DNA of 64,000 bases from the NCBI GenBank assembly GCA_947575805.1, contig CANPOY010000009.1, forward strand, positions 1-64,000, written 5' to 3'. The position numbers and the translations under genes are program-made. A model generated the notes under the pieces. That model worked only from the letters and a program-made list of their open reading frames with translations, searched no databases and was not told the origin of the DNA. Origin of the DNA: an uncultured Lachnospiraceae bacterium. Its GTDB lineage: Bacteria > Bacillota > Clostridia > Lachnospirales > Lachnospiraceae. Within the stretch, counting starts at the first letter, position 1. Each line of letters begins with the position of its first letter. Positions 1 through 64,000 of this stretch are shown here, piece by piece.

Positions 1-115
1 TTGCGTCATGATAATTATATTTTTCGACATCCACAATCTCCTGAAAATAAGGATGGGTACACATAGCAGCCAGGAGCCCCATTGAAGGATGACTGCCCGG
101 TAAACTGGAAGCTAT

Positions 116-901
116 CTATCCTTCCCCGTATCGGTCATAGCGACACTGCTCCACAACGGTATCTCCCAATAATGTGATCGCCTGCTGGGGGCAGGAGTTA
201 ACACAGCGGTAGCACATGGTACAGTGGCCTCCCGCAGTAGCTTTACTATTTTTGACCGCAAGATTTTTCATCGGACATTGACGGGCGCACAGACCACACC
301 CGATGCAGGCCTGACTGATTTTCAGTTGATTGGAATAGTCCTTTGTTTTCCCGGAAAACCAAAGCCGTTGACCGAGCAAGCCCGCGATCCTGTCGTAAAA
401 ATATAAGCCATCTTTTGGAAATCTGCCCTGCTTGATCTTGCCGGCCCATTCTTCGATTTTTCTGTCTGCCGCCTGAATGATCTCACGATTTTTCTCTGCC
501 GGCTTTTTCAGCAGCTTTACGTCGCTAATAGAGTCGGGCATCTGAATATGTAAGCCGCCGACAACCTCCGCACCGTACTTTTTTAACAGTCGCGCCGAAC
601 AGCCTGCACCGTCCCCGCTGAACATCGCCATTGTTGCAACGCAGAGCACCTGTTTGCCTTTCCAGAAGTCCGCATAATGTTTGATAAAGTCCCTTACCAT
701 AACGGGTACATTTGAATACTGCACAGGGTATGCCAGAACGATAAAATTATGCTGGGACAACTCCTGTACCGCTTCTGACTCTTCGATGGGGATCGCCTGT
801 GCGGTCTCATCCAATAAACAGATCAATTTTTCAATACAGTGCTTTGTGTTTCCTGTTCCACTTAAATAGACTCCCACCATTATGCGCCGATCTTCTTTCA
901 A
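116..901 (-). CDS. EFR1-type flavodoxin/ferredoxin fusion protein
   Basis: N-terminal flavodoxin-like GVYLSGTGNTKHC; C-terminal two 4Fe-4S motifs CIGCGLCARQCP and CTMCYRCVNSCP. Confidence 0.85.
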   Translation of the reverse strand: MKEDRRIMVGVYLSGTGNTKHCIEKLICLLDETAQAIPIEESEAVQELSQHNFIVLAYPVQYSNVPVMVRDFIKHYADFWKGKQVLCVATMAMFSGDGAGCSARLLKKYGAEVVGGLHIQMPDSISDVKLLKKPAEKNREIIQAADRKIEEWAGKIKQGRFPKDGLYFYDRIAGLLGQRLWFSGKTKDYSNQLKISQACIGCGLCARQCPMKNLAVKNSKATAGGHCTMCYRCVNSCPQQAITLLGDTVVEQCRYDRYGEG

Positions 902-1184
902 ATTCTAATTTGCTACCCTGACAATTCCATTTCATCATTCATTTTTATAAGTCTGTATTTTTATATAATGGTATCCCTTATTACCCTATTCTTGTTCGGG
1001 CAATATATTTATGTCCTCAAGCTTTGCTCGTTTGCATATTAAAGCCGCATCGTGTTCTCTTTTGCAAATCAGCCTTTGTCAAACCGATTATGGCACAGGA
1101 CTTCTGATCATATTAATGTGCTTTTGTGGAAACCGCCGAAGCTATAGTACAGCAAAGCTTTTCTCAACAGGGACGAAATCTTTA

Positions 1185-3380
1185 TCATTTTCTCTCATCC
1201 AGATACAGCTGCACGCGCTTATTAATGACTCCGCTGATCTCCTCTGCGTTCTTATAGCCGTTAAAATAATCCTCCGCCTCCTCCAGAATAATGTTAAGAA
1301 GGGGCTCATTGCGGATGGGCAGAGGTCTTGCCCCCTCTATTCTCTCTCTGAATTCCACCAGCATTTCATCTGTAAGCGGAATGCCGTTATATGCGCGTAT
1401 AATATCATAACCTTCCCTATATACATTCGTATAATTATCAAGAAGCCATTGCTCCCAGACATCATAGGCCTTCCTGTGCACGGGCGGGAACGATAACTCC
1501 CTGAAATCTGAAGACTGAGCTTCCTCACTGATTAGGAAATGAATGAATTCCCAAGCTCCCTCCTTGTGAAGGGAATTTGCATTGATGCACAAGACATCTT
1601 CCCAAGAACAGGCCGCATGGCTGCCATCGTCAAACAGGATTCCCTGCGTGACCTTCTCCTCCATCTCCTTCTCCATCAGCCGAGCCTGTCCCTCCAGATG
1701 CAGCACACTATACAAAACTCTTTCCACAGCAATGCTCTCCGTGTTCTTCCTGCCGTTGTCGTCGTACCGTTTTGCAGCCTCCAGCAGTTTGCCGAACAAC
1801 GGCGTATTGAACTCACAGCTGCCGCTCTCCCAATCCACCATCCCCCAAAAGCTCTCCGTTCCCTGAAGAAACATTCTCAGCAGTCTTGCAGAATCATACC
1901 CCTTACAATAGACGCCTTCCCCTTTTAAGGCAAGCAAAGCATCTGCCAATGTCTCTATATCCGGCGCTTCCAGGCCCTCCAGCACTTCCACCGCCATCTT
2001 ATAGTCCCATACCGTCATTTCGGGATTCACTCCATAGATCCGCCCTCCCTGCCGAAGAGAGGCAAAGGTCAGAGGGAAATACTCCTCCTCCCGGACGGCG
2101 GAGGCTTCCATATAAGGGGTCAGGTCCTCCACGACATCTTTATCCAGCAATCCCTCCATATAATCCTTCATGAGCCCCCCGTTTATAATATCCGGCCCCC
2201 CGCCGGCGCCGATCTGAATGCTCGTCAGCCTGGCAAAGTCCTCCTTATCATTACCGCTTCCGCAGTCTTCCACTACCACATGGTAATTGCTGTTTTCCCG
2301 GTTGAACTGAAGCACCTTGTTACCAAGCCATGTATCTCCATAAAAGCTTCCCCTTACAACAATGGGAATCTTTTCCACCTTCTCTATCTTAAGGCGTTCC
2401 CAAAGTCCCCCGGCCCCGTTTGTTCGGGTCCACAGAAGCTCGATTCCGCCGTCTTCCTGCACCAGAAAATCCTGCAGCTCCAGGTCGCTGTGCCACCCAT
2501 AGGAAAGACCGGTAAAGTACAGGATAGGCGACAGGCTTCCTTCCTCCGGATCCACCCTGGAAATCGTGCGGTCAATACCCTCGTTCTCTCCTGTGACTGC
2601 CGGGAAATTACCTTCTTTTCCAAGAATTATCATATATTTCCAGGGTAATTCCATCACAGACTCCTTGACCGGTTCTCCGGTGCCAGGATCCACCTCCGCT
2701 ATTTTCCATACTCCATATATTTTATCTACCGTCCTGTCATCCAGCAGCAGGTATACCTTGCCGTCCTCCGCCTGACATATGTCTCTTATATAAACGTCTG
2801 ACTCCGTAGCGACCTCGTAAAGGATCTCTCCTGAGGAAAGGATCTTTGCCAGAAAGCTATTAGATACGCCGTAATCATTGCCCACTTGACGCATGGCATT
2901 TCCGTAGCAGTAATAATCCCCTTGCTGATCCATATACCACTGGCCGGACGGCCTGAGTCTGCTGGAAATATATTCATTGGAAATATTCTCCACAAGAAGC
3001 TCCCTGCTCCCGTCCTTCCTGTAAAGATAAATGTCCGACCCATCCGGGTCTGCTTCCGCCCAGAGCTGTACAGGCTCCCCCTGCAGAAACTGGGTACCCA
3101 CCGGAACCCAGGTGATTCCGGACGGGGCAATCAGCCCTGTTGCCCGCTTCTCCTGAAGCATTTTTTCTTCCAGGCCAAGAGAAAAGAGGTCTTCCGCTTC
3201 CACCTTGACATCATAGTATTCCGTTCGTTCCGTGATGGCAGTCAGATCCGCCATTCCCGGTTCAATTCCCTGCCAGGTACTTTCCTCCGGCTTTTTTCCC
3301 TCTTCCTTCCCCCCGCAGGCAGTCAGGAAAACCCCTGACAGAAAAAGAACAATCATTGCAGATAAAATATACCTTTTCAT
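1185..3380 (-). CDS. Extracellular solute-binding-like lipoprotein with long N-terminal extension
   Basis: Lipobox FLTACGG; C-terminal half resembles ABC sugar-binding proteins (NREN..YHVVVEDCG, GGGPDIINGG, EEAWEFIHFLISEEAQ-like segment); likely start at MKRYIL. Confidence 0.7.
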   Translation of the reverse strand: MKRYILSAMIVLFLSGVFLTACGGKEEGKKPEESTWQGIEPGMADLTAITERTEYYDVKVEAEDLFSLGLEEKMLQEKRATGLIAPSGITWVPVGTQFLQGEPVQLWAEADPDGSDIYLYRKDGSRELLVENISNEYISSRLRPSGQWYMDQQGDYYCYGNAMRQVGNDYGVSNSFLAKILSSGEILYEVATESDVYIRDICQAEDGKVYLLLDDRTVDKIYGVWKIAEVDPGTGEPVKESVMELPWKYMIILGKEGNFPAVTGENEGIDRTISRVDPEEGSLSPILYFTGLSYGWHSDLELQDFLVQEDGGIELLWTRTNGAGGLWERLKIEKVEKIPIVVRGSFYGDTWLGNKVLQFNRENSNYHVVVEDCGSGNDKEDFARLTSIQIGAGGGPDIINGGLMKDYMEGLLDKDVVEDLTPYMEASAVREEEYFPLTFASLRQGGRIYGVNPEMTVWDYKMAVEVLEGLEAPDIETLADALLALKGEGVYCKGYDSARLLRMFLQGTESFWGMVDWESGSCEFNTPLFGKLLEAAKRYDDNGRKNTESIAVERVLYSVLHLEGQARLMEKEMEEKVTQGILFDDGSHAACSWEDVLCINANSLHKEGAWEFIHFLISEEAQSSDFRELSFPPVHRKAYDVWEQWLLDNYTNVYREGYDIIRAYNGIPLTDEMLVEFRERIEGARPLPIRNEPLLNIILEEAEDYFNGYKNAEEISGVINKRVQLYLDERK

Positions 3381-3564
3381 AATACATCCCTCCACTACTT
3401 ATCTGATTCCGGCCTGTCAGTGTCCCATTCATGAGTACCGGAAAAGGGGAGATGGCTGCTGCCATTTCCCCATGTCCTCGTTACCTCCTTATGATACCAC
3501 TTTGCCTTAATAAAGTCCAGAAATAAGTTCCGCCGTTCATCAGCCATCAAGCATGGCTGAAAAC

Positions 3565-4045
3565 CTCCTTCGAGCCGCTAAAATAATCCCCCGCCTCTTC
3601 CAGAACACTGTCCGGCAGGGGAGCAGTGCGGATGGGCAGGGGCCTTGCGCCCTCTATCCTCTCCTTGAATTCCTCCTGCATTTCCTCCGTGACAGGTCTG
3701 CCGTTATACTCGCACTTACTTACTCTGCCTTCCTGACGTACATATGTATACTTTTCCAGAATTCACTGGTTCCAGGCATCAAAGGCCTCCCTGTGAAGGG
3801 AATTTGCATTGACCGACAGGGCATACCTCCCCTCGGTAACCGCATGGCAGCCCTCTTCAAACAGAACACCAAAAGTCTTCTTTCCCTCGAACTCCGCCGC
3901 GTGCGGCCCTGCCAGTCCTTCCAAATCAAGCACACTAAACATAGTTCCTCTGACAGCAATGCCCTCCATGCTCTTCCTGCTGTCATCGCCGTACCGTCTT
4001 GCCGCCTCCAGCAGCTTGCCAAACAACGGCGTATTAGTTTCAGTC
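3565..4045 (-). pseudogene. Truncated, stop-interrupted copy of the C-terminal third of the upstream-lying solute-binding lipoprotein
   Basis: LFGKLLEAARRYGDDSRKSMEGIAV...NANSLHREAFDAWNQ*ILEKYTYV...EEFKERIEGARPLPIRTAPLPDSVLEEAGDYFSG aligns by eye to the 1185-3380 product, with an in-frame TGA and an internal deletion. Confidence 0.85.
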
Positions 4046-4200
4046 TATGAATACCGAAAAAAGGGAAGATGGTCAGCGCCACTTCCCCCAAATGTTTCGA
4101 CATTGCAGTTTTACTTTGCCATATTTCACCAGAAAAGTCCAGAGGAATTTTTCAGTATGATACTTTGAAAATCTTCAATGTGATATTGTCAATCTTTCTT

Positions 4201-6114
4201 TCATCTCCACTCCCTGAAATGCCCCCTGTTTTCCCGCTTCACCTCATAAAGCGCTTCATCCGCATGGCCTAACAGCTCCTCCACCGAAGCATCGGAGGAA
4301 TCCGTCCACTGGAACCCGGCGGAGGCGCCGATCACCCTGGACTCCGTGTCCGACAGGACCACCGGAGTATTCCGAAGCGCCAGAAAGAACTCTTCCAGAT
4401 ACCGGATGACCTGCTCCCTGTCCCCGCAGTCGTAAATCATCATGCAGAATTCGTCCCCGGAGCGTCTGGCCGTCAGGAAATGCTCCTCCGGCATGGCCTT
4501 CATTACCCACGCAAAAGTCTGCAGATAATGGTCCCCCGTATTGTGGCCAAAGGTATCGTTTACCTCCTTAAAGCGGTCCAGATCCAGCATGACAACAGCA
4601 CATCCCCTTCCGGAAGCCGTTCCCTTAATGATTTCTGCCGACAGCTGCTTGAAATACTCATATTTGCACAGTCCAGTCAGGGCATCATGAGTATTTTCAT
4701 ACAGCATTTTTTTCTTTTCCTGTATTTCCCGGCTGGCATCAATAATAACTCCCAGACACCCCTTCTCTCCGCCGGCTCCGGACATATGTATGCGCACATA
4801 TTTCCCCTCGCCCACAGGGAAAATCTCCTTCTCTCCCTCCGCAGGCCTTTCCGTAAGCTTACGGATATAATCATCAAATAAGTCCGCATTTCCGTAAAGT
4901 CTTTTCGCCTGGGCTGCCGAAAGGGACAGCAGTTCTCCCACTCCGGAGGTGACAAAGACATAGTTTTCCCCGCGCTTATACTCAAAGGCTGCCAGCGGGA
5001 TGCCGCTCATGTCTATAATGGCGGAAATGCGGTTTGAAATGCTGACGATGCTTTTCACCATGGTGTTGATTCCGCTGCTTAACTCCTCAAATTCCCGGTT
5101 TCCGCCAACGGCCACCTTTACATCCAGATTTCCATTGGTAATTGCGGTCAGATTCTCATTGATACAGTGTATTCCGTCAATCACCTTACGCTTGACCAGA
5201 TAATTCAGCAGCAGGATCACCGCAATCTCAATGCACAGCAGGCACAGAAAGATACTGAGCATATTCACCAGCAGCTTGGAAAACAACAAGCTCCGGGGAA
5301 AGGCTGCACAAATCAGCACCTCTTCATAAGGACGGCTTACCACATACATCATACCCCCCGGACCCTTCACAAAAGCCCCCTCTTCACAGGCAAGAAGCCG
5401 GGACAGCTCATAACATTCCGCGGTAAACGCCTGATCCATGCCTCCGGAATGCCCTAACACCTTTCCTGTGGCAGTATCCACCACATAGAGCTCCTCACCC
5501 GCATCCGTAGGAAACTTGGAGAAAATATATTCATAGGTATTTCGAGATTCCGCCTCCAGCTTCCTGGTAGGCGCAAATCCCACCTGTACAATTCCCTTCT
5601 GATCTCTCCTGGCCACCCCCACGTATTGTCTGATCACGCCTTCCGCCGCGTTGGGCTGGGGATCCTGAATCAGATAAACATCCTCCCCGCCCTCCAAAAG
5701 GGACAGAAACTCTCTTGTCTGCGGATGGTTCGCCATGTCAATACCGATATACCGCGCAACGGATGCGGACACAATAATACCATTCCCGTCGATCACATGA
5801 AGCTCATCCACATTGAGCAGATTGGCCAGGTATTGCAGCTCTTCCACATCCAGATACATCTCCCGCTGCCTTTCCAGCACATAGGCTGCTGCCCTTGCCC
5901 TGGTGAGATAATCCTCGCCCAGGTTCTCATTCAGCAGAGCCAGCTCTTCCTCATTGTTTTCCAGGGTATGAATCACCTGCTCTATCTTGGTCCGAAAAGC
6001 CGTAAGCCTCTGTACCTCCACAGACCGAACGCTGAAAAAATAATTAATGAAAAGAATCAGTAAAATAGCTGTTGTCACAATTACCAGGGTATATTTAATA
6101 AATGTTTTCTGCAT
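4201..6114 (-). CDS. Membrane diguanylate cyclase: extracytoplasmic sensor, HAMP, GGDEF-type domain
   Basis: Two TM segments flanking a Cache-like sensor region; VMLDLDRFKEVNDTFGHNTGD...RRSGDEFCMM. Confidence 0.88.
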   Translation of the reverse strand: MQKTFIKYTLVIVTTAILLILFINYFFSVRSVEVQRLTAFRTKIEQVIHTLENNEEELALLNENLGEDYLTRARAAAYVLERQREMYLDVEELQYLANLLNVDELHVIDGNGIIVSASVARYIGIDMANHPQTREFLSLLEGGEDVYLIQDPQPNAAEGVIRQYVGVARRDQKGIVQVGFAPTRKLEAESRNTYEYIFSKFPTDAGEELYVVDTATGKVLGHSGGMDQAFTAECYELSRLLACEEGAFVKGPGGMMYVVSRPYEEVLICAAFPRSLLFSKLLVNMLSIFLCLLCIEIAVILLLNYLVKRKVIDGIHCINENLTAITNGNLDVKVAVGGNREFEELSSGINTMVKSIVSISNRISAIIDMSGIPLAAFEYKRGENYVFVTSGVGELLSLSAAQAKRLYGNADLFDDYIRKLTERPAEGEKEIFPVGEGKYVRIHMSGAGGEKGCLGVIIDASREIQEKKKMLYENTHDALTGLCKYEYFKQLSAEIIKGTASGRGCAVVMLDLDRFKEVNDTFGHNTGDHYLQTFAWVMKAMPEEHFLTARRSGDEFCMMIYDCGDREQVIRYLEEFFLALRNTPVVLSDTESRVIGASAGFQWTDSSDASVEELLGHADEALYEVKRENRGHFREWR

Positions 6115-6212
6115 GAAAAATACCTTTCACTCATTAATGCTCAAAGCAGTTCCTTGATATAATTATACAGCTTTTTTATGAATTCGCTTCTCTTTTTCTC
6201 CGCAAAAAGCAG

Positions 6213-6899
6213 CTAAAATTTCGCAAACAAAATGATGCCAAAGCTTCCGTTTTCCCATTTGCAGTCAATGCTTCCCCCGTTTACTTATGGGCAGGCCGGT
6301 TTCCCCGTCAAACCGGATCTCCCTGCTGCACAGTTTTCAATATGCAGAAGCAGGTGATCCGCCACACAGTGAATCTTTGCCGCCACACAGTGAATCTTTG
6401 CCTCCACGCACCGTCTTTCCGCTTCGTATTCCTTCACGCAGTTGAGAGTATCATCCCGGAATAATGCCGCACGCCATGGCGCAGTATTTTCAGATTCCGC
6501 TCCGACCGCTGCATAAGGTTGTACTAAAAGGCTGCCCGTAAGAGCCAGGCCTTCTTTCTTCGTGCAAATCTGCAGAACCGAGGCCATAATGCTGCCTGCT
6601 ATCACATAATTGGAAGCACTGAGACCCAGAAACAGGACTTTACCGTTTCGCTCCCTGGCAATCATCAACCCTGTCGCCTGGGTCACCACAATCTGAAAAA
6701 CCGTTACTGCCGCATAGCAAAGCTTACTGTCCGGAAACAGATTCAGCTTCAGCACATCCGTGGCAGTCAGCATAAGAAACGCACAAAGGCAGATCATGAC
6801 TGTCTTTACCCGGGAAAACCGATGGACTATAAACAGATATATGAATATCAGTAAAAAGCAGTGGCTGATCAGATAGTTAATATTTCTAAAATACCCCAT
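6213..6899 (-). pseudogene. GHKL-type sensor histidine kinase remnant (membrane domain retained, kinase core deleted)
   Basis: 204-aa ORF starting with TM helices; shifted-frame remnants IRFDGETGLPISKRGKH and GGSIDCKWENGSFGIILFAKF* lie at and beyond the ORF end; adjacent LytTR regulator. Confidence 0.75.
6359..6400. repeat. Perfect tandem duplication, 2 x 21 bp (ccgccacacagtgaatctttg)
   Basis: Read directly; encodes duplicated AKIHCVA AKIHCVA in the kinase remnant. Confidence 0.95.
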
Positions 6900-6908
6900 C
6901 TCCGCTCC

Positions 6909-7643
6909 TTAACCGTATCTCTCCAGCGCATAAGAAAGATACTCCTTTTTCACATTCGCCATTCGCGACTTGCTCACGGGAACCTCCCTGCCGCTCTCCA
7001 TAACAACGGCGCCCTGTCCCAGCTTGCGCACATATTTCAAATTTATCACAAAAGATTTGTGTACCTGCACAAAACAATGATCTTTTACCAGGCTCCGAAC
7101 CTCGTCATCAAAAGATTTCCTGATAAAAATACTTCGGATGTACCTGCCGTCCGCCTGATGAACCACCAAGGTCCTGGCGTTGCTTTCAACATATTCGATT
7201 TGAGAATAAGCTGCCGATTCCAGTCCATCCCTTGTCTTAACGAGAAAAAAGGCTTGCTCCCTGGACCTGACACAGGCAATTGCCTGATCCAGCGCTTCAA
7301 AAAAATCTTCCTCCCTGACCGGCTTCAGCAGATACCTGATGGCATGTACTCCGTAAGCATCCAGTGCAAAATCGTCGGATGAGGTGATATAAATAATCTC
7401 GCTTTCACCGCCGGACCGCCTCATCTCAAGCCCCAGGTCAATTCCGGTCTTTCCGTCCATCAGCAGATCCAGTATATAAATATCTGCGGGCTCTTTATCC
7501 TGCATCTCCTGGTACAGAAGAAGGGCATCCGTATATTTTTCCACCACGAGCTCCGGACGGGGATTCCTCTCCTGATATGCCAAAAGAAGTTTCTCTATCT
7601 TCAGCAGGTCTTCCTTATTGTCATCACAAATCGTTATCTTCAT
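6909..7643 (-). CDS. LytTR-family response regulator
   Basis: Receiver domain MKITICDDNKED...IYILDLLMDGKTG; LytTR domain YVESNARTLVVHQADGRY...CFVQVHKSFVINLKYV. Confidence 0.92.
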   Translation of the reverse strand: MKITICDDNKEDLLKIEKLLLAYQERNPRPELVVEKYTDALLLYQEMQDKEPADIYILDLLMDGKTGIDLGLEMRRSGGESEIIYITSSDDFALDAYGVHAIRYLLKPVREEDFFEALDQAIACVRSREQAFFLVKTRDGLESAAYSQIEYVESNARTLVVHQADGRYIRSIFIRKSFDDEVRSLVKDHCFVQVHKSFVINLKYVRKLGQGAVVMESGREVPVSKSRMANVKKEYLSYALERYG

Positions 7644-7680
7644 TTTTCCCTCAACAACGGTGTCAGGTTATTTTTTATGA

Positions 7681-7712
7681 AAACAACGATCCGGACAAAC
7701 TGCCGGATCGTT
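7681..7712 (-). terminator. Intrinsic terminator-like hairpin after the AraC-type gene
   Basis: AACGATCCGG/CCGGATCGTT perfect 10-bp stem followed by TTTT on the minus strand. Confidence 0.7.
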
Positions 7713-7766
7713 GCGTTCCCTACTAATATTATACACAAACCTGCCTGCACGTCAATGCAAAGCCTC

Positions 7767-8744
7767 TCAGCCCTGCCGTCTTACCGGCCTGACATATTTC
7801 CAGTACCGCTCAGGGTCATGGTAAAAGTAAAACACTCTGCCGGGCGTAGTGTCCAGACAGTACCCGGTATCCGAGTAGTCAAATTCCTTCATGGCCGCCT
7901 CGATCTTTTCTTCCACGCCGCAGTTTTCCGTATTATAGTCAAAGGGGCCATGTTCAAAGACAATATACTCTCCTTCCGGAACGTCGGTCAAAAGCATCTG
8001 CGGGGGCACTTCCCCCGCATAATCCGCAGGCAACCTTACCCCATAGCATTCCGCAAGGGGAATCCCCCAGCTGCAGATCCTGCCTGCAGGCTCGTTGATA
8101 AATGCCATAATCTGGCCGCTTCCGCTGTTTGCGTCATCGCCTCCCATATCGTCCAGCTTACCCTGAATACTGTCAAGCAGACCGCAGATGGTTTCGCAGT
8201 CCTGCCCCGGGATGAGACTCTGCTTTTGCCAGAAGTCCCAATATCCTATGCTCTCATAATTTTTGATATGCAAAAACTTATGCGCCGGAATGGTTACAAA
8301 ATATGTTTTTACATCTTTCGTTGATTTCTCCATACCTCTTGCTCCAATCTCCGTTAAGTAACAGTCAAAAGGCTTTAAAATGGTACGAAGAACTACAGGC
8401 TTGAGGGTTCGTCGATAGTCTCTGGGCGTAATGCCGTAAACCTCCCTGAATGCACGGGTAAATGCCTCATGGGAAGAAAAACCGTACTTCAGGGCAATAT
8501 CCAGGATCCCGTTCTGCGTATCCCGAAGCTCCTTCAGCGCAAAGGCCAGCTTGCGGTTCCGCAGATACTCCCGAAACTGCATCCCCGAGATCTCCTTAAA
8601 CTTCCTGGAAAGGTGAAATTCCGAATACCCCAGCTTATCCGCATAATAACTTAAGGATAAGCTGTCATCTTCATCCCTGATCCCCTGATCTATCTCTTCT
8701 ATCATTTCCTGTATCAGCTTATACCATTCATACATCTGCCGCAC
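7767..8744 (-). CDS. AraC-family regulator with C-terminal effector-binding (GyrI-like) domain
   Basis: HTH region LGYSEFHLSRKFKEISGMQFREYLRNRKL...YGFSSHEAFTRAFREVYGITPRDYRR, then GyrI-like region. Confidence 0.88.
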   Translation of the reverse strand: MRQMYEWYKLIQEMIEEIDQGIRDEDDSLSLSYYADKLGYSEFHLSRKFKEISGMQFREYLRNRKLAFALKELRDTQNGILDIALKYGFSSHEAFTRAFREVYGITPRDYRRTLKPVVLRTILKPFDCYLTEIGARGMEKSTKDVKTYFVTIPAHKFLHIKNYESIGYWDFWQKQSLIPGQDCETICGLLDSIQGKLDDMGGDDANSGSGQIMAFINEPAGRICSWGIPLAECYGVRLPADYAGEVPPQMLLTDVPEGEYIVFEHGPFDYNTENCGVEEKIEAAMKEFDYSDTGYCLDTTPGRVFYFYHDPERYWKYVRPVRRQG

Positions 8745-8820
8745 GACCTCGTTATGACTGTCCTGTACTTATGATACAGGATGGGAACGGAACCTGCTTG
8801 ATCTTATTTGCGGTAGCGGT

Positions 8821-9660
8821 TCAGGCATGCCGTTCTTCCGGGGAGACGTCCCTTTGCCTTGTGACCTCATACATCATAACGGACGCTGCACAGCTCACGT
8901 TAAAAGAAGAGGCATAAGAATTTTCCGACATGGGAATGGTACAAAGCATATCGCAGGCTTCCTTAAACGCCTTGTTCAGCCCCATGGTCTCATTCCCGAT
9001 CATCAGCATCAGGGGCACGGTCAGATCCGCAGACCAGATGGGGTTTTCCCGGTGAGCCGTGGTTCCCACAACGGTGAAATCGGAATACTTCTCCTTCATT
9101 TTCCCGATAAATCCGTACAGCTTGCCGTTGTCGTCAATCCTCACCACCGGCAGATTAAAAAAGGATCCCATGGCAGATACCACCACATCCGGGTCATATA
9201 AGTCCACCGAATGCCCGGTGAGAATCAGCATATCCGCTCCCAGCCCGTCGCAGGAGCGGATCATGGTTCCCAGATTCCCCTTGTTGGACGGCCGGTCAAA
9301 GAGTACCAGAAAGGGATTCTCCGAAAGCTCCACGGTCTCCAGCTTGTCCTCCCGCATCCCGATCACCGCCATCAGCTCGGAGGTATCCTCCTTATCGGAC
9401 AGCTCCCGCATCAGCTCCGGCGTCAAACAATAATTTTCATCCGTCTTTACCGTTTTAAGCATATTCTTTGCCCAGTCAGATAATCCGGCCTCCGCATAAA
9501 GGAAGGAGTGGATCATCCAGCCGTTTTTAACGGCCTCGTTCAGGCTGCGGACCCCCTCCACCAGAAATCTGTTATACTTGTATCGTTTGTTCCGATTGGT
9601 CTTAAGCACCTCTATCTGCTGATAGGTGCTGTTCTTACTGAATATTTTTCTTTCCTTCAT
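8821..9660 (-). CDS. TrmH/SpoU-family RNA methyltransferase
   Basis: NRNKRYKYNRFLVEGVRSL; FDRPSNKGNLGTMIRSCDGLGAD; LMIGNETMGL; MSENSYASSFNVSCAASVMMYE. Confidence 0.9.
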   Translation of the reverse strand: MKERKIFSKNSTYQQIEVLKTNRNKRYKYNRFLVEGVRSLNEAVKNGWMIHSFLYAEAGLSDWAKNMLKTVKTDENYCLTPELMRELSDKEDTSELMAVIGMREDKLETVELSENPFLVLFDRPSNKGNLGTMIRSCDGLGADMLILTGHSVDLYDPDVVVSAMGSFFNLPVVRIDDNGKLYGFIGKMKEKYSDFTVVGTTAHRENPIWSADLTVPLMLMIGNETMGLNKAFKEACDMLCTIPMSENSYASSFNVSCAASVMMYEVTRQRDVSPEERHA

Positions 9661-9711
9661 CTTAGCCCGCCTGCTTCACGTAACTCAATGTTTTAAACCT
9701 GCGCTCCCTGC

Positions 9712-10125
9712 TCACAAAACCATAACCAGCGTCCCCGCACCGATCAGCAGACAACCGATCAAAGACTTGACCGTAAACTGCTCATGCAGGAATACAAATG
9801 CCAGAATCATTGTAATCACCACACTCAGCTTGTCTATAGGAGCCACCTTTGACACCTCGCCTACCTGAATGGCCCTGTAATAGCACAGCCAGGAGGCTCC
9901 GGTGGCGAGGCCTGACAGGATCAGAAACAACCAGCTTTTCCTGCTGATCTGACTTAATCCTCCCTGGGCATGGGTGAGAAAAACCATCCCCCAGGCAATG
10001 ACCACTACCACGACGGTTCTGATGGCCGTGGCAAGATTTGAGTTGACCCCCTCTATGCCCACTTTTGCCAGTATGGAAGTAAGCGCCGCAAAGCCCGCGG
10101 ACAGCAATGCCAATATCCACCACAT
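9712..10125 (-). CDS. Small EamA-family transporter
   Basis: 137 aa, ~4 TM helices, SILAKVGIEGVNSNLATAIRTVVV...VAPIDKLSVVITMILAFVFLHEQFT. Confidence 0.85.
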   Translation of the reverse strand: MWWILALLSAGFAALTSILAKVGIEGVNSNLATAIRTVVVVVIAWGMVFLTHAQGGLSQISRKSWLFLILSGLATGASWLCYYRAIQVGEVSKVAPIDKLSVVITMILAFVFLHEQFTVKSLIGCLLIGAGTLVMVL

Positions 10126-10137
10126 ATTTTGTTTCCC

Positions 10138-11406
10138 CTAATCCTTCTTTCCGAATGTCACCTTACTGAAATATTCCAGAATGCAGCTGCGCAGCAATGC
10201 CAGCGCTGCAGAGACAGCCGACTCCCTCACCTTGCCCCTGCTGCCGGAAAAGTGATATTTCTTCACCGTAACCTTTCCCTTGACGCTGCAGGCGATGTAT
10301 ACAAGTCCCACAGGCTTTTCTTCCGTTCCCCCGTCAGGGCCGGCCACCCCCGTCACTGCCACGGCTGCGTCTGCTTTCAGTGTAAGAGCCGCCCCCTTCG
10401 CCATCTCTTCCGCCGTCTGTTCGCTGACGGCGCCATATTTCTGAAGGGTGGACTTCTTCACCCCCAGGAATCTGCGTTTGGCCTTATTGGAGTAGGTAAT
10501 GACTCCCGCCTTATATACCTCGGAGGCTCCGGGCACATTTACCAGCCTGGCCGAAAGCAGACCTCCCGTACAGGATTCCGCGCAGGTGACCGTCAGGTCG
10601 TTTGCCTGTAAAAGATCAACCACTGATTTCTCCAGGCTGGTATCCTCCTCCGTGGAATAAACATCGTTTCCAAACCGGCTCTTCAGCTCCTTTACGACCG
10701 GCTTAATCAGCTTCATTGCTGCCTTCCGGTCTGTCGCAGCCGCCGTCACCCGGATATGGACCTCACCGGTTTTTGCATAGGTCGCTATGGTAGGATTGGT
10801 CTGGGCGTCAATCAGATCCTTCACCATGGTCTCCGCCCTGCTCTCCCCCACGCCGCAGATCTTCACGGTCTGGGAGCAGATAACCTGCGCCGTCAGTCCT
10901 GTCAGATAGGGCATAACGCTTTCCTCAAACATGGGACAAAGCTCGTTTGGCGGTCCGGGAAGCAGCACCACTTTTGTATTTTCCACCTCCAGGATAACGC
11001 CGGGGGCTGTGCCGTTATGGTTCTCCAGCACCATGCCGCCCTCCGGAAGCATGGCCTGCTTCCAGTTATTATCTGTAGGTTTCAGGCCCTTGGCTTCGAA
11101 ATAGCGTTTGATTGCCTTCCGGCTGGGCTCATGAAGCACCAGCTTCTTTCCGCAGACCTCCGCCGCCGTCTCCTTGGTCAGATCATCCTCCGTGGGCCCA
11201 AGCCCTCCTGAAAGCAGGATAACGTCCGAACGCCCCATTGCTTTCCTGAGCGCTGCTCCCAGACGCTCCCTGTTATCCCCCACCGTCGTCTGAAAATAAC
11301 AGGTCAGTCCCAATCCTGCGCATTTTTCCGCCAGATATGCGGCATTGGTATTGACGATATTTCCCAGCAGCAGCTCCGTTCCCACACTGATCAGTTCTAC
11401 TGTCAT
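10138..11406 (-). CDS. cinA: CinA-family protein
   Basis: MTVELISVGTELLLGNIVNTNAAYLAEK; GGLGPTEDDLTKE; C-terminal CAESCTGGLLSARLVNVPGAS. Confidence 0.96.
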   Translation of the reverse strand: MTVELISVGTELLLGNIVNTNAAYLAEKCAGLGLTCYFQTTVGDNRERLGAALRKAMGRSDVILLSGGLGPTEDDLTKETAAEVCGKKLVLHEPSRKAIKRYFEAKGLKPTDNNWKQAMLPEGGMVLENHNGTAPGVILEVENTKVVLLPGPPNELCPMFEESVMPYLTGLTAQVICSQTVKICGVGESRAETMVKDLIDAQTNPTIATYAKTGEVHIRVTAAATDRKAAMKLIKPVVKELKSRFGNDVYSTEEDTSLEKSVVDLLQANDLTVTCAESCTGGLLSARLVNVPGASEVYKAGVITYSNKAKRRFLGVKKSTLQKYGAVSEQTAEEMAKGAALTLKADAAVAVTGVAGPDGGTEEKPVGLVYIACSVKGKVTVKKYHFSGSRGKVRESAVSAALALLRSCILEYFSKVTFGKKD

Positions 11407-11413
11407 AATTCCC

Positions 11414-12007
11414 TCATTTCTGTTCTTTCATTACACCCTTGTTCTTCACCAGGTAATCCAAAAGTGAAATTACCGTCAATGCCAGGGCGATCCACATGAT
11501 AATGTCGGTAACAATCTGCACCTTGTGATATTTTACCCCCAGGTTGGCAATCATCAGGCAGACCATCACCATCTGAAAGGTAGTCTTGAACTTGCCCCAA
11601 TAGCTTGCGGCAATGACTACACGATTGTCCGCAGCAATCAGCCGGAAGCCGCTGATGATAAATTCCCGGCTGATAATAACAATTACCACCCAGGAAGGAA
11701 TCCGCCCCATCTCCGTCAGCGCAATCAGCGCGCCGCAGACCAGCAGCTTATCCGCCAGAGGATCCATAAACTTTCCGAAATTCGTTACCAGGTTATATTT
11801 CCGGGCAATCTTGCCGTCCGCCAGATCCGTCAGGCTGGCAATGATAAAGATCCCCAGGGCGATATAGTCCGCATAGGGGATGGCCCAGCCGAACACTGCC
11901 CGGAACCAGGCCCACTGGTGATAGCCTCCCAGCAGGAAAACCAGGAAAGGAAGAATTAAAATCACCCGAAAAACAGTCAGTTTGTTGGGCAGGTTCATTT
12001 TACTCAT
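11414..12007 (-). CDS. pgsA: CDP-diacylglycerol--glycerol-3-phosphate 3-phosphatidyltransferase
   Basis: LPNKLTVFRVILI; CDP-alcohol phosphotransferase signature DLADGKIARKYNLVTNFGKFMDPLADK. Confidence 0.95.
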   Translation of the reverse strand: MSKMNLPNKLTVFRVILILPFLVFLLGGYHQWAWFRAVFGWAIPYADYIALGIFIIASLTDLADGKIARKYNLVTNFGKFMDPLADKLLVCGALIALTEMGRIPSWVVIVIISREFIISGFRLIAADNRVVIAASYWGKFKTTFQMVMVCLMIANLGVKYHKVQIVTDIIMWIALALTVISLLDYLVKNKGVMKEQK

Positions 12008-13346
12008 GATATATTTCTCCTATCAGATCATATTCGTTATAGTCGGTGACAAGCACCTTTACAAAATCTCCGGTCATCAACTGAGCCGTAGTATTTAGGA
12101 ACAGATAGCCGTCCACTCCCGGCGCGTCCCTGTAAGTTCTGGTGACATATACATCCTCATCCGCCACCTTTCCCTCCACCATGACCTCCAGCACCTTACC
12201 CGTCATAGCTTCTGCTTTGTCAAAAGAAATTGCCTGCTGCAGTTCCATCAGTTCGTCCCTGCGGAAAGCTTTGACCTCTTCCGCTATCTGGTCCGGCATT
12301 TCGGCCGCAGCCGTATCCTCCTCCTGAGAATAAGGAAAAACCCCCAGCCTGTCAAATTCCATTTCGTTCACAAAACGATACAGTTCCTGGAAATCCTCCT
12401 CCGTCTCACCCGGGAAACCGCTGATCAGCGTTGTCCGCAGACAGATGTCAGGAATCCGCTCCCGGAGCTTCCCGATCTGCCGGCGCAGCTCCTCCTGATG
12501 GGTTCGCCTCCCCATACGCCTCAGCACACCGTCCGCGGCGTGCTGAATGGGAATATCCAGGTAATTGCATATCTTGGGCTCCCGGGCAATGGTCTCTGTC
12601 AGCTCTTCCGTAATCTCCTCGGGATAGCAGTACAGAATCCGGATCCAATGGATCCCTTCGATCCCTGCCAGCCCCTTAAGCAGCTTCGGCAGCGCCTTTT
12701 CCCCATAGAGATCCACGCCGTAAAGCGTGGTCTCCTGGGCCACCAGGATCAGCTCACGGACCCCCTGCCCCGCCAGCCTTTCCGCCTGGGCAGTAAGATC
12801 CTCCATGGGCACGCTGCGGTATTGTCCCCGCACTTTTGGTATGACGCAGTAGGTGCAATGCTTATTGCAGCCCTCCGCAATCTTCAGATAGGCAAAATGC
12901 CCTCCCGTAGTCAACACCCTGTCCCGCAGAGCGGCAGGCTTCTCATCCAGCTCCCGGTAATGATTCCTGCCCTTTCCCTCCAGGGCTTCCCCGATGGCCT
13001 CCGCGATCTCTTCAATGGCGGCGGTGCCCACGATGGCATCCACCTGGGGGATCTCCTTCTGAATCTCCTCCCGGTAGCGCTGGGCCAGGCAGCCGGCGGC
13101 AATCAGAACCCTGATCTTTCCCGAATCTTTTAGCTCCGCCATCTCCAGAAGGGTATTGATGCTTTCCTCCTTGGCATCGCCGATAAAGCAGCAGGTGTTG
13201 ACCACCACAATATCCGCTTCCGCCTCGTCGTCGGTAAAGGAATAGCCCTCACGGCCAAGCAGCCCCAGCATCATTTCCGTGTCCACCAGGTTCTTGTCGC
13301 AGCCTAAGGAAATAAACAATATCTTCATATAACTCCTGTCTGTCAA
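12000..13346 (-). CDS. rimO: Ribosomal protein S12 methylthiotransferase RimO
   Basis: ISLGCDKNLVDTEMMLGLL; radical SAM motif CNKHCTYCVIP; TRAM domain at C-terminus. Confidence 0.96.
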   Translation of the reverse strand: MTDRSYMKILFISLGCDKNLVDTEMMLGLLGREGYSFTDDEAEADIVVVNTCCFIGDAKEESINTLLEMAELKDSGKIRVLIAAGCLAQRYREEIQKEIPQVDAIVGTAAIEEIAEAIGEALEGKGRNHYRELDEKPAALRDRVLTTGGHFAYLKIAEGCNKHCTYCVIPKVRGQYRSVPMEDLTAQAERLAGQGVRELILVAQETTLYGVDLYGEKALPKLLKGLAGIEGIHWIRILYCYPEEITEELTETIAREPKICNYLDIPIQHAADGVLRRMGRRTHQEELRRQIGKLRERIPDICLRTTLISGFPGETEEDFQELYRFVNEMEFDRLGVFPYSQEEDTAAAEMPDQIAEEVKAFRRDELMELQQAISFDKAEAMTGKVLEVMVEGKVADEDVYVTRTYRDAPGVDGYLFLNTTAQLMTGDFVKVLVTDYNEYDLIGEIYHE

Positions 13347-13378
13347 AATGAGTCCCGCTCCTGCGGGATGCAGCCTGA

Positions 13379-13430
13379 CAAAAAAGCTGCTGCAAAATAC
13401 AGAATCGGAAGATCGTTATTTTGCAACAGC
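13379..13430 (-). terminator. Intrinsic terminator after rpoZ
   Basis: Minus-strand GCTGTTGCAAAATA...TATTTTGCAGCAGC followed by TTTTTTG. Confidence 0.8.
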
Positions 13431-13440
13431 CCCTCTTTCC

Positions 13441-13674
13441 TTATTCTTCGTCACCAAGTATCTTGATCTGACTCTGGTTCAGTTCCTCTATCGCAACGGA
13501 AAGAGGCTTCTTATCCTTGCCCTCCACCAGAGGATCCTCCCCGGCGATAATCTGTCTTGCACGCTTGGAGGTAGCCATTACGATGGAATACCGGCTGTTT
13601 ACCACCGGCGCTTCCCCCTGCTCGACCTCGCTGTTTACTACTTTCATTAAATCGGAATAAGATGGATGTAACAT
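13441..13674 (-). CDS. rpoZ: DNA-directed RNA polymerase omega subunit
   Basis: NSRYSIVMATSKRARQIIAG; adjacent to gmk. Confidence 0.92.
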   Translation of the reverse strand: MLHPSYSDLMKVVNSEVEQGEAPVVNSRYSIVMATSKRARQIIAGEDPLVEGKDKKPLSVAIEELNQSQIKILGDEE

Positions 13675-14312
13675 TATGAATTTGCTCCTTTCGCGAAACC
13701 CTTCAGTTCCTCTCTGATTTCCTTGATAAACTCCTGCCTTCTGACAGGTGCCCTGCGGGCGGCGTCCACCACACGGTGAATCTCCTCCACACAGGCCTCC
13801 AGGTCATCATTGACCACTATATAATCATAGGCATTCACGCCTTCTGATTCCTCTGCCGCACGGGCCAGCCTCCTGGCGATCACCTCCGGCTCTTCTGTGC
13901 CTCTCCCCTCCAGCCTGCGCTTTAACTCCTGCACGCTGGGCGGCGTCACAAAGATCAGCAGGCTTTCGGGAAATTTCTCCTTGATCTTCAGCGCTCCCTG
14001 AATCTCTATTTCCAGGATCACATTCTTCCCCGCCGCCAACTGCTCTTCCACATAAGCCCGGGGGGTTCCGTAATAATTTCCGCAGTACAGGGCATATTCG
14101 ATCAACCCGTTTTGAACAATCGTCTCCTCAAACTTTTCCCTTGTGGAGAAGAAATATTCCACGCCGTCCCTCTCACCTTTTCTGGGCTCCCTGGTGGTCA
14201 TGGAAATGGAGAGAGCATAATCATCGTATTTCTGTATAAGCTTCTTTACCACAGTTCCCTTGCCCGCTCCGGAAAATCCGGACAGGACAATCAGAATTCC
14301 CTTTTGTTCCAT
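13674..14312 (-). CDS. gmk: Guanylate kinase
   Basis: GILIVLSGFSGAGKGTVVKKL; TTREPRKGERDGVEYFF; start set at MEQKG. Confidence 0.96.
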   Translation of the reverse strand: MEQKGILIVLSGFSGAGKGTVVKKLIQKYDDYALSISMTTREPRKGERDGVEYFFSTREKFEETIVQNGLIEYALYCGNYYGTPRAYVEEQLAAGKNVILEIEIQGALKIKEKFPESLLIFVTPPSVQELKRRLEGRGTEEPEVIARRLARAAEESEGVNAYDYIVVNDDLEACVEEIHRVVDAARRAPVRRQEFIKEIREELKGFAKGANS

Positions 14313-14353
14313 ATCTCCTCGCATTCCGTGCCTAAACCGGCACAAATCTTCTG

Positions 14354-14632
14354 CTAATATTCATTTCCCTCTTCATCCGCCTGCTGTACTCCGTCTCCCT
14401 GACCCGTCTGGACACGGCCCGCGATGGTCTCCGGCAAAAGCGCCGACAGCACTACCTGACTGTTTTCCATGACCAGAACAGACTTGGTCTTGCGTCCCTG
14501 GGTGGCGTCAATAGCCATGCCCTTCTCCTTTGCCCCCTGCACCATGCGCTTCACCGGCGCAGACTCCGGACTGACTATGGCAATGATCTTCGCGGTATTT
14601 ACGATATTGCCGAATCCGATATGAATCAGCAT
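14354..14632 (-). CDS. remA: RemA-like DUF370 regulator
   Basis: MLIHIGFGNIVNTAKIIAIVSPESAPVKRM; located between gmk and yicC. Confidence 0.9.
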   Translation of the reverse strand: MLIHIGFGNIVNTAKIIAIVSPESAPVKRMVQGAKEKGMAIDATQGRKTKSVLVMENSQVVLSALLPETIAGRVQTGQGDGVQQADEEGNEY

Positions 14633-14670
14633 ATGCCGCCCTCCTTCGCCACACGCCGGCATGGCGGTGG

Positions 14671-15549
14671 TTACTCAATATTCTGAATCTGCTCCCTTAC
14701 CTTCTCGATCTCCGTCTTCAGCTCTATGGCACAATTGGATATTTCCAGATCGTTGGCCTTCGACAGCGTGGTATTTGCCTCCCGGTTCATCTCCTGGGCT
14801 ATGAAATCAAGCTTGCGGCCAATGGAGCCTCCCTCCAGCAGGGACGCCCGGGTTGTCTCGATATGGCTGCGAAGCCTTACAATCTCCTCGTCAACACAGA
14901 TTTTATCCGCAAAGATCGTAACCTCCGTCAAAATCCGGCCCTCGTCCATGGTGTTGTCGCCCAGAAGCTCCTTTACCTTATCCTCCAGCTTGCGACGGTA
15001 GTCAGCCACCAGCCGGGGCGAGCGCTCCGAGATGAAGTCCGCCAGCCTTGACATGCCGTCCAGCTTTTCCAGCAGATCCGCTTTCAGGTGCTCTCCCTCC
15101 GTAACCCGGCTCTCCACAAACATTTTGGCGGCGCCGTCCACAGCCTTCTGCAGCTCTTTCCAAAGCTCCTCCGCATCCGTTCCCGCCTCTTCCATCGTCA
15201 GGACCTCAGGGTATCTGGAGAGAGACGACACACTGACATCATTGGCCAGGCCGAACTCCTCCGCCATCTGCTTCAGGTAAAGGAAGTACTCCGCTGCCAG
15301 CTCTTTGTTGTATCGAACCTTACATGTCTGCTCCGAAAGGTCTTCATAAGAAACAAACACATCCACCTTACCTCTGGAAATATACTTTTTCAATTCGCCC
15401 CGGACGGCGGACTCAAAATAATTGAGTGACTTGGGCATCTTAATCGTCACATCCAGATACCGGTGGTTGACGGCCTTGATTTCAACCGTAAATTTTCTGC
15501 TGTTCTCCGAGACCTCGCATCTGCCGAAGCCGGTCATGCTCTTAATCAT
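14671..15549 (-). CDS. YicC-family endoribonuclease
   Basis: MIKSMTGFGRCEV...EIKAVNHRYLDV; C-terminal GRKLDFIAQEMNREANTTLSKAND. Confidence 0.93.
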   Translation of the reverse strand: MIKSMTGFGRCEVSENSRKFTVEIKAVNHRYLDVTIKMPKSLNYFESAVRGELKKYISRGKVDVFVSYEDLSEQTCKVRYNKELAAEYFLYLKQMAEEFGLANDVSVSSLSRYPEVLTMEEAGTDAEELWKELQKAVDGAAKMFVESRVTEGEHLKADLLEKLDGMSRLADFISERSPRLVADYRRKLEDKVKELLGDNTMDEGRILTEVTIFADKICVDEEIVRLRSHIETTRASLLEGGSIGRKLDFIAQEMNREANTTLSKANDLEISNCAIELKTEIEKVREQIQNIE

Positions 15550-15747
15550 CCGTATCTCCCGTCTTATTTCCAGACGGCGGTCCGCCGCCTGGAACCTGGT
15601 TTTTGCTCTGCAACCTCCGAAAAACAAATGTCTGCTTTGCAGTTGCTTGTTTTTCCTCTGCACCTTTACATTATAGAATAAGTTTGGGGACGCGTCAAGA
15701 GTCGGCGGACGCAGGACACAGTTGACCGGACGCGCAATATACCGGCT

Positions 15748-16788
15748 TTATATCCAGGAAGACGAAGCAGGCTGCGCTCCCTGGGGCGGCCCGGGCAATA
15801 CAGGGGAATGGTCCCGGTCGCCCTTGTCGCAATCAACAACCCGCACCTTTCCCTTGTCATAATCGCTTTGGGAACACAGATATGCAGTACTCAATCCGTT
15901 ATAAGAGAAAATTCCCTTCCCGCTTAAAACGGTTTCCCCGCGAAATACCTTGCATCCGCTGTCCACACGTTTTATCTGTGCATTGGATTCCTGCCGGGCA
16001 ATATCATTTCCCTGCCCGGACACACCGCGGTCAAAGCTTCCGGCTGCACTGCCCGCCCCCGCGGAATCCGCTCCCCGGGTAATCAACTTCAACACCAGGA
16101 ATATCACTGCCAATATCACCGCAAACAGAAACAGCGGAATTATATTTTCCAGAAATAAGAGCACCAGCGGGGCAGCTCCAAAGCAAAAGAGCGCCGACAG
16201 CAGAATATATTTTAAAAGCAGGCCGGCCCTTGAAAAAGCAGTGAAAATAAAGATAATCACCGACATAATGACGCCGGCTGCCACCAGCGCCGTCATCAGA
16301 GAATAAATATCCTCCATTCCCAGCCTCTGCAGAAAACCCTGGAAGGAAACCGCCTGTTCTTCCGTAAGGGGTATGGCACCACTGCTCAAACGCTCAAGGT
16401 ATACCACCGAGCCTCCGATTCCTGCCGCCAGCACAATCAGGACCGACATGATTATGCGGCGCGCAATTCCCACATACCTGTAAAAACAAACAAAACAGGC
16501 AAGGAAGGCAGCCGCCAGCGCTATGCCCTCGATGACAGCAGCAGGGCTTACATAGAAAATACCTGCGGTTCCTTTTGTAAACAGCTGCTCAAAAGAAAAA
16601 ATACCGCTTTCCCCCACAATAGCGGCCTGGTCAGCATACCCGCCCCCCGCGATAAAGAGAATCCATCCCACAACCACTGCAGTCACACAGGTAATGTCGG
16701 CCGCCAGAAAGGCCAGAACCCCGACCGCTTCCGGGATACTGTCTGCCTGAAATTTCATCTGTATCTTTTCCTTTAATCGTTGAAACAT
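15748..16788 (-). CDS. Hypothetical multi-pass membrane protein
   Basis: Six or more hydrophobic segments followed by a soluble C-terminal tail; no recognised family. Confidence 0.55.
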   Translation of the reverse strand: MFQRLKEKIQMKFQADSIPEAVGVLAFLAADITCVTAVVVGWILFIAGGGYADQAAIVGESGIFSFEQLFTKGTAGIFYVSPAAVIEGIALAAAFLACFVCFYRYVGIARRIIMSVLIVLAAGIGGSVVYLERLSSGAIPLTEEQAVSFQGFLQRLGMEDIYSLMTALVAAGVIMSVIIFIFTAFSRAGLLLKYILLSALFCFGAAPLVLLFLENIIPLFLFAVILAVIFLVLKLITRGADSAGAGSAAGSFDRGVSGQGNDIARQESNAQIKRVDSGCKVFRGETVLSGKGIFSYNGLSTAYLCSQSDYDKGKVRVVDCDKGDRDHSPVLPGPPQGAQPASSSWI

Positions 16789-16975
16789 AGTATATTCCTC
16801 CAAAGTTAATTATCTGTCAACAGGCTTTTCAGGTATTCTACCATTTCCGGCAGCTTTCATCAATAGCTTTTCCCTGCAGGCTTCCGCCCATTGCTTTTTC
16901 AACTTAACTCTGGTAGACTGTGAAAACAGAGGTGGTGAAAACCTGCCGCATCACATTATAAAAAGGAGAAATACC

Positions 16976-18712
16976 ATGGCATTTGACGGCATTACCATAG
17001 CAAATGTAGTAAGCGAACTAAAACGGGAGCTGACCGGCGGACGGCTTGCAAAAATTGCCCAGCCGGAGGAGGACGAGCTTCTCCTGACAATCAAACTGCC
17101 GTCAGGACAGCGGAAGCTGCTGATCTCTGCCGGTGCCTCCCTGCCCTTGATCTACCTGACGGAGACCGGGAAGCCAAGCCCCATGACCGCGCCCAATTTC
17201 TGTATGCTGTTGAGAAAGCACCTGCAGAACGGCCGCATCATCGACATTTCACAGCCGGGCCTGGAACGCATCGTGCGTATCCGGATTGAGCATCTGGATG
17301 AAATGGGCGACCTGCGCCGCAAGACCCTTGTGGTGGAAATCATGGGCAAGCACAGCAACATTATTTTCTGCGACGAGGACAACATAATCATCGACAGTAT
17401 CAAGCGGATTTCCGCAGCCGTCAGCTCCCTGCGTGAGGTTCTGCCGGGGAAACCGTACTTCGTGGCCCAGACTCAGGACAAGCTGGATGCCCTGACCGTG
17501 GATTTCGATGCCTTCCACCAGGCCGTCTCCTCCAGGCCCCAACCGATCTTCAAGGCCCTTTATGGCTGCTTTGCCGGAATTTCACCTGTTCTGGCCCAGG
17601 AGCTCTGCCATGAGGCGGGGCTAGACGGCGATGTCCCGGCGGCGGCACTGGAAGACCATGCTTATCAGGCGCTTTTCAGGGCATTGTCCGATATGGTCAA
17701 TGCCGTTTTGGAAGAACGCTTCACCCCCAATATCGCTTATACCGGCGGCCGCCCCGTGGAATTCTGCGCGCTGCCCTTAAAAATGTACGACCATACCGTT
17801 ACCTTTGAAACCATGTCAGGGCTTCTGGAAACTTATTACGCGGAAAAGGAAACCGTCACCCGCATCCGCCAGAAATCCTCCGACCTGCGGCATATCGTCC
17901 AGACCGCACTGGAACGCAGCGTCAGGAAATATGACCTGCAGCTCCGCCAGATGCAGGACACGGAAAAGAGGGATACCTTTCGTATCTATGGCGAGCTCTT
18001 AAACACTTACGGCTATGGTGCGGAGCCCGGAGCAAAATCTCTGGAGGCACTCAATTATTATACCAATGAGACGGTAAACATACCTCTGGACCCGACCCTC
18101 AGTACCACGGAAAACGCTGCCAAATACTTTGAGAAGTATAATAAATTAAAGCGTACCTATGAGGCTTTGTCACAGTTGACCATAGAAGTCAAATCCGAGA
18201 TTGACCACCTGGAGTCCATTGCCAATTCCCTGGATATTGCCTTACGAGAGGAAGATCTGACCGAAATCAGGGAAGAGCTCACGGAGAGCGGATATATCCG
18301 CAGGAAGAGCGGCACCGGGAAAAAACGAGCCGTAAGCAAACCCCTCCACTATATCAGCAGTGACGGCTTTCATATGTACGTGGGAAAAAATAATTTCCAG
18401 AACGACGAACTTACCTTCAAAGTCGCCACCGGCAACGACTGGTGGTTCCACGCCAAGAAAATCCCCGGCTCCCACGTGATCGTCAGGCTGGAGGGTGCGG
18501 AGGAGCTGCCCGACCGCACCTTTGAGGAGGCGGCGCGGCTGGCGGCCTATTACTCCAAGGGACGCGCCCAGGAAAAGGTAGAGATTGATTATATCCAAAA
18601 AAAGCATGTAAAAAAGCCGGCCGGCGCAAAGCCCGGCTTCGTGGTCTATTATACAAATTTCTCCATGAGCATCGGAAGCGACATCTCCGGCATCCGGCTT
18701 GTATCGGACTGA
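16976..18712 (+). CDS. rqcH: NFACT-family ribosome quality control factor RqcH
   Basis: MAFDGITIANVVSELKRELTGGRLAKIAQP; C-terminal NFACT-R region NDWWFHAKKIPGSHVIVR; strong RBS. Confidence 0.93.
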   Translation: MAFDGITIANVVSELKRELTGGRLAKIAQPEEDELLLTIKLPSGQRKLLISAGASLPLIYLTETGKPSPMTAPNFCMLLRKHLQNGRIIDISQPGLERIVRIRIEHLDEMGDLRRKTLVVEIMGKHSNIIFCDEDNIIIDSIKRISAAVSSLREVLPGKPYFVAQTQDKLDALTVDFDAFHQAVSSRPQPIFKALYGCFAGISPVLAQELCHEAGLDGDVPAAALEDHAYQALFRALSDMVNAVLEERFTPNIAYTGGRPVEFCALPLKMYDHTVTFETMSGLLETYYAEKETVTRIRQKSSDLRHIVQTALERSVRKYDLQLRQMQDTEKRDTFRIYGELLNTYGYGAEPGAKSLEALNYYTNETVNIPLDPTLSTTENAAKYFEKYNKLKRTYEALSQLTIEVKSEIDHLESIANSLDIALREEDLTEIREELTESGYIRRKSGTGKKRAVSKPLHYISSDGFHMYVGKNNFQNDELTFKVATGNDWWFHAKKIPGSHVIVRLEGAEELPDRTFEEAARLAAYYSKGRAQEKVEIDYIQKKHVKKPAGAKPGFVVYYTNFSMSIGSDISGIRLVSD

Positions 18713-18759
18713 ATTCCATAATCCGACACGTTTCCCCTTTTCGGATACAGTCAGAAAGC

Positions 18760-18802
18760 AACAGCCCATGCTTTGACCATATCGGTCAAAGTATGGGCTG
18801 TT
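18760..18802. terminator. Bidirectional terminator-like hairpin between convergent rqcH and recJ
   Basis: aacagcccatgctttgacc-atat-cggtcaaagtatgggctgtt, ~18-bp stem between converging genes. Confidence 0.75.
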
Positions 18803-20628
18803 CAGCAATAATGCTGCATAATATACTGTACTTCCGTCTTTCCCCTGTATGTATTCTTTCCCATCTGGTAAACCACGGACAGTTTCATCCGGGATGCCCC
18901 CGCGTACAGCGCCGCCTCGCTCCCGGGACCATACTTCTCCTCCAGAAAGGCTCCGAATATCTCCAGATTTCCAAAGTACACCAGCTGCCTTCTGTTTCCC
19001 TCCGGCGTCTGTACGGTGTACCTGGCGCAGTTTTTATTGGCTCCCATCTTAAAACCCGACAGAAAGATCAGATCCTTCTGTGCAAACAAAGGCTTGGGAT
19101 TTCCCACCCCGAAGGGCTCCAGAAGGTTCATCTCATCCGCCAACTCCTCGGTACCATAATCCATGGGCATAGGCACGTCAATATGCACCCTGACTGTAAA
19201 ATCCTCCTCCGTCAGCCTGCAGCGCTCATTGATTTCCCTGCGAAAGGCCTCAATTATTTCCTCTTCCGAGCCGGCGTCCCCGTCCAATACCGTCCGCGCC
19301 AAGGATGGCGCTGCCATGGACAATCCGGCCGCCATGGCATGACCGCCAAACTTTGCAAAGTACTGCTTAACCTCCGTCATGGCGTTATACATATGATAGC
19401 CCTCTATGGAGCGTCCCGAACCCTTAACCCCCTCTTCTCCCCTGGTGAGGATAAAGACCGGGTGGTTATATCTCTCCCGGATTCTTCCGGCTACAATTCC
19501 CGCCAGACTCTCGTGCACCGTCGGAAGATAAATGACCATCACCTTGTCTTTTGTCATGTGATGCGCTTCAATCTGACGCTCCGCCTCCTCCACTCCCTTC
19601 ATGGTCAGGCTCTTGCGGCTGTCGTTCATCTCTTTCAGCTCCCGCGCCAGCCCATAGGCCTCTGCCCTGGTACCGCTCTGCAGAAGCTCCAGGGCACGCC
19701 TTGCGGTGTCCAGCCTGCCTGTGGCGTTAAGGCAGGGACCTATGACAAATCCCAGATGATAAACGTTCAGAACCGCCATATCCAGCCGGTTGACCTCCGC
19801 CAGCGCCCGCAGGCCCTGATTCCCGGAGTTCCTGAGACGATTTAAGCCCGCCTTCACAAGAATCCGGTTCTCGTCCTTTAACTCCATCACATCACAGACA
19901 GTAGAGAGGGCGGCAAACTCCAGCAGCTCATCCAGAATTTCCTCCAGAGCAGAATTCCCGGTTCGCTCCCACAGTGCCCTGATCAGCTTATAGGCTACCA
20001 CTCCGCCGCAGATACCCGGAAAAGGATAACCGCACTGCTCCTGCTTGGGATCGATGACAGCCAGTGCAGGGGGCAGGATCTCTCTTCGCACCTCAGTCCC
20101 GTCCTCATCGGTCTCCATTCGGAAGGGAACCTCGTGATGATCCGTGACAATCACCCGCATACCGTAAGAAGCCGCCAGTTCAATCTGGGATACCGCCGCA
20201 ATGCCGTTGTCACAGGTAACGATCATTTCCACCCCGTCCTGCCTTGCCTCTTCAATTAGCGTATCGTTCAAACCGTAACCATCGTGAATACGATGGGGAA
20301 TCGCTCCGTCCACCCTCGCTCCCAGCGCCTTCAATCCTTTTATCAGAATGTAAGTGGAACAGATACCATCCACATCATAATCTCCGATCACCCGGATGAA
20401 AGTCCCCCGCTCTGCCGCCTCGATAAGGAATCCCACCGCTTTTTCCATGTCCTTCATCAGCCAGGGCGAATAGCAGTCTTCCAGGGTTCCCTGCAAAAAC
20501 TTTTTGATCTGCCTTTCCTCCGTCAGATCCCGGTTACGCAGAATCCTCGCCAGCACGGGACTGATGCCGAATTCGGCTGCCCATTTATCAAAATCCGCCT
20601 TTTTTGCCGCCACATACCACTTTTCCAT
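18802..20628 (-). CDS. recJ: Single-stranded-DNA-specific exonuclease RecJ
   Basis: VIGDYDVDGICSTYIL; VTDHHEVP; GGHAMAAGLSM. Confidence 0.94.
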   Translation of the reverse strand: MEKWYVAAKKADFDKWAAEFGISPVLARILRNRDLTEERQIKKFLQGTLEDCYSPWLMKDMEKAVGFLIEAAERGTFIRVIGDYDVDGICSTYILIKGLKALGARVDGAIPHRIHDGYGLNDTLIEEARQDGVEMIVTCDNGIAAVSQIELAASYGMRVIVTDHHEVPFRMETDEDGTEVRREILPPALAVIDPKQEQCGYPFPGICGGVVAYKLIRALWERTGNSALEEILDELLEFAALSTVCDVMELKDENRILVKAGLNRLRNSGNQGLRALAEVNRLDMAVLNVYHLGFVIGPCLNATGRLDTARRALELLQSGTRAEAYGLARELKEMNDSRKSLTMKGVEEAERQIEAHHMTKDKVMVIYLPTVHESLAGIVAGRIRERYNHPVFILTRGEEGVKGSGRSIEGYHMYNAMTEVKQYFAKFGGHAMAAGLSMAAPSLARTVLDGDAGSEEEIIEAFRREINERCRLTEEDFTVRVHIDVPMPMDYGTEELADEMNLLEPFGVGNPKPLFAQKDLIFLSGFKMGANKNCARYTVQTPEGNRRQLVYFGNLEIFGAFLEEKYGPGSEAALYAGASRMKLSVVYQMGKNTYRGKTEVQYIMQHYC

Positions 20629-21024
20629 CTACATCTCCCGTCCATCGGCCTGCTGTTCTCCATACACACTTTCAGGGACGCATTCTCACACGCCCCGTTA
20701 GTGTATCATAAAAAGATGAAATTGAACAGCTAAACTTCCGGCCACACTGAACTGTTTACTGCGTAAAGATAAAGAACCCCTGATACACCGCACATTGCCT
20801 GCGCGGACTACGCCCTTTAATAAGAACAAAAGATGAACAGAAATACTCCATAAATACATAATGTCGAAACAGTAACCCGAAACAGGCAGAACAACGGACC
20901 CTTAGCAAAACGGCATCGCCGCAATTCAATACAATAATATATTATCACATATATCGACAAAATACAACGTATTTCGACAAAATTTTTAAAAAATTTCAGC
21001 AATACCCCCGTTAAGGCGTTTCAC

Positions 21025-23313
21025 TCAGAAATTCAAAAAATACTTTTTTTCGAAATCGTCCGCCGGCATGGGCTTGGCAAAATAGTAGCCCTGGAATATA
21101 TCACAGCCTATGCCCGTCAGGAAATCCACCTGTTCCCTGGTTTCCACGCCCTCCGTAACCACCTCCATGCCAAGCTGTTTCGACAGGGAAATGATCATCT
21201 TGAGGATCGTCCTGCTCCGCTCCTGATGGCTCGTCTGCCTTAAAAAGCCCATATCTACCTTAAGCGTGTTCACCGGCATATCCTTAAGCATATTGAGAGA
21301 AGAATAGCCGCTTCCAAAGTCGTCCATTTCCACCATGAATCCATACTCCTGCAGCCGCTGGATCAAAATCAGCTGCTTGTCAAAATCACTCATAATGGCA
21401 CTTTCCGTAATCTCCAGCCGCAGATTGCGGGGGCTGATCTCATATTGCTCCACAAGTCCCGTGAACACCTTATATATATCTGCAAAATAGAAGTCCTTGG
21501 GAGAAATATTGACGGAAATATAATAGTCCGTAAGCCCTCTGTCCTTCCATTCCCGCAATTTTCTGCAAGCAAGATCCCATATGTACATATCCAGCCTGCA
21601 GATCAGACCCGTGTTTTCCAGAATTCCGATAAATTCTATCGGCGGTACCATCCCGCGCTCGGGATGAATCCAGCGCACCAGCGCCTCGCCACCCAGGATC
21701 CTGCCCTTGACGGACACCTGCGGCTGGATATAGAAGCAAAACTGACCATCCTCAAGGGCCGCCGCGAACTCTCCTGTCACCTTCTGCTCGCTCACGCTGC
21801 TCTCCCTTATCCCCTCGTCATAATGTGCTATCATATCCGTGAGGCTTGACTTAATGGTTTTTATCGCCATATAGGCTCTGTCACACATAACGGAAACCGC
21901 TATATCCCTGTCCACAATATCGTAAACCCCCACATGAACGCTGATTCGGTATGTGGAGGTGCCGCTCTTTTCCCCTATGCGTCGGATCTCATTCACAAAT
22001 ACATCCGGATCAAAGCGCTCTCTGGGCATACATATGGCAAATCGGTCACCTGAAAGCCTGCCGTAGACAGAACCTGAACCTGCCAGCCGCTTAAGCGCAT
22101 CCGCAATGTTCACCAGCAGCTCGTCGCCGATGTTGATTCCGAATATATCATTCACCAGCTTAAAATTCCTGATGTCGGAACATACCATACAATAAGTGCC
22201 CGGTTCTGCCTTCTGTACTGCCTTCGCCGCCACATCATAAAAATGCTCCCTGTTATAAATTCCCGTAAGCCTGTCATGAGTAGCCCGGAAGCGCTCGGCC
22301 GCCAGCTTCTCCACCTCTACCGTCTCATCGTGCATCTTGAAAAAGCAGCCCACATAATTTTCGTTTCTGTCGCACAGCCGCTTGAAGCTCACATCATAGT
22401 ATTTCTTTTGGGAATTTTCTTCCCGGATCTCCTTCCAATCCGAATCCTCGGTCTCCGAAAGCTTCCTTCCATTCATCCATTCCCTGTAATACTCTTCAAA
22501 GGGTTCCGTATTCCTGGCTCTGAAAAAACCGTAAGCCTCAGAATTTGCATAGACGCAGTTTCCCTCAATGTCAAAGCATACCACACTGTCGTCCATGTTC
22601 TTGATACTGGAGGATAAAAGCCCTTCCACCAATCCCTGGGGAACGTATATGACATTAAAATAGTAAATGGCCAGCGCCATAACGCCGTAGGTCAGCACGG
22701 AAAAATCTATCTCCAGCCTCATTACAAGATAAATCACGTTAGCCGCAATGATGATCAGCAAACTGAACAGCGTAAGCCAGAATTTTTTGCGGTACATTGC
22801 CGGAGACTTTGCTATCTTTATCCCCAGCGGAAGCACCACCAGCACCACCAGGCCGTAGATTACAAACCTGTGGAAATTGTACAGGCCGCCCCTTTCCGCA
22901 ATGCCGTAAAACAACGTGTCCCCGTCCGCCATAATGCCACAGCGGAAAATGAAAACCTTTTCAGTAACAACATTTGCATACATCATCAGGGCGTCCGCTG
23001 CCACCACAAGGTACAGGATTGCCCGCTGCACTGTTTTCGGCGTATAAACATGGGTATACTGCAGCGTATAAAACAGCATGCAGATCAGCAGAATATCCGA
23101 CACCACATAATATGTGGCATAGATCAGTTCCGCCGCAAGCTGATTTGTCGCAAGCAACGCTCCCGCATAAGCAACCATGGTACAGGGCGCCGCAATCATT
23201 ATATAGCGTATGGCCCTGGTAAGCGGGCTTTTATCCCGCCTGCCAATGACACAGCTGCAGATAAAGATGGCAGCTGCAAAGATCAACAGAAGTGTTGTAT
23301 ATACATTTCTCAT
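21025..23313 (-). CDS. Membrane protein with degenerate GGDEF and conserved EAL domain
   Basis: ~7 TM helices, PAS-like region, RLSGDRFAI at the GGDEF position, GGEALVRW, LRLEITESA, MDDFGSGYSSL, QGYYFAKPM. Confidence 0.9.
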   Translation of the reverse strand: MRNVYTTLLLIFAAAIFICSCVIGRRDKSPLTRAIRYIMIAAPCTMVAYAGALLATNQLAAELIYATYYVVSDILLICMLFYTLQYTHVYTPKTVQRAILYLVVAADALMMYANVVTEKVFIFRCGIMADGDTLFYGIAERGGLYNFHRFVIYGLVVLVVLPLGIKIAKSPAMYRKKFWLTLFSLLIIIAANVIYLVMRLEIDFSVLTYGVMALAIYYFNVIYVPQGLVEGLLSSSIKNMDDSVVCFDIEGNCVYANSEAYGFFRARNTEPFEEYYREWMNGRKLSETEDSDWKEIREENSQKKYYDVSFKRLCDRNENYVGCFFKMHDETVEVEKLAAERFRATHDRLTGIYNREHFYDVAAKAVQKAEPGTYCMVCSDIRNFKLVNDIFGINIGDELLVNIADALKRLAGSGSVYGRLSGDRFAICMPRERFDPDVFVNEIRRIGEKSGTSTYRISVHVGVYDIVDRDIAVSVMCDRAYMAIKTIKSSLTDMIAHYDEGIRESSVSEQKVTGEFAAALEDGQFCFYIQPQVSVKGRILGGEALVRWIHPERGMVPPIEFIGILENTGLICRLDMYIWDLACRKLREWKDRGLTDYYISVNISPKDFYFADIYKVFTGLVEQYEISPRNLRLEITESAIMSDFDKQLILIQRLQEYGFMVEMDDFGSGYSSLNMLKDMPVNTLKVDMGFLRQTSHQERSRTILKMIISLSKQLGMEVVTEGVETREQVDFLTGIGCDIFQGYYFAKPMPADDFEKKYFLNF

Positions 23314-23561
23314 GGCTTATCCCCTGTAACATAAGAATTCACTCCGAAAACGTTTTATGCACGAACTGCCAGACCCCGTTTTCGAGTAAGACCATGATAC
23401 CAGAATGCGGATTGTTTTGTCAATATAGCCCTATCCCCCGCAGCGCCCTTGTAATGGCCATTCCTTTTGCACAGTAAATGATTTTAAGCGTAGTTAAATT
23501 CTGATAATTTTGCTTTTGTTTATTTATTTGCATATAATTATAAATAATTTCAAAAAATGTA

Positions 23562-23590
23562 TTGACAAATCATGCAGGCCGCATTATAAT
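23562..23590 (+). promoter_or_regulatory. Perfect sigma-A consensus promoter
   Basis: TTGACA - 17 bp - TATAAT, read directly. Confidence 0.85.
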
Positions 23591-23839
23591 AGTCTTAGCA
23601 ACGAAAGAAAATGCTAAAACTTCTTCCAAACTTACAACTGAATAAGTAACAAGCGGTAACACAATCGGCAGATGTGTCAGTACACTAACTCAGGCAGCGT
23701 TTTCCAGACAATAATCCGGACACTGCAGTACAAGGTACAAAGGAACGGTGAGAAAGCACAGAGCCAAAGCAGAAATGGAAGAAAAAGAGGTAAAAAACAG
23801 AATATTAAAGGAGGTAAAGTCCATTGGACCAAACGGTTT

Positions 23840-23877
23840 GAAAGCGCGTATTGATTGCATAATCGATACGCGCTTTC
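23840..23877. other. Long near-perfect hairpin downstream of the orphan promoter
   Basis: gaaagcgcgtattgatt-gcat-aatcgatacgcgctttc, 17-bp stem, 4-nt loop, one mismatch/wobble; no adjacent T-run. Confidence 0.8.
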
Positions 23878-23890
23878 TCATGTCGCTTTT

Positions 23891-25138
23891 TCATTTCCTG
23901 CCGAACCCTTTCGGCTCCTCATCCGCTTCCAGTGCGGCAATCCGCTGGCTCACTGTAGGATGGCCATATGTAAGCTTTACCACCAACGGGTGCGGTGACA
24001 GACACATAAAGGAATTGCGTGCCACTGCCTTAAGCGCCGAAACCATCGCGCCGCCAAGACCCTGTTCCTTTGCGAAATGATCCGCCCGGTATTCAAAATG
24101 TCGGGATAAAGCAGCAACAGGCAGTCCCAGAAAAGGCGTCAGGAAAGACAGACACACGGTTTGCAGAAGATAAAGGGCAAACCCGTAGTTTATCCTGTCA
24201 AATCCAAAACAGGAATAGATTTCCGGAACAGAAACCAATGCCCAGGCCAGCAGTACCATAACCAGCAGGTTGATCAGACTCAACCCCTGCACTTTCAGGT
24301 TATCTTTATGCTTATTGTGTCCCATTTCATGTGCAAATACCGCTACAATCTCATCCGATGACATCTGTTCCAAAAGCGTATCGTACAGTACAATGGTCTT
24401 AGTCCTGCCGAAGCCGCTGAAATACGCATTAGCCCTGGTGGAGCGCCGGGAACCGTCCATCACCTTGATCTCCCCCACCGTACAGTTATTCTCGTTTAAC
24501 AGCCTGCACAGCCTTTCCCTGAGCTCCCCCTCAGGCAGGGGTTCAAATTTATTGAATGCCCTGGAAAGAACCGGATAGAGAATCAGCAACAGCAGCATCA
24601 TTAAAAAGACGATACCGGTGAATACGGGAATCAGCCAGTTTCCCAGCATCTTGTGAAGCCAGATAAACAGGCAGCAGAGCCCGCCCATCATCACCAGTGT
24701 GATCAACGTGCTTTTAATCTGATCCAGGATAAAAGTCTTTTTTGTGGTTTTATTAAAGCCATACTTCTGCTCCACCACCATCGTGCCCACATAATCACAG
24801 GGAACGGATAAGAGCAGGCCCACTATCATATTCGCCCCTATGACTGTCAGCGCTGTCAGGTACTCGTTTGCCGGAGACAGCCAATAGACAATCCAGGCAT
24901 ATACGTCCGGGCCTAAGATCAGATACACTGCCAGATACGAGAGAAGATGCCTCACAAATGCAAGCCGGGTGGTTTCTTTATAATATCTCAGCCATTTTTG
25001 ATAGGACGGCCCGTCATATACATCCGCCACATTTTCCGGAATTTTCCCTGCAGCCGACTTCATCTCCAGCCACTTGATAAAAGTCTGAAAGAAAAAAGTC
25101 AGCGTGACCATGATCACCGCTATTAGCTTGTAATTCAT
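23891..25138 (-). CDS. M48-family (CAAX/Ste24-like) metallopeptidase
   Basis: VFAHEMGHNKHKDN (HExxH); multiple TM helices; EYRADHFAKEQG; likely start MNYKLIAV. Confidence 0.92.
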   Translation of the reverse strand: MNYKLIAVIMVTLTFFFQTFIKWLEMKSAAGKIPENVADVYDGPSYQKWLRYYKETTRLAFVRHLLSYLAVYLILGPDVYAWIVYWLSPANEYLTALTVIGANMIVGLLLSVPCDYVGTMVVEQKYGFNKTTKKTFILDQIKSTLITLVMMGGLCCLFIWLHKMLGNWLIPVFTGIVFLMMLLLLILYPVLSRAFNKFEPLPEGELRERLCRLLNENNCTVGEIKVMDGSRRSTRANAYFSGFGRTKTIVLYDTLLEQMSSDEIVAVFAHEMGHNKHKDNLKVQGLSLINLLVMVLLAWALVSVPEIYSCFGFDRINYGFALYLLQTVCLSFLTPFLGLPVAALSRHFEYRADHFAKEQGLGGAMVSALKAVARNSFMCLSPHPLVVKLTYGHPTVSQRIAALEADEEPKGFGRK

Positions 25139-25301
25139 CTTTCCGCTCCTTTTCCGCCCGTTAAACGGACTCACTCCAACCTGGTTTTCTGTTTCTTGAA
25201 GTATACCGCCAACCAATCAAAAAAACGCCAAAAAAGATTAAAGAAAGATTCAAAATTTCAGTTTTGCCGCAGTCAAGTCACTGCAGCAGATGAAGCGCCG
25301 C

Positions 25302-26810
25302 CTATCCGGATTCGTCCCCTGCGTCAGGCACCTGCTTCCCCGCAGCATTTTGAAAACCGGCCACTGCCTTCATGGCCTGGGGAATTGCAATGTTTGTTCC
25401 CGCGCCTGCCACACAGCCGCCCGGACAGGCCATCCCCTCAATCAGACAGCCGTTTTTCTTGCCTGCCTTGGCCAGCAGCAGCATTTTCCGGCATTCCGCC
25501 AGACTTTCTGCGTGTTCGATCTTAACCTCTGTGCCGGGATGATAAGTCTCGATACACTTTTTGATCGCATCAGCCACGCCTCCTGCCACACCGTATCCTC
25601 TGCCGGCCCCCGTGGCATCCTCCAGGGCATCCATAACCCGAATTTCCTCCAGAAGAATGCCTTTCGCCTCAAACATACCGGTAAGTTCTTCAAAGGTAAT
25701 CACAAAGTCTACATCCGAACGCACCGTCCGCCTGCTGGCCTCCAGCTTTTTGGAAGCACAGGGACCGATAAATACCACGGAAGCATCCGGGTGTTTCTCC
25801 TTAATAATACGGGCTGTGGCCACCATGGGCGTAAGCTCATTGCTGATCTTGTCGATGGCCTCCGGAAACAGCTTTTTGGCCATCATTGACCAGGATGGAC
25901 AGCAGGAGGTCAGTGCAAAAGCCTGTTTCCCCGTGGCCACCTCTTTCACATAGTGCTCTGCCTCCTTGATACAACCAAGATCTGCACCCAGGGCCGTCTC
26001 GTATACATCCGCAAACCCCAGCTCCTTTAATGCTGCCTTAAACATATCCGGTGTCACCCCCGGTCCAAACTGCCCCACAAAGGCAGGCGCTACCTGGGCA
26101 ATAATCTTCCTGCCGGACTGCATGGCCCGTATGAGCTGAAAGATCTGAGATTTATCCGCAATGGCTCCAAACGGGCAGCTAACCATGCACTGACCGCAGG
26201 ATACACATATTTCACTGTCAATGCAGGCCCTGCCGAACCCGTCGCTCTTAATGGCATTAACCCCGCAGACCGCCTTGCAGGGCCTTTCCTTATGACTGAC
26301 AGCATCGTAAGGACATACCTCTTTGCATTTCCCGCAGCGAATACACTTTTCCTGGTCTATCACCGATTTCCCGTCGGCCATGGTAATGGCCTGCTTCGGG
26401 CAGACGCTATGACAGGGATGGGCCGCACAGCCCATGCAGGCGCTAGTCACCTCATAACGGTTCTCCGGACAGGCGTTGCAGGCCGAAGGAATCACCTGCA
26501 TCAGCGGCGGCTCGTAGTATTTCTCGTCAATGTTGCTCTCTTCCAGGCCTTCTGTCAAATGCCCCGGATGATCTCTGTTTTCCGGCCGAAGGCTCATTCC
26601 CATGGCCAGGCGCAGCCGCTCCCTGACGATAGCGCGATCCCGGTAAACGCTCTCCCAATACTGGGATTTCTCATAATCAACTATCTTATAAGGCAGGGCT
26701 TCCATATCATCCTTTAAATTTGATGAAGTATACGCCAGATTTGCCACTTCCTTAAACACCCGTCTCCTGCGCCGCCTCACCGGAGTATCAATTCCCCGCA
26801 TATCACTCAT
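25302..26810 (-). CDS. Monomeric [FeFe] hydrogenase-like protein with N-terminal 4Fe-4S domains (group B-like)
   Basis: H-cluster motifs TSCCPSW, GPCASKK, EGMACPGGC; several CxxCxxCxxxCP motifs. Confidence 0.85.
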   Translation of the reverse strand: MSDMRGIDTPVRRRRRRVFKEVANLAYTSSNLKDDMEALPYKIVDYEKSQYWESVYRDRAIVRERLRLAMGMSLRPENRDHPGHLTEGLEESNIDEKYYEPPLMQVIPSACNACPENRYEVTSACMGCAAHPCHSVCPKQAITMADGKSVIDQEKCIRCGKCKEVCPYDAVSHKERPCKAVCGVNAIKSDGFGRACIDSEICVSCGQCMVSCPFGAIADKSQIFQLIRAMQSGRKIIAQVAPAFVGQFGPGVTPDMFKAALKELGFADVYETALGADLGCIKEAEHYVKEVATGKQAFALTSCCPSWSMMAKKLFPEAIDKISNELTPMVATARIIKEKHPDASVVFIGPCASKKLEASRRTVRSDVDFVITFEELTGMFEAKGILLEEIRVMDALEDATGAGRGYGVAGGVADAIKKCIETYHPGTEVKIEHAESLAECRKMLLLAKAGKKNGCLIEGMACPGGCVAGAGTNIAIPQAMKAVAGFQNAAGKQVPDAGDESG

Positions 26811-26842
26811 GATTTATACCCTTTGCTCTTCCCTCTTTCCGA

Positions 26843-27919
26843 TTAACTTTCTCCCATCTTTGCCAGCTTCGCCGCCTGGTCGGCGGCAATACAGGCGTCC
26901 AGGATCTCCTGAATGTCCCCGTTCATCACTTTGTCCAGCTTGTAGATCGTGAGGCCGATGCGGTGATCCGTGACCCGCCCCTGAGGAAAATTATAGGTCC
27001 GTATCTTCTCGGAGCGATCCCCCGTGCCGATCTGGCTCTTCCGCATTTCCGCTTCCGCGTCATGCCGCTGCTGCTGCTCTATGTCATACAGCTTTGCCTT
27101 CAGCAGAGCAAATGCCTTCGCCTTATTCTGTATCTGGGATTTTTCCGTCTGGCTGTACACCACGATGCCGGAAGGATAATGAGTCAGGCGCACCGCCGAA
27201 TCCGTGGTATTAACGCACTGCCCGCCGTTGCCGGATGCCCGCATCACATCGATGCGGATGTCTTTGTCGTCTATCACAATATCAATATCCTCATCTACCT
27301 CCGGCATCACTGCTACACTGATGGTAGACGTATGAATGCGCCCTCCGCTCTCCGTCTCCGGCACACGCTGTACCCTGTGTACGCCGCTCTCGTACTTCAT
27401 CCGGGAGTAGGCTCCCTGCCCGCTAACCATAAACTGTACTTCCTTCATGCCGCCGATTCCGATTTCATCGGCATTCAGAGTCTCCACTTTCCACCTCTGG
27501 CTCTCCGCATAATGTACATACATACGATAGATCTCCGCTGCAAACAAAGCCGCCTCGTCACCGCCGGCGCCTGCCCGGATCTCTACAATCACATTCTTGT
27601 CATCATTGGGGTCCTTGGGCAAAAGCAGGATTTTCAGCTCCTGCTCCAGCTCTTCCACCCGCTTTCTGCTTTCACTTAGGGTCTCCTTGATCATGCTCCG
27701 CATTTCTTCGTCGTTCTCTTCCTCCAGCATTTCCAGAGAATCGTCGATGTCCTGCCTGCACTTCTTATACTCCTTATAAGCGTCCACAATGGGAGTGAGA
27801 TCACTCTGCTCCTTCATCAGCTTCCGAAAGCGTTCCTGATTATTCGTCACCGTAGGCTCATGGAGCTCTTCTAAAATTTCTTCAAAACGGATCAACAGAT
27901 CCTCCAGCTTATCAAACAT
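26843..27919 (-). CDS. prfA: Peptide chain release factor 1
   Basis: GGQ motif in [43 protein letters not shown]. Confidence 0.96.
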
Positions 27920-27981
27920 ATCATTCTCCCAATTTCCGCAATTGCATAGTCAACCCGGCCGCTTCCCGTTTATGCGTCAGC

Positions 27982-28902
27982 TCATTGTCCCGGATCGTCG
28001 AAGCGCAGGATGCCGCACACCACCCGATCCATGCCGCCGTAATCCTTTATCACACGAACCTCCAGAAAACCGGCCTGTTCCATCAGGCAGCACACCGCAT
28101 CCCCCTGGTCATAACCCGTCTCAAATAAAAGCATTCCGCCCTTTTCCAAATACCCGGATACATCCTCCAGAATACGCCGGTAAAACAGAAGTCCGTCCTC
28201 CCCGCCGTCCAGTGCCTGCCGCGGTTCATGATCCTGCACTTCCGGCATTAACGTGTTAATGACAGTACTCCGTATATACGGCGGATTAGAGACGATCATA
28301 TCATACTTCCCTTCCACCTTTTCAAACAAATCACTCTGTACGAAACCGACGCGCGTCCCCGCAGATGCCCCGGAAAACTCCCCAGGCGCTCCCGAATCCT
28401 CCTGCAGACCGGAACGGACAGGGACTCCCAGCAGCTTCTCTGCATTTTTCTCCGCCACCTCAAGAGCTTCCCCGGAAATATCCGCCCCTACGCCCTCACA
28501 ATTGTTGGAATAATTCAGCAGGCTGATCAAAATACAGCCGGATCCAGTACACATGTCAAGAACACGCATGCCGTCATGAAGATTTCGCAGGGCTTCCTCC
28601 ACTAAAATCTCCGTATCCTGCCTGGGAATCAGCACCTGCTCATTTACGGAAAATTCCAGTCCCATGAAATCCTGTACCCCTGTAAGGTACTGCAGGGGAA
28701 CATGCCGGGAACGCTTCTCTGTCAGCTCCCTGTACCTGCTCTCCTGTTCTTTCGTCACTTCCCTGTCCCCATGGGCCAGCAGCGTATTTCGATCCGTGCC
28801 GCAGACATGTTCCAGCAGCAGTCTCGCATCGGTATCCGCCTCTGTCACGGACGCCTGCGCCAGGGCAGCTCTTCCCATATCATAGGCATCCCTGTACCTC
28901 AT
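27982..28902 (-). CDS. prmC: Release factor glutamine methyltransferase PrmC
   Basis: VSNPPYI motif; QYLTGVQDFMGLEFSVNEQVLIPRQDTE; adjacent to prfA. Confidence 0.95.
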   Translation of the reverse strand: MRYRDAYDMGRAALAQASVTEADTDARLLLEHVCGTDRNTLLAHGDREVTKEQESRYRELTEKRSRHVPLQYLTGVQDFMGLEFSVNEQVLIPRQDTEILVEEALRNLHDGMRVLDMCTGSGCILISLLNYSNNCEGVGADISGEALEVAEKNAEKLLGVPVRSGLQEDSGAPGEFSGASAGTRVGFVQSDLFEKVEGKYDMIVSNPPYIRSTVINTLMPEVQDHEPRQALDGGEDGLLFYRRILEDVSGYLEKGGMLLFETGYDQGDAVCCLMEQAGFLEVRVIKDYGGMDRVVCGILRFDDPGQ

Positions 28903-29924
28903 CCTTCCTCCCCGGCATCTGTCCGGTCCTCTGCCGGAGCAGGATTCTCTTCCTCCCCGTTATCCGTCCGGTCTTCCTCATCCATCCAGGCCTCATCCAC
29001 TTCATAGCCGAAATTGTCATAAAGGAAGGATTTCCAGTCAAACACGGCTTCCACCGCCGCAATTGCTACCTTCACCATCTCCCTGTCCGGCTCCCTGGTG
29101 GTCATTCTCTGAATCCACATGCCCGGCAGAGACAGAATCATGACAACAATGTTGTTGCTGCGGCCAGCCAGCCGAATGATCTCGTAGGAAATTCCTGCCA
29201 CAATGGGCATCAGCAGTATGCGCAGGACGACCCGCAGCGCCGGATTGTCCACACGGATAAAAAAGAACAAAACGATACTGACCAGCATCACGAAGAAAAT
29301 AAAGCTGGTACCGCATCTTCTGTGCAGTCTGGAGCTTCTCATAACATTGTGCACCGTCAGGGGACGCCCCTTTTCAATACAGTTAATGCACTTGTGCTCC
29401 GCTCCGTGATAACGGTACAGCCTCCGAATATCCTTCATGAAGCTGATCGCCCAGACATAAAGTACAAAAATGACAATTCGCAGCGCACCTTCTGCAATCG
29501 CCATCAGGGACTCATTGCGCACAAAGCCCTTCATAAGCGACGCAAGGTAATAGGGCAGTATTACAAAAATACCTACCGCCAGCGCGACGGAAAAAACCGT
29601 CACCAGCGTTGTTGCCACCTTTTCCCCGCCTTTGCCCTTGTCGTCCTGTTCCTCGTCCTCCTCTTCATAGACAGAGGCAGAAAAATTCAGACACCGCATT
29701 CCCAAAATCATGGAATCCAGAAAATTAAAAATACCCCGGACAAACGGTATCTCCTTAATTTTATTACCGTGAAGCAACCCCTGGTAATTCTCCAGCTCTA
29801 CAGCAATCTCACCGTCAGCCTTCCTCACGGCCACCGCATATTTTTCCTGATTTTTCATCATAATGCCTTCCAGTACCGCCTGCCCGCCGATACCGGAATA
29901 ACATTTCCTCTTCCTCTTTGCCAT
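28899..29924 (-). CDS. DUF1385 domain membrane protein
   Basis: YSGIGGQAVLEGIMMKN...YRYHGAEHKCINCIEKG...SRLHRRCGTSFIF. Confidence 0.93.
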   Translation of the reverse strand: MAKRKRKCYSGIGGQAVLEGIMMKNQEKYAVAVRKADGEIAVELENYQGLLHGNKIKEIPFVRGIFNFLDSMILGMRCLNFSASVYEEEDEEQDDKGKGGEKVATTLVTVFSVALAVGIFVILPYYLASLMKGFVRNESLMAIAEGALRIVIFVLYVWAISFMKDIRRLYRYHGAEHKCINCIEKGRPLTVHNVMRSSRLHRRCGTSFIFFVMLVSIVLFFFIRVDNPALRVVLRILLMPIVAGISYEIIRLAGRSNNIVVMILSLPGMWIQRMTTREPDREMVKVAIAAVEAVFDWKSFLYDNFGYEVDEAWMDEEDRTDNGEEENPAPAEDRTDAGEEG

Positions 29925-29960
29925 AATAGTCCCCGTCTTCCTGTCAGATTCACGAACAGA

Positions 29961-29990
29961 AAAGGTTGAGATACAAGCACCTCAACCTTT
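29961..29990 (-). terminator. Terminator-like hairpin after rpmE
   Basis: aaaggttgag-N10-ctcaaccttt with T-runs on either side. Confidence 0.75.
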
Positions 29991-30000
29991 TTTGTGATTC

Positions 30001-30201
30001 TTATTTAACGCCGTACTTCTTGTTAAACTTCTCAATTCTTCCATCGGCTCTTGCCGTCTTCTGCTGGCCGGTGTAGAATGAATGGCACTTGGAGCACACT
30101 TCTACGTGAATCTCCGGCTTTGTAGAACCGGTCACAAAAGTGTTGCCGCAGTTGCAGGTTACAGTTGCCTGATAATACTGGGGATGGATTCCTTCCTTCA
30201 T
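30001..30201 (-). CDS. rpmE: 50S ribosomal protein L31 (zinc-binding form)
   Basis: [45 protein letters not shown]. Confidence 0.97.
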
Positions 30202-30341
30202 CTTCTTTCACCTCTCTATATAATTACGTGCTATTGTCTGTTCTCATCCGCACTGCCTATGGAACCACAAACAGCGGTATTATTGTAACACAAGGTTTGC
30301 ACTCTTGCAAGTCCCAATTTTACAAAAATATACGAAACTGC

Positions 30342-32015
30342 TTAAATAAATTTATTCTTCTTCACCATCTGCACAAATTCATTGTTGTTCCGGGTTCTCG
30401 CAAACATATCGAGTATCCTGTCCGTAGCCTCATCCGGTTTCATCCCGTTGAGGGCCTTGCGCATAATATTAATGGCGTCCAGTTCATCCCTGTTCAGCAG
30501 CAAATCTTCTCTTCTCGTGCCGGATTTCGCCAGGTCGATGGCCGGAAATATCCTTTTTTCCGAGAGCTTACGGTCAAGCACCATCTCCATATTGCCCGTA
30601 CCCTTGAATTCCTCATATACCACATCGTCCATCTTGCTGCCCGTCTCCACCAGCGCAGTGGCAAGAATAGTCAGACTGCCGCCTTCCCGCATATTCCTTG
30701 CCGCACCGAAAAACCTCTTAGGCATATGCAGGGCCGCCGGGTCAAGACCGCCGGACAATGTACGCCCGCTGGGTGGAACCACCAGATTATAGGCCCGAGT
30801 CAGCCGGGTAATGCTGTCCAGAAGGATGACCACATCCTTCTTATGCTCCACCAGCCTTTTTGCCCGTTCGATCACCATCTCGGACACCCTCTTATGATGC
30901 TCAGGCAGTTCGTCAAAGGTAGAATAGATCACCTCCACGTTCTCCCCGTGGATAGCCTCCTTGATGTCCGTCACCTCCTCCGGACGCTCGTCTATCAGCA
31001 GAATCAGCATGTGCATATGCGGATTCGTGCGCAGGACAGACTTTGCCACCTCCTTTAGCAGGGTGGTCTTACCGGCTTTGGGCGGCGACACAATCATACC
31101 GCGCTGTCCTTTGCCCACCGGGCTCACCAGATCCATAACCCGCATGGCTATGCTGCCCCCGGGCATCTCAAGCCGGATACGCTCGTTGGGAAAAATCGGC
31201 GTCATATCCTCAAAGGCTGTCCTCTTTGCGGATTCTTCCACCGTATATCCGTTGATCGTACGGATATACAGCAGTGCGCTGAATTTCTCCTGCTGGGTTT
31301 TGACTCGTTTATTTCCTTTCAGTATATCCCCGGTCTTTAGGCCGAAACGGCGGATCTGGCTGGGTGCCACGTAAACGTCATTCTCCCCGGGCAGATAGTT
31401 TTCGCAGCGGATGAAGCCATAACCGTCCGGCATGACTTCCAGGATACCGCTGGCTTCCTCACCGCTGTCCAGCTCCTTGGGATAAGTCTTTTCGTCATAA
31501 ACTTCATTGGTTCTGACCGGACGTGGCATCGCTGCCCCTTCCGCGGCAGAGCCTGCATTTTCCGTCCTAACAGGCGCTGCCTCCGCCTTTTGGACGTTTT
31601 CGCTTTTCGCGGTGTTCTCGGTACGGCTGCCGGCCTCGCCCCGGCCTGCCTCCTCGTTTCGTCCCGCATTATCGGCATGAGACGGTGCATCGCCGCGAGC
31701 CGGGTTGATGCCACGTGAAGATACAGGCCGGCCTGTCCCGGGATTCTGACGCCTGTATGCAGGCTGCCGCCCGGTACTGCCCGCTGCCTGGGACACGTCC
31801 TGGACCTTCGGCTTCCGCACCGCGGCCTCCTGGGGCTTTGTTTCCGGTTCCTTTTCCGCCTTTTCCTTCTCCTCCAGCTTTTTTAACCTCTCGTCCTCCG
31901 CCAGCATGGCTTCTATAATCTCTGCCTTTTTCATCGTCGAAATACCCTTTAATCCACGTACTTTGGCGAGTTCTTTCAACTGTACAAGCGCCAGCGATTC
32001 ATATTTTTCTCTCAT
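30342..32015 (-). CDS. rho: Transcription termination factor Rho with low-complexity insertion
   Basis: Start MREKYESLALVQLKELAK; Walker A VSPPKAGKTTLLKE; LIDERPEEVTD; C-terminal NNNEFVQMVKK. The 1017-aa ORF extends upstream antisense to the malic enzyme gene. Confidence 0.95.
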   Translation of the reverse strand: MREKYESLALVQLKELAKVRGLKGISTMKKAEIIEAMLAEDERLKKLEEKEKAEKEPETKPQEAAVRKPKVQDVSQAAGSTGRQPAYRRQNPGTGRPVSSRGINPARGDAPSHADNAGRNEEAGRGEAGSRTENTAKSENVQKAEAAPVRTENAGSAAEGAAMPRPVRTNEVYDEKTYPKELDSGEEASGILEVMPDGYGFIRCENYLPGENDVYVAPSQIRRFGLKTGDILKGNKRVKTQQEKFSALLYIRTINGYTVEESAKRTAFEDMTPIFPNERIRLEMPGGSIAMRVMDLVSPVGKGQRGMIVSPPKAGKTTLLKEVAKSVLRTNPHMHMLILLIDERPEEVTDIKEAIHGENVEVIYSTFDELPEHHKRVSEMVIERAKRLVEHKKDVVILLDSITRLTRAYNLVVPPSGRTLSGGLDPAALHMPKRFFGAARNMREGGSLTILATALVETGSKMDDVVYEEFKGTGNMEMVLDRKLSEKRIFPAIDLAKSGTRREDLLLNRDELDAINIMRKALNGMKPDEATDRILDMFARTRNNNEFVQMVKKNKFI

Positions 32016-32163
32016 AAACTCCTCCTCACAACAGATAAATTTAGCAGCAGCTTTCAAATCCACAATGCAAAAACGGGGATGGCGCAAGATGGTTATCGAC
32101 ATGCTTCCTTGACAATTTAATTTGAACGGCTTATCATAAATACTATTATAATACACTTTTCCT

Positions 32164-32183
32164 AAAATAGGAAGTCCTATTTT
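32164..32183. promoter_or_regulatory. Perfect palindrome, candidate operator between rho and the malic enzyme gene
   Basis: AAAATAGGA-AG-TCCTATTTT, read directly; near TATAAT-like elements on both strands. Confidence 0.55.
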
Positions 32184-32237
32184 CGGCAACCCGAGAGGTG
32201 CAAAAACAACAAAACTATATTGGAAAGAGGTACCGCC

Positions 32238-33389
32238 ATGACGACTGACGAAAAAGCACTGCTGATGCACGAAAAGTGGAACGGAAAGCTGGAAACCGTC
32301 TCCAAATCCCCCGTAAAATCCAGAGAAGATCTGGCCGTTGCCTATACTCCCGGCGTAGCGGAACCCTGCAGGGTCATCGCCAAAGACAAGGAAGCGGCTT
32401 ACAAATATACCATGAAGGCAAATACGGTTGCCGTAATCTCCGACGGAAGCGCCGTTCTGGGACTGGGCAACATCGGTCCCCACGCAGCCATGCCCGTGAT
32501 GGAGGGAAAGGCCGTCCTGTTTAAAGAATTCGGCGGTGTCAACGCAGTGCCTGTCTGCCTGGACACCCAGGATACCGAGGAAATCATCAAGGCTGTCACC
32601 TGGCTGGCTCCCGGCTTCGGCGGCATCAATCTGGAAGACATCAGCGCCCCCAGATGCTTTGAGATCGAGGAACGGCTGAAGCAAACACTGGACATTCCCG
32701 TATTCCATGACGACCAGCATGGCACGGCAATTGTGGTTCTTGCCGGCATCATCAACAGTCTGAAGGTAGTAGGTAAGAAAAAAGAAGACTGCCGAATCGT
32801 AGTAAACGGCGCGGGAAGCGCAGGCATCGCCATCACCAGGCTGCTTTTGACATACGGTTTCCCCCATATTGTCATGTGTGACAAGGTGGGTATCCTGTCC
32901 GGATCCACGGAAGGCCTGAACTGGATGCAGCAGAAAATGGTGGAGGTAACGAATCTGACAAATCAGACAGGCTCTCTGGCGGATGCCCTGATCGGTGCCG
33001 ATATTTTCATAGGGGTATCCGCCCCGGGCATCGTGACACCTGAAATGGTAGCTTCCATGAACCGGGATGCCATCCTCTTTGCCATGGCTAACCCTGTACC
33101 GGAAATCATGCCGGACGCAGCAAAAGCCGCAGGCGCCAGGGTGGTAGGAACGGGCCGGAGTGATTTCCCCAACCAGGTCAACAATGTGATCGCTTTCCCA
33201 GGTATCTTCAAGGGGGCGCTGGAGGGGAGGGCCGCACAGATCACGGAAGAGATGAAGCTTGCCGCCGCCGAGGCCATAGCCGGTCTGGTGCCGGAGGAGG
33301 AATTGAACGACGAAAACATTCTGCCTGAAGCCTTTCACCCCAGGGTGGCCGAGCTTGTAGCCCAGGCAGTCAAATCCCATATCCGCTAA
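32238..33389 (+). CDS. NAD(P)-dependent malic enzyme
   Basis: DLAVAYTPGVAEPCRVIA; FKEFGGVNAVPVCLDTQD; FHDDQHGTAIVVLAGI; VVNGAGSAGIAI. Confidence 0.95.
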   Translation: MTTDEKALLMHEKWNGKLETVSKSPVKSREDLAVAYTPGVAEPCRVIAKDKEAAYKYTMKANTVAVISDGSAVLGLGNIGPHAAMPVMEGKAVLFKEFGGVNAVPVCLDTQDTEEIIKAVTWLAPGFGGINLEDISAPRCFEIEERLKQTLDIPVFHDDQHGTAIVVLAGIINSLKVVGKKKEDCRIVVNGAGSAGIAITRLLLTYGFPHIVMCDKVGILSGSTEGLNWMQQKMVEVTNLTNQTGSLADALIGADIFIGVSAPGIVTPEMVASMNRDAILFAMANPVPEIMPDAAKAAGARVVGTGRSDFPNQVNNVIAFPGIFKGALEGRAAQITEEMKLAAAEAIAGLVPEEELNDENILPEAFHPRVAELVAQAVKSHIR

Positions 33390-33426
33390 AAGCAAACATG
33401 CCTGCCCGCGGGAATAAAGGAGTATT

Positions 33427-33942
33427 ATGTTACAGGATTCATTGACCCTTTACAAACTGATCGTACTGTATATGCTGGACCGGGTGGCCTTTCCTTTGAC
33501 GGCCGCCCAGGTCAGTGATTTTATCCTGGGAAAGGAATATACCAACTTTCTCACTCTGCAGCAGGTTTTCAGCGAAATGACGGATGCAGGTCTGGTCTCC
33601 TCCGAGACCCTTCATAACAGAACCTATCTGTCAGTCACTGAAGAGGGCCGGGAGACTCTGAACTTCTTTCGAAACCGGATTGTGAGGGACATCCGTGAGG
33701 AGATTGACACGTATATTCGGGAAAACGAGTATACCTTGCGCAATGAGTTCTCCATCCTGGCGCGTTACGACAAAGCCGTCTCAGGGGAATATGAAGCGCG
33801 GCTGACGGCAAAGGACAGAAATATCAGCCTGGTGGACCTCACCCTTTCCGTTCCCGATAAGGAAACCGCCGCCGCCATCTGCGACAACTGGCAGAAAAAG
33901 AATCAGCAGATCTATCAATATCTGGTGCAGCAATTATTCTGA
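33427..33942 (+). CDS. DUF4364-family protein
   Basis: 171 aa, winged-helix-like N-terminus (LYKLIVLYMLDRVAFPLTAAQVSDFIL). Confidence 0.8.
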   Translation: MLQDSLTLYKLIVLYMLDRVAFPLTAAQVSDFILGKEYTNFLTLQQVFSEMTDAGLVSSETLHNRTYLSVTEEGRETLNFFRNRIVRDIREEIDTYIRENEYTLRNEFSILARYDKAVSGEYEARLTAKDRNISLVDLTLSVPDKETAAAICDNWQKKNQQIYQYLVQQLF

Positions 33943-35271
33943 GGCTTCCCCGGCCTCTTCCTTCAGTCTGCGCATATGTTCCCTGATCTTTACCTCGTAC
34001 CCGTTTCCGGAAGGCCGGTAAAATTCCTTTCCGCTCAGCTCATAAGGCAGATACTGCTGCTTTACATAATGATTCGGATAGTCGTGAGCATATTTATAGC
34101 CCGTTCCCCGCCCCAGCTTGGCCGCTCCCTTATAATGCGCGTCCTGCAAATGGGGCGGAATGGGCAGGTTTCCCGTCTGCTCCACCGTCTGCATGGCCTC
34201 GAAAACGGCATTACAGCCGGCGTTGCTCTTGGGGGCACAGGCAACATAGGCCGCAGCCTGGGACAAAATAATCTGGGCCTCCGGCATCCCGATCCGCTCC
34301 ACGGCCAGGGAGGCATTTACAGCCACCACCAGCGCCATGGGATCCGCATTGCCCACATCCTCCGCCGCACATATCATGATCCGCCGGGCAATAAATGCTA
34401 CCTGCTCCCCTGCATAGAGCATCCGTGCCAGGTAATACACCGCCGCATCCGGATCGGATCCCCGCATACTCTTGATAAAAGCCGAAATCGTATCGTAATG
34501 ACTGTCTCCTGCCTTATCATAACGCACGGCTCGCTTCTGAATGCACTCCTGCGCAACCTCCAGGGTAATATGTATCTTTCCGTCTTCGCCGCGGTTGGTG
34601 GTCATGACGCCCAGCTCCACGGCGTTCAGGGCATGCCTGGCATCTCCGCCGGAAACATCGGCCAGAAAGTCCAACGCATCCTCATCAATCGTGGCATTGT
34701 AGGCCCCCATTCCCCTGTCGCCGTCATAGACCGCCTTACGGATCAGCTCCTTTACTGCCTCCACCGGAATCGGTTTCAGCTCAAAAATAACGGAACGGGA
34801 AAGCAATGCCCCGTTCACTTCAAAATAAGGATTTTCCGTGGTGGCACCGATGAGAATCAGCGTCCCGTCCTCCACAAAAGGCAGCAGATAATCCTGCTGG
34901 CTTTTGTTAAAACGGTGGATCTCGTCTATAAAAAGGATGGTGCGTTTCCCATACATGCCCAGACTATCCTTGGCCTTAGCCACCACCTCTTCCATATCCT
35001 TCTTGCCTGCCACCGTAGCGTTGATCTGGGTAAATTCCGCGCTGGTGGTATTGGCAATCACCCGCGCCAGAGTCGTCTTGCCCGTTCCCGGGGGGCCGTA
35101 AAAGATTACGGAACTGATCTTATCCGCCCGGATGGCCCGGTACAACAGCTTGTCCCTGCCGATTATGTGCTCCTGCCCCATTACCTCGTCCAGGGTTCTG
35201 GGCCGCATTCGGGCTGCAAGAGGCGCCTCCTTCTCCATGCTGGTGCTGCGCATATATTCAAAAATATCCAT
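33934..35271 (-). CDS. rarA: Replication-associated recombination protein A (RarA/MgsA AAA+ ATPase)
   Basis: PRTLDEVMGQEHIIG; FYGPPGTGKTTLARVIA; LFIDEIHRFNKSQQD; start set at MDIFEYM. Confidence 0.94.
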   Translation of the reverse strand: MDIFEYMRSTSMEKEAPLAARMRPRTLDEVMGQEHIIGRDKLLYRAIRADKISSVIFYGPPGTGKTTLARVIANTTSAEFTQINATVAGKKDMEEVVAKAKDSLGMYGKRTILFIDEIHRFNKSQQDYLLPFVEDGTLILIGATTENPYFEVNGALLSRSVIFELKPIPVEAVKELIRKAVYDGDRGMGAYNATIDEDALDFLADVSGGDARHALNAVELGVMTTNRGEDGKIHITLEVAQECIQKRAVRYDKAGDSHYDTISAFIKSMRGSDPDAAVYYLARMLYAGEQVAFIARRIMICAAEDVGNADPMALVVAVNASLAVERIGMPEAQIILSQAAAYVACAPKSNAGCNAVFEAMQTVEQTGNLPIPPHLQDAHYKGAAKLGRGTGYKYAHDYPNHYVKQQYLPYELSGKEFYRPSGNGYEVKIREHMRRLKEEAGEASE

Positions 35272-35327
35272 ACATCCTGCCTTCTGCCGCTTTCCCTCGG
35301 CTGTTTTCTTCCTTCCGGAAAGCACAT

Positions 35328-36320
35328 TCAGTGTGCTTCCCGATGCAGCGTGACCTGATTTTCATGAACCGTCACCGATTTCATGCTGCGCAGGAAACTG
35401 GAAATACGGTTATAACCAAACTGTCTGAAATCCAGCTGCTTGTACTTTTTATGCAGTTCATCGTTCAGAGTGGAAAGATTATCTATCATGCCGCCGTTTT
35501 TCTCGATCATGCTGCAGATCTCCCGCTCCAGCTCCGTCTTGGTAAGGGTGGACCTGCGCTCCACACAATATTGATAATTAATCTTTTTCACGTTTAAGTC
35601 CGGCAGCTCCTGGGTCACCATGGTACTGAGTTTGGTATACCCATAGTTACGAACGTCAAAATCGGAAAATCTGTCGTTTAGGCGATTCCCGATTGTGGCA
35701 AGGTCTACCGGCTTTCCGTCATTCTCATTAATCAGTGCCAGAATCGCCTGCCGCACCTCCGTCACCGAGGTGACATTCTGCTCGTCACCGCCCTCGATGC
35801 TCTCCGTGCCTTCCAGTGCCTTATTCTGCTCCGCCACCAGGTTCAGGTGGATGAATCTGTTACAGGCCCTGGTCAACGCCGGAGGAGTCTTGGATTCCCC
35901 CATGCCTAAGACAAACATGTTTTCCTCCCGCAGGCGCATGGCCAGACGGGTAAAATCGCTGTCGCTGGTCACCAGGCAAAACCCCCTGACCTTATTCTTA
36001 AACAAAATATCCATGGCATCAATCACCATGGCCATGTCCGTGGCATTTTTCCCTGTAGTGTAGGAAAACTGCTGCACAGGCATAATGGAATGCTCCAGCA
36101 GCATTCCCTCATTCCAGCCGTTGGCCTTAGACCAGTTGCCATAGATCCGCCGATAGGTGGAAAATCCGAATTTATCCAGCTCTTCAAAAATGGTGGCGGC
36201 ATACTTGGAGCTGATATTATCCGCATCGATCAGCACCGCAAACTGCATTCGCTCCCCCTGTATTGTCTCCATATTTTCTTCCATGCTAACCTCCATTTCG
36301 CCGAAAGGCTTATAGTTCAT
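35328..36320 (-). CDS. NYN-domain protein with two LOTUS/OST-HTH-like repeats
   Basis: AVLIDADNISSKYA...SDSDFTRLAMRLREENMFVLGMG; two ~45-aa repeats with DFDVRNYGYTKLSTMV and QLDFRQFGYNRISSFL. Confidence 0.85.
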   Translation of the reverse strand: MNYKPFGEMEVSMEENMETIQGERMQFAVLIDADNISSKYAATIFEELDKFGFSTYRRIYGNWSKANGWNEGMLLEHSIMPVQQFSYTTGKNATDMAMVIDAMDILFKNKVRGFCLVTSDSDFTRLAMRLREENMFVLGMGESKTPPALTRACNRFIHLNLVAEQNKALEGTESIEGGDEQNVTSVTEVRQAILALINENDGKPVDLATIGNRLNDRFSDFDVRNYGYTKLSTMVTQELPDLNVKKINYQYCVERRSTLTKTELEREICSMIEKNGGMIDNLSTLNDELHKKYKQLDFRQFGYNRISSFLRSMKSVTVHENQVTLHREAH

Positions 36321-36553
36321 AAAGCAAAAGTGCCCGCCTTACCGGACTCTTTCCGTTTTGGCGGACACCACCGGCCTCTCCTGCATTTACTTCATTTTAC
36401 AGGATTGGCCGCCAAGATGCAAGCATCTCTTCTTCCCGGCACAAATACTTGCACGGATTACGGCACCGGATTTTTCCTGCCATAGCTTTGGATTTTTCCT
36501 TTTCTGCCAAACATCCCTTTGTCCTCCGATGTCCAATGCTTTTTCCGCAAAGA

Positions 36554-36597
36554 AAAGACCGTGGAAAACGAAGCTGGATTCACTCCGTTTCCCACGG
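36554..36597 (-). terminator. Terminator-like hairpin after glyA
   Basis: Minus-strand GCCGTGGGAAACG...CGTTTTCCACGG followed by TCTTTTCTTT. Confidence 0.7.
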
Positions 36598-36621
36598 CCC
36601 CTTCCTCCGGACTGCCGAATA

Positions 36622-37860
36622 TTAAACCAAAGGATACTTTGCAGTCAACGTCTTTACGATAGCAAATGCCTCGGAAACCTTCTCCTCGCCGCCCTTGATC
36701 ACCAAAGCAATGGCTTCCGCGATCCTGTCCATATCCTCCGCTTTCATGCCTCTGGAGGTGACAGCCGGCGTTCCCAGACGGATCCCGCTGGTGACGAAAG
36801 GAGACTGGGGATCGTTGGGGATCGTGTTCTTGTTGCAGGTGATGTGTGCCGCATCCAGCAGCTTCTCCACTGCCTTGCCGGTAAGGCCGAAATTCGTCAG
36901 GTCAACCAGCATCAGGTGATTGTCCGTGCCGCCGGACACAATTTTGATTCCCCGCTCCAGAAGCCCCTTGCACAGAGCCTGGGCGTTGTCAATAATGCCC
37001 TTCTGGTAAACCTTGAAATCATCGCTCAGCGCCTCCTTGAAGCAGACGGCCTTTGCGGCGATTACGTGCATCAGCGGACCGCCCTGGATGCCGGGGAAGA
37101 TCGCCTTGTTGAAATTGTATTTCGCATTCACTTCATTGCTGGATAAGATCAGGCCGCCCCTGGGTCCCCGCAGGGTCTTATGGGTAGTGGTGGTGGTCAC
37201 ATGGGCATAGGGAATGGGGCTGGGATGAAGTCCTGCCGCCACAAGTCCCGCAATGTGAGCCATATCCACCATCAGGACAGCTCCCACCTCGTCAGCGACC
37301 TCGCGGAACTTTTTAAAATCTATGGTACGGGCATAAGCGGAAGCCCCTGCGATAATCATCTTCGGCTTTGCTTCCAGGGCAGTTTCCCGCAGCTTGTCAT
37401 AGTCAATAAAGCCTTCGTCATTTACTCCGTAAGGCACGATGTTAAAATATTTTCCCGACATATTTACCGGGCTGCCGTGGGTCAGATGTCCGCCGTGATC
37501 CAGATTCATGCCCATAATGGTGTCTCCCAGCTGGCACACGGTAAACTGTACTGCCATATTGGCCTGCGCACCGGAATGGGCCTGCACATTGGCGTACTCA
37601 CAGCCAAACAGCTCTTTTGCCCGCTCAATCGCCAGAGTTTCCACCACATCCACGCAGTCACAGCCGCCGTAATACCGTTTCCCGGGATAGCCTTCCGCGT
37701 ACTTGTTGGTCAGCGGACTGCCCATTGCCGCCATCACTGCCTTACTCACCCAATTCTCGGAAGCAATCAGCTCAATATGGCTGTTCTGCCTCTCCTGCTC
37801 GTCTTCGATCGCCTGAGCAACCTCAGGATCCACCGCCCTTACATCATCCAAAGAATACAT
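36622..37860 (-). CDS. glyA: Serine hydroxymethyltransferase
   Basis: [46 protein letters not shown]. Confidence 0.97.
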
Positions 37861-38011
37861 TCCAAATCCTCCTGTTTTCACGCTGTACTGTATTAAAATA
37901 CCTGTTTTTGATTATAACACAGAATACCAAATAAGAAAATGATTTTATTTACGGATCGGCAATCTGCTGATACAATAAATACAGTAAGAACGAAAGAGAG
38001 GGTCCCTCCTT

Positions 38012-38947
38012 ATGTATCACATTATCATCAACCCGGCATCCCGCTCCGGAAAGGGGCTGAAAATATGGAAGGAACAGGTGGAACCCGCCCTGTGCAGAGG
38101 GAATGTCCCCTTCCGTCCCTATTTTTCCGAAAAAGCCGGAAACGTTTCCAGGATAGCCGGTGAAATTCTGTCCGCTCCCTCCTCCGGCAACGGACCTGTC
38201 TCCCTGATTATCCTGGGCGGTGACGGCACGGTAAATGAAGCCCTTCAGGGTATACCTGATCCTTCCGGGATTGTATTGGGTTATATTCCCACCGGATCCA
38301 GCAATGACCTGGCAAGGGATCTGAACATCCCCACTTCCCCCACCGCAGCCCTGGACCTGATCCTGCACTCAGGCACCCCCTGTCCCATGGACCTGGGAAC
38401 CGTCACCTATGAGGACGGACAAAAGCGCCGTTTCGCAGTCAGCTGCGGCATCGGCTTTGATGCGGCGGTATGTGAGGAAGCTCTGCGCTCCAAGGCCAAA
38501 AAGGTTCTGAACAGGATCGGTCTGGGGAAGCTGACCTATCTCAGCATAGCGCTGAAGCAGCTTTTTGCGGCAAAGGCCGTCTCCGGAAAGCTGATTCTGG
38601 ATGACGGCGCCCCTGTGGAGATCGGAAATATCCTGTTCACCGCCTGTATGCTCCACCGCTTTGAGGGCGGAGGTTTCATGTTCAGTCCCGATGCGGATGC
38701 CACGGACGGCATCTTAAATCTGTGTGCCGTGGGTGACATTTCCAAAGCTCTGATTCTCTACGCCCTGCCTACGGCCTTCAAGGGCAAGCATTACCGTTAT
38801 AAAGGTATTACCCCCTATCAGGCAAGGAAGGTACGTATAGACGTGTCCTCCCCCCTTTGGGTCCATACCGACGGTGAAGTCGCCAGAAAGAGCCGCAGCA
38901 TTACCGTAACCTGTGAGCAAAATGCTCTGTACATCATCAGAGGCTAA
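38012..38947 (+). CDS. YegS/BmrU-type diacylglycerol/lipid kinase
   Basis: HIIINPASRSGKG; ILGGDGTVNEALQGI; GYIPTGSSNDLARDL. Confidence 0.93.
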   Translation: MYHIIINPASRSGKGLKIWKEQVEPALCRGNVPFRPYFSEKAGNVSRIAGEILSAPSSGNGPVSLIILGGDGTVNEALQGIPDPSGIVLGYIPTGSSNDLARDLNIPTSPTAALDLILHSGTPCPMDLGTVTYEDGQKRRFAVSCGIGFDAAVCEEALRSKAKKVLNRIGLGKLTYLSIALKQLFAAKAVSGKLILDDGAPVEIGNILFTACMLHRFEGGGFMFSPDADATDGILNLCAVGDISKALILYALPTAFKGKHYRYKGITPYQARKVRIDVSSPLWVHTDGEVARKSRSITVTCEQNALYIIRG

Positions 38948-39082
38948 TCCTGAAGGTTTTCTTAAGATTGCTTAAGAAGCTAAAAAAGGCATTGCATTTT
39001 TCCTATTCAACGCTATACTATATTTGTCGTTCAGTTGTATTACAGACATCCGGTGATAAACATAAAGTGTAGGTGCGCAGAT

Positions 39083-39778
39083 ATGAAAAAAAAGGAAAAA
39101 ATCAAAAACTTTTATGAAAAATACAGACATGGGATTCCGTTGTTGATCTATTTGGCGGTTTATCTGGTCTGGTTCGCCTGGCTGGAGAAAACAAATGTCA
39201 AAAATTATCAGGTGATACACGTCAGCATGGATGACTATATTCCCTTTTGCGAGGTGTTTATTATCCCCTACCTGCTATGGTTCGGATATGTAGCCGCCGT
39301 GGTAGTTTATCTGTTTTTCAAGAATAAACAGGATTATTATAAAGTATGCTGCTTTTTATTTACCGGAATGACCTTATTCCTTGTCATTTCAACCCTGTGG
39401 CCCAACGGCCACGACTTAAGGCCCGCCGTTATGCCGAGAGACAATTGCTTCACCTGGCTGATCTCTCTCCTTTGGCAGACAGACACTCCTACAAACCTGT
39501 GGCCCAGCATTCACGTGTTTAACTCCATGGGAGCGCATTTTGCGGTTATGCGCAGCGGAGACCTGGCCCAGTCAAGACATGGAAAGCCGCTCAGGATCGC
39601 TTCCGGAATCCTGAGTGTATCCATTATCCTCTCTACCGTGTTCATTAAGCAACATTCCCTGTTTGACGTGGTGACGGGAATTCTTCTTGGCACAATCATG
39701 TACGCCTGCGTCTACAGAAGAGAATGGCTGCTGGCTTTCAGGACTGCAAACAAGAACCGTGAAAAAGCAGCCAGCTGA
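39083..39778 (+). CDS. PAP2-family phosphatase
   Basis: Multiple TM helices; LWPSIHVFNSMGAHFAV...KQHSLFDVVTGILLG. Confidence 0.85.
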   Translation: MKKKEKIKNFYEKYRHGIPLLIYLAVYLVWFAWLEKTNVKNYQVIHVSMDDYIPFCEVFIIPYLLWFGYVAAVVVYLFFKNKQDYYKVCCFLFTGMTLFLVISTLWPNGHDLRPAVMPRDNCFTWLISLLWQTDTPTNLWPSIHVFNSMGAHFAVMRSGDLAQSRHGKPLRIASGILSVSIILSTVFIKQHSLFDVVTGILLGTIMYACVYRREWLLAFRTANKNREKAAS

Positions 39779-39780
39779 TC

Positions 39781-40809
39781 TTAGTTAAATTTGAAAATTT
39801 TCTGACAGATCTTATAACCTTCCACAGAAATCTTACGTCCGCCCCGCCCCGGCAGATTCATGGCTTCTCCCATGATGCCGTGGCGCAGGCAGCGGTAAAG
39901 CAGCCTGTCCTTCTCCTTTAAGTACTGCCACAGCTCCGCTTTCTTTTCTAAATTTTCCTCTGTGCCGGAACGTATCAGCAGCACCGATGAAACCGTGGTA
40001 ATAATTTCCAGATAATTCCTCATATATTGATACAGGCGCTTCTGCTTCGTAAGCGTCTGCTTTTTTTCCGTCAGATAATCAATCATCAGTTTATTGACCT
40101 TGATTTGCTGGTCAATCCGCGAAATCATGACATTCTCGTTTACGGACTGATCCTCTCTCCCAATATAGTAGCGATAGAAGTTTACATCCAGATAATACAT
40201 ATTCCTCACATAAGGGAGGGGTTCAAATACATAAAGGTTATCCACATAGAAGGTATGCTCGGGAAGCCGGATTCCACATTCCTTCAGAAGCTTTGTTCTG
40301 AAGATCACAGAGTGCATCAGAATATAATGCCCCTTCTGAAAATGGCGGCAATCCTCCCATGTAAAGATACGGCCTGTGGGGAGACTGTGCCGATACTGAA
40401 TCACCTTCTTTTTCTTCTCCCCTTCCTTCTCGTATACATAATTGCACACCAGCATATCCAGGGTATGTGCTCCCCCCATAAACTCCCGGAGAATCTCCAG
40501 CACCCGTTCATATGCGTCCTTTTTCACCCAATCGTCACTGTCCACCACCTTAAAATAAATTCCCGTGGCATGGTCAATCCCCGTGTTCACTGCAGAGCCA
40601 TGCCCCCCGTTTGCCTTGTGCACCGTCTTCACAATGGCAGGATACCTGGCAGCATACTCGTCTGCGATTTCCGCCGTTCTGTCACCGGTGGAGCCGTCAT
40701 CTACGATGATGATCTCTACATCCTCCCCACCCACCAAAAGAGAATCGATACATTTTCTCATATATTTTTCCGAATTATAGCAAGGAACCACTATTGATAA
40801 TAATTTCAT
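39781..40809 (-). CDS. Family 2 glycosyltransferase
   Basis: LSIVVPCYNSEKYMRKCIDSLL; IIIVDDGSTGDRTAEIAD; VDSDDWV. Confidence 0.93.
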   Translation of the reverse strand: MKLLSIVVPCYNSEKYMRKCIDSLLVGGEDVEIIIVDDGSTGDRTAEIADEYAARYPAIVKTVHKANGGHGSAVNTGIDHATGIYFKVVDSDDWVKKDAYERVLEILREFMGGAHTLDMLVCNYVYEKEGEKKKKVIQYRHSLPTGRIFTWEDCRHFQKGHYILMHSVIFRTKLLKECGIRLPEHTFYVDNLYVFEPLPYVRNMYYLDVNFYRYYIGREDQSVNENVMISRIDQQIKVNKLMIDYLTEKKQTLTKQKRLYQYMRNYLEIITTVSSVLLIRSGTEENLEKKAELWQYLKEKDRLLYRCLRHGIMGEAMNLPGRGGRKISVEGYKICQKIFKFN

Positions 40810-42599
40810 TTGTCCTCATACCTTTCTTTCCCAAGACGTATTTTCAGATACCCGGTATAAGCGGAAAACGCAGACGGCACAGGATATTTCTCTTCCGTCT
40901 CACAGGGTTCCACGAAAAGCCAGCCCTTGCTGTCGTTCCCGGGACGCCCGTGCTCCAGCTCGTCCACACGGACCATATACCCTTTCATACGCCATTCCCT
41001 GTGCGTAAATATGTGCCTGGCATCTTCCAATGGCTGAATGCGCAATGTCCTGAAGCCGTTCTCCGCCAGATACGCCGTAACCTCCTCCGCTGTCCGCCAG
41101 CCATCCAACATGGGAAACTCATACATTCCCGCCAGAAGTCCGCCGGCCGGACGCCTGTGGAGGGCAGCCCTGCTGGCATCCCGGATAACCAGCACTGTCT
41201 TTTCCTCAATCTTTCGAGGCTTTTTGCCTTCCTTCCTGGGAAACTCCGTTTCCGTACCGTCTGCATGAGCCATACAGAGCCTGTCCAGGGGGCAGCAGCC
41301 GCAAAGAGGCTCCCCGTTAGGGATACATACGCAGGCGCCGATCTCCATCATGGCCTGGTTGAAGTCCCCGGGGCGATCTACGGGTATGGCCGCGGCCAGC
41401 TCTTCCTCCACTGTCTTCTTTACCTTCCCGTCCGTAATAAGCCTTTCGTCTTTTCTTATCCTGGCAAGTACGCGGAGAACATTACCGTCCACTGCAGGCA
41501 CCGGCCTGCCATAGGCTATAGAGGAAACGGCTCCGGCAGTATAGCTGCCGATGCCCGCCAGCTTTATCAGCGACTCATAATCCTTGGGCATCTCACCACC
41601 GTATTCCCGGACAATCTGTACTGCTGCCTTCTGCAGGTTCCTTACCCGGTTATAATACCCAAGTCCCTCCCAAAGCTTTAACAGCTGCTCTTCCGAGGCC
41701 CGCGCCAGCGCACCCACATCCGGCAGTGCCTCCATGAAACGCTCAAAATAAGGCTTTACAGCCTCCACTCGGGTCTGCTGCAGCATGATCTCCGATACCC
41801 ATACTCGATAGGGCGTGGGCTCTTCCCGCCAGGGAAGAATCCGCCTGTTCTTATCATACCATTCCAGAAGAGGTTTGGGAATGGCTGCAAGCCTTAATTT
41901 TTCCTTAATATCCCTGCCGTCCAGCCTTACCGGCACCGGGCGGTTCACCGCCAGGCTGTCCGGTGTCACCTTGCAGTTATATGCCAGGATTTCAACACCT
42001 GCACGGGCTGCCCTGCACAAAGCTTCTCCGAATTCCGGTTGAATCTCCCACTCCGGTTCAAAGTGATCGGCCTGCTCCATCTGTATGACAAACATGACGT
42101 AAGCCTTGTATCCCTCACCCTTCGCCCGGATCAGCTCCTCCACATGTTTTACCGCACGCCGGGAGGGCGCATCCGGGAACCTGACTGTCCCCTCCTGCTC
42201 CAGAGTAACGCCCTTGACTTCCAGAAATACCTTTTCCGTTTCCGTCTCCAGATAGAAGTCAAAGCGTGAGCCTCCGTATACCGTCTCAGGACGCAGCAGC
42301 TTCACATCCGCGAAAAGTCCTCCCGAACGCAGCCATTCCTCCACCACTCTGTTGGGTGCCTGAGCATCCATATTAATCAGGCGATCCCCCTTTTTCACCG
42401 CCACCAGATCATAAGCGGTAGAGCGGGCCGTATTATCGCTTTTTGTCAGATACACGGTTGCACCGGGCTGCAGAAGCTCCCTGCAGCGTCCGGTGTTCTT
42501 CACATGGACCTTTTCTGTTTTCCCGTTCAGCTCCACAAGGGCAACAAAACGGTTCTGGCGGCAGACAAAACCTGCCGGCGTGATATTACCGTATTTCAT
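40806..42599 (-). CDS. SfsA-MutY fusion: N-terminal SfsA-type domain and C-terminal A/G-specific adenine glycosylase
   Basis: N-terminal FVALVELNGKTEKVHVKNTGRCRELL...RFDFYLETETEKVFLEVKGVTLE (SfsA); C-terminal LPWREEPTPYRVWVSEIMLQQTRVEAV, LAGIGSYTAGAVSSIAY, DGNVLRVLAR, CIPNGEPLCGCCPLDRLC (MutY HhH-GPD and Fe-S); one uninterrupted 597-aa ORF. Confidence 0.93.
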   Translation of the reverse strand: MKYGNITPAGFVCRQNRFVALVELNGKTEKVHVKNTGRCRELLQPGATVYLTKSDNTARSTAYDLVAVKKGDRLINMDAQAPNRVVEEWLRSGGLFADVKLLRPETVYGGSRFDFYLETETEKVFLEVKGVTLEQEGTVRFPDAPSRRAVKHVEELIRAKGEGYKAYVMFVIQMEQADHFEPEWEIQPEFGEALCRAARAGVEILAYNCKVTPDSLAVNRPVPVRLDGRDIKEKLRLAAIPKPLLEWYDKNRRILPWREEPTPYRVWVSEIMLQQTRVEAVKPYFERFMEALPDVGALARASEEQLLKLWEGLGYYNRVRNLQKAAVQIVREYGGEMPKDYESLIKLAGIGSYTAGAVSSIAYGRPVPAVDGNVLRVLARIRKDERLITDGKVKKTVEEELAAAIPVDRPGDFNQAMMEIGACVCIPNGEPLCGCCPLDRLCMAHADGTETEFPRKEGKKPRKIEEKTVLVIRDASRAALHRRPAGGLLAGMYEFPMLDGWRTAEEVTAYLAENGFRTLRIQPLEDARHIFTHREWRMKGYMVRVDELEHGRPGNDSKGWLFVEPCETEEKYPVPSAFSAYTGYLKIRLGKERYEDK

Positions 42600-42612
42600 A
42601 GTGATACCTTTA

Positions 42613-43668
42613 TTATTTTCGCATGATCAGGCTTTTATCCGCAAAATGATACAATTCACCCTTGCGCCGATAAGGAACGCGGGCGGCTGGAACCGCCTGG
42701 GCAGCACTCTGCGTGTGCACCGACTGGTCGTCAAAAAATATCTGTGCCCCAAAAGCCCTTAGAAACTCTTTCTTTTCCAGTCCCCCCAGAAAAAATGCCT
42801 CGTCCACACGGACATTCCATGCCCGCATAGTGCGAATAACTCTCTCATGAGCCGGCGCACTGCGGGACGTGACAAGGGCCGTTCTGATCGGGCAGTTCTC
42901 CGTGCCAAGCTCCCTCTGTAAATCGGAAAGCTTTTTCAGAAAGTTGGCAAAGGGACCTTTCTTCAGGGGATCTCCGGCATGCAGCCGCTCGTTTTCTTCG
43001 AAAGCGTTCAGACCCTTTTCCCGAAAGATCACTTCGGATTCGTCCGCAAACAGCACCGCATCTCCGTCAAAGGCAATCCTGATCTGCCCGGAAGGCAGGG
43101 GAGACGCCCCGGGCATGGGAGTAATCACGGAATCCCTCCTGCCCGGCTTTCTTTCCGGCTCCCCATGATTCCGGTTACCGTTCGTACAAATAATTCCCGC
43201 CGCAATTCCGCTGTCAATAGCACTCTGTACATCCTCTTCGCAGGCTGACAAAAACAAATCCGTACCGAAAGCCGCAAGGTAGGGCGCAAGGGATGCACCG
43301 CTGACTAAGACCGAACGCGTGATGGGGAGCCCGTAATAAGCAATGGTATGAAAGACCCGCAGCGAGGTATCCGGACTGTTATGGGACATAATGATCACCT
43401 CGATCAGATCCTTCTTTCCCGTGCACTCATTCAGCCGCAGCAGGGACTTAATCAGCTGAAACCCCGGGCCCGGTTTCAAAACCTCCTGTTCATGCTCCAC
43501 CTGGTAACGGCAATAAGCCTCCAGGCCCTGCCTTTCAAATATTTCATTTTCAAGAGTTAAATCAAACAATGCCCTGGAAGACACTCCCACAACCATCTTT
43601 TTGTCCATAGTGCATGTCATAAGCCGCTCCCTTCCGCTGCCGCCTGAAGCGGTCAGCCCGTGCCGCAT
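42613..43668 (-). CDS. 5'-nucleotidase (cytosolic NT5C1-like)
   Basis: KKMVVGVSSRALFDLTLENEIFERQGLEAYCRYQ; IRIAFDGDAVLFADESE; EAFFLGGLEKKEFLRAFGAQIFFDDQ. Confidence 0.85.
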   Translation of the reverse strand: MRHGLTASGGSGRERLMTCTMDKKMVVGVSSRALFDLTLENEIFERQGLEAYCRYQVEHEQEVLKPGPGFQLIKSLLRLNECTGKKDLIEVIIMSHNSPDTSLRVFHTIAYYGLPITRSVLVSGASLAPYLAAFGTDLFLSACEEDVQSAIDSGIAAGIICTNGNRNHGEPERKPGRRDSVITPMPGASPLPSGQIRIAFDGDAVLFADESEVIFREKGLNAFEENERLHAGDPLKKGPFANFLKKLSDLQRELGTENCPIRTALVTSRSAPAHERVIRTMRAWNVRVDEAFFLGGLEKKEFLRAFGAQIFFDDQSVHTQSAAQAVPAARVPYRRKGELYHFADKSLIMRK

Positions 43669-43688
43669 TTAAAGGGAACGCCCTGCAC

Positions 43689-44261
43689 TTATCTGATCCG
43701 ATTGCCGCCTTCGTACCGTTCCAGCGTCAGCAGACATTTCTTCAATGCCTCATACCGCTCCTCGGTATCCCCTTCTTCAATCTCCACATCGCAGGCAATT
43801 GCCATTGTGGTGATCATTTCGTCGGTGATCCTGTGATGCAGTCCCGCCAGAATATTCAGTCGAAGCTCGTACTCGTCCGCGTCCAAAAACTGCAGAACCA
43901 TCGGGTCCAAAGCCGGCTCACCCCGGGAACAATCCTCCGCGCTCTGATCCGATACCCCCTTGGGGTATCCGCAGCCTGTGTCCGCCGCATTCGGAGCCGG
44001 ATCCGACTCCGCCCTCTGCCGCTCCGCGCCGGGTCCCTGCAGCTCAAATCGAAACTCCTGAGACACCTGGGGATACTTTTCCCTGTCTACCCTGCTTGTA
44101 AACATATCAAGCGGTCTCGCATAGGTCTGGAAATCTCCGTACATCGCCTGATAGATAACAAGCTGCTCTCTGGTCTCCGTGTGCACCGCCACAGCCGTGA
44201 TCTGATACAGATTCCCTTTAAAATGCTTATAGATTTCATGTGGTCTCGGTATAAATGACAT
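43689..44261 (-). CDS. DUF1653-domain protein
   Basis: RPHEIYKHFKGNLYQITAVAVHTETREQLVIYQAMYGDFQTYARPLDMF. Confidence 0.88.
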   Translation of the reverse strand: MSFIPRPHEIYKHFKGNLYQITAVAVHTETREQLVIYQAMYGDFQTYARPLDMFTSRVDREKYPQVSQEFRFELQGPGAERQRAESDPAPNAADTGCGYPKGVSDQSAEDCSRGEPALDPMVLQFLDADEYELRLNILAGLHHRITDEMITTMAIACDVEIEEGDTEERYEALKKCLLTLERYEGGNRIR

Positions 44262-44339
44262 TTTCGGGAACTCCTCTCTGTAAAATTCTACCCAAAAGTA
44301 TACCCTAATTTCCCCCAAATGTCATGCGATTCCTGTCAA

Positions 44340-44741
44340 TTAATTTAAAGAACCGTAACTGCCCGTAATCAGAAACTCATAACAGAACGTACTGGCTTCG
44401 TCCTCGAAGGCAAGTGCGGCCAGCCGCCGTGCCAGCACGTCCCGCTCGGCTTCTTCCATCCTGTCTATCGCCCTGTGGTGGATCGTAACCGTATACGCCC
44501 GACTTCCGTCCCCGTCCACCACCCGGGTCAACGTCACCCCGCTGTTTTCAAAGCCCAGCTGCTTCAGGCAGGCTCTGGTGGTATTTACCAGTTCCTTTTC
44601 CTTCTCCCGGTAATATCCCTCCTGCGCGGCTTCGCTCAGCTCCGCACTGCACATTACTGCCCCCGCAAAAGAAAAAGCCGCAACCGATACCAGGATAACT
44701 GTTGCAGCCATAAACCAAATACTGCCTGCTTTTTCTCTCAT
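44340..44741 (-). CDS. Hypothetical membrane-anchored protein
   Basis: 133 aa, N-terminal TM helix; no recognised family. Confidence 0.6.
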   Translation of the reverse strand: MREKAGSIWFMAATVILVSVAAFSFAGAVMCSAELSEAAQEGYYREKEKELVNTTRACLKQLGFENSGVTLTRVVDGDGSRAYTVTIHHRAIDRMEEAERDVLARRLAALAFEDEASTFCYEFLITGSYGSLN

Positions 44742-44885
44742 CCCGACGCCTCCGCTCGAACGGATGTTCTATTATAGTATCTCATCCGCTTCTGTCTGTC
44801 AATGATTTTTACAGGCATATCATATACAATTATAAGTACAATAAAACTCTCTTGAAGACCCGAAAATTTTCCGTGGGGCGACTTT

Positions 44886-45611
44886 TTAAAAATACAGCCC
44901 AGGCCCGGCAATCCCTCCCCCGCAGCAGCCTCCACCGAGACAGCACATGTTACAGACCATATTGGCAACACACAGCTTCAGACACACGCTGCTGCCTCCC
45001 ACAACAGGATAGCCGTAGGTAGCCTGACGCTGCTCATACCAGCTGCCGCCGCTTTCAAACTGCCGCAGCAGACTGCGGTAACTCACATTGTTCGGCTCCA
45101 GGGCTGCCGCCTGTCTCGCGTGCTCCAGGGCTGCTACATTGCTTCCCAGTGCAGAATACGCAATGGCGCTGTAATAGTACCACCTTGCATTTCTCTCCTG
45201 CTTTCCTATTCCGTCCAGCGCCGTCCGCGCTTCCCTGTAATACCCGTTTCTGATATAGTTTCCCGCCGCCCTGAGATACGTGTTATCCTCATAGCCGGTC
45301 TCCTGGCTGAAGCCGCCGAAGCCAAAGCCCCCCGAGCCAAACCCGCCGTAATAGCCGGAGGCGCCGCGGCTGTCTCCGGCCCCTGACCTGTCCCCGCCAT
45401 AGCCGCCTCCCGTGTAGCCGGAGGTCTTCTCCTTCATAATCTGCTGGTAAGCCGCCTGAATCTCCTTAAACTTCTCCTCTGCCTGCTCCTTATGCGGATT
45501 ATTGACATTGGCATCGGGATGGTACCTTCTGCTCAGCGTCTTATACGCTTTCTTGATCTCTTCCTCAGTCGCATTCCTGCTTACCCCTAATACACTATAT
45601 GGATCGTACAT
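44886..45611 (-). CDS. J-domain protein with Gly-rich linker and Cys-rich C-terminus
   Basis: [36 protein letters not shown] (HPD); TPR-like middle; [24 protein letters not shown] tail. Confidence 0.9.
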
Positions 45612-45623
45612 ATCCTCTCCGTT

Positions 45624-46448
45624 CTACTGCGCTCTTTTTTCATGTACCGCCTCATAGCGGCCCCATACTCCCGAATACAGGATATTTCGCAGGATCTCCA
45701 CATTCTCCAGAATTGGCAGCTTTTCAAATTCCCTGCAGCATTCCGACATCATCATCATCAGTATCGTCTTGCATTCCTCTTCAAAATCCGGCCTTTCGCG
45801 CTTAGCCTTAAGCGGATTAAAGGTTCCCCTTTTCAAATCCTTCTCAACGTCCTCATACGCGTCACAGAGATAAATGAACTTTCCCAGGAAAAATCCGAAG
45901 GTCCTCAGATTATCCGCCCACTCATCCTCCCTGGGCGTCACAATTTCCGCCATGACCCTGCCGAACAGGCCCGCCATGGTATCAATGTCCGTTTCTCCGG
46001 CCTGCTCTGCCTCCGAGAAGCTTTGCATCAGCAGATTGATCTTTCCCAGCTTATCTCCATAGCTTTCACCCAGCTTCCCGGTCTTTCCCTCCAGAATCCT
46101 CCCGTAGGCCAGCTTCCAGAATTTCTTCTCATCCTTCCAGTCATCCTGGCATTTATAACAGGCAAACAGCATGTTCATGTCCGCGGCGTACTCCGTATAT
46201 ATGTTATTCCTCGTCCCATGCCTCTCAAAGGGATGTGCAACACATTTACAGCTTCCCGCGACAGTTTCCGGCTCATACAGACCTGTGAGCAGTATGGCAA
46301 GAAAGGTCATGTCATAGCTTAATGCAATCTGGCCCGACAGGCCGTACTTCCTCTTCAGATCCCGGCATATCCCGCAATAGAAGGAATGGTAAACATCAAA
46401 CTCCTTGAATTTCATCTCGGCCTTATTAATCATAACATATCCGAACAT
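45624..46448 (-). CDS. DUF5685-family protein
   Basis: MFGYVMINKAEMKFKEFDVYHSFYCGICRDLKRKYG...LSYDMTFLAILLTGLYEP; next to the J-domain gene. Confidence 0.8.
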   Translation of the reverse strand: MFGYVMINKAEMKFKEFDVYHSFYCGICRDLKRKYGLSGQIALSYDMTFLAILLTGLYEPETVAGSCKCVAHPFERHGTRNNIYTEYAADMNMLFACYKCQDDWKDEKKFWKLAYGRILEGKTGKLGESYGDKLGKINLLMQSFSEAEQAGETDIDTMAGLFGRVMAEIVTPREDEWADNLRTFGFFLGKFIYLCDAYEDVEKDLKRGTFNPLKAKRERPDFEEECKTILMMMMSECCREFEKLPILENVEILRNILYSGVWGRYEAVHEKRAQ

Positions 46449-46457
46449 ATTCCGTCC

Positions 46458-46853
46458 TCAGCTCTTTTTAATAAACTCTGTGCCGCACTTTCTGCAGGTT
46501 ATGGCAATACGTCCCCTGCCTCTGGGGACACGTATCTTCTGTCTGCATTTCGGACATTTATAGATATGGTATTGCCTGCTCTGTTGCCACTCCCTTTCCT
46601 TTTTTCCGAAGAGTTTCCTCACCTTTGCGGTTTTATTCATAAACCACTGATTCTCTCTGGAGCGCTTTGCAATATTTCTGGAAAACATGCGGAAATAGGA
46701 ATAGGCCATCGCCACTCCTGCGATCAGATAAAAAATATGCCCCCCGGGAAACAGGGACAATACCATGCAGACCAGGGCGGTAATCATCAGAACGCGGTTA
46801 AGATCATCATATCCGTATCTTCCCCACATAAAACGTTGGAATTTTTCTCTCAT
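46458..46853 (-). CDS. Small membrane protein with zinc ribbon
   Basis: TM segment; YKCPKCRQKIRVPRGRGRIAITCRKCGTEF. Confidence 0.75.
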   Translation of the reverse strand: MREKFQRFMWGRYGYDDLNRVLMITALVCMVLSLFPGGHIFYLIAGVAMAYSYFRMFSRNIAKRSRENQWFMNKTAKVRKLFGKKEREWQQSRQYHIYKCPKCRQKIRVPRGRGRIAITCRKCGTEFIKKS

Positions 46854-46984
46854 AGTTATTCACACTTCCCCTTTTTATCTGAAATCAACTCTCAACAATT
46901 ATCATTTTACTCTCTTTCTGCCATATTGCAATTAAATAAGTATAAAGAAAAATAAAGAAAGAAAAAACGATATTCCGGGCAGAG

Positions 46985-47018
46985 AAAAAACCGGTACATC
47001 CCTAACGGCATGTACCGG
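46985..47018 (-). terminator. Intrinsic terminator after pnp
   Basis: ccggtacat/atgtaccgg stem with T6 on the minus strand. Confidence 0.85.
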
Positions 47019-47101
47019 CTTCAGTGCATATTCCAGATACCGGGAACAGGAAGACATCACTTTCCCGCAATAGTCTTACCCTGCAGACGTCTTTGCTGAT
47101 T

Positions 47102-49192
47102 TTACTGCTGCGCCACATCCTTCATGGAGAAGCTGATCCTGCCCATCTTGTCTTTCCCCAGGCACACTACAGTAACCACATCCCCAAGCGTGAGCACATC
47201 TTCCACTCTGCTAATCCGCTCTTTGGCAATCTTGGATATGTGAACCATTCCCTCTTTACCAGGGGCAAACTCTATAAACGCGCCGAACTCCTTGATGCTC
47301 ACCACCTTGCCCTTGAAGATCTGGCCCTCCGCGAAATCGGTGACAATCATCTTCACCATTTCCGACGCCTTATCCATCATCACCTTGTCGGTTCCGCAGA
47401 TGGATACCTGACCGTCATCCGTAATGTCAATCTTCACGCCGGTGCGGGCGATAATCTCGTTGATGGTCTTGCCTCTCTGTCCCACGACATCACCGATCTT
47501 CTCCGGATCAATCTGAAGGGAAATAATCTTGGGTGCATAAGGTCCGACTTCCGGTCTGGGCGCAGAAATCGCAGGCTTCATGCAGTTGTCCATAATAAAC
47601 AGCCTTGCCTCACGGCATCTTGCAATAGCGCCTTCCACGATCGGTCTTGTAAGGCCGTGAATTTTAATATCCATCTGGATAGCGGTGATTCCCGCTGTGG
47701 TGCCGGTCACCTTAAAGTCCATATCTCCGAAGAAATCCTCCAGCCCCTGAATGTCCGTGAGCAGGACAAAATCATCGTCGCTCTCACCTGTGACCAGACC
47801 ACAGGAAATACCTGCAACCATTTTCTTAATGGGTACGCCTGCCGCCATCAGGGACATGCAGGAAGCACAGGTGGACGCCATGGAAGTGGAACCGTTGGAC
47901 TCGAAAGTCTCCGATACGGTACGGATCGCATAGGGGAACTCTTCCTCACTGGGCAGAACGGGAAGCAGCGCCCTTTCCGCCAGCGCACCATGACCGATTT
48001 CACGCCTTCCCGGCCCCCTGGAGGGCTTTGTCTCTCCCACGGAGTAAGAAGGGAAATTGTAGTGGTGCATATATCTCTTGCTGACCTCATTTTCATCCAG
48101 GCCGTCCAGCTTCTGCTGCTCGGAAAGAGGCGCCAGAGTACATACATTGCAGATCTGGGTCTGTCCCCGGGTAAACATGGCAGAGCCGTGCACTCTGGGA
48201 ATGATGTCCACTTCTGCCGCCAGCGGACGAATCTGGGTGATTTCACGTCCGTCAGGCCTCTTGTGATCCTTCAGGATCATCTTGCGGACAGTCTTCTTCT
48301 GATACTGATATACAGCCTCACCTAAAATTGCCAGCCACTCCTCGTTATCGGCAAAGGCTTCCTCCAGCTTCGCTGTAATGTTACGGATATTTTCCTCTCT
48401 GGTCTGCTTGTCATCGGTAAATACGGCAGTTTCCATATCCTCGGGAGTAACCAGCTTGTACATCTCTTCGAACATCTCCTGGGGAATGGCACAGCTGGTG
48501 TACTCATGCTTGGCCTTGCCGCACTCCGCGACAATCCTGTCAATGAACGCAATGATAGTCTGGTTGATCTCGTGAGCCTTATAGATCGCCTCAAGCATCT
48601 TTGCCTCCGGCACCTCGTTTGCTCCCGCTTCAATCATGATAACCTTTTCCCTGGTGGAGGCAACGGTGAGGTTCAGATCTCCCTTCTTCCACTGCTCCTG
48701 GGAAGGATTGACGATCAATTCCCCGTCGATCATGCCGATCTGCGTCATGGCACAGGGGCCGTCAAAGGGAATATCGGATATACAGGTTGCGATAGCGGCA
48801 CCGATCATAGCCACCAGCTCAGGACGGCATGCCGGATCAACACTCATCACCATATTGTTCAGTGTAACATCATTTCTGTAATCCTTGGGAAACAGGGGGC
48901 GCATGGGCCTGTCAATTACGCGGCTGGTCAGGATTGCGTTTTCGCTGGCCTTGCCCTCACGCTTGTTAAATCCGCCGGGAATCTTTCCCACCGAATACAT
49001 CTTTTCCTCATACTCAACGCTTAAAGGGAAGAAGTCAATCCCGTCCCTGGGCTTCTCGGATGCTGTCGCGGTGCTAAGCACCACCGTGTCGCCATAGTGC
49101 ATAAACGCACAGCCGTTAGCCTGCTTCCCAACACGGTCGATGTCAACCTTCAGGGTGCGTCCCGCCAGCTCCAATTCATAGGTTTTATACAT
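47102..49192 (-). CDS. pnp: Polyribonucleotide nucleotidyltransferase
   Basis: RNase PH domains (FPLSVEYEEKMYSVGKIPGGFNKREG; GEIGHGALAERAL-like), KH domain, S1 domain; start MYKTYELELAG. Confidence 0.97.
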   Translation of the reverse strand: MYKTYELELAGRTLKVDIDRVGKQANGCAFMHYGDTVVLSTATASEKPRDGIDFFPLSVEYEEKMYSVGKIPGGFNKREGKASENAILTSRVIDRPMRPLFPKDYRNDVTLNNMVMSVDPACRPELVAMIGAAIATCISDIPFDGPCAMTQIGMIDGELIVNPSQEQWKKGDLNLTVASTREKVIMIEAGANEVPEAKMLEAIYKAHEINQTIIAFIDRIVAECGKAKHEYTSCAIPQEMFEEMYKLVTPEDMETAVFTDDKQTREENIRNITAKLEEAFADNEEWLAILGEAVYQYQKKTVRKMILKDHKRPDGREITQIRPLAAEVDIIPRVHGSAMFTRGQTQICNVCTLAPLSEQQKLDGLDENEVSKRYMHHYNFPSYSVGETKPSRGPGRREIGHGALAERALLPVLPSEEEFPYAIRTVSETFESNGSTSMASTCASCMSLMAAGVPIKKMVAGISCGLVTGESDDDFVLLTDIQGLEDFFGDMDFKVTGTTAGITAIQMDIKIHGLTRPIVEGAIARCREARLFIMDNCMKPAISAPRPEVGPYAPKIISLQIDPEKIGDVVGQRGKTINEIIARTGVKIDITDDGQVSICGTDKVMMDKASEMVKMIVTDFAEGQIFKGKVVSIKEFGAFIEFAPGKEGMVHISKIAKERISRVEDVLTLGDVVTVVCLGKDKMGRISFSMKDVAQQ

Positions 49193-49265
49193 AAAATCCT
49201 CCATTCCGCCGCTTCCGCGGCATAAGCTCAAGTCTATTGTAATGGAACAGAAGACACCGAAACTA

Positions 49266-49298
49266 CTGAAAAGGACATGGATTCCATAGCCTTTTCAG
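49266..49298 (-). other. Hairpin between rpsO and pnp
   Basis: ctgaaaagg...ccttttcag perfect 9-bp stem; possible terminator or RNA processing site. Confidence 0.55.
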
Positions 49299-49444
49299 CG
49301 GTCTCGGGGCTTTTTTCTGCTCCGGGTTACCATTTAGTGCATGGGCCGGATCTCCGGCGTCTTCTCCGGATACGGCCTCCTTCTCATACACGACAAGCGG
49401 AAGCGCCCTGAAACACCGGCACTTCCGCTCTCTCTTTACTGACA

Positions 49445-49711
49445 TTATTTTCTCAGGCCAAGCCTTTCAATCAGAGCACGGTATCTTTCAATATCCTTCT
49501 TTTTCAGATATTCGAGCAAACCACGTCTCTGGCCTACCATCTTCAGCATACCGCGACGGGAGTGATGATCCTTGGGGTTCTCCTTTAAGTGATCGGTAAG
49601 CTCCTGAATCCTTGCGGTCAGAACTGCTACCTGTACCTCCGGAGAACCGGTATCACCGGGCGTCCTCGCGTACTCGTTCATAATTGCGGTCTTCTTTTCC
49701 TTTGAAATCAT
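49445..49711 (-). CDS. rpsO: 30S ribosomal protein S15
   Basis: [56 protein letters not shown]. Confidence 0.97.
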
Positions 49712-49888
49712 TTCCTTTTCCTCCATAAAAATCTTATTTGCTCTGTACAGACCGCCTGACACCAGGCCCCGGTCGGAGTATCCACAGGCTGGGCATCGGC
49801 TAAACTATACCGTTAAATAATATCACACCTGCGGACAAAAGTAAACAAGTAATTTGCGTTCTTCTGCTTCCCTGCTTATAAAGCAGGA

Positions 49889-49917
49889 TTGACAGCTTCC
49901 GCAAAGACACTTATAGT
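49889..49917 (+). promoter_or_regulatory. Near-consensus sigma-A promoter for the HEPN-like gene
   Basis: TTGACA - 17 bp - TATAGT, 20 nt upstream of the ATG; RBS-like GGGGGGA. Confidence 0.8.
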
Positions 49918-49936
49918 AATTTGGGGGGAATGTGAA

Positions 49937-51667
49937 ATGAGTCTTTTAGTTAAATTTGTTGCAGTCGGTAACGGCGAAACCACCATATATCATACCAAAT
50001 ATATACATAAAATATTTAAGGAGCTACAGCAATGCGGATTGATCAACAGGTTAATGGTGCCTCCTGATGAATTCGAGCGGAAAGGCAGCCCCATAGACAC
50101 AAAGGATGAAGAAGGAAATATTTTTCTGCTTGAATTCAGCAGCCTGGAAAACGGTAAATTCAACAACTGGAATATCGAATTTCGGTTTGGGACATATCAT
50201 GCAGCAAAGCAGCTGGAAACAGCAATTCATTCGGATACCTATGCAGTTGACAAAGATAACTATTATCTGGAAAAGCTGAAGCTGGCAATTAAAAAGTCAA
50301 TTGTCAAAGACTGGGAAAAAATAATCTGGCTGATTGACAGGGACTCCGAATGCCTGTCCGTTGATTTATATCCGAGCATCTACAAAACAGAAAATCTCAT
50401 GCGGGAGCTGATCAACGAAGTCATGACAAAGCAGTACGGCACATCCTGGTGGGATTCCTTTGTATCTGCAAATATCAAGGAAAAACACAGCAAAAGGCTT
50501 GCCGAATATAAGTCAAAGGTTCCTGCATTCAATAATGTGGATGAGAAATTAATGTCAATTGATATTGATGACCTGGGTGATCTGGTTACCTTAAAAAGGT
50601 ATCAATGGATGCCGATTTTCGATGAAAAAATCAGTTATCTGCTAAACGGAGTGCAAAAATATGACGACGGTATGATACATGAACTGCTGTTAAAACAGAG
50701 AACCATAGAAGCAGATCTTTGGCAGGAGCAGTTTTCCAGATATTTGCCGGACGATTTCCCCAAACGATTTTCTTTGTTTGCAAAAGACAGAAACCATATC
50801 ATGCACAACAAGCTAATTGACCGAACCGCATTCCAGAAGATAAAGGATTCGGCAGAAACAATAGAAAAAGACCTTTTGCTCGCGATCGGCAAATTCAATA
50901 AAACTATCCTGTCAAACGAAGAAAAGGAAAAAATCGAAAAACAGCGGCAAATAGAAGCGAATATGCAGAAAATGCAGGATCACGAGCGCAGGGAAAGTGA
51001 AGCCGGCGTCTCTATCAGATCTTATGACGAAATTGAAGACTTATTGGCGGACAGTATCATTAAATTTCTAAGAGGCATTGAGGAAAACTATCGCTTTAGA
51101 AGTGATATAGAGCTCTCGGATTTATACTGTATCGACTGGAGCGATGCCGGGAAGTTGTTTTCCATACGTTCAAAAATTGACGATACAGAGCTGAATTTCA
51201 CCTATGTGTCGTCCATAAATGAAGCAGAAGGCGCTGACAGCTCATTGGAGATCTACTATGATATTATTCCCGAAAAATATGTTACGGTTCTGGAATATAA
51301 AAATGCTTCTGTTGAGATTGATCCTGACACCGGTTTATATGTACCGGTCGTACAGGACCGGCTTGGCAATATAACGGCAGTCGTAGACGCTGTAGTGGAC
51401 TTTATTGACGACAGGATAACAAACTATAAGGAAAATGCCTCCCCGGAAGACATTACCGAGTATGCCTCCTGCTGCGAATGCGGAGAATATTCTGTCTGCG
51501 TAAATGAAGACCTATTGCCGGCTGGGACATGTCTGAGCTGCGGATATGTCAATCACCTTCAAAGCTGTGAAAGGTGTGGAGAATTGTTTAACGCCGAGAC
51601 TGAGGGCTTGTATGAATACGATGTGGCACTCTGTCAGAATTGCCTGGACGCGATCGAGGCAGAGTAG
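49937..51667 (+). CDS. Large uncharacterised protein with HEPN-like motif and C-terminal Cys-rich zinc-ribbon region
   Basis: 576 aa from MSLLVKF; RNHIMH (Rx4H) at 50789-50806; LMRELINEVMTKQYGTSWW; C-terminal CCECGEYSVC...CLSCG...CERCG...CQNC. Confidence 0.8.
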   Translation: MSLLVKFVAVGNGETTIYHTKYIHKIFKELQQCGLINRLMVPPDEFERKGSPIDTKDEEGNIFLLEFSSLENGKFNNWNIEFRFGTYHAAKQLETAIHSDTYAVDKDNYYLEKLKLAIKKSIVKDWEKIIWLIDRDSECLSVDLYPSIYKTENLMRELINEVMTKQYGTSWWDSFVSANIKEKHSKRLAEYKSKVPAFNNVDEKLMSIDIDDLGDLVTLKRYQWMPIFDEKISYLLNGVQKYDDGMIHELLLKQRTIEADLWQEQFSRYLPDDFPKRFSLFAKDRNHIMHNKLIDRTAFQKIKDSAETIEKDLLLAIGKFNKTILSNEEKEKIEKQRQIEANMQKMQDHERRESEAGVSIRSYDEIEDLLADSIIKFLRGIEENYRFRSDIELSDLYCIDWSDAGKLFSIRSKIDDTELNFTYVSSINEAEGADSSLEIYYDIIPEKYVTVLEYKNASVEIDPDTGLYVPVVQDRLGNITAVVDAVVDFIDDRITNYKENASPEDITEYASCCECGEYSVCVNEDLLPAGTCLSCGYVNHLQSCERCGELFNAETEGLYEYDVALCQNCLDAIEAE

Positions 51668-51842
51668 GGGAAGAGGCGCTTGGCAGGACAATGGAAACTG
51701 CCAGATTCTTTCCCCTAAACCAGTCCCTGCAAATAACGCCCAAGACCCTGCATTTTTCAATCAAAAACCATGCTATTCCGCTGGTTCCACCTGTTGTCAC
51801 ATTGCGGAAAATTCCCTTTGCGCTTCCAATACATGCAGCGGC

Positions 51843-52907
51843 TCACAGTTCCCCCACCCCTGCCTGCAAAGCCGCACTATCCAGATTTTCCTCCATCCAG
51901 AGAAGCATCCGGTCCAGAACCTCTGCATAACTTTCCACCGTAAGCCTGTGACTTCCGTCCTGGAAACAGCGGGTCATGTAATCGTTCATCTCACGGCCGT
52001 AATGGGTGTAATCGCTGTAATTATCAAGATCCGTGATAAAATCATACATATTTTGGAAATAAAATACAGATACATTATGATAGGATAGCAGTCTCTCCAT
52101 AATATACCTCTCCCCGGCCAGCTCCGCTTCCAGGCCTCCCTCGACCGACTGGGTATACCAGTACAGAATGCTGTAAGGCGGAAAAAATACGGTAAAGTGC
52201 GTGTCCGGCATAGACTCGATATAAGGGATAATATACGCATTCAAATTGGCTTCTATATTGCCGATATAGGCATCCGCCGGCAGCGGTGTCTCAGACTCCC
52301 GGGGAAGGGCATAGGAGGACAGCACGTTTTGTCTGCCACAGAATACCTGCCCCCATGTGGAATAGATCTCGTTCAGAGGTGTGCCGGGCTGACGCCTGAA
52401 AACATGGGAAATATAATCCAGAAACACATCCTTATTCAGCAGATAGGGCAGATCGTTCCACGGAGACGTATCGTAAAGATATTCAGGAATCTCATAGGCC
52501 GTGATGCCGGGCTCCGCCTTGTAGGTAGGAATATCAATCCCCAGGAAAATTTCCTTCGGCCATGTCTTTCTTTCCTTTACAATCGTCATGATATTGTCAA
52601 TGTCCCTGGGATACGCGCCGTTATAAGAAAGCTTAATCGTGTTAAGCCCCATGGTCTGCGCAAAAAGCTCCGTATCAAAATTAATCGTCATGGACGATCC
52701 CAAAATTACGCTGTCATACTCAAACCTTCTGGCAATTCCCGGATTCTGGCTCAGCTGATTGTCTATGACATAACCGACTCCCGGCAGCGGCCCATGGTAC
52801 TGGAAAAAGGGATCGATTACCACCACTGTCAGCATACATACCAGCAGTAGGCTCACCGACAAAGCCAGAAAAATCAGGATATGCTTCTTATATTTCCCGT
52901 TATCCAT
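51843..52907 (-). CDS. SGNH/AlgX-DltD-like membrane-anchored protein
   Basis: N-terminal TM; VILGSSMTINFD and YSDYTHYGREMNDYM; adjacent to an MBOAT gene. Confidence 0.75.
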   Translation of the reverse strand: MDNGKYKKHILIFLALSVSLLLVCMLTVVVIDPFFQYHGPLPGVGYVIDNQLSQNPGIARRFEYDSVILGSSMTINFDTELFAQTMGLNTIKLSYNGAYPRDIDNIMTIVKERKTWPKEIFLGIDIPTYKAEPGITAYEIPEYLYDTSPWNDLPYLLNKDVFLDYISHVFRRQPGTPLNEIYSTWGQVFCGRQNVLSSYALPRESETPLPADAYIGNIEANLNAYIIPYIESMPDTHFTVFFPPYSILYWYTQSVEGGLEAELAGERYIMERLLSYHNVSVFYFQNMYDFITDLDNYSDYTHYGREMNDYMTRCFQDGSHRLTVESYAEVLDRMLLWMEENLDSAALQAGVGEL

Positions 52908-52924
52908 AATTATCCTCCTTCCCG

Positions 52925-54391
52925 TCAGAAATTAAAGTACAGAAATGTACTCACACCCGACAGCGAGACAATGCTCCACACGGCGACCAGCGCCAGGAAC
53001 ACCGTGCCGAAAATCGCAGGCCGGTGGCTTTCTTCGCCCTCATACAGATTTTTACAGCCAAACAGCAAAACACAGGCAATCAGGACAAAGGCCGCCAGAC
53101 CGTAATAGGCCGCACCGGGCAGCGTGTGCAGATGCAGCGCTTTCAGCACATAATATACTTCCGGGATCTGAAAGAAGGTGGCAAACTCCATGTTGATCCG
53201 CCCTCCTGTCACAGTTGCCAGCCGGCGCAGCATAAAAAGAGCCTGTTCCAGAGTGTCCGCCCTGAAAAAAGTCCAGGAACAGCAGATGAAAAGGAAGGTA
53301 AGGCTTGTGGAAAGCGCCTTTCCGAAAAGGCTCTTTTCCCCTGTGCCTCTTATCTTCTGCCAAATCCGGGTTATCACGGAAAGGACACCATGCAGAAGCC
53401 CCCATACAATATAGTTCCAGCCCGCCCCATGCCAGAAGCCGCTGACCAAAAAGACCAGCAGTACGTTGACACAGGTGCGGAGCATTCCCTTGCGGCTGCC
53501 TCCCAGAGGAATGTACAGATAACGTGTAAAGAACCGGGTCAGGGTGATGTGCCATCTGTCCCAGAATTCCAGAATATTCCCCGCTTTATACGGAGAAAGG
53601 AAATTGACGGGAATCCGGATATTAAACAAAAATCCGATCCCCCTTGCCATATCGCAGTAGCCGCTGAAATCAAAATAAATCTGAAAGGTATAAAAGAGGA
53701 TGACCACAAAGGTGTTGAGCCCGTCCAGCAGCGTATAGTATTGGAAGCCCCAGTTCACGGCCTGCCCGAACACATCGGCCAGCAGGATCTTCTTGCCAAG
53801 CCCCAGCACAAAGAGCCGCAGTCCCTTATACACATTTTCGGCCTGGATTCGCTTTGCAGACAGATCCCTGAACTGAGGAAGCATTTCCTCATGGCTGACG
53901 ATAGGGCCCGCGATCAACTGTGGAAAAAAGGTCACAAAAAGTGCATAATCCGAAATTTTCTGTCTGCGGACGGTACCTCCCGCGCTGTCTGCCAGAAAGG
54001 CAATCTGCTGAAAGGTAAAGAAACTGATCCCCAAAGGCAGCAGGATGCCCGGCAGCGAAAACTGTGTACGAAACAGCAGATTAACATTCTCAATCAGAAA
54101 ATCAAAATATTTATAATAAAGCAGCAGTGCCAGGTTCAACAGGATCCCACAGCTCAAGACACCCCTGACATGCCGCCCCTTTACAAGCAGACAATGAAAA
54201 AAATAATTTACCGCAATACTAAGCAGAATAACCCAAAGATAACTGAGCCGGAAATACGCGTAAAACCACAGGGACATACCGACCAGAAAATATTTGGCCG
54301 CCTGATACTTCCTGATCCGGTTAAGCAGAAAATATCCAGAAAACGCTACAGGCAGAAATAAAAATATGAATATATACGAATTAAACAGCAT
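52925..54391 (-). CDS. MBOAT-family O-acyltransferase (AlgI-like)
   Basis: GISFFTFQQIAFLAD; FFPQLIAGPIVSHEEMLPQF; YFDFSGYCDMARG; FWDRWHITLTRFF; GFWHGAGWNYIVWGLLHG. Confidence 0.94.
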   Translation of the reverse strand: MLFNSYIFIFLFLPVAFSGYFLLNRIRKYQAAKYFLVGMSLWFYAYFRLSYLWVILLSIAVNYFFHCLLVKGRHVRGVLSCGILLNLALLLYYKYFDFLIENVNLLFRTQFSLPGILLPLGISFFTFQQIAFLADSAGGTVRRQKISDYALFVTFFPQLIAGPIVSHEEMLPQFRDLSAKRIQAENVYKGLRLFVLGLGKKILLADVFGQAVNWGFQYYTLLDGLNTFVVILFYTFQIYFDFSGYCDMARGIGFLFNIRIPVNFLSPYKAGNILEFWDRWHITLTRFFTRYLYIPLGGSRKGMLRTCVNVLLVFLVSGFWHGAGWNYIVWGLLHGVLSVITRIWQKIRGTGEKSLFGKALSTSLTFLFICCSWTFFRADTLEQALFMLRRLATVTGGRINMEFATFFQIPEVYYVLKALHLHTLPGAAYYGLAAFVLIACVLLFGCKNLYEGEESHRPAIFGTVFLALVAVWSIVSLSGVSTFLYFNF

Positions 54392-54494
54392 CCTGTTTTT
54401 CCTCTTACTATGTACTCTTCTTTGATAACCGGTTTTACAGAAAGCCGAACGCCCGTATAGTAATGACGTCCGGTTTCTGTATCTCCTTCACCTT

Positions 54495-54815
54495 TTACTT
54501 TTCCTCAAACGTAGCACATGCCGTTCCCTGGCAGTCACAGGCCCCGCAGCCCTTAATGTCCACATGGCCGGCCGTGCACTTGTAATCGGAATTATAGACG
54601 CATTGTGTTGCTTCGCAGTCAATGCTGATAGTCCTGGTAGGATGACAAGTGGAATTCTTAAAGGAATCCTGTCCCTCCCGCCTCTCCGAAAAGCTTTCGC
54701 AGCAGGTGTCGTCACAGCAGTCCGCATGCTTTCCACCCACCAGAATGTCTCCCTTGCAGCACAAATGCTGGTCATTGTAAGTGCATTTCTCTGCCGAACA
54801 TTTTAAATCCGCCAT
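54495..54815 (-). CDS. DUF1540-type Cys-rich protein, two repeats
   Basis: MADLKCSAEKCTYNDQHLCCKGDILVGG...IDCEATQCVYNSDYKCTAGHVDIKG. Confidence 0.88.
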   Translation of the reverse strand: MADLKCSAEKCTYNDQHLCCKGDILVGGKHADCCDDTCCESFSERREGQDSFKNSTCHPTRTISIDCEATQCVYNSDYKCTAGHVDIKGCGACDCQGTACATFEEK

Positions 54816-54831
54816 AATCTCCTCCATTCCA

Positions 54832-54859
54832 TGCACAAAGTGCATTGCACAAGGTGCAT
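54832..54859. repeat. Tandem pair of palindromic 14-mers upstream of the DUF1540 gene
   Basis: tgcacaaagtgcat tgcacaaggtgcat; each contains TGCAC...GTGCA. Confidence 0.9.
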
Positions 54860-55071
54860 TGCGCATTTTTCGCCTTCCCATACATCCCGTCATGCCACCT
54901 CCGGCGGCACAAACAATCCGTGAAGAACACTGCTCTTGTGCTCTTCGGTGTGAAGTCTCGGAATTTCTTGGCCAGCATATTTTGCAGATTTAGAAATTCT
55001 CTTCACACTTTCATGTCTGGCTGACACAAAAAGTATTCACGCTTTTCGAAAGAAATATACGGCTTTTTAAA

Positions 55072-57036
55072 TTATTTACTCTCTTCCTGCACCGTCTCCT
55101 TTCGGATCTCCTTGGTGCGGATTTCCCGGCAGATATGCTCGATAAAAGCTTCCAGCGGCTTTTGTCCCTCATCCCCCAGGAATCGGCTTCTCACGGACAC
55201 AACCCCTTCTTCCTCTTCTTTCTGACCCACTACCAGCATATAAGGGATTTTGTCCAGTCTTGCTTCTCTGATCTTATAACCGATCTTCTCAGAGCGCTCG
55301 TCTACCGTAGCCAGCACACCGTTCTTTTTTAAGCTTGCCGCCACTTTTCCCGCATACTCGGAGAACTTTTCGGAAATCGGCAGCACCCGTACCTGCTCGG
55401 GACACAGCCAGGTAGGGAATTTGCCTTCATATTTCTCGGTCAGCCAGGCCAGCGTTCTCTCATAACAGCCCATAGAAGTCCTGTGTATGATATAAGGGCG
55501 CACCTTGTCGCCGTTCTGGTCAATATAGTACATGTCAAACTGTTCCGCCAGCAGGGCATCCCACTGAATGGTAATCATGGTGTCTTCCTTGCCATATACA
55601 TTCTTCGCGTTAATGTCCACCTTAGGTCCGTAGAATGCTGCCTCACCCACGTCCTCCCGGAAGGGAATCTCCAGCTCCTTCAGAATGTTTCTGATATGAC
55701 CCTCCGTTTCCTCCCATACTTCCGGATCGCCGATATACTTTTCCCTGTTGTCCGGATCCCACTTGGACAAATGATAGGTCACATCCTCGTTGACCCCCAG
55801 GGTCTCCAGACAATACTTTGCCAGGGCCAGACAGCCTTTGAATTCCTCCACCATCTGGTCGGGCCTTACGATCAAATGCCCCTCCGAAATAGTAAACTGG
55901 CGCACTCTGGTCAGTCCGTGCATCTCACCGGAATCCTCGTTTCGAAACAAAGTGGAGGTCTCGCTGTAACGGCAGGGCAGATCCCGATAGGATTTCTGAC
56001 TGGCCTTGTATACATAATACTGGAAAGGACAGGTCATAGGGCGGAGGGCGTATACCTCCTTATCCTTCTCCTCATCTCCGAAAACAAACATCCCTTCTTT
56101 ATAGTGATCCCAATGCCCGGAGATCCTGTACAGGTCACTCTTTGCCATCAGGGGAGTTTTGGTGCGCATATAGCCCCACTCATTGTCCTCCAGATCCTCA
56201 ATCCATCTCTGCATTGTCTGAATAATCTTTGCTCCCTTGGGCATCAGCAGAGGCAATCCCTGACCGATGACATCCACCGTGGTAAACAGCTCCATCTCCC
56301 GTCCCAGCTTGTTGTGATCTCTGTTTCTGACGTTCTCCCAATATGCCAGATACTCCTCCAGCTCCTCCTTTTTATTGAATGCCGTACCATAAATCCGCTG
56401 CAGCCGGGCCTTGTCAGAATCCCCCCGCCAGTAGGACATGGAAGAAGAGGTCAGCTTAAACGCCTTGATACCCTTAGTGCTCATAAGATGCGGGCCTGCA
56501 CAAAGATCCACGAAATCGCCCTGGCTATAGAAAGATATTTCGGCATCCTCAGGCAGATCCTGAATCAGCTCCACCTTGTATGGCTCGTTCTTTTCCTCCA
56601 TATACTGAATGGCTTCATTCCGGGGAAGGGTAAACTTTTCCAGCTTCTCTCCCTTCTTGATGATTTTCTTCATCTCCGCCTCCAAAGCGTCCAGATCCTC
56701 TCTGGAAAACGGCGCGTGATCGAAGTCGTAATAAAATCCCGTTTCGATACTGGGCCCGATCGCCAGCCTTGCATCGGGGAAAAGATTTTTCACTGCTTCC
56801 GCCAGCACATGGGACGCCGTATGCCTGATGGCCGCCAGCCCCTCTTCGTCAGCCGCAGTACAGATCTGCAATTCACAATCCCCGTCCAGTACAGTCCTTA
56901 AATCCACGACCTTCCCGTCCACCCTGGCGCAGCAGGCCGCCCTCGCCAGTCCCTCACTGATGTCAAGGGCAATATCATAAACACTTTTTGCCTCCGCATA
57001 CTCCTTTACGGAACCATCTTTTAACATAATTCTCAT
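55072..57036 (-). CDS. thrS: Threonine--tRNA ligase
   Basis: TGS domain; HTASHVLAEAVKNLFPDARLAIGP; RPMTCPFQYYVYKASQKSYRDLP; RTSMGCYERTLAWLTEKYEGKFPTWLCPEQV. Confidence 0.97.
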   Translation of the reverse strand: MRIMLKDGSVKEYAEAKSVYDIALDISEGLARAACCARVDGKVVDLRTVLDGDCELQICTAADEEGLAAIRHTASHVLAEAVKNLFPDARLAIGPSIETGFYYDFDHAPFSREDLDALEAEMKKIIKKGEKLEKFTLPRNEAIQYMEEKNEPYKVELIQDLPEDAEISFYSQGDFVDLCAGPHLMSTKGIKAFKLTSSSMSYWRGDSDKARLQRIYGTAFNKKEELEEYLAYWENVRNRDHNKLGREMELFTTVDVIGQGLPLLMPKGAKIIQTMQRWIEDLEDNEWGYMRTKTPLMAKSDLYRISGHWDHYKEGMFVFGDEEKDKEVYALRPMTCPFQYYVYKASQKSYRDLPCRYSETSTLFRNEDSGEMHGLTRVRQFTISEGHLIVRPDQMVEEFKGCLALAKYCLETLGVNEDVTYHLSKWDPDNREKYIGDPEVWEETEGHIRNILKELEIPFREDVGEAAFYGPKVDINAKNVYGKEDTMITIQWDALLAEQFDMYYIDQNGDKVRPYIIHRTSMGCYERTLAWLTEKYEGKFPTWLCPEQVRVLPISEKFSEYAGKVAASLKKNGVLATVDERSEKIGYKIREARLDKIPYMLVVGQKEEEEGVVSVRSRFLGDEGQKPLEAFIEHICREIRTKEIRKETVQEESK

Positions 57037-57055
57037 AATTTAACATACTCCTTTC

Positions 57056-57295
57056 TCAGGCTTCCTCTCCGCCTTCATCCCCGTCGTCACATTCTCCGCC
57101 GCCATAATTGCCGCTGTTATTGCCGTTGTTGCTTCCGATCACCACTCCATGAGTCCAGGGAGCCATCCTCAGCCCATGCACGATACCGCCCAGCAGGCAT
57201 ACTGCACCTATCAGCCACAGGGTCGTCTTCGCCAGGGTCACCTCTCCTTCAAACAATTTTTCACACAATTCTTCCCATTTCCTCTTTACCATCAT
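57056..57295 (-). CDS. Small single-TM protein with Gly/Asn/acidic tail, between T-box leader and thrS
   Basis: MMVKRKWEELCEKLFEGEVTLAKTTLWLIGAVCLLGGIVHGLRMAPWTHGVVIGSNNGNNSGNYGGGECDDGDEGGEEA. Confidence 0.7.
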   Translation of the reverse strand: MMVKRKWEELCEKLFEGEVTLAKTTLWLIGAVCLLGGIVHGLRMAPWTHGVVIGSNNGNNSGNYGGGECDDGDEGGEEA

Positions 57296-57373
57296 CGCGT
57301 TTACCTCCTTGCATGCTTCGGCACGCATACTTCCATGCCTGCGTCTTTGCAGCTCCTATACGGATCTGCATAC

Positions 57374-57407
57374 AAAAAATCCCTTGCAATATCTCTACTG
57401 CAAGGGA
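57374..57407 (-). terminator. T-box regulated terminator
   Basis: TCCCTTGCA-N10-TGCAAGGGA followed by TTTTTT on the minus strand. Confidence 0.88.
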
Positions 57408-57640
57408 CGTATCGTCTTTGCGAACGCGGTTCCACCCTTCTTGCAAAGCGCCTCCGGCTGCTTTGCCACCTTCATTTGCTCGTAACGGAAGCCACCGGGC
57501 CGTATTAAGGCCGCTCCGAGACGGTCTTCGAATGTCTTCCGCCAAACCGCTTCCAGCTCCGCCATGTCTCCCGGCGGACGGTTCTCTCTGAGACTGTCCG
57601 ACATTCTACTGTTCTCTTCAACGCTTTCTTCATATTACAG
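57375..57640 (-). ncRNA. T-box leader (presumably tRNA-Thr responsive)
   Basis: T-box motif AGGGTGGAACCGCG (complement at 57425-57438) with a following terminator hairpin, upstream of thrS. Confidence 0.92.
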
Positions 57641-57657
57641 GGAACTCATGATTATTT

Positions 57658-57686
57658 ATCATAGTACATTTTGGGCAGAATGTAAA
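57658..57686 (-). promoter_or_regulatory. Sigma-A-like promoter for the T-box/thrS unit
   Basis: Minus-strand TTTACA - 17 bp - TATGAT. Confidence 0.75.
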
Positions 57687-57693
57687 GCCTTTT

Positions 57694-58197
57694 TTATTTC
57701 CCTGCTATCGTTTCGGTAATATAAGCTTCCACCTCGTCCGGCTTCAGTTCCAGCGCCACTGCCAGCTCACCATACAGGCTTTCCTCGGCCAGATGAGAAT
57801 ATTTGGCATCTACGGCCGTCACCTTCCTTCCGGCCTGAAGACGTTCCTGTTTTCTTCTCCAAACAGTCTTGATCACCCTGACCCACTCCTCACAGCTTCC
57901 GCTCTTGATGCACTCACGGTAGGTCTGCTCTGTCAGTTTATCGTTTGCAATACTGAGCAGAGGGGTATCAGGAATGGCATCAATCAGCCTCTGTGCCTCC
58001 TCACGCCTGATTATGGGCCTGATGGAATCCTTTGGTGAATCCACCGGTACATACACCGTGCTTCCCGACTGGTATTTCGGTTTCAAAATATAGTACTGTC
58101 GCTCTTTATCCACGCCCGCAATGTCCAGAGTCGTGATCTTCTCTACCACGCAGACTCCTTTGCTCCCACACACCACATATTCGCCTACCTCAAACAC
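57694..58197 (-). CDS. CarD-family transcriptional regulator
   Basis: MFEVGEYVVCGSKGVCVVEKI...YYILKPKYQSGSTVYVPVD. Confidence 0.93.
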   Translation of the reverse strand: MFEVGEYVVCGSKGVCVVEKITTLDIAGVDKERQYYILKPKYQSGSTVYVPVDSPKDSIRPIIRREEAQRLIDAIPDTPLLSIANDKLTEQTYRECIKSGSCEEWVRVIKTVWRRKQERLQAGRKVTAVDAKYSHLAEESLYGELAVALELKPDEVEAYITETIAGK

Positions 58198-58315
58198 AAG
58201 AGCTCTCCTTTCTCAGATTATGCCTGTACTATTGTTATACCCTTATTTTAACAGATTAATCACGAAAATGTCAGTCAATTTTTTTATTTTTATATTTTTT
58301 TGTGAAAACTGTGCA

Positions 58316-58354
58316 TAAAAATTGGACGGCATTTTGTGCATAATGCCGTCCAAT
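58316..58354 (-). terminator. Intrinsic terminator after 58422-59114
   Basis: ATTGGACGGCATT-N8-AATGCCGTCCAAT perfect 13-bp stem followed by TTTTAT on the minus strand. Confidence 0.85.
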
Positions 58355-58421
58355 CTCTTATTATATTCTGATTTCCCGCTCTATACAGGATTGCCTTCCG
58401 CGGAATTCCATACCAATCCCG

Positions 58422-59114
58422 TCAGGCTGTAAAGTCAAAATGATTGCCCTTGGTGCTGTACCCGTCATCACGGATCGCATTCCAATCCACCTGACTGATT
58501 TTATCCTTCAGCTCCTTCACGGAATTGGCAAACAGGGTAGTACGCTTCACACCTTCACGGATGAATGCTCCCTCTTCTTTCTTATTCTTCACCGCTTCTT
58601 CCTTCTTGTTTTCCCGCTGCTTCTCAATACGCTCCCGCTGTTTGTCTGTAGTCTTCTCCAGCTCCGCGAAATAAGAAACCTTACCGTCATCTCCGATGGT
58701 CATGCCTACGCGCTTGACCTCTTCCTTCCTGTCGCCCAGCTGATTCTTCATATCCTGCAGCTTTGCCAGGGAATCATCCAGCTTTCGAAGGTTTTCCTGC
58801 TTATAATCCTTATCAGCAGCCATCTTCTCCAGCTCGTCGGGAGTCATTAAAACACTGTAAGTACTGGTGCCTCTGGAAAGATATTCCGCCGCCTCTTCCT
58901 CATTCTCATAGTTGGCAACCATAAAGTCCGTATCGCGATAGGTCTTCTGCAGTTCCTTTAACAGCTTTTTCGCCGCACTGCTCAGCTCTACCTTGTTGTC
59001 GTTTTTAGCCTGCGACGTATTCTTTGACTCTGCAGACCTGGATGTGTTTGCAGCAGTTTTTCTCTGCTCATAAATACTGCTCTGATAAGTACCGTAGCTT
59101 CCGATCTTCTCCAT
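58422..59114 (-). CDS. Hypothetical Lys/Glu-rich coiled-coil protein
   Basis: 230 aa, begins MEKIGSYGTYQSSIYEQRK; own terminator; no secure family. Confidence 0.75.
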   Translation of the reverse strand: MEKIGSYGTYQSSIYEQRKTAANTSRSAESKNTSQAKNDNKVELSSAAKKLLKELQKTYRDTDFMVANYENEEEAAEYLSRGTSTYSVLMTPDELEKMAADKDYKQENLRKLDDSLAKLQDMKNQLGDRKEEVKRVGMTIGDDGKVSYFAELEKTTDKQRERIEKQRENKKEEAVKNKKEEGAFIREGVKRTTLFANSVKELKDKISQVDWNAIRDDGYSTKGNHFDFTA

Positions 59115-59259
59115 TTTCGCCCTCCATTGCTTTTTTGGCGCTCACCCGCCGGTAAATCCGTTTACTCTGCAAGCGTGTATTAACAACGCTCTCTACCCTT
59201 TATTTCGGAGATAAAACCAAAAAACTTAACCCCTTTTTGTACTTATCTGCTACATTTTT

Positions 59260-60072
59260 TTACGCTTCCTTCTGATGAGGCTTACACTCCCTGATGGCGT
59301 TGTGCAGGCCCGCAAACAGCTCTTCATAACGGGCTCCGCTCTGCACATCGGCCACTGCCGCATAGAGGGACAGGGGAACCTGTGTCCCCTCGTATTCAAA
59401 GGTCTGGCCGTTCATGTCCCTGATCTTCTCTGCCACCTGCTCCGCATAAGCCCTGTCGCTGCCGGCAGTCAGGATGCAGAATTCGTCCCCGCCGATACGG
59501 AACACAACATCTTCTTCACCGGACACTGCGGTCAGCCGGCGCATCTGCTCCAGAATCGCCAGATCCCCTGCCTTTCTGGATATGTCATTGATCTGCGTCA
59601 TATGTTTGATGTCACTGCATATAAACAGACAGCCCTTTCTCTCCTGGAACAAATCATACAATTCACTGATGTCCACATGTCTTCTCTGCATCATATACTC
59701 GTCTCCATTCTCCGGAGGTGCAATAAACCTCGGAAACAGCTCAGTGTATTTCGCCCTGCGAAATTCTGAGGGTTTACAGTTCCAAATCTGTTCAAATGCA
59801 CGTGCAAAAGATTCGTGTGAACTGTAGCCGTATTTCAACGCCACCTCCAATATGGGTACATCCCGCCTGGCAGACAGCTCCCGGGCTGCCAGCATCATTC
59901 TCCGCCGCACAATATACTCATGCACGGAAATATTGTTCACACAGCGAAACATTTTTTCCAGAGTAGACTTGGAGCAAAAACATGCAGCCGCCACATCCTC
60001 TGTCCGGATATCATCACTCAAGTGACTTTCCATATATTCCAGCGATGCCACCAGCAACTCAATGTTCTGCAT
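59260..60072 (-). CDS. AraC-type HTH - GGDEF domain fusion
   Basis: VALKYGYSSHESFARAFEQIWNCKPSEFRRAKY (AraC HTH) then CLFICSDIKHMTQINDISRKAGDLAI...VVFRIGGDEFCIL. Confidence 0.9.
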   Translation of the reverse strand: MQNIELLVASLEYMESHLSDDIRTEDVAAACFCSKSTLEKMFRCVNNISVHEYIVRRRMMLAARELSARRDVPILEVALKYGYSSHESFARAFEQIWNCKPSEFRRAKYTELFPRFIAPPENGDEYMMQRRHVDISELYDLFQERKGCLFICSDIKHMTQINDISRKAGDLAILEQMRRLTAVSGEEDVVFRIGGDEFCILTAGSDRAYAEQVAEKIRDMNGQTFEYEGTQVPLSLYAAVADVQSGARYEELFAGLHNAIRECKPHQKEA

Positions 60073-60209
60073 ATAACGCCCTCTTCCAACCTCAGAAAAT
60101 CTTCATTCCGCTCGGTACCGTAAGGTCATTATACCAGAGACTCCCGCAGAATACTTGATATTTTGGGTAATAGTTCATCCATGCAATCATTTTGATAGGG
60201 CAGACTCTG

Positions 60210-60860
60210 CTACAGCCGGCTCTTGGCCAGCTGCTCCTGCAGCCTGATGTAAAAATCCTTTTGATAGTTCAACCGTTCCGCCAGCATCCGTCTGGCCGTC
60301 TCCGTGGCCGCGCCTTTCTCCAGGCGCGTCTCCACCCATTTCAGTTTCTCCGCCAGCCAGATTTCCTTTTCCTCCAGGGTTTTCTCACTGAACCTGTTAA
60401 ACTGCATTCCTTCATAAATGCGATATACATCATAGCGGTCCACATCATCCGCCTCACCCACGCTGCGGGCAAAAATCGTATCCTCCCCCGGGAAACCCGC
60501 CTTTCCGTCCACATGTATGGCGATGCCGTAGCAGATCTCCTGAATACGGGAAGTTTCCATACCCAGGCTCTCCAAAAAAGGCCTTGCGATCTGCGCGGAA
60601 CGCCTGCCGTGATTCCACCATTCCTCCTGACTGCCCCAATCCTCACTGTAGGAAACGTCATGCAGCAGACCTGCGATCACCAGTCCCTCCACATCCATAT
60701 CTTCCCCCTCTGCGATCAGCCTTGCAGCATTGGCAACCCGAAAGGAATGCTCCAGCCGGTAGCTTTTATCCAAAGGATGCTCCTTCATCCAGGAACCGCC
60801 GTCAAAGGCTGACTGCAGAAAAGCTGCCGTCCTTTCGATCCATATTGTTATCCCACTCAT
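60210..60860 (-). CDS. HD-domain phosphohydrolase
   Basis: LEHSFRVANAARLIAEGED...GLLHDVSYSED. Confidence 0.85.
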   Translation of the reverse strand: MSGITIWIERTAAFLQSAFDGGSWMKEHPLDKSYRLEHSFRVANAARLIAEGEDMDVEGLVIAGLLHDVSYSEDWGSQEEWWNHGRRSAQIARPFLESLGMETSRIQEICYGIAIHVDGKAGFPGEDTIFARSVGEADDVDRYDVYRIYEGMQFNRFSEKTLEEKEIWLAEKLKWVETRLEKGAATETARRMLAERLNYQKDFYIRLQEQLAKSRL

Positions 60861-60872
60861 CCTGCTCCTCCT

Positions 60873-61475
60873 TCATTTACCTTCTTCCGCTTGCCGAAGA
60901 TTGCCGCTGCTTTTTCCCTCCTCTGCTATCTTTTCCCTGGAATCTTCCCTTACCACATCCCGCAGCCTCTTCAGATACTCCGAGAAGTCGCATTCCTCCG
61001 TTCCGTACGTCATCTGCAGATCATATTCCAGCGGAATCCAGGTGGAAATATCCGCCTCGTTATGCTGTATCAGGGCTTCCAGCTTATCCAATGCCTTATA
61101 CAGCCTGGCCTCTGCCGTCCGCAGCTCTCCCATCTCCGAAAACAACTGTCCTGTCTCCTGTCTGTACGGCAAAGGAAGAAGCCTGACCAGCCCGTCCACC
61201 GCATCCTCCTCCACTGCCTCGTCCCCCTCCGTCTTCACAAAACAGGGGATGTCCCCGGTGACAGCCTCCCCCATGTCATGAAGCAGGCACATCTGAATGA
61301 CCCTGTCCATATTAACCTCCGGAAATTCATCCCTGACCAGATATGCCATCAGTGCCAGACGCCAGCTGTGCTCTGCCACGCTTTCCTGCCGTCCCGAAGA
61401 AGTATAGGAATGACGCGTATTACACTTAAGCTTCTCCGCCACGTCCAAAAAGTTAAGATATGTCCTTATATCCAC
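60873..61475 (-). CDS. HD-domain hydrolase (YfbR-like)
   Basis: QESVAEHSWRLALMAYLV...RVIQMCLLHDMGEAVTGDIP; likely GTG start after AAAGGAGG. Confidence 0.85.
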   Translation of the reverse strand: MDIRTYLNFLDVAEKLKCNTRHSYTSSGRQESVAEHSWRLALMAYLVRDEFPEVNMDRVIQMCLLHDMGEAVTGDIPCFVKTEGDEAVEEDAVDGLVRLLPLPYRQETGQLFSEMGELRTAEARLYKALDKLEALIQHNEADISTWIPLEYDLQMTYGTEECDFSEYLKRLRDVVREDSREKIAEEGKSSGNLRQAEEGK

Positions 61476-61491
61476 TGCTTCCTCCTTTTTG

Positions 61492-61543
61492 AAAAAAGCC
61501 TTCAAAACAGACAGGAATTCATAACCTTGCCTGTTTTGAAGGC
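61492..61543 (-). terminator. Intrinsic terminator after 61550-62419
   Basis: GCCTTCAAAACAG...CTGTTTTGAAGGC followed by TTTTTT on the minus strand. Confidence 0.88.
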
Positions 61544-61549
61544 ATTCCG

Positions 61550-62419
61550 TTACCCGATTTGATTCCATGGAGCATTGTGCGTTACCACCACAACCCCGTC
61601 CCGGCTTTTCCTGACCTCCCCGGCCTCAGCTTCTGCCTTTATCCTGCCGGCATTCTGCCCGCTCTCCTCCTTCTTTGCGGAAGGAGCTTTTATAGCCGGA
61701 ATACCGGCTGCCGCATTTCGCATCTTATCCTGACGCGTTTTGAGTTCATCGCGCTTCCTGTCAGCATTGCCGCCCCGCAGCTCATCCTGCCTGATTTCTC
61801 CCCTGAGAATCACGATGCCGCCTTCCATTCTGGCGATGACCGCATCACGCCGCCTTGTCTGCTCTTTGGCAATGCTTCCGGCAGCGATGGAATGCAATTC
61901 GTCCCGGGAAAAATCAATACCGCCGGGCTGAGCGTCCTTGTCCTTATCCTCCTTACGGCTGACCGTCTGAACGTTTTCCTTTTTTTCTTCCGCATCCGGG
62001 CTTTTCTCCGTGCCTTTCTTTTCCGCGGTTTCTTCGACCGGCACGGCTTTGCTCTCTTCCGCCACCTGCGGCCGGCTCTTCTGGACATATGCGTCTTCCG
62101 CAGGCAATTCATCCGAACGGCCTTCACTCTTCTGTCCCTTCCGAATTTCCGTCTGGCGCTGCCTTAAGCGGGTATTCAGAGTGCTCAGTTCATGCTGAAG
62201 CTCCTGCTGCTTCTGGGACCGCTCGTCAGCAGGCATCTCCCGTTTTGAAGAAAGTCCCTGCTTCTGCCGCTGCACCTCGGAAATCTCATTCTGAATGTTC
62301 CTGCTGACGGCATCCACAGGCTGGGCTGCCGATCCCTGCTGAACTGCTTTCTCCCTCCGGACTGCTTCTCTCTGCCTGTCCATTGCACCGCCCGGCGCTT
62401 TTACACTGCCAATTCCCAT
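61550..62419 (-). CDS. Hypothetical Gln/Glu/Lys-rich coiled-coil protein
   Basis: SRNIQNEISEVQRQKQGLSSKREMPADERSQKQQELQHELSTLNTRLRQRQTE; start MGIGSVKAP. Confidence 0.7.
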   Translation of the reverse strand: MGIGSVKAPGGAMDRQREAVRREKAVQQGSAAQPVDAVSRNIQNEISEVQRQKQGLSSKREMPADERSQKQQELQHELSTLNTRLRQRQTEIRKGQKSEGRSDELPAEDAYVQKSRPQVAEESKAVPVEETAEKKGTEKSPDAEEKKENVQTVSRKEDKDKDAQPGGIDFSRDELHSIAAGSIAKEQTRRRDAVIARMEGGIVILRGEIRQDELRGGNADRKRDELKTRQDKMRNAAAGIPAIKAPSAKKEESGQNAGRIKAEAEAGEVRKSRDGVVVVTHNAPWNQIG

Positions 62420-62467
62420 ACTTCCTCCTTCCCTCTCCTGTTCTTCCAAATAAATAAGTTACTGTTA

Positions 62468-62700
62468 TTATACACGCAATGATGTAAAAGCGCAATCACT
62501 TATAGCCTGCTTCTCGATCTCCTTTGGGCAGACAGCTTCCCCGTAATTGATACAAACATATGCTGCTTTCGGATTCTCCGCCGTCATCTGCCAGAACGGG
62601 TATTTCATAATACCCGGGGTATTGCTGCCCACCCCCAGTTCCAGATACACCACCCGCAGTCCTTCGTGACGGGTTACAGGCACCCTATACAGGATTTTCA
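62468..62700 (-). pseudogene. C-terminal fragment of a Sir2-like protein
   Basis: VVYLELGVGSNTPGIMKYPFWQMTAENPKAAYVCINYGEAVCPKEIEKQAI, with no Sir2 N-terminal part upstream. Confidence 0.65.
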
Positions 62701-63345
62701 CACCGGCGTCAGGACTTCGGATTCGATCCGGTAAATCTTTCTGCACAGACCTTGTATATCCTCCTGATGATGGGAGGTCATCAGAATTGTCACCCCTTCC
62801 TGTTCATTCAGGCGTCCCAGCAGTGACCGGAAATCCTTTACCGTTTTCTGATCGATGGCGTTAAAGGGCTCATCCAGAATCAGCAGGGAGGGCTTTTCCA
62901 TAATCGCCTGCGCAATGGCAAGTCGCTGCTTCATTCCAAGAGAGTACTTTCCTACTTTGACCTTGGATGCCGGATCCAGCCCCACTAACCGCATGGTATC
63001 CTCCAATTCTTCTTTTGTTACCTTTCTTAATATACCCGCAATAATAGAAAGGTTTTTCAGTCCTGTTTCATTGGGCAGGAAACCTGCATTATCCAAAATG
63101 ACACCTACATCCTTTGGGAACTTCCCCTTTTCAAGTTTCTCGCCCTCTACGAAAATCTCCCCCCCATCCGGCCGGACAAGCCCACAAATCATTTTCAGCA
63201 GCACGCTTTTCCCGGAACCGTTCTCCCCTACGATGGCACAACATTCCCCCCGCTCCATGTTAAAATTGAGGTCTGTAAACAGCACATTGCTTTTGTATGC
63301 TTTTTTTACATGACTTACCTGTACCATAATTTCTGATTTTTCCAT
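62698..63345 (-). CDS. ABC transporter ATP-binding protein
   Basis: Walker A IVGENGSGKSVLLKMI; signature YSLGMKQRLAIAQAIM; Walker B LLILDEPFNAID. Confidence 0.94.
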   Translation of the reverse strand: MEKSEIMVQVSHVKKAYKSNVLFTDLNFNMERGECCAIVGENGSGKSVLLKMICGLVRPDGGEIFVEGEKLEKGKFPKDVGVILDNAGFLPNETGLKNLSIIAGILRKVTKEELEDTMRLVGLDPASKVKVGKYSLGMKQRLAIAQAIMEKPSLLILDEPFNAIDQKTVKDFRSLLGRLNEQEGVTILMTSHHQEDIQGLCRKIYRIESEVLTPV

Positions 63346-63449
63346 ATGAATGACCATGCTCCTTTCTCAAATTCTTCCAACCTTATTTCTCCTGTCTTTT
63401 GCTGTTCCAACTTTTACGACAATTTGAGTTTCCTCAAGATTAGTTCCTT

Positions 63450-63998
63450 TCACATGCCTATATATTTTTCTGCAAAATCACGAAAGGCAAGAAAAAATAC
63501 TACACACATCAGAATCAAATTGACAACTATCTGAACCGGCAACATCGGACGAACCCCACCTGTTGCAAAGTTCAACAACAATCTCCCGGCAAGGATCGCC
63601 AAAAATCCTGCCTCCGCTTTCCTGAAAACACAATGAGCCACATACGCCGCAAGACAAAAGCTCAATGCCTCCAGACTTTCCTCCGCCAAAATCCGTAACA
63701 GGCCGCTCTGCTGCAACAGTTCTTCCGGATTTACGCCTGATCCCACCAAGCCGAAGAAAATTGCCATGATCAGTGTCCCTGCGCCATAATAGCACACAGC
63801 CCTTCCAACACACCCTGTATATGTGTGCAGAAATACCTTTCCATAACTCTTCTGCCGCAAAAAAAGATAGACGGAAAACCCGTTCTCCAGGCGCAGTAAA
63901 TGCAGATAAACAGCGATCCATATCGTTAAACGCATGGCTATCCAATAAATGCAGTCAGGTCCAAACCGATGAAATGTACGATTCCATATATGCAGCAA
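63450..63998 (-). CDS. Putative ABC transporter membrane protein (may be truncated by window edge)
   Basis: Hydrophobic multi-TM protein directly upstream of the ATPase gene. Confidence 0.6.
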   Translation of the reverse strand: MLHIWNRTFHRFGPDCIYWIAMRLTIWIAVYLHLLRLENGFSVYLFLRQKSYGKVFLHTYTGCVGRAVCYYGAGTLIMAIFFGLVGSGVNPEELLQQSGLLRILAEESLEALSFCLAAYVAHCVFRKAEAGFLAILAGRLLLNFATGGVRPMLPVQIVVNLILMCVVFFLAFRDFAEKYIGM

Positions 63999-64000
63999 TA

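Follow-up and report, generated by a model that had tools for sequence, protein, structure and literature searches.

A lone accessory gene in the window (the whole stretch of 64,000 nucleotides that was analysed) encodes a protein in which a Swt1-like HEPN core with invariant catalytic motifs is joined to a cysteine-rich, predicted double zinc-ribbon tail. Related genes are accessory too. Gram-positive-type bacteria carry them sporadically, on plasmids, on conjugative elements and in defence islands. We consider it probable that the product is a self-contained Swt1-like HEPN endoribonuclease, carried as mobile cargo and most likely used as a one-protein abortive-infection defence. This is probably a variant within a known superfamily and not a new principle. 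Swt1-like HEPN domains and zinc-ribbon fusions were catalogued in 2013, which makes the protein one of a known kind. The variant itself is regarded as new because none of the libraries searched spans the full-length family from end to end, and no paper or experimental data on any member were found in the openly accessible literature.

Conservation of the HEPN motifs

HEPN proteins have an all-alpha fold of four or five helices and act as endoribonucleases in the form of dimers. Their sequence hallmarks are an Rx4-6H motif, in which N, D or H usually follows the arginine, and a second conserved acidic residue in Ex3[KR] (Anantharaman et al., 2013, PMC3710099). The bare Rx4H motif is weak evidence because one third of the shuffled versions of this protein contain one (33%, against 5.6% for R[NDH]xxxH). 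Therefore, conservation had to decide. In an alignment of 15 full-length homologues (21-64% identical, mean 31%), residues R285, N286, H287, H290, N291, K292 and D295 are all invariant. In other words, 7 of the 28 invariant columns cluster within the 11-residue stretch RNHxxHNKxxD (P = 9e-8). Poor conservation of RNHIMH had been named in the initial annotation as grounds for giving up the HEPN idea, and the constancy of R285 and H290 in 15 of 15 homologues removes that concern. The residue after R285 is N286, as in active HEPN families (PMC3710099). The second hallmark, which the initial annotation had missed, is present as Ex3R (E152-N-L-M-R156), with E152 and R156 again found in every one of the 15.

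Family assignment

What kind of HEPN protein is this? A Swt1-like region had been suggested, and at the level of sequence the suggestion holds. Taken as a whole the protein scores 29.7 bits against PF18731 (HEPN_Swt1), for which the gathering cut-off is 27.5, although the match is borderline and the best single stretch alone reached 22.4 bits in the genome search. PF18731 is matched by all 15 homologues (E <= 1). Profile comparison with a shorter Swt1-like HEPN group gave a probability of 98.7% (E 3e-16) over 212 columns, covering residues 103-328 with both motifs in register. The proteins of that shorter group match PF18731 in their own right, and one exceeds the cut-off. PF18731, Rx4H and Ex3R are what the protein has in common with the Swt1-like HEPN family of the Abi2/Swt1 clade (Anantharaman et al., 2013, PMC3710099). 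A HEPN-zinc-ribbon fusion, Npun_R5629, is a listed architecture in the same work (PMC3710099), and the likeness to it rests on that listing. The HEPN domain of eukaryotic Swt1 is described as inactive and is fused to PIN.

The shorter Swt1-like family (350-467 aa; loci L027, L028, L029, L030, L012, L013 and L109) is scattered through the same order. Its members do not have the zinc ribbons, several have an MxYIFIEK-type N-terminus, and the family also matches the PADLOC candidate-defence model PDC-M34B. That model is matched by all 15 homologues of the window protein over part of its length; for the window protein itself (3.6e-10) the match covers about 86 of 192 profile positions, less than half. 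PDC-M34 is a multi-gene candidate class, whereas the gene here has no conserved partner over 17 loci. For the window protein there was no match in NCBIfam and none below E 0.1 in PHROGs. The long N- and C-terminal regions are conserved, and Pfam, NCBIfam, PHROGs and PADLOC contain no model that covers them.

A PDB sequence search with the family profile returned chance-level matches only (E 0.48 or worse). AlphaFold models from a two-sequence alignment (the window protein and its Veillonella homologue, L007) are mainly helical but unreliable, with a mean pLDDT of 40.4 for the whole protein and 41.6 for residues 100-330.

The gene and its immediate setting

The features of the locus are collected in Table 1. 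The initial annotation described a lone plus-strand gene, more AT-rich than its neighbours, whose product contains LMRELINEVMTKQYGTSWW, RNHIMH and a Cys-rich tail. This description is accurate. The gene is the only one on the plus strand between rpsO and an SGNH/MBOAT pair, both on the minus strand. Its GC content is 41.5% versus 50.6% for the window, the lowest among the real genes there (one ORF lies lower and is an antisense shadow). LMRELINEVMTKQYGTSWW, RNHIMH (R285, H290) and the Cys-rich tail were each located in the protein. A G-rich ribosome-binding stretch lies ahead of the ATG, and the promoter-like site would give a leader of only about 13 nt. A TTG start at 49889 was rejected: it falls within the promoter-like site, and homologues begin at the ATG.

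Table 1. Features of the HEPN gene and its locus (window coordinates)
Feature	Position	Strand	Remarks
Block of HEPN gene, SGNH and MBOAT	49865..54493		Absent from two nearest relatives
Promoter-like site TTGACA-17-TATAGT	49889..49917	+	11/12 matches; consensus match only
Swt1-like HEPN / double zinc-ribbon protein gene	49937..51667	+	576 aa; ATG at 49937, stop ends 51667
N-terminal region, residues 1-99	49937..50233	+	F7 and Y22 invariant, F82 nearly so (alignment of 15)
HEPN core, residues about 100-325	50234..50911	+	Pfam PF18731; aligns by profile with other Swt1-like HEPN proteins
Ex3R motif ENLMR, residues 152-156	50390..50404	+	E152, N153, R156 invariant in 15/15
Predicted catalytic Rx4H RNHIMH, residues 285-290, within RNHxxHNKxxD	50789..50806	+	R285, N286, H287, H290 invariant in 15/15
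Linker and C-terminal region preceding ribbons, residues 326-505	50912..51451	+	I366, S435, N456, P470 invariant
Predicted double zinc ribbon, CxxC pairs C512/515, 532/535, 544/547, 566/569	51470..51643	+	Eight Cys in 13/15 homologues

A gene without a partner

An all-against-all comparison of neighbours revealed no partner gene shared across 17 loci. What the loci do share are recombinases, generic regulators and genes common to pairs of loci, mostly plasmid backbones. Nor is there a conserved upstream or downstream element, as the flanks of the three closest copies align no better than background. Rfam gave no match in the window flanks and eight loci, the abiF motif RNA (RF03085) included. 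With no shared partner, no aligned flanks and no Rfam match, the HEPN gene can be taken as a unit by itself. This agrees with the earlier remark that no partner gene is visible.

What if the protein serves the element that carries it? In this scenario, it would be a stress toxin or one that stabilises a plasmid or element. A labile host factor, or an antitoxin that has escaped notice, would hold the HEPN RNase in check, and the gene would be an addiction module instead of a phage sensor. Frequent carriage on plasmids and ICEs is what such a toxin would show, and many HEPN toxins are parts of toxin-antitoxin systems (PMC3710099). However, the window copy has no companion on its strand. An antitoxin gene in cis is argued against by the lack of a conserved adjacent gene (17 loci) and of conserved flanks (three closest copies), and the adjacent antitoxin gene of HEPN-MNT type systems is likewise missing from the shared neighbourhood. 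An addiction toxin is therefore unlikely.

The restraint might instead come from RNA. C. difficile AbiF-RCd22 is an example of a HEPN toxin neutralised in this way, and the protein here could be an AbiF/AbiD-like toxin silenced by a cognate small RNA encoded alongside. The idea draws on the placement of Abi2 and Swt1 HEPN domains in one clade (PMC3710099) and on weak matches of PD-T4-5, an AbiF/D relative, to 2 of the 15 members. AbiD, AbiF and PD-T4-5 (Abi_2) form a sister HEPN group that is plasmid or phage borne, is abortive and has the Ex3R-Rx4H order in common with the window protein. Their motif context is RNxCAHxxRLY, whereas here it is RNHxxHNKxxD. Actual membership of Abi_2 (PF07751) was rejected, since none of the 15 matches PF07751 at E <= 1 and the profile match is 0.9%. 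Against RNA silencing there are also the empty Rfam search, abiF RNA included, the unconserved flanks and the shortness of the leader, and we consider it highly improbable.

Distribution and mobility

Universal presence in close relatives, as a housekeeping gene, was a further outcome that the initial annotation had set against its own proposal. The distribution is of a different sort: sporadic, mobile and with an empty site in the nearest relatives. In the genome to which the window belongs, a protein search detected a single copy. Among near genomes, the protein search found relatives in 6 of 196, only three of which (own genome included) have a full-length protein at 55% identity or more. 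Homologues are present in 8 of 392 genomes at the level of the order and 7 of 392 at that of the class. A profile search of a phylum-wide sample picked up 11 of 399 genomes, two of which, the own genome among them, have a full-length protein. There is a homologue in one Veillonella genome, and there are homologues on 44 plasmids, mostly from Bacillus and Enterococcus, 11 of which were typed as conjugative.

One conjugative-type element carries a HEPN homologue, and its sequence in genomes of two families agrees to 99.994% over 18,000 bp. This is a very recent transfer, unless one of the assemblies is contaminated. The shared element corresponds to L023 399-18398 (genome G774) and L125 1-18000 (genome G1207). 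The latter genome also has a second, diverged HEPN copy (L126 7471-11298), which follows what we take to be a three-Cys-motif partner protein and radical-SAM-type genes.

At the window locus, mobility is visible as an empty site. Two genomes are closest to this one in the region (pnp 96.6% and 97.7% identical); in both, rpsO abuts DUF1540-thrS and the 4.6-kb block is absent. No clear target-site duplication is visible at the block. The SGNH/MBOAT pair (51843-54391) is part of the same insertion. The pair was ruled out as a partner for the HEPN gene on two grounds. Of 121 genus genomes, 120 contain MBOAT relatives, whereas the HEPN gene is seldom found; and the closest relatives of the HEPN gene within the genus are located elsewhere, where the pair is absent. 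The pair looks like a shuffled surface-modification cassette, because in two genomes (G053 and G073) the MBOAT orthologues most similar to its own (74-75%) occupy different loci.

Neighbours of the window copy and of other copies

The window copy has no defence neighbour and is flanked by housekeeping and surface-polysaccharide genes. Judging from ORF sequences, one of the genus copies elsewhere (L019) lies in a sugar-nucleotide/polysaccharide cluster and another (L020) in unrelated surroundings.

Several other, independent copies do have defence genes nearby, a tally that is a raw count on a small sample with no background rate to set it against. The Veillonella copy (L007) is near a type I R-M specificity subunit (Methylase_S) and a HEPN/Toprim-NTD protein. 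At L022 a Lamassu-like pair, PDC-M46A/B (L022 1343-3798), is located 33 bp upstream of the HEPN gene. McrBC and a Schlafen-AlbA protein are found at L025, and AbiJ-NTD3, a KAP NTPase (PDC-S20) and serine recombinases at L021. On plasmid p237, an annotated dsDNA-nuclease gene (with a neighbour at L092 1021-3708) and a TIR protein are near the HEPN copy. The Lamassu-like pair of L022 and the dsDNA-nuclease gene of p237 with its neighbour might represent repeated associations.

Perhaps the protein has nothing to do with phages. Eukaryotic Swt1 and Las1 are models for a cellular role in RNA processing, and a protein that processes or binds RNA could have spread as cargo that is neutral or of use in a niche. 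Zinc ribbons are frequent among proteins that bind RNA or DNA, and the window and L019 copies both adjoin surface-polysaccharide genes. However, such a very sporadic and mobile distribution is hard to square with a cellular role. The defence neighbourhoods recur and the catalytic motif is intact in all homologues, which makes this explanation improbable. If the protein is instead a defence, as we favour, then a defence-type gene can stand alone among housekeeping genes, outside the reach of guilt-by-association surveys.

Related defence systems and a proposed mechanism

The nearest proven functional analogue is the Tha-1/Tha-2 pair of S. aureus prophages, in which a one-protein HEPN RNase with the motif RNSIMH is triggered by a phage tail protein and causes abortive infection by non-specific RNA degradation (PMC11087260). 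Unlike the protein here, Tha-1 and Tha-2 are 301-310 aa long, have HEPN at the C-terminus and are without zinc ribbons. Kinship was rejected at a profile probability of 0.15%, and Tha has no PF18731 match. We propose that the protein works like a Tha but is not one, as there is no detectable sequence kinship. DS-11 is a CBS-HEPN one-protein defence whose catalytic mutants lose defence and whose CBS domain binds an adenine nucleotide (PMC13092281). The likeness is that a single protein joins a sensor domain to a HEPN nuclease, as is proposed here. The difference is that the sensor is CBS in DS-11 versus zinc ribbons and uncharacterised regions in the window protein. The HEPN_Apea and N-terminal domains of a further system, ApeA, are absent from the Pfam and PADLOC matches.

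HEPN enzymes in general dimerise with their paired catalytic residues in one cleft. Two copies of the window protein would do so via the HEPN core, and R285 and H290 of each would meet there. The enzyme would be autoinhibited, remaining quiet until another part of the protein senses an infection cue. Most plausibly this part would be the C-terminal region with the double zinc ribbon, or else the N-terminal region. Once triggered, the enzyme would cut cellular and phage RNA, and growth would stop before phage release.

To our knowledge, there are only a few one-gene HEPN defences whose triggers have been identified, Tha being one of them. If the protein belongs with them, its small size, frequent transfer and integral zinc module would make it convenient for studying how HEPN RNases are held inactive and then set off. 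In addition, a name could then be given to a set of proteins from Bacillus and Enterococcus plasmids that now count as 'hypothetical'.

The zinc-ribbon tail as candidate sensor

The Cys-rich tail had been read as zinc ribbons in the initial annotation. As the usual state of the family this stands, with all eight cysteines of the four CxxC pairs kept in 13 of 15 homologues, but the tail is dispensable: the whole module is lost in the other two. Therefore, it cannot be essential in all members. The two exceptions (L036 7010-8587 and L004 1171-2820) retain the HEPN core while all four CxxC pairs are gone. Pfam DZR matches three members weakly (best E 0.021).

The C-terminal ribbon region is our first guess for the sensor because it is conserved as a unit. 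One possibility, put forward tentatively, is that this region recognises a phage molecule by direct contact and thereby activates the attached HEPN RNase, without the help of an antitoxin, an RNA or a second messenger. The protein would then represent a single-gene defence family that has not been described and that plasmids and conjugative elements have carried through Bacillota.

Streptococcal phages of the phi-m46.1 group encode a relative of residues 374-576 that is not joined to a HEPN part. In phage phi-m46.1 (L037 7052-7654) and ten similar Streptococcus phages it is 200 residues long, zinc ribbons included, and sits on a tet(O)-carrying element. It is either a leftover or a case in which the putative sensor module is put to use independently.
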